Positions 1-28,388 of a DNA stretch of 28,388 bases are shown here, one piece after another. The first letter of the stretch is position 1. The number at the start of each line of letters is the position of its first letter. Origin of the DNA: a virus; the IMG/VR virus record IMGVR_UViG_3300049595_002635, positions 1 to 28,388 of that record. One strand, 5' to 3'. The notes beneath the pieces were generated by a model. It was not told the DNA's origin. It searched no databases and saw only the letters and a list, made by a program, of their open reading frames with translations. The position numbers were made by a program, and so were the translations under genes.

Positions 1-2
1 TC

Positions 3-3000
3 AGGGCCACCGAAGATATGAACAATGGAGTGTCTATGCCTGTTCGTTCCATGATGGCACAGATTGTCCTCCGCAAGATCATAGCCCAGCGCAAATCCAC
101 TAAGGGCAAAAAGGGCATGGAGGCCGACTATAAAGCAGCAGTGGAGGCCCACGTTGAATTCCTTGATTTCGTTAATGATTACTTCAAGGAGTTGGGCCAA
201 GGTGTGCAAGCCATTGCCCGATTCTCAGACCTTGGGGCCGATGGGGTTCTTTTGAAAGTTCGCAGGGATATCGACAAGGCTATATCCAAACACATCACCA
301 ACCGCAAGGGACAGATCGATAAAATTAAACGGGATGTGGAAGATGCTGATAACTCCGCCTTCGATGCGGCCATCAAATCCAATAAGGCAAATATCGACAA
401 GACGGCAAAGAAGGCTGGAGAGCAGGAAGCTAAGAAGCTCACCATCGAAGAGCAGGCACAGAAGCTTGCCATCCGTGCGGCCAAGAAGGTGACAGGTGAA
501 GAGGTTCGTCGCCGTCAGCCCGATCCACTATCCGACTTGGTTAATGGCCATCTCCGCCGCTACAACGCCAACTTCATTGCCGAGGCCACGGCCATGGGAG
601 TGTCTCCCGTTACCGCACAAGCTATTGAGGATTCGGCCATAAAGCTACGCGATTCCCGAAATGCCACCAAATCCGAGCGCGAACGTTTCAAGGAAATGCA
701 GGACGAGCGCATGAGGGTTAAGAAGGAATTGGCCCGTGAAAACAAATACATCTACGGAGAGCGTCCAACCATCTGGGAGAACTATCAAGACATGTTCTCC
801 GAGCGTTTGGCCCGCCGTTTGATGCGCGATCCCAAGAAGAAAGTCCCACCTTCACTTCTCCTGTTCACCGACAGGTTGACCGAAAACCTACTTGGTTTTA
901 TCCCTGAATCGGAGCGTCAATCCACCACTCAGCGTTCCTTTCAAGCCATGGTTGAAGATGCGCTCAACAACAAGGAGAAGTATCAAGAAGCATTCAACAG
1001 GGCGTTGGAGGACATTTCCTTCAAGGTTATGGAATTGGAGGCCAAGGCAGCTTTTGGAGAAAAGATACCAAGCGCGACCTACAAAAAGGCTGTTGCCGCA
1101 CAGGAATTCTTGGAACGTCTAGAGCCCGTTATCCAGAGGTTCCCCGTCAGTGAAAAGTTGATTACGCGCTTTGTCAACCAGAAGATGAAAGCCATGGGAG
1201 AGTCCTTACTTGGTAGGTACAATGAATGGTATCGCTCCAGCAGGAAGACCCGCATTGAGATTGAAAAAGCTCTTGCCGAGAAATTGGTGGCCGACATGAA
1301 TGTCAGCAATGCCGATGCTATCAATCTTTCTCGCGCTATCGTCAAAGACTTCCGTGCCAAAGCCGAGGAACGCCGAGAGAAAGCCCTTGCACGATTCAAG
1401 AAGCCAAAAGAGAAAACAAAGCGTCTATCCGAAAGCCCGCTCAAGAAGTTCTTTGAGTTGGTCAACATCGGAGCCCTGACTGATCAGGATGCCTACGAAG
1501 TCATGGCCCACCGTTTTGAGCTTCCGACTTGGGATCCAAAATTTGCCAAGCAAATCGAAGAAATGGCACTTCTCATTGAGGACATGCCAGAGGGCTTGGA
1601 ACGCCGCAGACTGACCCGCAACATGATGGCAGAGATTGCCCGCCGTAAGGGATTTAGCCTGTCTGATCTGGGTTCGGGGTTCTTCTACAGCAACATGCTG
1701 TCTTCTGTTGAAACTTTTCTAATCAACCTCAATGACACATTGCTTGGAAACTGGGTCAATGGACTGGCAAGTTCGGTGGCAGACAAAGACTTCACCCGCC
1801 TCAATGGACTGATGGCTGGCTACCGCAAGGGGTGGAGGGAAGCGATTAACGTATTCAATACTGGTCTCCGCATTAACATGCCCCGACTAGAAGAGAAAAC
1901 CCCCCTGACTGTCGAATTGATCAACTATGGTCGTAAAGGCGGGGTGGCTCTGGAATCCACCGAGGGAATGAATGCCATTGCTAAGACCCTGCTTGAGTCG
2001 CCTCCAGCAAAAGTTCTCAATCTATGGAAGTATGTGACTCGCATCATGGAGGCCACCGATGCCCTTAACTATACCGCATCCGCAGAGGGGCAACGCTATG
2101 CCGAGGCGGCAAAGATGGCTAAAGACGAGGGGCTGGAAGGAAAAGCCAAGCAAAAGCGAATCAACCAGATTCTTAATTTGGGAGACGATGCATACCAAGC
2201 GGCCCTCAAGCAAGCCGAGCAAGAGGGATACACGGGCAATGATGCCAAGTTCCGAGCCATGGAAATCCAAGACGGCGAGATCGACGCCGAGATTCGTAAC
2301 AAGAGCTTTGACCGCGCACTGACTGATGTGTATCGCAATATGCCCACGGGTCTTGCGGGATTCCTTGCCGCGCAATTCAACAATCTAACCATGAGGATTG
2401 CCAACCCTTGGTTCCGCAATGCCTTCAAGCTATTCACCGCACCTTTCGTTATTACCCCGACCAACTTGTTCAACAGGTGGTTGGATTATTCTCCCTATGG
2501 ATTCAAGAGGTTGTTCTATGGTAGTGGCAACCTATTGGATAAAGACACCCCGTATTATGTGGCTCCTCCAAAAGCTGGTTCGTCTGAATTTTATACTCAG
2601 GCACTCAAGGCAAGTTCCTCTGTCATGGTGATGGGGCTTGCTGCTGGTCTGGTCAAGGCTGGGCTTCTGACTCTGCGCGGGATGGGGCCGTCAGATGAAG
2701 AAGAGCGCAAGCAGTGGTTGGATGATGGCAACCGCCCCCATACTTTCAGCTTTATGGGTGGGCCGCAGATCAGCTACCAATTCTCTCCTTGGGCACTTGT
2801 CTTGTCTTGGATGGCCAACCACCAGAACTGGGAGCAATACAATGCAAAAGATGATGCCAGCGGAGCCGAACGCGCCATTGTTGCAATGACTGGTGCAACT
2901 AGCGTAATCATGGATCTTCCGTTCTTTGCTGGCCCAGCGGAATTTATGCAAGCTATCCAAAGCAGAAGGGGAGACCCTGTCGCTACGTTGGGCAAATATG

Positions 3001-3512
3001 TCGAAGGCAAGATGGGCATGGTTTATCCAAACCTTGTTCGTCAGATTGATCGCTTCTTTGATCCTACCCTCTATGATTCCCAAGGTCTCAAGGGTATCAT
3101 CATTGATCAAATGCCATTTGCCCGCCGACTGGGAACCCAGCGAGTCAACCTGTTCGGTGATCCGATTGGCGAAGACAAGCCAACAATGGATCGTCTGGTT
3201 GGCAGGATTATTTCCTTCCCGACCAAGCCCAGCCGCGAATCCCGCATCCTCGCCAAATACGATATTTATCCCTACATGCCCAGTCCGCAGCGAGCCAAAG
3301 CTTTGGTGGATGGTGAAGAGGCTCAGATGACCGAGGAGCAATACAACAAGTTTGTCCAGATTGTGGGCAAGGATGTGAAGAAGCGCATCAACGATCTCTT
3401 CGACCCAGAAGGCGAAATTACCGAGCAAGAGAGAGAGCGTGGCAAGAAGCGGATCTCCCAAATCTTTGAGCGAGCCCGCGCCCGTGCCGTCAGGGAAGTT
3501 TCAACCTACTAA
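3..3512 (+). CDS. Large polyvalent/virion protein, LPD38-like region, 5' partial
   Basis: The frame is open to the left edge of the window, so this is probably the C-terminal ~1170 residues of a larger protein; internal ATGs at 18 and 36 (the latter behind GGAG) are possible but less likely starts. The first ~500 residues are highly charged and helical. From about residue 560 (counted from the ATG at 18) the text resembles large polyvalent protein-associated domain 38: YSNMLSSVETFLINL recalls the family's N-x-LSG-x-x-T-x-x-N pattern, followed by a helical stretch with ATDALNY and then PFVITPTNLFNRW and SPYGFKRL, like the family's FxRTPxN...SPxG pattern. Hydrophobic segments around residues 870-890 could touch a membrane. 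Such proteins are usually encoded with virion genes and may be ejected with the DNA. It ends 6 nt from the convergent glycosyltransferase gene. The coding assignment is sure; the domain match is from memory of the family. Confidence 0.85.
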   Translation, partial: RATEDMNNGVSMPVRSMMAQIVLRKIIAQRKSTKGKKGMEADYKAAVEAHVEFLDFVNDYFKELGQGVQAIARFSDLGADGVLLKVRRDIDKAISKHITNRKGQIDKIKRDVEDADNSAFDAAIKSNKANIDKTAKKAGEQEAKKLTIEEQAQKLAIRAAKKVTGEEVRRRQPDPLSDLVNGHLRRYNANFIAEATAMGVSPVTAQAIEDSAIKLRDSRNATKSERERFKEMQDERMRVKKELARENKYIYGERPTIWENYQDMFSERLARRLMRDPKKKVPPSLLLFTDRLTENLLGFIPESERQSTTQRSFQAMVEDALNNKEKYQEAFNRALEDISFKVMELEAKAAFGEKIPSATYKKAVAAQEFLERLEPVIQRFPVSEKLITRFVNQKMKAMGESLLGRYNEWYRSSRKTRIEIEKALAEKLVADMNVSNADAINLSRAIVKDFRAKAEERREKALARFKKPKEKTKRLSESPLKKFFELVNIGALTDQDAYEVMAHRFELPTWDPKFAKQIEEMALLIEDMPEGLERRRLTRNMMAEIARRKGFSLSDLGSGFFYSNMLSSVETFLINLNDTLLGNWVNGLASSVADKDFTRLNGLMAGYRKGWREAINVFNTGLRINMPRLEEKTPLTVELINYGRKGGVALESTEGMNAIAKTLLESPPAKVLNLWKYVTRIMEATDALNYTASAEGQRYAEAAKMAKDEGLEGKAKQKRINQILNLGDDAYQAALKQAEQEGYTGNDAKFRAMEIQDGEIDAEIRNKSFDRALTDVYRNMPTGLAGFLAAQFNNLTMRIANPWFRNAFKLFTAPFVITPTNLFNRWLDYSPYGFKRLFYGSGNLLDKDTPYYVAPPKAGSSEFYTQALKASSSVMVMGLAAGLVKAGLLTLRGMGPSDEEERKQWLDDGNRPHTFSFMGGPQISYQFSPWALVLSWMANHQNWEQYNAKDDASGAERAIVAMTGATSVIMDLPFFAGPAEFMQAIQSRRGDPVATLGKYVEGKMGMVYPNLVRQIDRFFDPTLYDSQGLKGIIIDQMPFARRLGTQRVNLFGDPIGEDKPTMDRLVGRIISFPTKPSRESRILAKYDIYPYMPSPQRAKALVDGEEAQMTEEQYNKFVQIVGKDVKKRINDLFDPEGEITEQERERGKKRISQIFERARARAVREVSTY

Positions 3513-3513
3513 C

Positions 3514-3530
3514 ATTCGCTATTTGCGAAT
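3514..3530. terminator. Short hairpin between convergent genes
   Basis: ATTCGC (3514-3519) and GCGAAT (3525-3530) form a perfect 6 bp stem around TATTT, exactly between the two convergent stop codons. The position suits a bidirectional terminator, but there is no clear T-tract on either side, so the role is inferred from location only. Confidence 0.3.
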
Positions 3531-4307
3531 ACCGAATTTCTCGCGGAGAAAATCAATGCATTCTCCGCGCTTATCGCGGTGAATAATACAGGTATCATGG
3601 GTATACACCCAATCAAAGACCCTTGGATTCCACAATGTTGGGTTCGGGATTAGTCCCGCTGGACGCCCATTGCTCCTTGAGTAGAAAATGTTGGGCATCA
3701 TGTGGTTAACTGCATGGGAGAACCAGATAATTTCTGGAGCTATGGCGCAATCAAAAGCCATTTGAGATGTAGCTGGTTTACTGAAGAAATTCGGGCACCA
3801 TGAGACAACATCGGGCGGGTAGATCGCCCCTCCGTTGATGTGGTCAAAACAATCCACCCAAGCCCCCATGAAGGGGCGTTTAGCTTTCTGGTATTCGGCC
3901 TCCAGTCTCGCAACCCAATCAGGTTGGGCTGGGATCATGTCGGTCTCCCAAAGGAGCCAAGGCTTGCCCTGTTCCCTCATAATCTTACAGGTCTCCGCAA
4001 ATGCATGGTTGTTGCAGGCGGGCCACGGCATGTGACACTGAGGAATGTAATGCACCACACATTTCCCAAATCCTTCTCCCGCAAGGTCAACCGCCGCACC
4101 ACAATCCATCCCCTCATCCGTAATGAAGTGGATTTCATTGGGCTGTTTGCCGAGATCCTTGGCCCAATTCAGCACCCGAACAGCTTGCCCGTAGTCGCGG
4201 GAGCAGAAAAGAAACGCCAAATTAAGGGGGGGGGGAGCCCACTTGTAACCCACAGGAGGACGTATACGGCATTCTGGGGCGCGGCGAAACAGGTCAGGAT
4301 TTAGCAT
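3519..4307 (-). CDS. Glycosyltransferase-like protein (paralogue of 24651-25634)
   Basis: 262 residues. The domain seems to begin near residue 28 (LNLAFLFCSRDYGQAV), a typical first strand of a GT-A fold. WETDMIP at 120-126 is an acidic motif of the type that binds metal and nucleotide sugar (ExD in place of DxD), followed by DWVARLEAEY and, later, GGAIYPPDVVSWCPNF. The same blocks occur in the + strand gene at 24651-25634 (WEPDCVP, GWVDDLDAEY, GSAVYPPNFLDFCP), so the two are paralogues of one phage family. It is the last gene of a minus-strand cassette (primase, FkbM, GT, GT) and overlaps the preceding gene by 14 nt. A run of 10 C bases encodes PPP at residues 25-27, just before the domain. 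The sugar donor and acceptor cannot be told. Confidence 0.7.
   Translation of the reverse strand: MLNPDLFRRAPECRIRPPVGYKWAPPPLNLAFLFCSRDYGQAVRVLNWAKDLGKQPNEIHFITDEGMDCGAAVDLAGEGFGKCVVHYIPQCHMPWPACNNHAFAETCKIMREQGKPWLLWETDMIPAQPDWVARLEAEYQKAKRPFMGAWVDCFDHINGGAIYPPDVVSWCPNFFSKPATSQMAFDCAIAPEIIWFSHAVNHMMPNIFYSRSNGRPAGLIPNPTLWNPRVFDWVYTHDTCIIHRDKRGECIDFLREKFGIRK
4226..4235 (-). repeat. 10-C homopolymer inside glycosyltransferase gene
   Basis: Ten consecutive G on the + strand (C on the coding strand) encode PPP plus the first base of the next codon, 24 codons into the glycosyltransferase gene at 3519-4307. It is the longest G/C homopolymer I found in the window. Slippage by one base would put everything after residue ~27 out of frame. 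In bacteria such tracts in surface-glycan genes act as phase-variation switches. Confidence 0.9.
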
Positions 4308-4998
4308 ATAGCATATCCCACTCGTCTTTCATGGCAGCAAACCCGCCCCAACTCCACCCCTGCTTCACCACAAGGGGTGGTAGGGGTTCTTTTGATGTGT
4401 CAATCCAGTGAAACTCCTCTGGCATAAACCGATCAGCGTATGCTCCGAGCAAGTTAAATTCACTGAGTCTTCGCCCATCAATCTTGTGAAACCATTCTGA
4501 CATGAATCCATGGCGTTCTTCCAAATAGATTGTAAGATCGTTGTATATACGGGAAGGATATATAAGCGGCATTCTCCGCATATATTCATGTTCTGGGCTG
4601 AATCCGAGGTAATGCTGGGTAACCCCGTGCCAAGCCAAGGCATCCTTATCAAGGAGATGCCAAGGTGTTTTGAGCATGATGGGTTTACCATCAATAAAAA
4701 GATCCATAAGGTTTCCGATCACAATACAATCCGAATCAATATGGATGACATGGGTGGCGTCCTCTGGCACATAGGCAATCGCCCGCAATTTGGTATGCTG
4801 CTGATCTACATACCCATCCTGATGGACGGGGGGAACGTGGGTGGCGGGACATCCCACATCGTGCCCCTCTGGAGCAACCACAGTTAGTCCTAATTCTGGA
4901 TTGTGTTTCTTGATGGACTTTAAGCAATAGACCAACCAATCCCGATCCTTGTTGTAGGTTCGTATCAGGATGTGGGGTTTAAGAGCAGAGGTAGTCAT
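4294..4998 (-). CDS. GT-A fold glycosyltransferase
   Basis: 234 residues. It starts with a first strand and loop typical of GT-A enzymes (HILIRTYNKDRDWLVYCLKS, about 9-28), followed by TVVAPEG and then HVIHIDSDCIVIG, where DSD (88-90) is the DxD motif that binds the metal and nucleotide-sugar phosphates. Later aromatic and acidic stretches (MPEEFHWIDT, GWSWGGFAAM) would form the acceptor side. It is not obviously a close paralogue of the other two glycosyltransferase-like proteins in the window. The ATG lies 20 nt inside the end of the FkbM gene, and the end overlaps the next glycosyltransferase by 14 nt, so the genes are probably translated from one message. The target could be a virion glycan, a host surface sugar or modified DNA; the sequence does not decide. 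Confidence 0.75.
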   Translation of the reverse strand: MTTSALKPHILIRTYNKDRDWLVYCLKSIKKHNPELGLTVVAPEGHDVGCPATHVPPVHQDGYVDQQHTKLRAIAYVPEDATHVIHIDSDCIVIGNLMDLFIDGKPIMLKTPWHLLDKDALAWHGVTQHYLGFSPEHEYMRRMPLIYPSRIYNDLTIYLEERHGFMSEWFHKIDGRRLSEFNLLGAYADRFMPEEFHWIDTSKEPLPPLVVKQGWSWGGFAAMKDEWDMLYAKS

Positions 4999-5641
4999 AC
5001 TGGAGTTGAGATGGGATAGAATTGGGGGGATAGATTTGGAACTGGGTATAGCCGTAAGATTCTATTTGTTCTTTGAGTTGTTTCGGGCTTGAGCCGCTAC
5101 GTTCCAAGGCACCCTGATTGAATTCTACAAATAGCTTGGGTTTCTTGGCGCGGACAAGCTTCTCCATGCCAGTCAGAGCCTTGGATTCAAACCCCTCAAC
5201 GTCGATCTTGATGAAGTCTGGGGGCCAGATGGCCTCTTCCAACTCATCCAGAGGAATGGTATCCACTTCAACTTGCCCGTTCTCATCAACGTAGGACGCC
5301 CCGACATTTTCTGATAGGGTCATCTTGATTGTTCCTCGCATGTCGGATGCTGCCAGATTTTTGCAGATAGCCTCCCCACAATTGCGCTTCAGACATTCGT
5401 AGGCATCGGGGTTGGGTTCAAACGCACAGACCGAAAGCCCGATATCCAAATAGAATCTGGTATGGTCTCCGATATTAGCTCCAACATCCCATGCTCTCTT
5501 GCATCCTTGGATTCGGGGTTCCAGCCAGCGAAACAAATGGGGGTCGCATTTGAGACTATTGTGTTCCTCGACCCACTTGGAGATGTGGGTATCATTTGAT
5601 ACCACCCAGATCCCGTTTTGAAGTTGCTTGATATTGCTCAC
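4979..5641 (-). CDS. FkbM-family SAM-dependent methyltransferase
   Basis: 220 residues. WDVGANIGDHT (51-61) is the glycine-rich SAM-binding motif I, CAFEPNPDAYECLKRN (72-87) is motif II with the acidic residue that holds the ribose, and PDFIKIDVEGFE (141-152) is the hallmark of the FkbM family. These enzymes usually O-methylate hydroxyls on sugars, polyketides or glycans. The length is normal for the family. The start is GTG at 5641, overlapping the primase stop as GTGA (4 nt), so it is coupled to the primase. With the two glycosyltransferases downstream it probably methylates the sugar they transfer; that link is inference from context. Confidence 0.88.
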   Translation of the reverse strand: MSNIKQLQNGIWVVSNDTHISKWVEEHNSLKCDPHLFRWLEPRIQGCKRAWDVGANIGDHTRFYLDIGLSVCAFEPNPDAYECLKRNCGEAICKNLAASDMRGTIKMTLSENVGASYVDENGQVEVDTIPLDELEEAIWPPDFIKIDVEGFESKALTGMEKLVRAKKPKLFVEFNQGALERSGSSPKQLKEQIESYGYTQFQIYPPNSIPSQLQYDYLCS

Positions 5642-7230
5642 AGAGACTTGAGCGTATCCAAAAGAGGCATCAAGTCAACCATGGAGGTGCGGCGTTTAAT
5701 CTCCGCTTCCAGCATGGACTTGTATATACTATGTATATCCAAATCGGCTATATCCTGATGGGATATACCTTGGATCGCGGCCTCCGCATTATTATCCAAC
5801 TGGGATATAATTTTGGCTATGGATGATGGATTCCCTGCCTCGTAGTCTGAGTCCATGATGGTCTGGATGTCGCCGTCCGCCAACAAATTCCAATTGTAGG
5901 CTAACGCCGACTTTTTCCCACAGAGTAAAAGGTGGGCGATTAGTTGTTTCCAAGCCTCTCCTTTTTGCTCCCCGTAGCGGGTTTCAGTGGGGAGGGCTAT
6001 GTGTCCCCCGCCCATGGCGGCTTGTTTCTTTAACTGTGAGGGCTTGATGCCAAGTAGCTTCGCACAACGATTAGCCAATTCGTCACGCTCAATTCCATCT
6101 TCCAAGACTGATAGGGCTTGCCCGACTTTGCCCATGGCAATTTGCTTGTCCTCAATTGAGTTTTTATCCAGAGATTCAGCCAATGCTTCGGGGTAAAGCT
6201 TGGCATTCGATATAAGACTCGCAAGGTCTCCGCCCGAAACCAAGAAGGAATCTGGATCTCCGTCTGGCAACATGACAGACTTAACTCTGACGCCGAGGCT
6301 TGCCAGTCCTGCAAATGCTTTAAATGACGCCTCTCGCCCCGCCTTATCGCCGTCGAATACCAAGACAGCCTCCCCGCATAAGCGTCTAATAGTGGAGCCA
6401 TGGAATGCGGTAAAGCCTGTGCCTAATGGGGCAACAGTATTAGTAATTCCAGCCAAGTGGCATCTGATAGTATCAATCTGCCCCTCGACTATGACTGTAA
6501 CTCCCCTGTCTATGATGGATCTCTTGGCTTTATCCAGTCCATACAGTAGTTTACCTTTATGAAAAATAGACGATTCTGGACTATTGAGATACTTGGCGGG
6601 GTGGTTGTCGGTAGTTCTTCCGCTAAATCCAACCAGAGTCCCCGCCTCATCGGCTATCCCAAACATAATCCGATTGGTAAAACGCAGTGTCCCGTTGTCG
6701 TAAGTTAGACCCGATAGGGTATGATAATCCGCCGATCTCTCTGTATTGCCATAAAGTCTATACCCTTTAGGGGCGAAACCGATCTTCCAGTCCTCGCAGA
6801 TTTCCCGATTGAACCCCCTGACTTTTAGGACACTCCGAGCATCCTGACCCTCGCTACCCAAAAGCAATTTAAAGAACTGCTCGTTGGCATGGTAGACTGC
6901 TGATAGCAAGCCCCTTCGTAGCTTGTCTGCCTCCGAGTCTTCCTCCTCTACCTCAATCCCTGTTTTCGATCCAATCCTCCTGACTGCTTCGGGAAAGCTA
7001 ATCTTCTCCATCTCCATGACGAAACGAAAAACCGACCCACCCGCCCCGCATCCGAAGCAATGGTAAGTATTCTTTTCGTCGTTGATAAAGAAGGATGGAG
7101 TCCTCTCCCTATGGAACGGACAAAGCGCGGAGAATCGTCCGCCCCTCTTTTTTACTGGGAAGTAATCCCCAGCAATTTCCGAGAGACGGACGTTTCCCGC
7201 TATCGAAGCGATGGTAGTTTCAGAGATCAA
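5638..7230 (-). CDS. dnaG: DNA primase, DnaG type
   Basis: 530 residues with the order of bacterial DnaG. A CHC2-type zinc-binding domain comes first (C37, H40, C58, C61; CPFHRERTPSFFI and YHCFGCGAGGSVFRF). Then comes the RNA polymerase core with NRIMFGI and GFSGR, then a TOPRIM domain with the invariant glutamate (VIVEGQIDT, E249), VFDGDKAGRE (DGD 293-295) and DPDSFL (325-330). The C-terminal ~170 residues are a poorly conserved helicase-interaction region. It makes RNA primers for phage replication, probably with the DnaB-type helicase at 25643-26947. The start is taken as TTG at 7230: it gives the expected N-terminus (ISETTIASIAGNVRLSEIAG, as in ...VDIVDVIGEY) and overlaps the stop of the preceding small gene as TTGA. 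It overlaps the FkbM start by 4 nt. Confidence 0.97.
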   Translation of the reverse strand: MISETTIASIAGNVRLSEIAGDYFPVKKRGGRFSALCPFHRERTPSFFINDEKNTYHCFGCGAGGSVFRFVMEMEKISFPEAVRRIGSKTGIEVEEEDSEADKLRRGLLSAVYHANEQFFKLLLGSEGQDARSVLKVRGFNREICEDWKIGFAPKGYRLYGNTERSADYHTLSGLTYDNGTLRFTNRIMFGIADEAGTLVGFSGRTTDNHPAKYLNSPESSIFHKGKLLYGLDKAKRSIIDRGVTVIVEGQIDTIRCHLAGITNTVAPLGTGFTAFHGSTIRRLCGEAVLVFDGDKAGREASFKAFAGLASLGVRVKSVMLPDGDPDSFLVSGGDLASLISNAKLYPEALAESLDKNSIEDKQIAMGKVGQALSVLEDGIERDELANRCAKLLGIKPSQLKKQAAMGGGHIALPTETRYGEQKGEAWKQLIAHLLLCGKKSALAYNWNLLADGDIQTIMDSDYEAGNPSSIAKIISQLDNNAEAAIQGISHQDIADLDIHSIYKSMLEAEIKRRTSMVDLMPLLDTLKSL

Positions 7231-7391
7231 AAACTAAGTGGATTAGGGTTTGATGGCATCTCTTCAACAAGGGGTAGGACATAGATTGTCTCACCCTCTT
7301 TCTTTGGTTTGCGTGGCGCTTCGACGGCAGTCACTACGGCAAGAAAACCTGTGATAGCGACGATTAGTGATAGGAATGCGTATGGTTTCAT
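7227..7391 (-). CDS. Small membrane-anchored or secreted protein
   Basis: 54 residues. The N-terminus MKPYAFLSLIVAITGFLAVV reads as one membrane segment or an uncleaved signal peptide, followed by a basic stretch (APRKPKKEGE) and a short soluble tail ending in PLSF. The ATG at 7391 lies directly behind the TAA of the preceding gene, and its TGA overlaps the TTG start of the primase. The reading frame fills an otherwise empty gap, which supports it. The function is unknown. Confidence 0.65.
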   Translation of the reverse strand: MKPYAFLSLIVAITGFLAVVTAVEAPRKPKKEGETIYVLPLVEEMPSNPNPLSF

Positions 7392-7679
7392 TTATTTTGT
7401 TCTTTGGATGATATGGGTTACTTTGTCTTTAGACCAAGGCTTGGGATGAATCGTTCGGAATTTGAAACGCTTTCCCATTGTCTTGGCATGACGTTGTTTG
7501 ATGGCTATAAGCCTGTTGGTTGTGACCTTGTGGAACATTTCTGGCAACTCAAGGCATTCTCCCACCTCAAGTTGCTTGAGAAACGCATGTAGGGGATGTT
7601 TCATAACTGGCAAGGGAGCAATCTCCTTGGGTATTGGAAAATCATCCCAGACCCATGCTTTGATTAGTCTTCTTGGCAT
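7392..7679 (-). CDS. Hypothetical protein
   Basis: 95 residues, basic, beginning MPRRLIKAWVWDDF. The frame stays open further upstream, but the ATG at 7679 follows the stop of the preceding gene by 4 nt and has AGGGA about 9 nt before it, so it is chosen. The middle (FLKQLEVGECLELPEMFH) resembles the start of small phage proteins that regulate or bind nucleic acid. I do not recognise the family. Confidence 0.65.
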   Translation of the reverse strand: MPRRLIKAWVWDDFPIPKEIAPLPVMKHPLHAFLKQLEVGECLELPEMFHKVTTNRLIAIKQRHAKTMGKRFKFRTIHPKPWSKDKVTHIIQRTK

Positions 7680-7683
7680 GAAC

Positions 7684-8046
7684 TTAATCCCTAAACCATT
7701 CGGCCCTTGCCATTTCGTAATCTTCGTCAATGTCTTTAGCGATGTCGCTATAGTTGTCCGAAGCATATGTTTCGATTTCTGCCCATAGGGTATTATCTAT
7801 GGCAGATGTTAAGTCTGGATAGTTTTTCACAACAACTCTTTCAAGTTGTCTGCCTTCCAGATCCCAAGACAAGGTTTCTCCCTTGTCGTTTTCAATAGTG
7901 CATTCGGTGATCTCAACATTCTTGGCCTCCGCCTCGTTGTCGAATTCCACAGAAGCATCCAGATTGACGTAAAACGATTCCCCAGAGACTTGAATCTCTC
8001 TGTCGAATCCCACCTTGTAACCGCATGTGTGTGTTATTTTGCTCAT
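7684..8046 (-). CDS. Acidic hypothetical protein
   Basis: 120 residues, strongly acidic. The first half looks beta-rich (HTCGYKVGFDREIQVSG, SFYVNLDASVEF, TIENDKGETLSWDLEG) and the C-terminal half helical (YSDIAKDIDEDYEMARAEWF). The start is ATG at 8046, 2 nt after the previous stop, with no clear Shine-Dalgarno motif. I do not recognise a family; the acidity leaves room for a DNA-mimic or host-protein inhibitor role, but nothing shows it. Confidence 0.7.
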   Translation of the reverse strand: MSKITHTCGYKVGFDREIQVSGESFYVNLDASVEFDNEAEAKNVEITECTIENDKGETLSWDLEGRQLERVVVKNYPDLTSAIDNTLWAEIETYASDNYSDIAKDIDEDYEMARAEWFRD

Positions 8047-8048
8047 AG

Positions 8049-8252
8049 TTATTTAATGTCTTTGCACCACATTAACAGGTCAAACAGAATCCAGTCTGGA
8101 GTGACATCCTCCACCCCGAATCCGCTATGCGCCTCGTATTCTTCTATCTCCTCTATGGTGATAGAAAGTTTGGAGGTCTGTGACTCGTTGTAGATAATTG
8201 CCACATCTATCTGGTCTGCCTGTGCCGCTTTTGCTGTGTGGTAGGTTTTCAC
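8049..8252 (-). CDS. Small hypothetical protein
   Basis: 67 residues from a GTG at 8252 whose first base is the last base of the preceding TAG stop (TAGTG), a common re-initiation arrangement; a TTG at 8279 is the alternative start. The protein is acidic and ends in a hydrophobic, tryptophan-containing helix (DWILFDLLMWCKDIK). No family recognised. Confidence 0.6.
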   Translation of the reverse strand: MKTYHTAKAAQADQIDVAIIYNESQTSKLSITIEEIEEYEAHSGFGVEDVTPDWILFDLLMWCKDIK

Positions 8253-8428
8253 TATTGGGCGGCAAGTTTCTGTTTGCAAACATCAACCAGCATTTGCTGG
8301 TTAATCCTGTGCCCACACTGGGCAAAGAATTCCATTTCGATGTCTGGGAAGTCTGGAGAAGTAACCCTTGTGCCGTCGAACAGCACTGGAATTCTCTCCC
8401 CTGCTATGTTGAGTATGACCTTACTCAT
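8252..8428 (-). CDS. Small hypothetical protein
   Basis: 58 residues (MSKVILNIAGERIPVLFDGT...). It begins with a beta-hairpin-like stretch and ends with a helix (RINQQMLVDVCKQKLAAQ). The ATG sits inside the end of the DNA glycosylase gene in the form ATGAGTAA, an 8 nt overlap, so translation is probably coupled. The same junction occurs at 9723. No family recognised. Confidence 0.65.
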   Translation of the reverse strand: MSKVILNIAGERIPVLFDGTRVTSPDFPDIEMEFFAQCGHRINQQMLVDVCKQKLAAQ

Positions 8429-8981
8429 TGTTGCTCATCATTTTCCAAATGAATAGATCGGCATCCGCCAGACAAAGATGGGGAAAGGACGAAGCGATAA
8501 GCTCCCTTGCCTGTTTCTCCAACTGGTCATAGCGTTTGCCACTGGGTGTTTGCTTGGGAGTTTTGACTCCATGAACCTCCCGCATCCAGCGAAGAATGTG
8601 GGTATCCAACACTGCCCCCTCATGGTTCGGGCGGGAATGGAGCAAGAAGAAGTTTGCTGTCTTTGGCCCGATTCCGTGAACCTTGAGGAGGTCTCCCATG
8701 GTGCAAGTGCGGAGATTTAGTTTCATCACTCCCAGCAAAGCGGGGAGGATACGCCTATACTGTCCGACCTTCCAGAACCGCAGATGATCCTCCAAGGGAA
8801 TCTGCTTGAGATACTCAAAGGGGCTCTCGTCTGGCTTTGCTTGTCCCAGAACCTTGCCTACAAGGTCTGCCGTCATGGATGCCTTCTTCCCTGCGACTGC
8901 GATGGCGAAGACCATGAATGACTCCAGTTCAGCATCTGTGCGCTGGAAGTCTGTGATGTTTTTTGGATCTATTGTTTTCAT
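8421..8981 (-). CDS. HhH-GPD DNA glycosylase/AP lyase (endonuclease III-like)
   Basis: 186 residues. LLKVHGIGPKTANFFLLH (98-115) is the helix-hairpin-helix of the HhH-GPD superfamily; K107 matches the catalytic lysine of endonuclease III (GxGxKTA), and D126 in VLDTHILRWM matches the catalytic aspartate of the VDTHV motif. Both catalytic residues are present, so a bifunctional glycosylase/lyase is expected. There is no C-terminal four-cysteine cluster, so the iron-sulphur centre of classical EndoIII is absent, and the length is slightly below the usual ~210. It would excise damaged or modified bases from phage or host DNA. The start is ATG at 8981 with an A-rich leader and no clear Shine-Dalgarno motif; it overlaps the next gene by 8 nt. 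Confidence 0.85.
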   Translation of the reverse strand: MKTIDPKNITDFQRTDAELESFMVFAIAVAGKKASMTADLVGKVLGQAKPDESPFEYLKQIPLEDHLRFWKVGQYRRILPALLGVMKLNLRTCTMGDLLKVHGIGPKTANFFLLHSRPNHEGAVLDTHILRWMREVHGVKTPKQTPSGKRYDQLEKQARELIASSFPHLCLADADLFIWKMMSNNE

Positions 8982-8985
8982 TTTG

Positions 8986-9231
8986 TTATACCAAGCAAAG
9001 ATCTTCCTGATCGTAGAGTTGACCGAGATCGCGGAAATGCTCCAAGAGTTTACCCATCAAGTCATTGGAGATAATATCTTCAATATCGATGAAGTGTTGG
9101 CGCTCCAATTTCTTGCATTCTGCCACACTCATGGTTAGCTCAACATTACTTGAGTCGTTCCAGATTGTGACCCTTCCCCTGCAACGCTTTTCGGCGTTGA
9201 GGCCAGCTTTAGTTATGTGACGATGTATCAT
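8986..9231 (-). CDS. Small hypothetical protein
   Basis: 81 residues. A beta-like N-terminal part (RGRVTIWNDSSNVELTMSVAE) is followed by acidic helices (FIDIEDIISNDLMGKLLEHF). The ATG at 9231 follows GAGGAAATAAAA, one of the better Shine-Dalgarno sequences in the cluster. It is 2 nt from the preceding gene. No family recognised. Confidence 0.65.
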   Translation of the reverse strand: MIHRHITKAGLNAEKRCRGRVTIWNDSSNVELTMSVAECKKLERQHFIDIEDIISNDLMGKLLEHFRDLGQLYDQEDLCLV

Positions 9232-9233
9232 TT

Positions 9234-9539
9234 TTATTTCCTCGCTTCTTCTTCTTTAAGAATAATCTCCGTAATATGTGGCATTATAAAATTGATGGCA
9301 TTCTTAACTTCTTCGGGGGGCTTAACATTTCTATTTGAAAATGCATCAGTTCTATTTTTTGAATAACGATAGGTGGGATCTACGATATCTCCCTCACCAT
9401 TGTATTTATAGACTCTAACGAGATACTCTTCTTTGGTGGGAAGAACGGCATAGATATCAACATCTATGTATTCTTCAACGTTATCGATTAGTGAATAATC
9501 CAGTTCAATATTTCCGAATTTAGCCGAGTGTGTTTTCAT
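9234..9539 (-). CDS. Hypothetical protein
   Basis: 101 residues from ATG 9539 (MKTHSAKFGNIELDYSL). The frame is open further upstream, but that part is the antisense of the next gene's real frame. It has a beta-rich N-terminal half (DIYAVLPTKEEYLVRVYKYN) and a helical charged end (ITEIILKEEEARK). Its leader (CACACCAACC before ATGAAAAC) resembles those of several neighbours. It overlaps the preceding gene by 20 nt. Confidence 0.65.
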   Translation of the reverse strand: MKTHSAKFGNIELDYSLIDNVEEYIDVDIYAVLPTKEEYLVRVYKYNGEGDIVDPTYRYSKNRTDAFSNRNVKPPEEVKNAINFIMPHITEIILKEEEARK

Positions 9540-9723
9540 GGTTGGTGTGTTTGATGGAGATCCAATCCTCCGTTTGTTGGTATGCGTCCAGACGGGGAAC
9601 CCAAGGAACATTGCTGCACCATGAGATCCCTTCCGCCAGAAGCGAAGGTTGTTTGGGTTTGCGGACAAGCAGCATGAGGTCATGCCACAAGTCTTGGAAA
9701 AGTTTGACCTGTTCCTTACTCAT
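9520..9723 (-). CDS. Small hypothetical protein
   Basis: 67 residues from ATG 9723 (MSKEQVKLFQDLWHDLMLLV). The start lies inside the end of the previous gene as ATGAGTAA, the same 8 nt junction as at 8428. An amphipathic helix is followed by a tryptophan-rich tail (WCSNVPWVPRLDAYQQTEDW). No family recognised. Confidence 0.6.
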   Translation of the reverse strand: MSKEQVKLFQDLWHDLMLLVRKPKQPSLLAEGISWCSNVPWVPRLDAYQQTEDWISIKHTNHENTLG

Positions 9724-10018
9724 TGTCTTGCAGTGCGATATGATCCCCATCACAGACATACACATGGAAGTGTGCATCAGTTTTGGGTGGCGTATAGTTT
9801 CGCAGATCAACGATTGAGACATACTTCATCTCGCTGCGACTCTTGACCCAATCGAATACCTTGGAGGCATCCCTGTGGGATTGACAAGCCCATGCGACTC
9901 TGGAGGTTCCGCCTTTGGCGATTCCCCAGTTACTCATGGCCCGATCATTGGCTACTACCGCCCAAACATGGGTGGTCTTTTGCTCTTCTGTTCTATCGTC
10001 TTTGACTATGGTTTTCAT
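9716..10018 (-). CDS. Hypothetical protein
   Basis: 100 residues, mixed alpha/beta, with THVWAVVANDRAMSNWG and FHVYVCDGDHIALQDNE at the end. The start ATG at 10018 is preceded by AATACACACACC with no Shine-Dalgarno motif; an almost identical leader stands at an internal ATG (10843) of the gene at 10622. No family recognised. Confidence 0.65.
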   Translation of the reverse strand: MKTIVKDDRTEEQKTTHVWAVVANDRAMSNWGIAKGGTSRVAWACQSHRDASKVFDWVKSRSEMKYVSIVDLRNYTPPKTDAHFHVYVCDGDHIALQDNE

Positions 10019-10032
10019 GGTGTGTGTATTGG

Positions 10033-10251
10033 TTAGACAAAACTGTTTTCGATTCGTTCACATTCTTCTTTAATTGCTTGTAAATCAGCAGCATAGGGCA
10101 AACATCCTAAACGCATACAGGCGTCCAATATCTCTGCATCCCCGAATTCTTTAGACAATTCGTATAGTGCTTCGGATTGGAAGGTGCGTCCATTGATCTT
10201 AATTCCTTGCCAGATTTCAAAGTGTGTGTTACCGAGTGCGTCTTTAAACAT
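10033..10251 (-). CDS. Small hypothetical protein
   Basis: 72 residues (MFKDALGNTHFEIWQGIKIN...). A short beta part with IWQGIKINGRTFQSEALYE is followed by helices ending in IKEECERIENSF. Its start codon is separated by one base from the start codon of the + strand gene at 10253, so the two are divergent with essentially no intergenic DNA. No family recognised. Confidence 0.65.
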   Translation of the reverse strand: MFKDALGNTHFEIWQGIKINGRTFQSEALYELSKEFGDAEILDACMRLGCLPYAADLQAIKEECERIENSFV

Positions 10252-10252
10252 A

Positions 10253-10462
10253 ATGAGATCCTCTTGGTCGATTCACGATTTCCCTCCGTCTGACGGCGAG
10301 GCTCCCGCCCCGCAACCAGACAAGCCGATTCCCAAGATCCCACTGACTTGGCAAGAGAAGGCAGCAATCCGCTTTGAAGCACTGCGTAATCGTCCAGACC
10401 GCAAAGGCAAGGGAGCCAGACGCAGAGCAGGAGAGAAGAAGTGGGCAACCAAGGGGAAGTGA
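10253..10462 (+). CDS. Small basic protein on the opposite strand
   Basis: 69 residues beginning MRSSWSIHDFPPSDGEAPAP. A proline-rich acidic N-terminus leads to IPLTWQEKAAIRFEALRNRP and a very basic tail (RKGKGARRRAGEKKW), which suggests nucleic-acid binding. It fits exactly the gap between two minus-strand genes, starting 1 nt after one and ending 1 nt before the other. The composition looks protein-like, and no good minus-strand frame fills the gap. There is no visible Shine-Dalgarno motif and its promoter would have to lie inside the neighbouring gene, so it is less certain. Confidence 0.5.
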   Translation: MRSSWSIHDFPPSDGEAPAPQPDKPIPKIPLTWQEKAAIRFEALRNRPDRKGKGARRRAGEKKWATKGK

Positions 10463-10463
10463 T

Positions 10464-10616
10464 TCATTCTTCTGACTCCTTTGGAAAGATAACCAGCACA
10501 GGCTTGGTATATCCCTTAACCTCCAGATTGAATTGCTGGTAGTTGTCGTTCTGAACAAACACCTCCGAGTTCGGATCAAATTCCGACAGTTGCTTGATTA
10601 GGTCTTTGGCTTTCAT
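10464..10616 (-). CDS. Small conserved-type phage protein (KELIxxLxEFDPxxEV-like)
   Basis: 50 residues. The start MKAKDLIKQLSEFDPNSEVF matches a short motif common in small phage and bacterial proteins in which a helix (elixxLxxfdPda) leads into a beta strand. The rest (NLEVKGYTKPVLVIFPKES) continues as strands. The ATG at 10616 is 5 nt after the preceding stop. The family's function is unknown. Confidence 0.7.
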   Translation of the reverse strand: MKAKDLIKQLSEFDPNSEVFVQNDNYQQFNLEVKGYTKPVLVIFPKESEE

Positions 10617-10621
10617 GTGGT

Positions 10622-11194
10622 TTATTTTGACTCCTCTTCTTGCACATCAAAGGTGGACTCCAGTTCCTCAAGTGTTGCAATGATGGTATCAAGGCAATCC
10701 CCGATTGTGAATTCGGTTCCCTCGTTGTCTTTCGGTCTGCTCTTAATCCTATCGGACAAGGCATTCCGAATGTCATATGCATCACAGAGCGCATTAGTGA
10801 TGCTGTTTTCGATTGGGTTTTTTATCCAGTGTGTATCTTTCATGGTGTGTGTAGTGTATTTAGCCATCTCCAGTTGGCGAACGCATTCTTCCACCATGTC
10901 GAGATAATAGCCGCCCATGCGGAAATCATCTGCATCACGATAGTTGCAGCATCCGAGGTAATCCGTTGCTTCGTTTCCCTTGTCATCACGCACAGTCACT
11001 TTGGCGGTGAACCATGCGAAGATATCGCCAGACTCAAGGCGAGAGAGGATTTCATCTTCTGCCTCTTTGTCTAATTCATCATCTCCAGATGCCAAAGCAT
11101 TCCCTCTGACTCTGATATCTTCTGGTAGTGCCTCAAAGGACACATCGTATTTGTCCTCCAGATGGAGGAGGTGCATTTCGTCTTTTTCGGTCAT
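10622..11194 (-). CDS. Hypothetical protein, possibly two fused genes
   Basis: 190 residues from ATG 11194, which overlaps the previous stop as ATGA and has GAAAGGA about 9 nt upstream; the frame is open 45 nt further. The N-terminal ~115 residues are acidic and mixed (DIFAWFTAKVTVRDDKGNEA, YLGCCNYRDADDFRMGGYYL). The C-terminal 73 residues from MKDTHWIKNP are helical and acidic. At the joint (ATG at 10843) stands the leader ACACACACCATGAAA, nearly the same as the start of the gene at 10018. The gene may therefore have arisen by fusion, or an internal start may make the C-terminal part alone. No family recognised. Confidence 0.7.
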   Translation of the reverse strand: MTEKDEMHLLHLEDKYDVSFEALPEDIRVRGNALASGDDELDKEAEDEILSRLESGDIFAWFTAKVTVRDDKGNEATDYLGCCNYRDADDFRMGGYYLDMVEECVRQLEMAKYTTHTMKDTHWIKNPIENSITNALCDAYDIRNALSDRIKSRPKDNEGTEFTIGDCLDTIIATLEELESTFDVQEEESK

Positions 11195-11373
11195 AGTGTT
11201 TTTCCTTTCGATGGTGCGTTGGTTACGATTGTTTTGCATGCGGCTCTCGCCGCCGCTTCTACCCTGTCAATAGTGTCTGGACTGACTTGGGTGAATTTGT
11301 GGTGGCGTATCTTGGCAGCATAATCCAAGAGGTATTGCCTCACATTTTTCGGGCGGATTAGTTCGTTGCTCAT
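11191..11373 (-). CDS. Small basic hypothetical protein
   Basis: 60 residues from ATG 11373 (MSNELIRPKNVRQYLLDYAA), overlapping the stops and starts of both neighbours as ATGA. Helical and basic, with RVEAAARAACKTIVTNAPSK at the end. The arrangement resembles small DNA-binding or regulatory proteins, but no family is recognised. Confidence 0.65.
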   Translation of the reverse strand: MSNELIRPKNVRQYLLDYAAKIRHHKFTQVSPDTIDRVEAAARAACKTIVTNAPSKGKTL

Positions 11374-11789
11374 CCGAATACAACCTCCCCATAGAGACAG
11401 CATTGCAGGAAAACATCCCCTGTGGTGGCATCTTCGTTGTCGTTGATGAAATCATTCCAGTGGGTGGGATATTTATCCGCCATGGTTTGCAAGCCATTTC
11501 GGATAGTCCCCAAGTCTAACAGTGCGTCTGGCATATCTCTCTCGATATCTCCGACCATCAGGAACCCACCACGATTAAGAGGATAGTCAGTATATGATGT
11601 CGGCTTATCACCGAGAACATCTGCCATGTAGCGGAAAACGAATTCCTCTGGTTTCCGCTTTTCCTTGATTTCAGCCCAGTAGTCACTACCTCCTTCAAAC
11701 GCACAGCAGAGCATGTCTGCCACACGTTCGGAAGGGATGTCGAGGACTGTGGTTATTTTGAATGTTGTGGGTTTTTCTGTAGTTGTCAT
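11370..11789 (-). CDS. Conserved-type phage protein (FEGGSDYW motif)
   Basis: 139 residues. VADMLCCAFEGGSDYWAEI (about 23-41) is a motif I associate with a widespread family of uncharacterised phage proteins that begin with a helix ending in (F/E)GGxxYW. Further on come LNRGGFLMVGDIE and GLQTMADKYPTHWNDFINDN, both typical of that family. Start at ATG 11789 with leader TTCAAAATAAATACC and no Shine-Dalgarno motif. It is coupled to the next gene by ATGA. The function is unknown. Confidence 0.75.
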   Translation of the reverse strand: MTTTEKPTTFKITTVLDIPSERVADMLCCAFEGGSDYWAEIKEKRKPEEFVFRYMADVLGDKPTSYTDYPLNRGGFLMVGDIERDMPDALLDLGTIRNGLQTMADKYPTHWNDFINDNEDATTGDVFLQCCLYGEVVFG

Positions 11790-11832
11790 GGTATTTATTT
11801 TGAACGTTTAGGGTGTTTTCCGTGTCCTAATG

Positions 11833-12054
11833 TTATTTGGTTTGGGTGTTGAGGTTCTTTTCTTCCATTGCATAAGCAGAATTCTCCAGAGAGGTATTTA
11901 ACACATGGAGGGTATGCCAGATGTTACCCAGTTCCCTCCTGTCGAAGGATGAGAGTAGTTCCAGATCTATCTCACTTGAGAGCATATCTGCCATAGCACC
12001 GACTACCATTGCCGCTCTGCGAGTTTCTTTGATGGTGTTTTCTGGTGTTGTCAT
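11833..12054 (-). CDS. Small helical hypothetical protein
   Basis: 73 residues, almost wholly helical (AAMVVGAMADMLSSEIDLEL, ELGNIWHTLHVLNTSLENSA). The leader ATCAAAATAAATTCT before the ATG contains the stop of the preceding gene. No family recognised. Confidence 0.6.
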   Translation of the reverse strand: MTTPENTIKETRRAAMVVGAMADMLSSEIDLELLSSFDRRELGNIWHTLHVLNTSLENSAYAMEEKNLNTQTK

Positions 12055-12059
12055 AGAAT

Positions 12060-12227
12060 TTATTTTGATTGAAGACTGTCAACGTGCTTGCCAAGGCGGA
12101 GCAATTCATCCTCTGCCAGACTCAATGCCTCCTGACTTGCTTCGGGATTACGCAGCACCGCGCAATAGATGCGGACGCATGCCTCCCAACTTGGTGTTAT
12201 ATCGATGGTGGTTTGTTCTGTTTTCAT
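12060..12227 (-). CDS. Small hypothetical protein
   Basis: 55 residues from ATG 12227 (MKTEQTTIDITPSWEACVRI). Mostly helical, with ASQEALSLAEDELLRLGKHV. The start 18 nt upstream would overlap the previous gene. No family recognised. Confidence 0.6.
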   Translation of the reverse strand: MKTEQTTIDITPSWEACVRIYCAVLRNPEASQEALSLAEDELLRLGKHVDSLQSK

Positions 12228-12231
12228 GTGA

Positions 12232-12402
12232 TTAATTTTTCTCACCGTTGTTCAGATAAGTGTCCAATTTGTTTTGAATTTTTTTGATGTAGTTATCTGA
12301 TGCCGACAGGTATTCGCATAATTCGTCATTCTTTTGGCGCATGGCGAACCATGCTGATTCAAGTAGCACTGTCATTTCTTCTTCGTTGAATGGTGTTTTC
12401 AT
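12232..12402 (-). CDS. Small hypothetical protein
   Basis: 56 residues from ATG 12402 (MKTPFNEEEMTVLLESAWFA), with a good Shine-Dalgarno sequence (AGAAGGA, about 6 nt upstream). Helical, charged, ending YIKKIQNKLDTYLNNGEKN. No family recognised. Confidence 0.65.
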   Translation of the reverse strand: MKTPFNEEEMTVLLESAWFAMRQKNDELCEYLSASDNYIKKIQNKLDTYLNNGEKN

Positions 12403-12485
12403 GGTGTTCCTTCTGACTCCTTTCGACTTGGATGGTATCGGGTTAGGTGTTGTGGGCAAGTAAAAATTTCAAATATTTTGAGCGG

Positions 12486-12518
12486 AAAAAGGGGAGAGGA
12501 TATTGCTACCCCCTCCCC
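12486..12518 (-). terminator. Rho-independent terminator, leftward
   Basis: On the minus strand GGGGAG (12518-12513) pairs with CTCCCC (12496-12491) and is followed at once by TTTTT (12490-12486). It lies between the stop of the gene at 12525 and the leader of the gene at 12402, so it probably splits the long minus-strand cluster into transcription units. Confidence 0.6.
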
Positions 12519-12524
12519 CTGTGG

Positions 12525-12782
12525 TTACCTCTTCACCAAAGCCTTAAGTTCCGCCTTAATCCGCTTTGCGTTCTCACCTCTCCAAGATGATGCATTGGAC
12601 AGGAAGTAGAGAACGATGGAACGCGCATCATCATACCCATACTGGTCGTTGATCGAGTCGAGACCCATCATAGCAGACAGATAGGGCTTGGCCGCAAAGT
12701 TGACCTTTGCACCCCAGTCTCTTCTGATCTCTTGGGCAATGGTGGACAGGCTACGCTTAACAGGTTGATTTAATGTTGTCAT
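12525..12782 (-). CDS. Conserved hypothetical phage protein
   Basis: 85 residues. STIAQEIRRDWGAKVNFAAK, AKPYLSAMMGLDSINDQYGY, ARSIVLYFLSNASSWRGENA and AKRIKAELKALVKR follow a pattern I know from small proteins shared by many tailed phages (IAxEIxxDWxxVxxxAxPYLxAMxxLDxIxDxYGxDxAxxIVxYFLxNAxxWRG). The function is unknown. Start ATG 12782, leader ACCAATAACACAAC, no Shine-Dalgarno motif; it is followed by a terminator hairpin. Confidence 0.8.
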   Translation of the reverse strand: MTTLNQPVKRSLSTIAQEIRRDWGAKVNFAAKPYLSAMMGLDSINDQYGYDDARSIVLYFLSNASSWRGENAKRIKAELKALVKR

Positions 12783-12801
12783 GTTGTGTTATTGGTTTGG
12801 G

Positions 12802-13503
12802 TTAATTCACCATTGCCATGGCTTTGGCTTTCGCTACTTGGTAACCATGGGCAGTGATGAAAATATGGGGAAGGGGTTTGGCTCGGTTTGCCGTGCGTCT
12901 GTTGCCGTCACATAATCCGCACTGCTTGCAAGTCATCCCCTTGGCATCTGCAAGGCACTCGATCCCAGCAGATGGTAGGGCATCAGATACTACAGTGAAC
13001 GTACGCAGGCCAAGGGATTGAGCCTTGCCATAGTTGTCTGGCTCGCAGGATGCCATAAAAAAGTTGCCATAGGCTTGGGCGGAATCGATAGGCATCATGT
13101 GCCAATCATGGAAGTAGCCAGTGATCTTCTGGGCCTTGCTGGCAATGTCCTTGACCATTTCCAGAGGGATAAGAGAGGGATTGCCATACGCACCAAAGCG
13201 GACGTAATCAACAGAGAAAAATTGATTCCACTCTGGAGAACCCATTATCAAAGCAGGATATCCGCCGCGCTTATACTTTCTCCAGATCGAGCCCAAAGCA
13301 TTAGGCGAGACGTAGCATCCATTGCCAGAGGCAAAGGGGCATCCCGCGCACTGGTTCTCTGCGTCATGACCTGTCTGTCGTGACTCATGAGGATGCATGG
13401 TAGCATCGAGAATCCATAGCTGAACAGACTTGCCAGTCTTCCTGTTAGTGCTATTTGCGGTGGCAATGACCGCTACCTTTTCGGTTTGGTGGATTAGGTA
13501 CAC
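12802..13503 (-). CDS. Cysteine-rich conserved phage protein
   Basis: 233 residues from GTG 13503 with GGGAG about 10 nt upstream. Cysteines group as QCAGCPFASGNGCYV (C52, C55, C63) and, near the C-terminus, MTCKQCGLCDGNRR, which suggests bound zinc or an iron-sulphur cluster. Between them lie ALGSIWRKYKRGGYPALI and the beta-alpha stretch RTFTVVSDALP. Proteins with NKKTGxxxQxWIL...CxxCP...CYV at the start are common in tailed phages and, as far as I know, have no assigned function. The pattern of strand-helix repeats with clustered cysteines recalls radical-SAM-like barrels, but there is no clear CxxxCxxC motif. Confidence 0.75.
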   Translation of the reverse strand: MYLIHQTEKVAVIATANSTNRKTGKSVQLWILDATMHPHESRQTGHDAENQCAGCPFASGNGCYVSPNALGSIWRKYKRGGYPALIMGSPEWNQFFSVDYVRFGAYGNPSLIPLEMVKDIASKAQKITGYFHDWHMMPIDSAQAYGNFFMASCEPDNYGKAQSLGLRTFTVVSDALPSAGIECLADAKGMTCKQCGLCDGNRRTANRAKPLPHIFITAHGYQVAKAKAMAMVN

Positions 13504-13510
13504 GGCAAGG

Positions 13511-13588
13511 TTACTCCCAGAGGATGAGGGTTAAGGTTGCCAGATAGGCGAGCATGCCTATTTCCAGTATGGTTTGCAGGGTTTCCAT
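13511..13588 (-). CDS. Micro-membrane protein (25 residues)
   Basis: An ATG-to-TAA frame of 25 codons (METLQTILEIGMLAYLATLT...LWE) that is one hydrophobic helix. It fits the gap between the genes at 13503 and 13597 without touching either. Similar tiny single-span proteins stand at 17585-17875, which raises the chance that it is real, but a frame this short can be chance. Confidence 0.4.
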   Translation of the reverse strand: METLQTILEIGMLAYLATLTLILWE

Positions 13589-13596
13589 GTGGTGAG

Positions 13597-13911
13597 TTAT
13601 TTGATGTGCTTCCATCCGCCAGAATTCCGAAAACGGCGCATAAACCAGTGAATTTCTCCAACTTTTTTCGTGTCCATGATGAAGTAATATGGTTTCTCAT
13701 CAAACTGGGAAACTTCCGAGAGGGTGAACCCCGCCTCATTCAAATCTCTTGCTACCGAAAGGATGGTATCTTCTGGCAAGGTCACTGGGCATTCTTTCAT
13801 GTTCGAGATCGCGCTATCCCAGAATGGTTTGTAGTAGTCTGCATGCTTTTTGAATAGTAGTGCCATATCTCTGGCTCGTTTATATTGCAGGATGTCGTTT
13901 GCTTTTTTCAT
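13597..13911 (-). CDS. Hypothetical protein
   Basis: 104 residues, basic. Helical N-terminus (ANDILQYKRARDMALLFKKH), then DTILSVARDLNEAGFTLSEV, and an aromatic basic end (EIHWFMRRFRNSGGWKHIK). Start ATG 13911 behind a leader rich in ACCACAACC. No family recognised. Confidence 0.65.
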   Translation of the reverse strand: MKKANDILQYKRARDMALLFKKHADYYKPFWDSAISNMKECPVTLPEDTILSVARDLNEAGFTLSEVSQFDEKPYYFIMDTKKVGEIHWFMRRFRNSGGWKHIK

Positions 13912-13940
13912 GGGTGGTTGTGGTTAAGGGTTAAGAGGGA

Positions 13941-13958
13941 GGGACGCCGAAACGTCCC
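13941..13958. terminator. Intergenic hairpin
   Basis: GGGACG (13941-13946) and CGTCCC (13953-13958) form a perfect stem around CCGAAA, between the genes at 13966 and 13911. Read leftward it is followed by a pyrimidine-rich but not T-rich stretch, so it may be a weak terminator or an RNA processing site. Confidence 0.4.
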
Positions 13959-13965
13959 CCCGTGC

Positions 13966-14160
13966 TTACTCCTCTGCCAATATGCTCCAGCCATTAGTCA
14001 GGTATCCTGCCAGAACCTCTCCAAAGGGTTCGGTGGTCATATTGCACCATGACCATTTGCTGCCGCTCCAATCTTCCGCCCAAGTCGCTGTTGGCGTCGA
14101 GTCGAAATCCTCTGTCAGTCTTTTCAGTCTGCCAGATTCGTTTGCGAGTATTGCGGTCAT
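13966..14160 (-). CDS. Small tryptophan-rich hypothetical protein
   Basis: 64 residues, acidic, with four tryptophans clustered in TWAEDWSGSKWSWCNM and one more near the end (NGWSILAEE). Start ATG 14160, 4 nt after the previous stop. No family recognised. Confidence 0.6.
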   Translation of the reverse strand: MTAILANESGRLKRLTEDFDSTPTATWAEDWSGSKWSWCNMTTEPFGEVLAGYLTNGWSILAEE

Positions 14161-14164
14161 GGGA

Positions 14165-14443
14165 TTAGAGCGAAACGTCCACCGAGAGATCCATGTTCTC
14201 TATCCGAGTGTTGATTTCGTCGCGCACTGCCTCCTCTGCAATGTCATCGAGGTCAACCCCATCGATGGCGGATTCGATACGATTGCCGAGATCCACCGAG
14301 TCGATGAGACCGCGCACCTTATCCGCCAAAGCGGATTTAAATTCGTGCGCGATTACGTCAGCAACGATATCAGCAAGGTTGGATTGATTGAAGGTGATAG
14401 GGCGGAAAGATCCGTCCTCCTGCTGGGTGAAGTATGTATTCAC
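14165..14443 (-). CDS. Hypothetical protein with heptad-like acidic repeats
   Basis: 92 residues from GTG 14443; a TAG stop lies in frame just upstream. The protein carries repeated hydrophobic/acidic units (LADKVRGLIDSVDLGNRIES, AIDGVDLDDIAEEAVRDE, INTRIENMDLSVDVSL) in which an (I/V)DxVDL-type block recurs about every 12-15 residues. This suggests a helical repeat or an oligomerisation region. It is the first gene to the left of the large gene-free interval. Confidence 0.65.
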   Translation of the reverse strand: MNTYFTQQEDGSFRPITFNQSNLADIVADVIAHEFKSALADKVRGLIDSVDLGNRIESAIDGVDLDDIAEEAVRDEINTRIENMDLSVDVSL

Positions 14444-14507
14444 AAGGCCAAAGGTAGCGAACTACAGAACCAAGGCAAGAGATTTTTTTAAATAAATCAT
14501 CATTGGT

Positions 14508-14523
14508 GGGAAATATATTTCCC
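14508..14523. promoter_or_regulatory. 16 bp perfect palindrome upstream of the gene at 14443
   Basis: GGGAAATATATTTCCC is a perfect 16 bp palindrome 65 nt before the start of the gene at 14165-14443, in an AT-rich stretch. The place and symmetry suit an operator for a dimeric regulator. An AT-rich unwinding element is an alternative. Confidence 0.4.
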
Positions 14524-14670
14524 ATCATTTCTAAAGGTTGGCATGATTAATGAGGGAAACCCCATTGCCACAGTGCGGGAAGGTGGGGATGAGACATGCA
14601 TGTCCTATGCCATCCAATGGCGCGAGAATGCCACAGGAACAGAGAAGGGGCGGGGTGCGGTGGTCATACT

Positions 14671-14820
14671 CACAGAGGGATCAGAGCCCACAGGGGGCAG
14701 GGTGGAGAGGGGCGGTGGAGGGGGGTGGTGGGCCCATACGCCCACAGGGGGGCGGATAGAGGGGCGGAGCCCACAGAGGGGCGGGCAAAGGATGGAAGGG
14801 GCACAGAGGGGAAGTGCGGG
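14671..14820 (+). repeat. G-rich repeats with CACAG(A)GGG units
   Basis: Five copies of CACAGGGG or CACAGAGGG start at 14671, 14689, 14743, 14772 and 14802, three of them preceded by CC, embedded in runs of 3-6 G. The + strand here could form G-quadruplexes. The spacing (18, 54, 29, 30) is irregular, so this is a degenerate repeat cluster, not a clean tandem array. Confidence 0.55.
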
Positions 14821-15053
14821 CAAAGGGAACGCATCGTAGAAAGGCCCCATGGGAGGAGATGATGGGGAAGCGGGGCGAGGTCAGGGAACAGCAGGCACGG
14901 AGCCCTTACAGAGCCTCACAGGCCCAGCAACAGCCACCCACCACACCCGTCTCACCCCCAACCCTTCGCTGGCGGACATACCTTTATCCTGAAATACCCC
15001 CTCTCAAAAGATTTGTGGGGAAAAGTAACCCGTCAAGTAATAATTTACAATGA

Positions 15054-15147
15054 ACGCTACAACGCTATGGGACGCTATTTGAGCGTGGTGTAGCGTGGAC
15101 GCTATCGCGCTATCCGCCCTTATATAGAGGCGGTAGAGCGTAGCGCT
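15054..15147. repeat. Iteron-like ACGCTAT cluster
   Basis: ACGCTA(T/C) or GCGCTAT occurs at 15054, 15062, 15072, 15099 and 15107, and the inverted AGCGT at 15082, 15092 and 15137; AGCGCT lies at 15142. CCGCC (15114-15118) and GGCGG (15129-15133) close a hairpin around TTATATAGA-like sequence. Short repeats in both orientations beside an AT-rich core are what initiator-binding sites look like; which protein would bind is not visible. Confidence 0.5.
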
Positions 15148-15230
15148 GTTATACGCCCCCCGTCTCTTCTCTTTCTAGAGAACCCCCTACCCCCTTCTTT
15201 TAAGCGAACCCCGTCTTAAATATTTTTCTC

Positions 15231-15316
15231 TGTTATAAATTCGTGGCTGGTTTTATAACAGGTTGCGCTATTAAAGGAATTGGCTCTATCCTTTAATATG
15301 TCTACGGCTTAGACAT
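15231..15316. repeat. Three consecutive perfect hairpins
   Basis: TGTTATAAA/TTTATAACA (15231-15239 with 15252-15260), ATTAAAGGA/TCCTTTAAT (15270-15278 with 15289-15297) and ATGTCTA/TAGACAT (15298-15304 with 15310-15316) are perfect inverted repeats of 9, 9 and 7 bp with loops of 12, 10 and 5. They follow one another with a gap of 9 nt and then none. Three in 86 nt is far more than expected by chance and points to an origin structure, a processed RNA or a multi-stem control element. Confidence 0.65.
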
Positions 15317-15327
15317 GTTGGGGGGAA

Positions 15328-15370
15328 TGTGTCCATGGATTCGGGGTTTTGTGTACATGTTTCGGGCTTT
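15328..15370 (+). repeat. Tandem imperfect direct repeat (about 22 bp x 2)
   Basis: Copy 1 (15328-15349) and copy 2 (15350-15370) share TGTGT-x-CATG, then TTCGGG-x-TTT, in the same order; the copies are 22 and 21 nt and abut directly. They lie next to the three hairpins, which adds to the impression of a protein-binding region. Confidence 0.5.
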
Positions 15371-15427
15371 GACTGTTAACTACAGGGGTTTATTCAAGCC
15401 AAAATTGAACTATTTCCCATTTTGTAC

Positions 15428-15685
15428 TCAATCACCATCTTCTAGGAAGATTGGGGTGGCCCCCCCGACATAGGCTCCCGCTACGTTGTAGTCGAAGTAT
15501 TCGTAGGCTTGTTCTTCGTCCATGCCTTGGTCTATGAAGCATTGGATGGCTTTGGACTTGGAGTAGATGGCCACTGGGGAGTAGTTTTGGTAGCCTATTC
15601 CGATAAAGGCTTCTTCTAGGCCGTCTGCGAACATGACGCTCTCCTCTCTCTCCTTTAGGAGCTTGTCTGCCTCTACTGTGGTCAT
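15428..15685 (-). CDS. Conserved hypothetical phage protein
   Basis: 85 residues from ATG 15685, which overlaps the preceding stop as ATGA. FADGLEEAFIGIGYQNYSPV, AIYSKSKAIQCFIDQGMDEE and AYEYFDYNVAGAYVGGATPI match a small family found in many tailed phages (FxDGLxxAxxGxG...PVxVYxxxKxIxxL...GMxxEEAxEYFxxNxxGAxVGxxTP). The function of the family is not known to me. It is the last gene before the gene-free interval. Confidence 0.85.
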   Translation of the reverse strand: MTTVEADKLLKEREESVMFADGLEEAFIGIGYQNYSPVAIYSKSKAIQCFIDQGMDEEQAYEYFDYNVAGAYVGGATPIFLEDGD

Positions 15686-15939
15686 TCTGTTTCGGGGTTG
15701 GTCTCGATTGGGCCCAATGGTATGGGTTGTTTGAGCATAAAGGGCCGCTGGTGGGCTTTTCTGCTGGTTGGCTTGCGACGATAGCCAACAAGGCACAAAG
15801 TCTCTCCTATGGCGTTGTAGATGGGAAGCAGCCTTCCATCCTTGAGTAGTTTATTGATCTTTGGGTTCACGTTTCGGGGTTTGGGGGTATGAATTGCGGG
15901 GTTGCGGTCTTGTTTGATTCCGATGACTTTTGCTCGCAT
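15682..15939 (-). CDS. Small basic hypothetical protein, start uncertain
   Basis: Up to 85 residues from ATG 15939 (MRAKVIGIKQDRNPAIHTPK), basic and proline-rich, with INKLLKDGRLLPIYNAIGET in the middle. From this start it overlaps the MAGKGDRPRK gene by 89 nt; a GTG at 15870 would cut the overlap to 20 nt and still keep the central part. The end is coupled to the next gene by ATGA. No family recognised. Confidence 0.5.
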   Translation of the reverse strand: MRAKVIGIKQDRNPAIHTPKPRNVNPKINKLLKDGRLLPIYNAIGETLCLVGYRRKPTSRKAHQRPFMLKQPIPLGPIETNPETE

Positions 15940-16009
15940 AAATAAAATCGTAGTTTTCCCGATACTTCGGGCCGTCCACTTTCCTTGGTCTGTCTCCCTT
16001 GCCAGCCAT
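15851..16009 (-). CDS. MAGKGD-type small phage protein
   Basis: 52 residues. MAGKGDRPRKVDGPKYRENY is the signature of a very short, widespread family (MAGKGDxPRxxxxxxYxxNYDxIF) seen in many phages and some bacteria; the function is unknown to me. The ATG at 16009 is directly behind the TAG of the previous gene. The signature ends near residue 24, and the remaining ~28 residues (basic, proline-rich, in an overlap with the next gene) may be a run-on tail. This gene is often missed because it is short. Confidence 0.7.
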   Translation of the reverse strand: MAGKGDRPRKVDGPKYRENYDFIYASKSHRNQTRPQPRNSYPQTPKREPKDQ

Positions 16010-16207
16010 CTAAAACTCCAGTGGGTCAATAACCCATCCTAATTGGGGGTGGCGGTCTATGATTCGGCGTTGTAGCCCCTTGACGAAGTCTTCTCCAGAC
16101 TCCTTGATGTCGTTATCCAGCCAGTCACGGGTGGATTCCAACAGTGTTCTTAACGTAGCTTCGGCGTGGGCCAGATCGTCGTTAAGCTGTGCAATTGTAT
16201 TATTCAT
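16010..16207 (-). CDS. Small helical hypothetical protein
   Basis: 65 residues, acidic. One long helix or coiled coil (IAQLNDDLAHAEATLRTLLE...KGLQRRIIDRHPQ) and a short end (LGWVIDPLEF). Start ATG 16207; a strong hairpin stands 10 nt upstream of it. No family recognised. Confidence 0.65.
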   Translation of the reverse strand: MNNTIAQLNDDLAHAEATLRTLLESTRDWLDNDIKESGEDFVKGLQRRIIDRHPQLGWVIDPLEF

Positions 16208-16217
16208 ATGAGGGGTT

Positions 16218-16251
16218 GGGGCGGGAGATAGGTCGAATTACCTCCCACCCC
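16218..16251. terminator. 10 bp intergenic hairpin
   Basis: GGGGCGGGAG (16218-16227) pairs with CTCCCACCCC (16242-16251), nine Watson-Crick pairs and, in the leftward RNA, one G-U. It lies between the stop of the gene at 16270 and the start at 16207. There is no T-tract, so it could be a weak terminator, an mRNA stabiliser or a block to read-through. Confidence 0.45.
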
Positions 16252-16269
16252 ATGGGCTGACACCCTAAA

Positions 16270-16482
16270 TTAGAATGCCTCGTCTACTTCTTCTTCCTTC
16301 TTGTAAGGAGGAGAGAATTTGAGGCTGATGTAGTCTACTCCCTTTTGGGACTTCTGTTTCCAGCCCGCAACGTCGAGGAGGACTCCGTTGACCATCACCT
16401 TACCCTTGTGGGTCGGGGCTTTGGGGTTATCGCTTTTGTTCGGGAACAATGCTCCCGAATTGTCTTTTTGTTGGTTATTCAT
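16270..16482 (-). CDS. Small conserved-type phage protein
   Basis: 70 residues. NPKAPTHKGKVMVNGVLLDV and AGWKQKSQKGVDYISLKFSP resemble a small family in phages and proteobacteria with the pattern KxxxPDxxGxxxxxGxxxxVAGWxxxxxxGxxYLSLxF, probably a beta-barrel. The end is acidic and lysine-rich. Its start lies 8 nt inside the end of the preceding gene. Confidence 0.7.
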   Translation of the reverse strand: MNNQQKDNSGALFPNKSDNPKAPTHKGKVMVNGVLLDVAGWKQKSQKGVDYISLKFSPPYKKEEEVDEAF

Positions 16483-16948
16483 AGTTATTTTGTTTCTTTA
16501 TTATCTCTTCACTAATGGCCAGTAGGTCTACTGTAGGCACTACGGTCATCAGATCTTTTCTACCATTGCGTTGGTAAAGTCTATAGACAGCGGGTTTCAG
16601 GCTTTGTTCACTATTTTCTGTCAATCCTTCAATAAAGGGCATGAGGGTGCGGCGTTTGACCACTATCCAATGAGCGCGGGTCTCAAAGACGATGTAGTCT
16701 GCTTCTCCGTAAAGCCAGCCCAGATCCCCGTTGACGTTGCGTAGTTCGATGTAGTGCATACGATCTGTGGGTTCGGGGTCGGCCCGATTCCACTTCTTCA
16801 TCGCCTTAACATCGTATTTGGTGCCAGCTACCGACTTAACGTCCCAATGCTCATGGATATCCTGCTTCATGGTAGCAAAGACAGGCCCACTAATGTGCCG
16901 TGCAAATCGCTGTTCGGCGCGTTGCCCGATCTCAAAGCATGTGTTCAT
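16475..16948 (-). CDS. PD-(D/E)XK nuclease-like protein
   Basis: 157 residues. The early part has an acidic helix (FEIGQRAEQRFARHI), then QDIHEHWDVKSV and TKYDVKAMKKW, where D46-x-K48 could be the (D/E)xK strand of a restriction-like fold. MHYIELRNVNGDLGWLYGEA and DYIVFETRAHWIVVK read as the following core strands. The pattern suits a small nuclease acting on phage or host DNA. It overlaps the next such protein by 17 nt. The fold assignment is by eye; an inactive relative is possible. Confidence 0.5.
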   Translation of the reverse strand: MNTCFEIGQRAEQRFARHISGPVFATMKQDIHEHWDVKSVAGTKYDVKAMKKWNRADPEPTDRMHYIELRNVNGDLGWLYGEADYIVFETRAHWIVVKRRTLMPFIEGLTENSEQSLKPAVYRLYQRNGRKDLMTVVPTVDLLAISEEIIKKQNNYE

Positions 16949-17402
16949 ATTTCAATCTTTCTAAAGATTTTAGTTTATTTTGAGGAATAAAGTATGCTGG
17001 TGGACGCTTCCCATAGACTTGAAGCCATTCTTTTTGCTTGGCATCGCGGCCCAAAATCCATCCTCTAACGTTATAAATTCCATTCTTGCCAGTAACAAGA
17101 ATCCATATTGCGTCATTGTCATCTTCTGGCCTAACAATCAAATCATAGTGATGCTCGCTTCTTGTTCTAACCTGAATTCCATTTAAGTCATTAGCCTTAA
17201 ACGTATTAACTGATCCGTCCCAATAAACATCCAAAGCTTTTGCCGCTGCCATTTCCCCCATAGCCCCCTCAATGTTAATGCCCCAACCATCACCATTGAA
17301 TCCATGGGCATCATGCAGTCCCGCCCGTATTGCTTGCCAATTTCTTAACCCACCAACACGAACGGCGGAGCCAACTTCGTGACTTGTTAGTTTTATTTCC
17401 AT
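16932..17402 (-). CDS. Second restriction-like-fold candidate
   Basis: 156 residues from ATG 17402 (8 nt after the previous stop; the frame is open further but would overlap it). GINIEGAMGEMAAAKALDVY offers a helix with two glutamates, followed by FKANDLNGIQVRTRSEHHYD, then DLIVRPEDDNDAIWILVTG and YNVRGWILGRDAKQKEWLQV. This order (E-helix, D, beta strand with QxR in place of ExK, then hydrophobic strands) is like VRR/PD-(D/E)XK-type nucleases with a changed active site. It overlaps the neighbouring nuclease-like gene by 17 nt, so the two may form a pair. Moderate certainty of fold, low of activity. Confidence 0.5.
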   Translation of the reverse strand: MEIKLTSHEVGSAVRVGGLRNWQAIRAGLHDAHGFNGDGWGINIEGAMGEMAAAKALDVYWDGSVNTFKANDLNGIQVRTRSEHHYDLIVRPEDDNDAIWILVTGKNGIYNVRGWILGRDAKQKEWLQVYGKRPPAYFIPQNKLKSLERLKYEHML

Positions 17403-17409
17403 TGCGATA

Positions 17410-17607
17410 TTAGACAAGGTGGGCTTTGAAATGTTCAAAGTTTATTGCCATCCATCGCATAGCCTTGCCGTCATTGCCCACATCCTTAGCCCAGACAGCA
17501 TTGTCGCTCACCACTCCGTACTCTTGTAGAAGGTTCATTACCTTGACCTCATCCTCAAGTCGGGTTTTGATCCACCTCTCTAGCTTATTTCCAGTAGAGG
17601 AGAGCAT
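17410..17607 (-). CDS. Small hypothetical protein
   Basis: 65 residues from ATG 17607 (alternative ATG at 17616). Helical, with KLERWIKTRLEDEVKVMNLL followed by KDVGNDGKAMRWMAINFEHF. It overlaps the preceding micro-membrane gene by 23 nt. No family recognised. Confidence 0.6.
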   Translation of the reverse strand: MLSSTGNKLERWIKTRLEDEVKVMNLLQEYGVVSDNAVWAKDVGNDGKAMRWMAINFEHFKAHLV

Positions 17608-17680
17608 AGATACCATAGGAAAATGTTCCCCAAAAGATAATGGCTAGGATAGAGGCTGCAACAATTGTAGTTAGCTTCAT
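17585..17680 (-). CDS. Micro-membrane protein (31 residues)
   Basis: ATG 17680 to TAA 17585. MKLTTIVAASILAIIFWGTF and the following YGIYALLYWK form a single hydrophobic span with a short basic end. It is the last of three such frames in a row (17792-17875, 17683-17772, 17585-17680), all intact and with small spacers, which argues that they are genes. No Shine-Dalgarno motif. Confidence 0.5.
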   Translation of the reverse strand: MKLTTIVAASILAIIFWGTFSYGIYALLYWK

Positions 17681-17682
17681 TG

Positions 17683-17772
17683 TTATTCAGGTTTAATTCG
17701 GTCTTTGATGACCTTGAGGGCCACGATAACCATGGCACCCCAGAAAACAATAGCTACAAATGAGTCAACCAT
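17683..17772 (-). CDS. Micro-membrane protein (29 residues)
   Basis: ATG 17772 to TAA 17683. One hydrophobic span (VDSFVAIVFWGAMVIVALKV) and a charged tail (IKDRIKPE), so the C-terminus is probably cytoplasmic. It ends 2 nt before the next micro-protein. Confidence 0.5.
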   Translation of the reverse strand: MVDSFVAIVFWGAMVIVALKVIKDRIKPE

Positions 17773-17791
17773 TGAGGTAATTAGTCAACCA

Positions 17792-17875
17792 TCAGTCAAG
17801 ATGCTTGCCTGTAACTTTCCACCAGCCGATAAACAAACAGGCCAGCATTGCGTAGATAGATCCTATAGCTTCCAT
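17792..17875 (-). CDS. Micro-membrane protein (27 residues)
   Basis: ATG 17875 to TGA 17792. MEAIGSIYAMLACLFIGWWK is one hydrophobic span, with a short basic end (VTGKHLD). It begins just downstream of a G/C-rich terminator-like hairpin and opens the row of three micro-membrane frames. Confidence 0.5.
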   Translation of the reverse strand: MEAIGSIYAMLACLFIGWWKVTGKHLD

Positions 17876-17884
17876 AAAATAAAT

Positions 17885-17911
17885 AGGGAGGAGGCTAATT
17901 GCCCCCTCCCT
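17885..17911. terminator. Terminator-like hairpin, possibly bidirectional
   Basis: AGGGAGG (17885-17891) and CCTCCCT (17905-17911) form a perfect 7 bp stem, extended inside by GG/CC. T-rich sequence follows on both strands (TTGTTTCTG rightward, ATTTATTTT leftward). It separates the gene at 17938 from the micro-membrane genes. Confidence 0.55.
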
Positions 17912-17937
17912 TTGTTTCTGTAGTTTGAACCCGTTGT

Positions 17938-18078
17938 CTACAGAAAGAGATACGCAAACCAGCGGCACAAACCGAAACAGTTGGGTTTATCCTGCTTCGT
18001 TTTGAGTCGCGGGGCGTAGCCAATCCCCCCATAAGGGCCGTAGACAATACCGAATTCATTGGTGTAGTAGTTGTTCAA
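17938..18078 (-). CDS. Small Gly/Tyr-rich protein with TTG start and strong RBS
   Basis: 46 residues from TTG 18078, with AAAGGAGGTG about 10 nt upstream, the best Shine-Dalgarno sequence in the window. The first half is aromatic and glycine-rich (NNYYTNEFGIVYGPYGGIGY), and the rest is basic then hydrophobic (PNCFGLCRWFAYLFL), which suggests a membrane-associated or surface-active end. An ATG 18 nt further (18059) is in another frame and gives a worse protein. The function is unknown. Confidence 0.6.
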   Translation of the reverse strand: MNNYYTNEFGIVYGPYGGIGYAPRLKTKQDKPNCFGLCRWFAYLFL

Positions 18079-18130
18079 TTCCTTTCCACCTCCTTTCTAA
18101 TCAAAGAACGAAGCGGGAATTGTGCCAGAA

Positions 18131-18289
18131 TTATTTAGTTCCGTAAAGTGTGATCCAAAGCAATCCCCATTGGGAAAAGCAATATCCTCCCCAGATGACT
18201 GATAGGGCGTAGTTTCCGCGCACAGCTTGCTCTAGAGAAACAATACCATAGCAGACACCTACCGCACCTATCAGCCAGATGCTGGTCAT
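18131..18289 (-). CDS. Small membrane protein (52 residues)
   Basis: ATG 18289 to TAA 18131. Two hydrophobic stretches (MTSIWLIGAVGVCYGIVSLE and ALSVIWGGYCFSQWGLLWIT) around EQAVRGNY, so probably two spans in a hairpin. The start overlaps the previous stop as ATGA, which supports it strongly. A two-span small protein could be a holin-like or envelope-modifying protein, but nothing else points to lysis here. Confidence 0.65.
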   Translation of the reverse strand: MTSIWLIGAVGVCYGIVSLEQAVRGNYALSVIWGGYCFSQWGLLWITLYGTK

Positions 18290-18534
18290 TCGGAGGCTTC
18301 TTCTTTGACTTCTTCTTTCGTGGTTGTGGATTCCTTGAGAGAGCCAAGGACTTCTTCCATGCCGTCATAGGTAAGAAGAATATCCACGGGGTCGGAGTCT
18401 TTGCGCTCTCCTTGGATCATTACGATGTTATCGGTGCCGCCGTTAAGCAGTGTGTAGTCCTTGGCTACATAGGCGCTGTTCACGCGATTAGTAAGCACTT
18501 CGGACGGGTCTTGTTGTTTGGTTTCTTCACTCAT
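18286..18534 (-). CDS. Acidic hypothetical protein
   Basis: 82 residues. The middle (AYVAKDYTLLNGGTDNIVMI) and ILLTYDGMEEVLGSLKEST look like a small alpha/beta fold, with a low-complexity acidic tail (TTTKEEVKEEASE). The start and stop both overlap neighbours by 4 nt. No family recognised. Confidence 0.7.
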   Translation of the reverse strand: MSEETKQQDPSEVLTNRVNSAYVAKDYTLLNGGTDNIVMIQGERKDSDPVDILLTYDGMEEVLGSLKESTTTKEEVKEEASE

Positions 18535-18752
18535 AGATTTATTTGATAGTTTTCGCTGAATCGGACGAATAGATTTCCGTCCATGTACATATGGTCGAGG
18601 TGGACTGGCTCTTTGTCAACCCGCCAAAGAAACATTGCCTTTCCTTCTCCGACTCGTTCGGTTGTGATGTAGCCTTCGTGGTCATGTTCAAACTGAGAAT
18701 GCTCCTTCCAGCCACTGACCATTTCAAAGACTTTGGATAGTCCTTCGCTCAT
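18531..18752 (-). CDS. Small hypothetical protein
   Basis: 73 residues from ATG 18752 (MSEGLSKVFEMVSGWKEHSQ). The rest is beta-like (GYITTERVGEGKAMFLWRVD, MDGNLFVRFSENYQINL). The frame extends far upstream, but there it is antisense to the real frame of the deaminase. The stop overlaps the next start as ATGA. Confidence 0.65.
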   Translation of the reverse strand: MSEGLSKVFEMVSGWKEHSQFEHDHEGYITTERVGEGKAMFLWRVDKEPVHLDHMYMDGNLFVRFSENYQINL

Positions 18753-18786
18753 AATTTGGTTAATAGAGACGAGGATTCGGGGGATG

Positions 18787-19233
18787 TCAAGAGAAAATAA
18801 CGCGAACCTCAGCTTCGTCAAACATTTGGAGGGCGGCTTTGAATGAGTCGGCCCAACGCTCGTAGCTATCCAGATGGGCGTTGAATGGGCAATACACATC
18901 CTTGATTCCAGACTGAATGATAGACGCCGCACAATGGGCACATGGTTGGAATGGCCAGACAAAAAGAGAGTAGTCTTTAAGTGGTTCTTTAGCCGACAAG
19001 ATGGCATTCATCTCGGCATGGATTGTATAGAGGAGTTTAGTATCGCGATTTGAGATACGTTCATGGCAATCCTCCACCCCCCTAGGAAAGCCGTTGAATC
19101 CTACAGATGCTATGGTTCTGTCTGGTCGGACAATGACAGCGCCCACTTGTGAGGAGGGGTCTTTGCTCCATGTGGAGACTTCTTCAGCTAACTTGATAAA
19201 CCGCGCAACCCACTTGTCTTCAATTGTTTTCAT
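18787..19233 (-). CDS. dCMP deaminase (deoxycytidylate deaminase)
   Basis: 148 residues. HAEMNAI (72-78) carries the zinc-binding histidine and catalytic glutamate, and PFQPCAHCA (95-102, C98 and C101) completes the zinc site of the cytidine/deoxycytidylate deaminase family. DPSSQVGAVIV and GFNGFPRGVEDCHER are typical of dCMP deaminases, which turn dCMP into dUMP and feed dTTP synthesis. Phages use it to raise their thymidine pool. ATG 19233 is preferred to the TTG one codon upstream; it lies 14 nt inside the previous gene. Confidence 0.95.
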   Translation of the reverse strand: MKTIEDKWVARFIKLAEEVSTWSKDPSSQVGAVIVRPDRTIASVGFNGFPRGVEDCHERISNRDTKLLYTIHAEMNAILSAKEPLKDYSLFVWPFQPCAHCAASIIQSGIKDVYCPFNAHLDSYERWADSFKAALQMFDEAEVRVIFS

Positions 19234-19483
19234 CAACTTGGAATCCTTTGTTTTCTAGATTCTTAACCATGGAGGAAATCATGGTGGACTTGAGTTTGCG
19301 TTCGTAAGCTTCCTTGCTTCTCCACATCTTGACTTCCGAAATTAGTAGATCAATTGAGATAATCGGGCTCTCTCCTTCAAAGGTCTGATATTCAGCAAGT
19401 AGTTGCTTGATTTCATCAATCTGCGAGCAGGAAGGACACGGGATGTAGTCTTTTCCATTACTTCCGTTGAGTAGATCAATCAT
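19220..19483 (-). CDS. Hypothetical protein with CxxC motif
   Basis: 87 residues. CPSC at 16-19 could bind zinc with further residues. The rest is helical and charged (IDEIKQLLAEYQTF, MWRSKEAYERKLKSTMISSM). The start overlaps the peptidase-like gene by 8 nt (ATGATTGA), and the end overlaps the deaminase. No family recognised. Confidence 0.65.
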   Translation of the reverse strand: MIDLLNGSNGKDYIPCPSCSQIDEIKQLLAEYQTFEGESPIISIDLLISEVKMWRSKEAYERKLKSTMISSMVKNLENKGFQVDENN

Positions 19484-20054
19484 AGTATGGGTCGGTAAGT
19501 TTTGCTGGGGGGAATAGCGCGATGTTTAAGGAAATGATTTTTTCGGGCATTTGGCTCCAAATACGAGTGGTCTCGTAGCTTTTCTTGCACCACTTGCGAT
19601 TGTTGAACATCCAATGGTAGCCCAAGATGTAGGCGTTGGCCATCTGGGCATAGCGTTTAAGATCTACGGGTAGTTTATTACGAGCAAGCTTTCTTACTGA
19701 TCGTTTCTCGCAATCCCATTCCAGTTCAACAACGAGTCGGATATACTTGTCCACATAGTCTACTTTCTTGCCAGCAAGCCATTCATCCAGCTTGCCAAGG
19801 GCATCCTCTCTGACATCATGCCACTTGGGTCTTTGGAGTTGCTGGTCGAGGTGACAGGTCTCATGGACAAAGACATCAAGCCATGTGGATACGGGGCGTT
19901 TGGTGGCTATGCGTAGCTCTTTGTCATCTGCCCACCCTACAGAGGTGGCCTTGCCCGTGATGAGATACTTTTGAGGAACAAACGAAAGCTTGAATTGGCG
20001 GTATTTAAGAATAGACCGCCCCAGAAAGTTGATTGTTGCCTGATCCATCGTCAC
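19476..20054 (-). CDS. Zinc metallopeptidase-like protein (HExxH)
   Basis: 192 residues from GTG 20054, which overlaps the preceding stop as GTGA; an ATG two codons on is possible. FVHETCHLDQ (62-71) is an HExxH site (H64, E65, H68). A third ligand may be one of the acids in LVVELEWDCEKRS (E110, E112, E116), about 45 residues on, as in minimal gluzincin or SprT-like enzymes. WADDKELRIATKRPVSTWLD before it fits the strand that precedes the active-site helix. The C-terminal part is basic and tryptophan-rich. Many tailed phages carry such a protein near replication genes; the substrate is not known. Confidence 0.7.
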   Translation of the reverse strand: MTMDQATINFLGRSILKYRQFKLSFVPQKYLITGKATSVGWADDKELRIATKRPVSTWLDVFVHETCHLDQQLQRPKWHDVREDALGKLDEWLAGKKVDYVDKYIRLVVELEWDCEKRSVRKLARNKLPVDLKRYAQMANAYILGYHWMFNNRKWCKKSYETTRIWSQMPEKIISLNIALFPPAKLTDPYYD

Positions 20055-20203
20055 TCTTCTTCGACATCGGTTTCCTCAACTTGTTCAAACAGTCTTCTGA
20101 TAGGATTGTCGCAAAAGCCTTCTTCTTGTTCTGGGAACGGCATCAGAACACCCGTGTCATCGTAGGCGACTTTTAGATCATCATCAAACTGCTTTTGATT
20201 CAC
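20051..20203 (-). CDS. Small acidic protein
   Basis: 50 residues from GTG 20203 to TGA 20051 (NQKQFDDDLKVAYDDTGVLM...DVEEE). Very acidic. It fills the gap between the resolvase-like and peptidase-like genes, overlapping the first by 20 nt and the second by 4 nt (GTGA). No family recognised. Confidence 0.6.
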   Translation of the reverse strand: MNQKQFDDDLKVAYDDTGVLMPFPEQEEGFCDNPIRRLFEQVEETDVEEE

Positions 20204-20564
20204 GGAACAACTCTATAATCGTCTCTTCTTTTTGACGAGTTTTTTCTTGTTTAGTTTCAATAGTGACATCTTCCGCACGGTCATCTGGAATTGCTCCAGC
20301 ATATCGGAGGCAGTCAATGAAGTATTTGAAAACGAGATTGTCTGGGTCAATAAGTCGTTTCCTTCTTGCCGTAAGGCGGATGTGAATGCGTCCTGTATTT
20401 TCTTTTTTGCCGCCGCCCTTCGCCAGTGGTTCATTGCGAACAGCGCGTTTAGGCTTGGCGTTACTGCTGGCACTCTTACGGTCAAGAAAGGTTCGTTGGA
20501 TTGTGTCGATTCGCTCATAGACTCCTTTGCTCACTTCCACATAGCCTGCGGGTATTTCTTTCAT
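20184..20564 (-). CDS. RusA-like Holliday junction resolvase
   Basis: 126 residues. RLIDPDNLVFKYFIDCLRYA (70-89) and GAIPDDRAEDVTIETKQEK are the RusA core: D73, D75, N76, K80, D84 and the DD at 94-95 correspond to the acidic metal site and lysine of the DxDN...K...D...GxIxDD pattern. RusA dimers cut four-way junctions, and phages use them to clear recombination intermediates before packaging. The N-terminal ~55 residues (ERIDTIQRTFLDRKSASSNA, basic) are extra compared with the ~120-residue family in that they begin with a non-RusA stretch. Start ATG 20564, coupled by ATGA to the previous gene. Confidence 0.8.
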   Translation of the reverse strand: MKEIPAGYVEVSKGVYERIDTIQRTFLDRKSASSNAKPKRAVRNEPLAKGGGKKENTGRIHIRLTARRKRLIDPDNLVFKYFIDCLRYAGAIPDDRAEDVTIETKQEKTRQKEETIIELFRESKAV

Positions 20565-20758
20565 TGCTCAAGCAATACTTCCTCTTTAAGTCTTTCGGCT
20601 TCGGGGTCGGGGGCGATGCACATCATCAGTGCTTGGCGGGCCTTCTCCAATTGCCTTTCTTTCTGCTCTAGCAGAGCCTCCAAGATCCCCGAAACGGGAG
20701 GAGGATTTATTGTAGAATGAATGCGTCCCACCGTCATTTGTAGGTGTTCTACAGTCAC
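20561..20758 (-). CDS. Small helical hypothetical protein
   Basis: 65 residues from GTG 20758, overlapping the previous stop as GTGA. The C-terminal two thirds is a long charged helix (GILEALLEQKERQLEKARQA) with a second helix after PDPEAERL, likely a coiled coil. Placed between an HTH protein and the resolvase; no family recognised. Confidence 0.6.
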   Translation of the reverse strand: MTVEHLQMTVGRIHSTINPPPVSGILEALLEQKERQLEKARQALMMCIAPDPEAERLKEEVLLEQ

Positions 20759-21084
20759 TTAATGATTCCTTCTTGACGAGCGATGGCCTCAATCTGGCTC
20801 ACATACTCGCGGGTACAATTGAATGCTTCGGCAACGGCAGTGAAGTTGGTTTCGGGGTTGTTCATAATAAAGCCCAAAATCTTGAAAGACCTTCCCCCGT
20901 TGTACAGACGCCTCTTGGTGGTCTTCTTGCGCCTTGCCCGAATGCCAGTCCGCTTCAGCGCCGAAGCCATAGCATGGTAGCTTGCTCCGTGTTTTACGGC
21001 CAGTTCACCAATGGTGATTTCGGGGTTTTCCTGAATTTCAGTAGGTAGAGTAGATGTGTTGATCATATAATTATGTGTTGACAT
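20755..21084 (-). CDS. Helix-turn-helix DNA-binding protein
   Basis: 109 residues with two helix-turn-helix-like units. The first is ITIGELAVKHGASYHAMASA (24-43), followed by a basic stretch (RTGIRARRKKTTKRRLYNGG). The second is TNFTAVAEAFNCTREYVSQI (79-98). It is preceded by a palindrome (21074-21090) over its own start, so it may regulate itself. It sits at the head of the long minus-strand cluster and next to the structured-RNA interval, so it is a candidate regulator of either. The target is not known. Confidence 0.7.
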   Translation of the reverse strand: MSTHNYMINTSTLPTEIQENPEITIGELAVKHGASYHAMASALKRTGIRARRKKTTKRRLYNGGRSFKILGFIMNNPETNFTAVAEAFNCTREYVSQIEAIARQEGIIK

Positions 21085-21090
21085 TACACA
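21074..21090. promoter_or_regulatory. Operator-like inverted repeat over the HTH gene start
   Basis: TGTGT (21074-21078) and ACACA (21086-21090) form a perfect inverted repeat with a 7 nt spacer. It covers the start codon of the HTH gene at 21084. A dimeric repressor bound here would block this gene. The AT palindrome AAATATTAATATTT (21114-21127) lies 24 bp away. Confidence 0.35.
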
Positions 21091-21118
21091 GTAGATGGGC
21101 TTTAATCCCTGTCAAATA

Positions 21119-21403
21119 TTAATATTTAGGGGGCGTTGGAACTTTCCGTTTCCGCGCCCTCTGTGGTTTACGGGCCTTTCTCTGTTCCTTGTGGAACAAT
21201 TTGTGGCACACCTTGCAAAGGCAGATCAGGTCATCCAGATGGTTGAGTTCATCCCCTTGGTGTTCGTAGGTGCGGTGGTGGGCCTGAAGTTCTAGCGGGC
21301 TATTGCAAACCCCACACCTCCACCCGAACCGCTTCTTCACCAGTCGGCTTACTTCCCTCCAGTAAGGGGTGTGCAAGTAGGCTTTGTAGGATTCTTTATC
21401 CAC
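21119..21403 (-). CDS. HNH endonuclease
   Basis: 94 residues from GTG 21403. The zinc and active-site pattern is complete: WRCGVC (C30, C33), LQAHHRTYEH with the catalytic histidine pair (H42, H43), LNHLDDLICLCKVCHKLFH (N54, C63, C66, H71), then a basic tail (KEQRKARKPQRARKRKV). It is of the short free-standing kind common near terminase genes or as a homing nuclease. It is the first gene of the minus-strand cluster, right next to the structured-RNA interval. Confidence 0.88.
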   Translation of the reverse strand: MDKESYKAYLHTPYWREVSRLVKKRFGWRCGVCNSPLELQAHHRTYEHQGDELNHLDDLICLCKVCHKLFHKEQRKARKPQRARKRKVPTPPKY

Positions 21404-21423
21404 AGAAAGATCTTACTCTCTTG

Positions 21424-21452
21424 TTGACAGAGTGGCCACTCTTAGTTATTTT
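21424..21452 (+). promoter_or_regulatory. Sigma-70-like promoter with a 14 bp palindromic operator in the spacer
   Basis: TTGACA (21424-21429), 17 nt, then TATTTT (21447-21452): a perfect -35 box at ideal spacing with a fair -10 box. The spacer holds AGAGTGGCCACTCT (21429-21442), a perfect 14 bp palindrome, exactly where a repressor would block RNA polymerase. It points rightward into the gene-free interval with the RNA helices. Inferred, but three independent signs agree. Confidence 0.55.
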
Positions 21453-21458
21453 GGCGTT

Positions 21459-21546
21459 CGTTTGCATAGTTCTGGGTGCGGTTCCGTTTGCGGTGTCTTA
21501 TCGTTGACTTTGTTTCGGGGCCGCACCCTCTCTTTTTTTGATTGAC
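21459..21546 (+). ncRNA. Putative short RNA ending in a helix plus T-tract
   Basis: Starting about 7 nt after the putative -10 box, the RNA would contain GGGTGCGG (21474-21481) pairing with CCGCACCC (21531-21538), 8 perfect base pairs, with CCG-TTTG-CGG (21484-21493) inside. TCTCTTTTTTT follows at once, as in an intrinsic terminator. This would be a ~85 nt RNA, or a leader/attenuator before the larger RNA. There is no coding frame of note. Confidence 0.45.
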
Positions 21547-21548
21547 TC

Positions 21549-21990
21549 TTGTTTGAACGTTTTGTAGGGTCGCGGTGTCAACGACATGACAGGCACCGTA
21601 AAGTGGGCGTGAAATATGCCACTAGAACCTGTGACGAGGTATGCAAGGGTAAAACCGCCGCACTCACAGTTAGCCATCCGTCCCATTGCTTGATCTTATT
21701 GCGGCGTGGGAATCCAGAAAAACTCTGGTAAGCGCGAGGGATAATACCCTCGGAGGTTGATTGCGATTGTTTGAAGGTCTATTAGCGGCTTCGGAGCCTA
21801 GATCGTGATCTGTGGAATAAAGCGGAGGACTCACTCACAAGGAATGAGCCGATCCATTTTGACCATGCCTTTGCCCCTGCGGGGGCGAGGTGTGGTCATT
21901 CGGTAGGATCTAGCTCAAAGGAATTAATCAATCCTATAGGCGGGCGACTGGCTCCTAGCCCGCCGTTTGGGAGTGTTTCCGAAATTTTAA
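21549..21990 (+). ncRNA. Structured RNA, domain A of a putative giant phage RNA
   Basis: Gene-free but dense in helices. The clearest is 21847-21917: GAGC/GCTC, GATCC/GGATC, GACCA/TGGTC, CCT/AGG and GCCCC/GGGGC stack around a TGCG loop, with small symmetric internal loops, about 22 bp in all. Others are CGCCGCA (21657-21663) with TGCGGCG (21701-21707), ACAGG (21590-21594) with CCTGT (21629-21633) enclosing AGTGG/CCACT, CCAGA/TCTGG (21715-21729), CGAGGG/CCCTCG (21736-21753), GGTCTA/TAGATC (21777-21805) with GGCT/AGCC inside, and GGCGGGC/GCCCGCC (21939-21964). They are nested without serious conflict. Strand is + by the promoter and T-tracts. The class is unknown; giant ornate phage RNAs (GOLLD, ROOL) are the natural comparison. 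Confidence 0.55.
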
Positions 21991-22080
21991 AAACCCATTT
22001 AACAGAGTAAAACCATGATTTGGTTACGCAGATATGGAGGATAATACATAAAATATGTATCCCTTAAAAAAACATTGAAC

Positions 22081-22577
22081 GCCCCGAAGGGGCTATGGTC
22101 TATGTATCTATGAACAACTTTGCGGGATGCATTGAGGGTGCCACTGTGAACACGGGGGCAAGCGACCTGAAATCCCGCAATTCCGAACGTTTCGATGCGC
22201 GTCTCCATGGCGCGGGAATAAACGATGAGGAAAATGCTGGGCAGCGTAGCAATACTGGAGCCACCGTATGGTGGACTCCGTGGTCGGGAGGACTCCAAGG
22301 TTTATTTGCCCGTGTAGAGCTAAAATCTACACCCCACTGGAGCCGTAACCATGGGAACCCGTGCGCTGAAAAGTGGATGCATACTCGTCCCCAGCAAATT
22401 TTTTCTAGCAGGAGCAGGATGGGTAAGCGTGAGTCCGATGCTCATGTGAGGGGTGCAGCCGTGGCCCAGCGTCTGCATTCCGCTATTTTTGGAGGCGGGG
22501 AGACTCGGCATGAAAATGCGAAGGCTTCAAAGGCTGGGGGGTCGATGAAGTCGCGCCACCCCGCTTCCAATCTTTTT
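22081..22577 (+). ncRNA. Structured RNA, domain B of a putative giant phage RNA
   Basis: Further nested helices on the + strand. GCCCC/GGGGC (22081-22093). GCGGGAT (22122-22128) with ATCCCGC (22172-22178), enclosing TGCC...GGCA and GTG-AA-CAC. CGTTT/AAACG (about 22188-22224) enclosing GCGC/GCGC. GGAG-CCACC-GTAT-GGTGG-A-CTCC (22257-22279). GTGTAGA/TCTACAC (22312-22332). CCACT/AGTGG (22335-22375) enclosing CATGGG-AA-CCCGTG. GCAT-GAAA-ATGC (about 22508-22519), a GNRA-capped hairpin. Finally GGAGGCGGGG (22491-22500) with CCCCGCTTCC (22559-22568). An open frame crosses part of this stretch, but its protein does not look real. Whether A and B are one RNA of ~1.1 kb or two cannot be told. Confidence 0.5.
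22491..22577 (+). terminator. Terminator-like closing helix and T-tract before a start codon
   Basis: GGAGGCGGGG (22491-22500) and CCCCGCTTCC (22559-22568) pair over 10 bp with one G-U, followed by AATCTTTTT (22569-22577), then the ATG of the secreted protein. A 3' end here would separate the RNA from the gene. Read-through would put the gene under the RNA's control. Confidence 0.45.
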
Positions 22578-22862
22578 ATGAAAAAACTACTACTACTACT
22601 ACCACTGTTACTGAGTAATACCCTTGCCCAAGATGGATCGTTCAATGGGACGGTCTATGATTTGGATTCGGGGCGGATACAGGTTATTAGCGGGTCTGTG
22701 GATATCAAACCCAAAGAGGACACATATCTTTCGACTCTTCGCCGTATTAATGCGGAGTTGGCGGAGTCAAACGCACGATTGGATGCGGAGATTACAGCCA
22801 GCCGTCAGCTTTACGAGTTGCGCCGTCAAACGAGGCTTCTTGAAGAAATTGCCAACAAATGA
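22578..22862 (+). CDS. Secreted/periplasmic protein with signal peptide and coiled coil
   Basis: 94 residues from ATG 22578. MKKLLLLLPLLLSNTLAQDG is a classic Sec signal peptide with a likely cut after LAQ or TLA. A short beta-like region follows (FNGTVYDLDSGRIQVISGSV), then a long charged helix (LRRINAELAESNARLDAEIT...) to the end, a coiled coil. It could be a spanin-like or envelope-associated protein; the neighbouring lipoprotein at 23479 makes a pair worth considering. The frame is open upstream for 160 codons, but that part overlaps RNA helices and looks non-protein. No Shine-Dalgarno motif; the TGA overlaps the next ATG by 4 nt. Confidence 0.7.
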   Translation: MKKLLLLLPLLLSNTLAQDGSFNGTVYDLDSGRIQVISGSVDIKPKEDTYLSTLRRINAELAESNARLDAEITASRQLYELRRQTRLLEEIANK

Positions 22863-23509
22863 GCAACTATCTTAACGTTAATATCCCCACATTCTTTGCT
22901 TTTGTAGACGAGGGGTTCTTCTACGATCTTGAACCCTGTGTTAGTAGGGAGAGACAGCTAGTCGAGGTATTTGCCTTCACCTCCATCCCCCAACGGTGTG
23001 GGTTGTTTAGCGTGATGACCGAATACGGAAGCCAGCATGCCCGTGTCCCGATCCATTACCTCCATGCAGAGGATACAGGAGGATCGTCTTACCCGCTAGA
23101 TTGGATACAGCTATGGGATTCCATGAGCTACTATTGCTCGGTTAATATCTTGGACTACTGCAAGAATAGGGCGGCAAATATCATGCTTAAGAATAAGTCT
23201 TTTGAAAAAGCAAAGTATATGTTCACCTTGGACTGGTGTTTCGGCCCCCACTATACCTCTGGCTACGGCGAGATGGCGGCTGGGCATAAGTGCGGACATG
23301 TATTGGTTGGAGAGGGTGGTCAATATTTTTTACAACCTAACAACCGTGTATTGTGGATGGACGGTGGGTCGTTTATTGCCAAACAGTTTCCCATGAAGCC
23401 CGACTGGAGGGTGTTTAGCCAAGAGTTTAGCTGCGAGCATACAGGCAGCAGATGGGTTAGCGAAAGCGAGGAGGAGCTATGGTTCTACGACTTCAAAGAG
23501 CAGGGATAG
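22859..23509 (+). CDS. Conserved hypothetical phage protein
   Basis: 216 residues. MTEYGSQHARVPIHYLHAED, YPLDWIQLWDSMSYYCSVNI, KYMFTLDWCFGP, GHKCGHVLVGEGGQYFLQPN and NRVLWMDGGSFIAKQ follow blocks I know from uncharacterised proteins in many environmental phages (TEYGxxxARxPIHxLR...LDxLQLWDxxSY...KCGHxxxLxxGxxxxQPNNR). Some resemblance to beta-rich or jelly-roll folds is possible. Its ATG overlaps the previous stop as ATGA. The function is unknown. Confidence 0.8.
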   Translation: MSNYLNVNIPTFFAFVDEGFFYDLEPCVSRERQLVEVFAFTSIPQRCGLFSVMTEYGSQHARVPIHYLHAEDTGGSSYPLDWIQLWDSMSYYCSVNILDYCKNRAANIMLKNKSFEKAKYMFTLDWCFGPHYTSGYGEMAAGHKCGHVLVGEGGQYFLQPNNRVLWMDGGSFIAKQFPMKPDWRVFSQEFSCEHTGSRWVSESEEELWFYDFKEQG

Positions 23510-23769
23510 TAATCGCACTACTTGTTACAAGTGGTTGTGTTTCTTGTCCACCCCGCCCCTATCCTTGGAACTTCCCCCCAGAACATGAATGGAACGCGCC
23601 ATTGGAGACTAGTTGGGTAAATGCTGTTGACGCCTTCCGCAACTGGACAGCCCCCAAAGGTAAGATCTGGAACCCGCTTATTCGGCAGTATGAGCCTGAC
23701 TTTGGCTATGAGATTGAGCTTTTGAAGGCTCTTCCGCCAGATACTGAGGAACATGAACTGTATCAATAA
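23479..23769 (+). CDS. Small lipoprotein
   Basis: 96 residues. The N-terminus is a lipoprotein signal peptide: MVLRLQRAGIVIALLVTSGC, with lipobox LVTSGC and the cysteine at 20, followed by VSCPPRPYPW. The mature part is proline- and tryptophan-rich with an acidic end (DTEEHELYQ). AGGAGGAG stands 4 nt before the ATG. It overlaps the previous gene by 31 nt. A short proline-rich lipoprotein next to a secreted coiled-coil protein recalls the outer- and inner-membrane parts of spanins, but order and sizes differ from the classical case. The last ~90 nt overlap the HNH gene on the other strand. Confidence 0.7.
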   Translation: MVLRLQRAGIVIALLVTSGCVSCPPRPYPWNFPPEHEWNAPLETSWVNAVDAFRNWTAPKGKIWNPLIRQYEPDFGYEIELLKALPPDTEEHELYQ

Positions 23770-24064
23770 TCCAACCTTGCTTGCGGGCTTCCCGCCCGTT
23801 AGCGTGGCACCAATCATGGCACAATCGGCAAAGCGCGGCAAAAAGACTGTAGTCACAAAGATAGCGACCAACCCTGCCCGCCTTATGATGGATATCTTGA
23901 CTCTTCGCCTTCTTACATTTCTCGCATACGGGATGCAGTGCCAAGTAGGCTTTTTTTACCTTTGTATACTCATTGTACTCACGCTGGCGTTTGGGGGATG
24001 CGCTCCGCAACCTTCCGCTGCGCTTAAGTGGGGTTTTTGAACGAAGTGGAGTTTTTCTTGTCAT
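23678..24064 (-). CDS. HNH endonuclease, free-standing
   Basis: 128 residues from ATG 24064. The N-terminus is basic (MTRKTPLRSKTPLKRSGRLR...). HPVCEKCKKAKSQDIHHKAG (C47, C50, HH at 59-60) and LCRLCHDWCHANGREARKQG (C79, C82, H83, H87) match the small phage HNH proteins with CxxC...HHxxGR...LCxxCHxWxHxN. It lies alone on the minus strand inside a + strand cluster, tail to tail with the lipoprotein gene (92 nt overlap) and 7 nt from the divergent gene at 24072, which looks like a later insertion. The C-terminal tail (SKAQSHSQSQAHTAE) is low-complexity. Confidence 0.82.
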   Translation of the reverse strand: MTRKTPLRSKTPLKRSGRLRSASPKRQREYNEYTKVKKAYLALHPVCEKCKKAKSQDIHHKAGRVGRYLCDYSLFAALCRLCHDWCHANGREARKQGWIIDTVHVPQYLAEEPSKAQSHSQSQAHTAE

Positions 24065-24071
24065 ACCTACT

Positions 24072-24260
24072 ATGATCACTTGGAACGATTACAATAATAC
24101 AAAACCTGATACAGAGGGAATCTACCTCATCAAAAACGATGAGTCAAACCCTCCATTGAAGTGGGCCTGCCACTACCATCCCCACCATGGATGGAGTGGG
24201 ATTGGACATATCCTTGAACGTGTGATTAAGTATTGGAGTCCATGGCCCGATTCAAAGTAG
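24072..24260 (+). CDS. Small DUF551-like protein
   Basis: 62 residues from ATG 24072 (MITWNDYNNTKPDTEGIYLI). The layout of W...P...GxYLxK..., a middle strand region with W (HPHHGWSGIGH) and the ending VIKYWSPWPDSK recalls DUF551 (start W, GxYLV, end VTHWMPLP). DUF551 proteins are small phage and bacterial proteins of unknown function. The match is by eye. Confidence 0.65.
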   Translation: MITWNDYNNTKPDTEGIYLIKNDESNPPLKWACHYHPHHGWSGIGHILERVIKYWSPWPDSK

Positions 24261-24466
24261 TCCTAACCGTAATCAATGAAGACTCCGTCTCCCCATTCGT
24301 GGTTGGCCCACGGTTCCGTCGAGGAACCCCCATGCCAATGGAAGCGTTGTTCGCTGAACGTGGTGGTTACTTCTTTGACCCAGAATCAGAAATCGAGATG
24401 GCCAGAGATTGCGCCGAATCCTTTCAAAAATACATCAATCAATCAGAGAAAAAAAAGAAAAAATGA
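24242..24466 (+). CDS. Small hypothetical protein
   Basis: 74 residues from ATG 24242 (MARFKVVLTVINEDSVSPFV), overlapping the preceding gene by 19 nt. Beta-like first, then helical (ESEIEMARDCAESFQKYINQ), with a lysine tail (SEKKKKK). No family recognised. Confidence 0.65.
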   Translation: MARFKVVLTVINEDSVSPFVVGPRFRRGTPMPMEALFAERGGYFFDPESEIEMARDCAESFQKYINQSEKKKKK

Positions 24467-24654
24467 GCGAAAGTAATAAAACTTACATTGTGTGCCACGG
24501 AGAAAAAATTGTGGAACTGGACAGGTTTGGCATGAGTAAAGAGGAGGCCAACCAAGAAGCCCAAAGACTCATGGCCCATGGCTACAAAAATGTCAGGGTG
24601 CGTCTGGAAGACCCCCTCCATCCTAGCTGGCCTCTTAACTTCGACGCGCAGTGA
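24463..24654 (+). CDS. Small hypothetical protein
   Basis: 63 residues from ATG 24463, ATGA overlap with the previous gene (MSESNKTYIVCHGEKIVELD...). YIVCHGEKIVELDRFG, then a helix (SKEEANQEAQRLMAHGYKNV) and VRVRLEDPLHP: the beta-alpha-beta order is that of a small fold seen in many phage proteins of unknown function. Confidence 0.65.
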   Translation: MSESNKTYIVCHGEKIVELDRFGMSKEEANQEAQRLMAHGYKNVRVRLEDPLHPSWPLNFDAQ

Positions 24655-25634
24655 ATATCGTCTTCGCCTACCACAACGGAGACGCTGATCTGGCTATGGA
24701 GTCGGCCAAGGCTATTACGGCTTTTGGTATCAACATGCGACATAAAGCCACTTTATGCTGTACGAAGGATACATTAAACACCAATTCGATTATCCAAGAA
24801 CTAAAGAAATCGTTTCCCGAAGTTGACCAGATAACAGCACAGGACGGGTTTAGTGGCTGGCCGCTTGGCCCGAACCAGATGTTCAGTGATGTGGCTGCTG
24901 CCATGTATTCAACCAACGCTCCGTTCTACTTCTGGGAGCCAGACTGCGTCCCCATGAAAGAAGGGTGGGTGGATGATTTGGATGCCGAATATCACAGAAA
25001 GGTCGGCATCATGGGCCACCTCTACGAAGGAGGTATGGCATGCAATGGAAAGAATATTTACAAGATGATTGTGGGTAGTGCGGTGTATCCGCCTAATTTT
25101 CTAGACTTTTGTCCTTCCGCGCAGTCCTTATCAACCTACAACTTGGCTTACAAGAATGCAGGAACGATCCCTGAACCATGGGATGTAAGGTGCCGTTGGA
25201 ACTTTATGGCTATCGGTCGGGACACTCCGCTAATCAGAACCTACTGGAAGAGCGTAAACTACCAGTGGAGGGATGGGAAGATTGTTTTCTACGCTGAAGA
25301 CCCCGAAGCCCAAGCGGTTCAGGGTGTTACTTGCCCAGACCGAATCATCTCCAGCCAAGCTGTAGTCATCCACGGGTGTAAAGACGGATCGCTCCACAAA
25401 ATGGCACAAGATGGGTTTCCAATGCCGTCAGATTCGACGGGCTTAGAGCAAAGCGTCAGCAATGATACACAAGTGGTGACAGTTTGCGATAAAGCCCCAG
25501 AAGTGGTGCGTAAACCGCCCAAAAAAGCCAAGAAAAAGCGGGTAATCTCGGAAGTAGAGCGCGAACGCCGTAGGCAATCGATGATGGCGATTTTGCAAAG
25601 AAAGCGTGAACGAAAGGCCCAAGAGGCTGTCTAA
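24651..25634 (+). CDS. Glycosyltransferase-like protein (paralogue of 3519-4307)
   Basis: 327 residues from GTG 24651, overlapping the previous stop as GTGA. MNIVFAYHNGDADLAMESAK opens a GT-A-like fold; PFYFWEPDCVPMKEGWVDDL (91-110) holds the acidic ExD motif, then GSAVYPPNFLDFCPSAQSLS and, later, ISSQAVVIHGCKDGS. The WExD, YPP and CP blocks match the minus-strand protein at 3519-4307. The last ~45 residues are very basic (KPPKKAKKKRVISEVERERR, then QSMMAILQRKRERKAQ), a nucleic-acid- or envelope-binding tail that the paralogue lacks. It stands directly before DnaB. Substrate unknown; DNA, virion or host glycan are all possible. Confidence 0.7.
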   Translation: MNIVFAYHNGDADLAMESAKAITAFGINMRHKATLCCTKDTLNTNSIIQELKKSFPEVDQITAQDGFSGWPLGPNQMFSDVAAAMYSTNAPFYFWEPDCVPMKEGWVDDLDAEYHRKVGIMGHLYEGGMACNGKNIYKMIVGSAVYPPNFLDFCPSAQSLSTYNLAYKNAGTIPEPWDVRCRWNFMAIGRDTPLIRTYWKSVNYQWRDGKIVFYAEDPEAQAVQGVTCPDRIISSQAVVIHGCKDGSLHKMAQDGFPMPSDSTGLEQSVSNDTQVVTVCDKAPEVVRKPPKKAKKKRVISEVERERRRQSMMAILQRKRERKAQEAV

Positions 25635-25642
25635 CGCTTCCT

Positions 25643-26947
25643 ATGCAAGAAGTCATCTTTGAACCATCCGCCGAAACCGCCATCCTTTCCTGCCTCTGCC
25701 ATGCCCCGTCAGAGGATCAGCGTGAGATCCTTTTATCCATAAAGGAAGATCATTTTTACCTTCAGGAGAACAAGATCATCTTTCGGGCGGTCATGCGCTG
25801 TATCGCCAAGGGGATGCAGGCAGACATCATTAATGTCAAAGGAGAGATCGAAGCTGCCAACGAATACGATATCGTCGGTGGTGAACAAAAGATTACAGAA
25901 GTTGCAACTTCATGTGTAGCCCATAACAACTGGAAACGCTACTACCCCAAGCTGGAAGAAGCCCGCTACAGAAGGTCGTTGGAATACTTGGCCAACGACA
26001 TGGTTCACAAGGCCAGAGACCGCGAGCTAAAGATCGAAGAACTCAAGAACTGGTCGGAAACCACCGTGATGAGGGCCGACTACGAGATGGATGACGGCAG
26101 CAAGCTTTCCATCAACAATGCCTTGGATCGCGCTGCCCAAAACATCGAATCCACGATTGCTGGAAAACCTTGTATCGGTATTCGCACTGGCATTACCCCA
26201 CTGGATGACCTTCTTATGTTTGGCCTGCGTGGCGGAGATATGGTTGTTTTGGCTGCGAGACCAGCAGTTGGAAAGACGGCCAGCGCCCTTCAGATTGCCG
26301 AGAACGTGGCGCTTAACCAGAAGAAGCGAGTCTTGATCTTCTCGCTTGAGATGACAAGCGTTGCTCTAATGGAGCGCATGATCCGCTCGCGGGCGCGTGT
26401 GGGTGCTGCTGACATTCTATCTGGTCGGGTGACCCCGCATCAAAAACAATCTCTCGGACGGGCTGTTCAGGAAATCCAAGCATCCGAAATCATTTGCGAC
26501 GATAGCTCGGCCAAATCTATCGGCTATCTCAAGGCGGTAGCTCGCCGCGCCCATCAGCGCACACCGCTAGATCTCATCATCATTGACTACCTTCAGTTGG
26601 TCAAGGGCGATAGCAAGCGCGGAAAAGACAATCGCGTGTGCGAAGTGGAGGAGATTAGCGGTGGCATCAAGGATCTGGCCAAGACCCTCAAGGTTCCTGT
26701 TCTAGTGCTGGCTCAACTCAATCGCGACCCAGACAAGCGTGGAGGACGCCCCAGTCTTTCAGATCTCAAGGGATCGGGAGCTATTGAGCAGGACTCGGAT
26801 ATCGTTATTATGCTCCATAGCGAGGACTCACAAGATCACGGTCAAAACCCCGCAATGGAATTCATTGTAGGCAAGCATCGGGATGGGCCAACTGGTGTGG
26901 CCAATATGAGCTTCAATAAAGCAATTACCCGATTTGAGGCGGCGTAG
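25643..26947 (+). CDS. dnaB: Replicative DNA helicase, DnaB type
   Basis: 434 residues. The N-terminal domain (about 1-130) has EPSAETAILSCLCH and the helical fold that binds primase. The RecA-like motor begins with IRTGITPLDDLLMFGLRGGD (180-199). Walker A is AARPAVGKTA (204-213), SLEMTSVALMERM is motif H1a, LIIIDYLQLV (311-320) is Walker B, VPVLVLAQLNRD (351-362) is H3 and SDLKGSGAIEQDSDIVIM (373-390) is H4. It unwinds the fork as a hexamer and should load or activate the phage DnaG-type primase at 5638-7230. The length is normal. The ATG at 25643 is 8 nt after the previous stop. It overlaps the convergent gene by 23 nt. Confidence 0.96.
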   Translation: MQEVIFEPSAETAILSCLCHAPSEDQREILLSIKEDHFYLQENKIIFRAVMRCIAKGMQADIINVKGEIEAANEYDIVGGEQKITEVATSCVAHNNWKRYYPKLEEARYRRSLEYLANDMVHKARDRELKIEELKNWSETTVMRADYEMDDGSKLSINNALDRAAQNIESTIAGKPCIGIRTGITPLDDLLMFGLRGGDMVVLAARPAVGKTASALQIAENVALNQKKRVLIFSLEMTSVALMERMIRSRARVGAADILSGRVTPHQKQSLGRAVQEIQASEIICDDSSAKSIGYLKAVARRAHQRTPLDLIIIDYLQLVKGDSKRGKDNRVCEVEEISGGIKDLAKTLKVPVLVLAQLNRDPDKRGGRPSLSDLKGSGAIEQDSDIVIMLHSEDSQDHGQNPAMEFIVGKHRDGPTGVANMSFNKAITRFEAA

Positions 26948-27527
26948 CCTTCCAGCAATGGGAAGGAAACTCAAGTCCATCGCTACCCTGAACGTCAACT
27001 GGAAGGTGGACGCTCACGGCGTTATAACATCCGCAAACACCGCAAGCCTTGAGTTGTTGGTCGTAAGAGGTGGTCTTGGCTCCCGCGATTTGCGGAAGCA
27101 TCCCAGCAATACCCTTACACCCCCAACAGCCAGAGGTGGCGATTTGATACGGGCAGGCCGCACAAATTTTAGCTCGCCGTTCAGCTTCCTCCTGATCGAC
27201 TAGCTGAAACTTGTTTTCTCTGGCAAAGTGGTACATGGCTCGCACCCAGCGGACAATCTGAGCAAACCCCAAAGTTTGTTTGGCTTTGGTGCAAGGAATA
27301 CAATTTGTATTCCCAGCAAGTCGGTCACAAAGACTGTGTTCTATTTGTGACACAAAATCCACTGGAGGAACAATTCCTTTGGAGTGGAGAAGTTTTTCAC
27401 AATTACCAACCATGTCCCAAAAATCTCCACCATAGACATTTTCTTCGACTATTGGACACTTCACCCACCAACCCCGTGGAGGGACATCTGTTTTGCGGGG
27501 ATAGCAAAATTTAGGGCTATCACTCAT
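26925..27527 (-). CDS. Cysteine-rich zinc-ribbon-like phage protein
   Basis: 200 residues. Cysteines cluster as LCDRLAGNTNCIPCTKAKQT, then RAKICAACPYQIATSGCWGC and LKACGVCGCYNAVSVHLPVD. The ACxxCPYQ...CWGC and ACGxCGC...xVHLP blocks are zinc-ribbon-like and occur in uncharacterised proteins of environmental phages near the terminase or portal genes. In between, IVRWVRAMYHFARENKFQLV is a helix. The start lies 8 nt inside the terminase-like gene (ATGAGTGA). The function is unknown; a DNA- or virion-associated scaffold is possible. Confidence 0.72.
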   Translation of the reverse strand: MSDSPKFCYPRKTDVPPRGWWVKCPIVEENVYGGDFWDMVGNCEKLLHSKGIVPPVDFVSQIEHSLCDRLAGNTNCIPCTKAKQTLGFAQIVRWVRAMYHFARENKFQLVDQEEAERRAKICAACPYQIATSGCWGCKGIAGMLPQIAGAKTTSYDQQLKACGVCGCYNAVSVHLPVDVQGSDGLEFPSHCWKATPPQIG

Positions 27528-28290
27528 TGAGAACTAGCTCCGCTTCGTAGGTATTATTTTCTGGAATTTTCATGGATTCTAGCTTGGTAGCAATATTGAT
27601 CTGAATGGCATTCTGCTGGTTGACGCCTTCTGAAAAGTTAATGGCGGCAGCTTCGGCCAGTTGTTTGATATTCCTCATCATCCCAAGAGCCTCCATTCCA
27701 TCAAGGTCTTGCGCGGCATCGGCAGCTTTAACCAACACCTTACCAGTTAGAAACTTGATCGATTTCTTCATGGTCTCCAATGAAGCCGTGATTTCTGACA
27801 TCAAACTTGGAACTCCATCATCTTCCCAAGGGGCTGGGGCTGATTCGTTAACTAGGCGTTCTCTGCATTGGAGCCAACGCTGGGTATCCCGCCATAGACA
27901 GACGGTGGATTCGCTAACTTTCAGTTCCTCGGCAATATCCCGCAAGGTACGCCCTGAACAATACATAGAGAATCCCTTGATGCATTCCATTCTCCGCTTC
28001 TTATCCATCTCCTCCATCTTGGCGGGAGGAACTACTAGTGCTACGGGACGCTCTTTATCCCAAGGATAGAGGTTTTCTGCTTCGGGATTTTCCTGCCAGA
28101 TCTTGACGTACTCGTCCCACTTCTCGCTATAGATCAGCTTTTCCAGAGTTGGTTTATGCTTTGTTTCCAACGCTTTCATTACCTCTGGCAATCCTCTCCC
28201 AGCGGCGTAGAGCCTAAATGCGTTCTGTTTTTTAATGCGGTTTTCTGGCGTATCCCAATCCCGCTCTCCGCTCTTGCGCTTTTTCTCCAT
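27520..28290 (-). CDS. Probable small terminase subunit / HTH protein
   Basis: 256 residues. Two parts look like helix-turn-helix: the N-terminal KKQNAFRLYAAGRGLPEVMK (with LETKHKPTLEKLIYSEKWDE) and MYCSGRTLRDIAEELKVSES followed by TVCLWRDTQRWLQCRERLV (about 107-145). A helical C-terminal half follows (SEITASLETMKKSIKFLTGK..., GMMRNIKQLAEAAAINFSEG). DNA-recognition HTH plus a helical oligomerisation part is what small terminases have, and the HTH pattern (DIAEELxVSESTVxxWR) is typical. It is placed with packaging genes by inference; the large subunit is not in the window. Confidence 0.65.
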   Translation of the reverse strand: MEKKRKSGERDWDTPENRIKKQNAFRLYAAGRGLPEVMKALETKHKPTLEKLIYSEKWDEYVKIWQENPEAENLYPWDKERPVALVVPPAKMEEMDKKRRMECIKGFSMYCSGRTLRDIAEELKVSESTVCLWRDTQRWLQCRERLVNESAPAPWEDDGVPSLMSEITASLETMKKSIKFLTGKVLVKAADAAQDLDGMEALGMMRNIKQLAEAAAINFSEGVNQQNAIQINIATKLESMKIPENNTYEAELVLNE

Positions 28291-28318
28291 TCGGATTAGT
28301 TTAGTATAAATTTCATAA

Positions 28319-28388
28319 ATGGCAACAGTTGATCAAGGGATAGAGAAATACGGGAGGTTGTGGTTACCCAAAGACGGACAGGCAATTA
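28319..28388 (+). CDS. Start of a gene that leaves the window
   Basis: ATG at 28319 opens 23 codons (MATVDQGIEKYGRLWLPKDG...) without a stop up to the window edge. It is divergent from the terminase-like gene, 28 nt away, with TATAAAT (28305-28311) between them as a possible -10 box. The product cannot be told from this much. Confidence 0.55.
   Translation, partial: MATVDQGIEKYGRLWLPKDGQAI

Follow-up and report, generated by a model that had tools for sequence, protein, structure and literature searches.

The c4 antisense RNA of phages P1 and P7, a 77 nt RNA (PMC12197685, PMC8546580), is together with IsrK among the systems closest in logic to the locus analysed here. c4 is a short phage RNA with complementary sequences in its loops, and the differences between its P1 and P7 forms give type-specific immunity, or heteroimmunity (PMC12197685). 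IsrK, from prophage Gifsy-1, is a terminated short RNA; read-through gives a longer RNA, on which the short form acts in trans via downstream complementarity on the same strand (PMC4825925). In the ColE1 RNA I/RNA II system, the loops of a short RNA are complementary to hairpins at the 5' end of its longer, structured partner, and diversified loop pairs define compatibility groups (PMC9458437). GOLLD and ROOL, whose function is unknown, are large, structured RNAs of phages and are often found near tRNA genes (PMC12286853).

Only a few phage antisense RNAs, c4 and IsrK among them, co-evolve with a target encoded on their own strand, and those targets are mRNAs. Here we describe a locus in the whole of a 28,388-base record from an uncultured virus (IMGVR_UViG_3300049595_002635, hereafter the window), in which the apparent target of a predicted small RNA, RNA1, is itself a conserved structured RNA, RNA2, that is absent from Rfam and occurs in dozens of environmental phage contigs. 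We propose, with a probability of roughly 0.6, that RNA1 is a terminated small RNA of ~75-80 nt, made from its own promoter, that pairs with the 5' hairpin of RNA2, the two being separate transcripts.

Relatives of the locus

Among annotated phage records no close DNA relative of the window was found, and all relatives used here are metagenome contigs. The neighbouring protein encoded at 22859-23506 retrieved 80 loci in viral contigs, many of which share the region; the sequence motif of RNA2 at 21636-21658 retrieved 45 contigs, and a composite RNA1 pattern, which took the place of an unspecific scan with a 14-base RNA1-promoter pattern, retrieved 30. One more distant case, L045, was recognised solely by a covariance model of the RNA2 core. 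The RNA2 motif also matched two bacterial genomes (L126 and L127). The flanking RNA is absent from both, an 18-base pattern is expected to give such matches by chance, and they were therefore not used to assign a host. Neither the window nor its relatives matched an RNA family in Rfam at the gathering score; the only hits were tRNA-like or due to chance, and a permissive scan gave unrelated chance-level matches only.

The RNA1 promoter and the palindrome in its spacer

The first-pass annotation of this DNA had described a repressible promoter with a palindromic operator in its spacer. The boxes are present as described: TTGACA (21424-21429, + strand) is separated by 17 nt from TATTTT (21447-21452, + strand), with a start expected at ~21459. 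This is the top-scoring of 14 promoter-like sites in 19000-28388 (10 out of 12). About 9.6 sites scoring at least 9 out of 12 would be expected there by chance, so the box match alone is weak evidence. What lifts the site beyond chance is conservation. All 17 distinct upstream variants keep the pattern TTGAC[A/T], 16-17 nt, TA[TC]T[TC]T, with TTGACA or TTGACT as the -35 box and TACTCT or TATTCT as the -10 box of relatives, while their spacers have diverged and belong to three or more unrelated types (GAGTRGCCACTCTTAGT-like, CTCTACAACACTGGCGT-like and CTGTGCAACTCCAGTG); the hairpin and T-run described below are kept as well, in 24 hairpin variants. At the level of sequence, boxes kept over diverged spacers have the look of a used promoter, and their conservation backs the reading of a sigma-70-type promoter pointing right, toward the RNA interval. 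In the diverged RNA1 copies of L053, L060, L067 and L045, no RNA1 promoter could be confidently identified.

The palindrome fared differently. AGAGTGGCCACTCT (21429-21442) is indeed perfect over 14 bp; its first base is the last of the -35 box, so that it does not lie strictly between the boxes. Among the upstream variants it is confined to the lineage of the window (the window and L088), and at its position the relatives carry GAGTAGCCACTC, GGGTAGCCACTC, GAGTGGCTACCC or GTGTGGCCACCC, or the unrelated spacers CTCTACAACACTGGCGT and CTGTGCAACTCCAGTG. The comparison with relatives that had been suggested as a check therefore gave a divided answer, boxes kept and palindrome lost, and it speaks against a palindromic operator; no conserved operator was found. 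The palindrome is probably incidental. That an HTH protein represses the promoter through AGAGTGGCCACTCT, giving a small RNA or an attenuator, is very improbable, despite the presence of the palindrome, the conserved promoter and the linked HTH gene. Many of the upstream variants in which the palindrome is not kept have an HTH protein ~90% or more identical, and chance alone should give palindromes of such length in the window (4 perfect 14-mers vs 1.7 expected). Nor does the HTH gene (20755-21084, - strand) lie just left of the promoter, as had been assumed: an HNH endonuclease gene (21119-21403, - strand), divergent from RNA1, is the immediate left neighbour and separates the two. The HTH gene is next to RNA2 in nearly every locus with sufficient upstream DNA, and RNA2 is its conserved link.

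The HNH gene itself is found beside RNA1 in all loci of the three main promoter types for which the flank is present. It is absent beside RNA1 in L053, L060 and L067 and in the loci that have RNA2 only, a distribution which suggests that it is a mobile passenger.

A conserved terminator hairpin at the predicted end of RNA1

RNA1 is predicted to extend from an approximate, inferred start at 21459 to 21539 (+ strand). Its central feature is a hairpin, S1 (21474-21528), in which 21474-21486 pairs with 21516-21528. The stem consists of 13 pairs, G-U included, around an 8-bp core (GGGTGCGG/CCGCACCC), and the whole hairpin has a computed energy of about -32 kcal/mol. The helix of the earlier annotation is thereby borne out, its length of 8 bp is not. 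S1 is followed directly by the T-run TCTCTTTTTTT (21529-21539), which places the expected 3' end near 21537-21539 rather than at 21546 as first given. All 24 hairpin variants have a stem of 12-14 bp, a hairpin energy between -27.6 and -32.6 kcal/mol, and then 67-92% T over 12 nt, with T-runs that differ in length and sequence. The stem itself is altered on both sides in the diverged copies, reading GGGCGGGG/CCCCGCC[C/T] in L053, L060 and L067 and GGGGCGGGG.../...CTCGCCCC in L045. The built-in terminator scan missed S1 because it permits loops of 8 nt or less only.

The locus thus has what an intrinsically terminated small RNA is expected to have, namely promoter boxes at 16-18 nt spacing and a G+C-rich stem directly before a U-tract, the latter in 24/24 variants. 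The prediction that this promoter is followed by a short, intrinsically terminated RNA is accordingly supported.

The RNA1 loop is complementary to the start of RNA2

The ~22-nt loop of RNA1 (21487-21508) is complementary to the start of RNA2 (21577-21602), and in the window the two segments can form helices of 12 and 8 pairs. The first loop strand, S2b (TTTGCGGTGTCT, 21487-21498), pairs with AGGCACCGTAAA (21591-21602), and the second, S2a (TCGTTGAC, 21501-21508), pairs with GTCAACGA (21577-21584); GTCAACGA ... AGGCACCGTAAA together form the target arm, all on the + strand. The DNA 3' of the T-run reads GATTGACTCTTGTTTGAACG..., then GTCAACGACATGACAGGCACCGTAAA. Taken alone, the pair of the window is unremarkable, with a gapped score of 34.6 vs a shuffle mean of 24.0 and a maximum of 38.0, and the complementarity, which the first-pass annotation does not mention, is convincing only through comparison of sequences with those of relatives.

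In that comparison, loop and arm change together. The series of loop/arm pairs includes GTTGAC/GTCAAC, CCAGAC/GTCTGG, ATCAAGAC/GTCTTGAT, CTAAGAC/GTCTTAG, AGCTGAC/GTCAGCT and TTCATCAC/GTGATGAA, among others, and in the second helix loop and arm likewise co-change between relatives. Over both helices the pairs are TTGCGGCTGTC/GACAGCCGTAA and TTCCAGAC/GTCTGGAA in L010, TGAGCGGATGTTT/AGACATCCGCTCA and TCTATCAAGAC/GTCTTGATAGA in L028, AGGCTGG/CCAGCCT and TTGTCTAAGAC/GTCTTAGACAG in L053, and TGGGTTCTGG/CCAGAACCCG and TTCATCAC/GTGATGAA in L060.

As RNAduplex energies separated cognate from related types poorly, helix and alignment scores with permutations were used; a gapped score was added since a simple two-helix score missed the bulged helices of L061 and L062. 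For 14 loop/arm types the cognate scores sum to 525.9, vs a mean of 360.7 (sd 21.3) and a maximum of 467.7 in re-pairings, so that none of 20,000 reached the cognate value; the types are related, which makes this a strong result and not a clean or exact probability. A different scoring gave 240.5 for the cognate set vs a permuted maximum of 215. The cognate partner is the best match for 10/14 loops and 9/14 arms, and several representatives prefer a non-cognate one. L045 provided an out-of-sample case: its RNA1 hairpin, T-run and loop are as predicted, and the loop pairs with its own arm over 9 + 14 bp (TGAGCGGGT/ACCCGCTCA and TTGGGTAAGACTTT/GAAGTCTTACCCAA), with a score of 22.5 vs a maximum of 17.5 in 5,000 shuffles, none of which reached it. 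Together these results indicate that RNA1 and RNA2 probably act by pairing.

An inverted repeat in RNA is also an inverted repeat in DNA, and part of this one overlaps a promoter-like element, as it might if the complementarity were a protein-binding or recombination site instead of an RNA pairing. We give this explanation next to no weight. The sequence of the repeat varies freely while its complementarity is kept, the opposite of what a fixed protein site would show, and the remaining features of the locus, a terminator and a structured RNA2, are of an RNA type.

Loop/arm types differ between phages whose RNA2 cores are otherwise very similar, and within each phage loop and arm match. It is conceivable, and in our estimate distinctly unlikely, that RNA1 and RNA2 form a recognition pair made of RNA only, in which each RNA1 would act on RNA2 of its own type alone, giving immunity or incompatibility groups coded in RNA. 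If true, such groups would be built around an undescribed structured phage RNA. The matched, diversified types allow a direct test of whether recognition follows the loop, and a swap of types would also give a first handle on the role of RNA2.

RNA2 is a structured RNA that also occurs without RNA1

RNA2 has a structured non-coding core of ~380 nt (21577-21965, + strand, ends approximate). In an alignment of 21 sequences running from the arm to ~21965, 28 of the 52 predicted pairs show at least one compensatory change, and the interval 21459-22092 folds better than shuffled sequences (z -4.0). RNA2 also contains invariant motifs such as AGGTATGCAAGG, although this one had itself served as a search handle. 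At its 5' end the fold places a hairpin, P1 (GCGGUGUC/GGCACCGU, 21572-21599), of which 6-8 of 8 pairs are kept in relatives. P1 holds the target of RNA1, which consists of its loop and its 3' strand; the 5' strand of P1 is near-copied in RNA1. In L006, L007, L010 and L042, the RNA1 strand pairs with the arm at 8/8 positions vs 6-7/8 for the strand of P1 itself.

Directly 3' of the terminator lies a candidate second promoter, TTGACT-17-TAGGGT (21542-21570, + strand). It is overlapped by TTTGAAC (21552-21558) with GTC 18 nt on, an arrangement that resembles the phage promoter motif described below. TTTGAAC and GTC are kept in all aligned RNA2 loci, and TTGACT and TAGnnT in most. RNA2 without RNA1 was found in L044, the L048 type, L064, L083, L105 and L116/L121; TTTGAAC with GTC 17-18 nt on is present in all of these, as are TTGACT and TAGnnT except in L044 and L083. 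A search of the available DNA of these RNA2-only loci for a partner elsewhere gave only chance matches of 9-11 bases. By its distribution RNA1 is a separable partner of RNA2, since RNA2 occurs in several phages without it, and RNA2 likely has a promoter or promoters of its own. The choice of start matters for P1: from the TTGAAC-type element (3' of GTC, 21577), as the phage motif predicts, a transcript would exclude the S2a target and the 5' strand of P1, a point against the pairing model favoured below, whereas from TTGACT-TAGnnT it would largely include both.

The motif TTGAAC-N17-GTC[T/A]A[T/A], usually with an ATG 6-10 nt downstream, is itself widespread, with 45 occurrences in 245 kb of these loci vs 0.4 in shuffles. 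In whole contigs it is far above a reversed control, and copies in the window lie at 22075-22103 (+ strand) and 17438-17410 (- strand). Given this excess, it is probably a phage-wide promoter; it resembles promoters of the ECF type. A search of 12 contigs for a corresponding phage sigma factor gave no Sigma70_r2 match, and Sigma70_r4_2 gave sub-threshold matches only, that of the window falling in a terminase-small-subunit-like protein.

Two RNAs or one

We favour a model in which a host-type promoter would make the short RNA1 (~21459-21539), ended by its intrinsic terminator, whose loop would offer ~20-22 nt to the hairpin at the 5' end of the same-strand RNA2, with which it would form two adjacent helices. 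Pairing could begin at the loop of P1 (through S2a) and then displace the 5' strand of P1 (through S2b), a course suggested by the near-copy of that strand in RNA1. Through this pairing RNA1 would govern how RNA2 folds, how stable it is or how available it is. Promoter-box conservation, terminator form, RNA2 structure and the covarying loop-arm complementarity were computed; from these we infer separate transcripts, pairing in trans, the order of the pairing steps and the regulatory outcome.

Loop-arm pairing would look identical within a single read-through RNA. The main rival, which we regard as rather unlikely, is accordingly one long RNA from the RNA1 promoter through RNA2, in which loop and arm meet in cis, whether in a pseudoknot or through an intramolecular contact between loops, as part of the architecture of RNA2. 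Only ~70 nt separate loop from arm on their common strand and the two covary without exception, which fits such a contact, and in L028, L045 and L067 the P1 stem seems to reach into TAGG and so to include bases upstream of the RNA2 start expected from the TAGnnT box. On the other hand, each variant has a T-rich tract directly after a 12-14-bp stem, with the length variation typical of terminators, RNA2 without the RNA1 segment keeps promoter-like boxes of its own, and two helices totalling ~20 bp inside one hairpin loop would be sterically demanding, though conceivable, in a single chain. The conserved terminator and the likely promoter(s) of RNA2 favour two RNAs. RNA1 could possibly also be an attenuator whose read-through yields RNA2, as proposed in the first-pass annotation; this would not be the sole source of RNA2, which exists in phages without RNA1.

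Other elements of the region

Several further elements were observed in the same region. A repeated stem motif is present at ~22110-22165 of the window and, in tandem, at ~1380-1520 of L116, with conserved internal strands AUUGAGGG and AGCGACCUGA and covarying stems GCGGGA/UCCCGC and CUACGG/CCGUAG. It lies just 3' of the promoter-like motif at 22075 and overlaps an open frame, so it may represent RNA or peptide. Downstream of RNA2, L048 (~4195-4260) and the matching place in L064 carry a tRNA/tmRNA-like sequence, GGGGGAGAGA..TGGATTCGACG...CGGTTTCGAT(C)ACCGACTCCTCCA, for which ARAGORN made no call. Within a conserved end block at ~22485-22582, the window reads GGAGGCGGGG...CCCCGCTTCC and then AATCTTTTT just before an ATG at 22578; this element (22491-22577) may be the terminator of a second non-coding segment. 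Cassette variation is also seen, with ~310 bp at 22171-22484 missing in L004-like loci and ~310 bp inserted near 22582 in L012, L017, L027 and L029.

Comparison with known systems

RNA2 shares with GOLLD and ROOL the proximity to tRNA genes, as tRNA-Met genes adjoin its locus in L044 and L060. Its core is ~380 nt, and the Rfam covariance models of GOLLD and ROOL gave no match, permissive E-values included.

RNA1 resembles c4 in being a short phage RNA with complementary sequences in a loop. The c4 gene directly precedes that of its target, on the same strand, and the pairing between the two RNAs involves two separate segments, as would that of RNA1. c4 is processed from the transcript of its own target; RNA1 instead has a predicted promoter and terminator. 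The same-strand, downstream complementarity of the c4 family is found here, and a match to a described RNA family in Rfam is not. c4 blocks translation of the ant mRNA, whereas the apparent target of RNA1 is the 5' end of a structured, non-coding RNA that shows compensatory changes. This is not the ribosome-binding region of an antirepressor mRNA, and no recognised gene begins there. IsrK likewise differs in its outcome, switching on translation of an mRNA (orf45-anrP), while RNA2 shows no evident coding function and is found without RNA1 as well.

The diversity of the RNA1 loops recalls the compatibility groups of ColE1. The two systems differ in that RNA I is transcribed from the strand opposite to RNA II, whereas RNA1 and RNA2 both lie on the + strand. 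In ColE1, complementarity follows automatically from the opposite strands; that between RNA1 and RNA2 must be kept by co-evolution.
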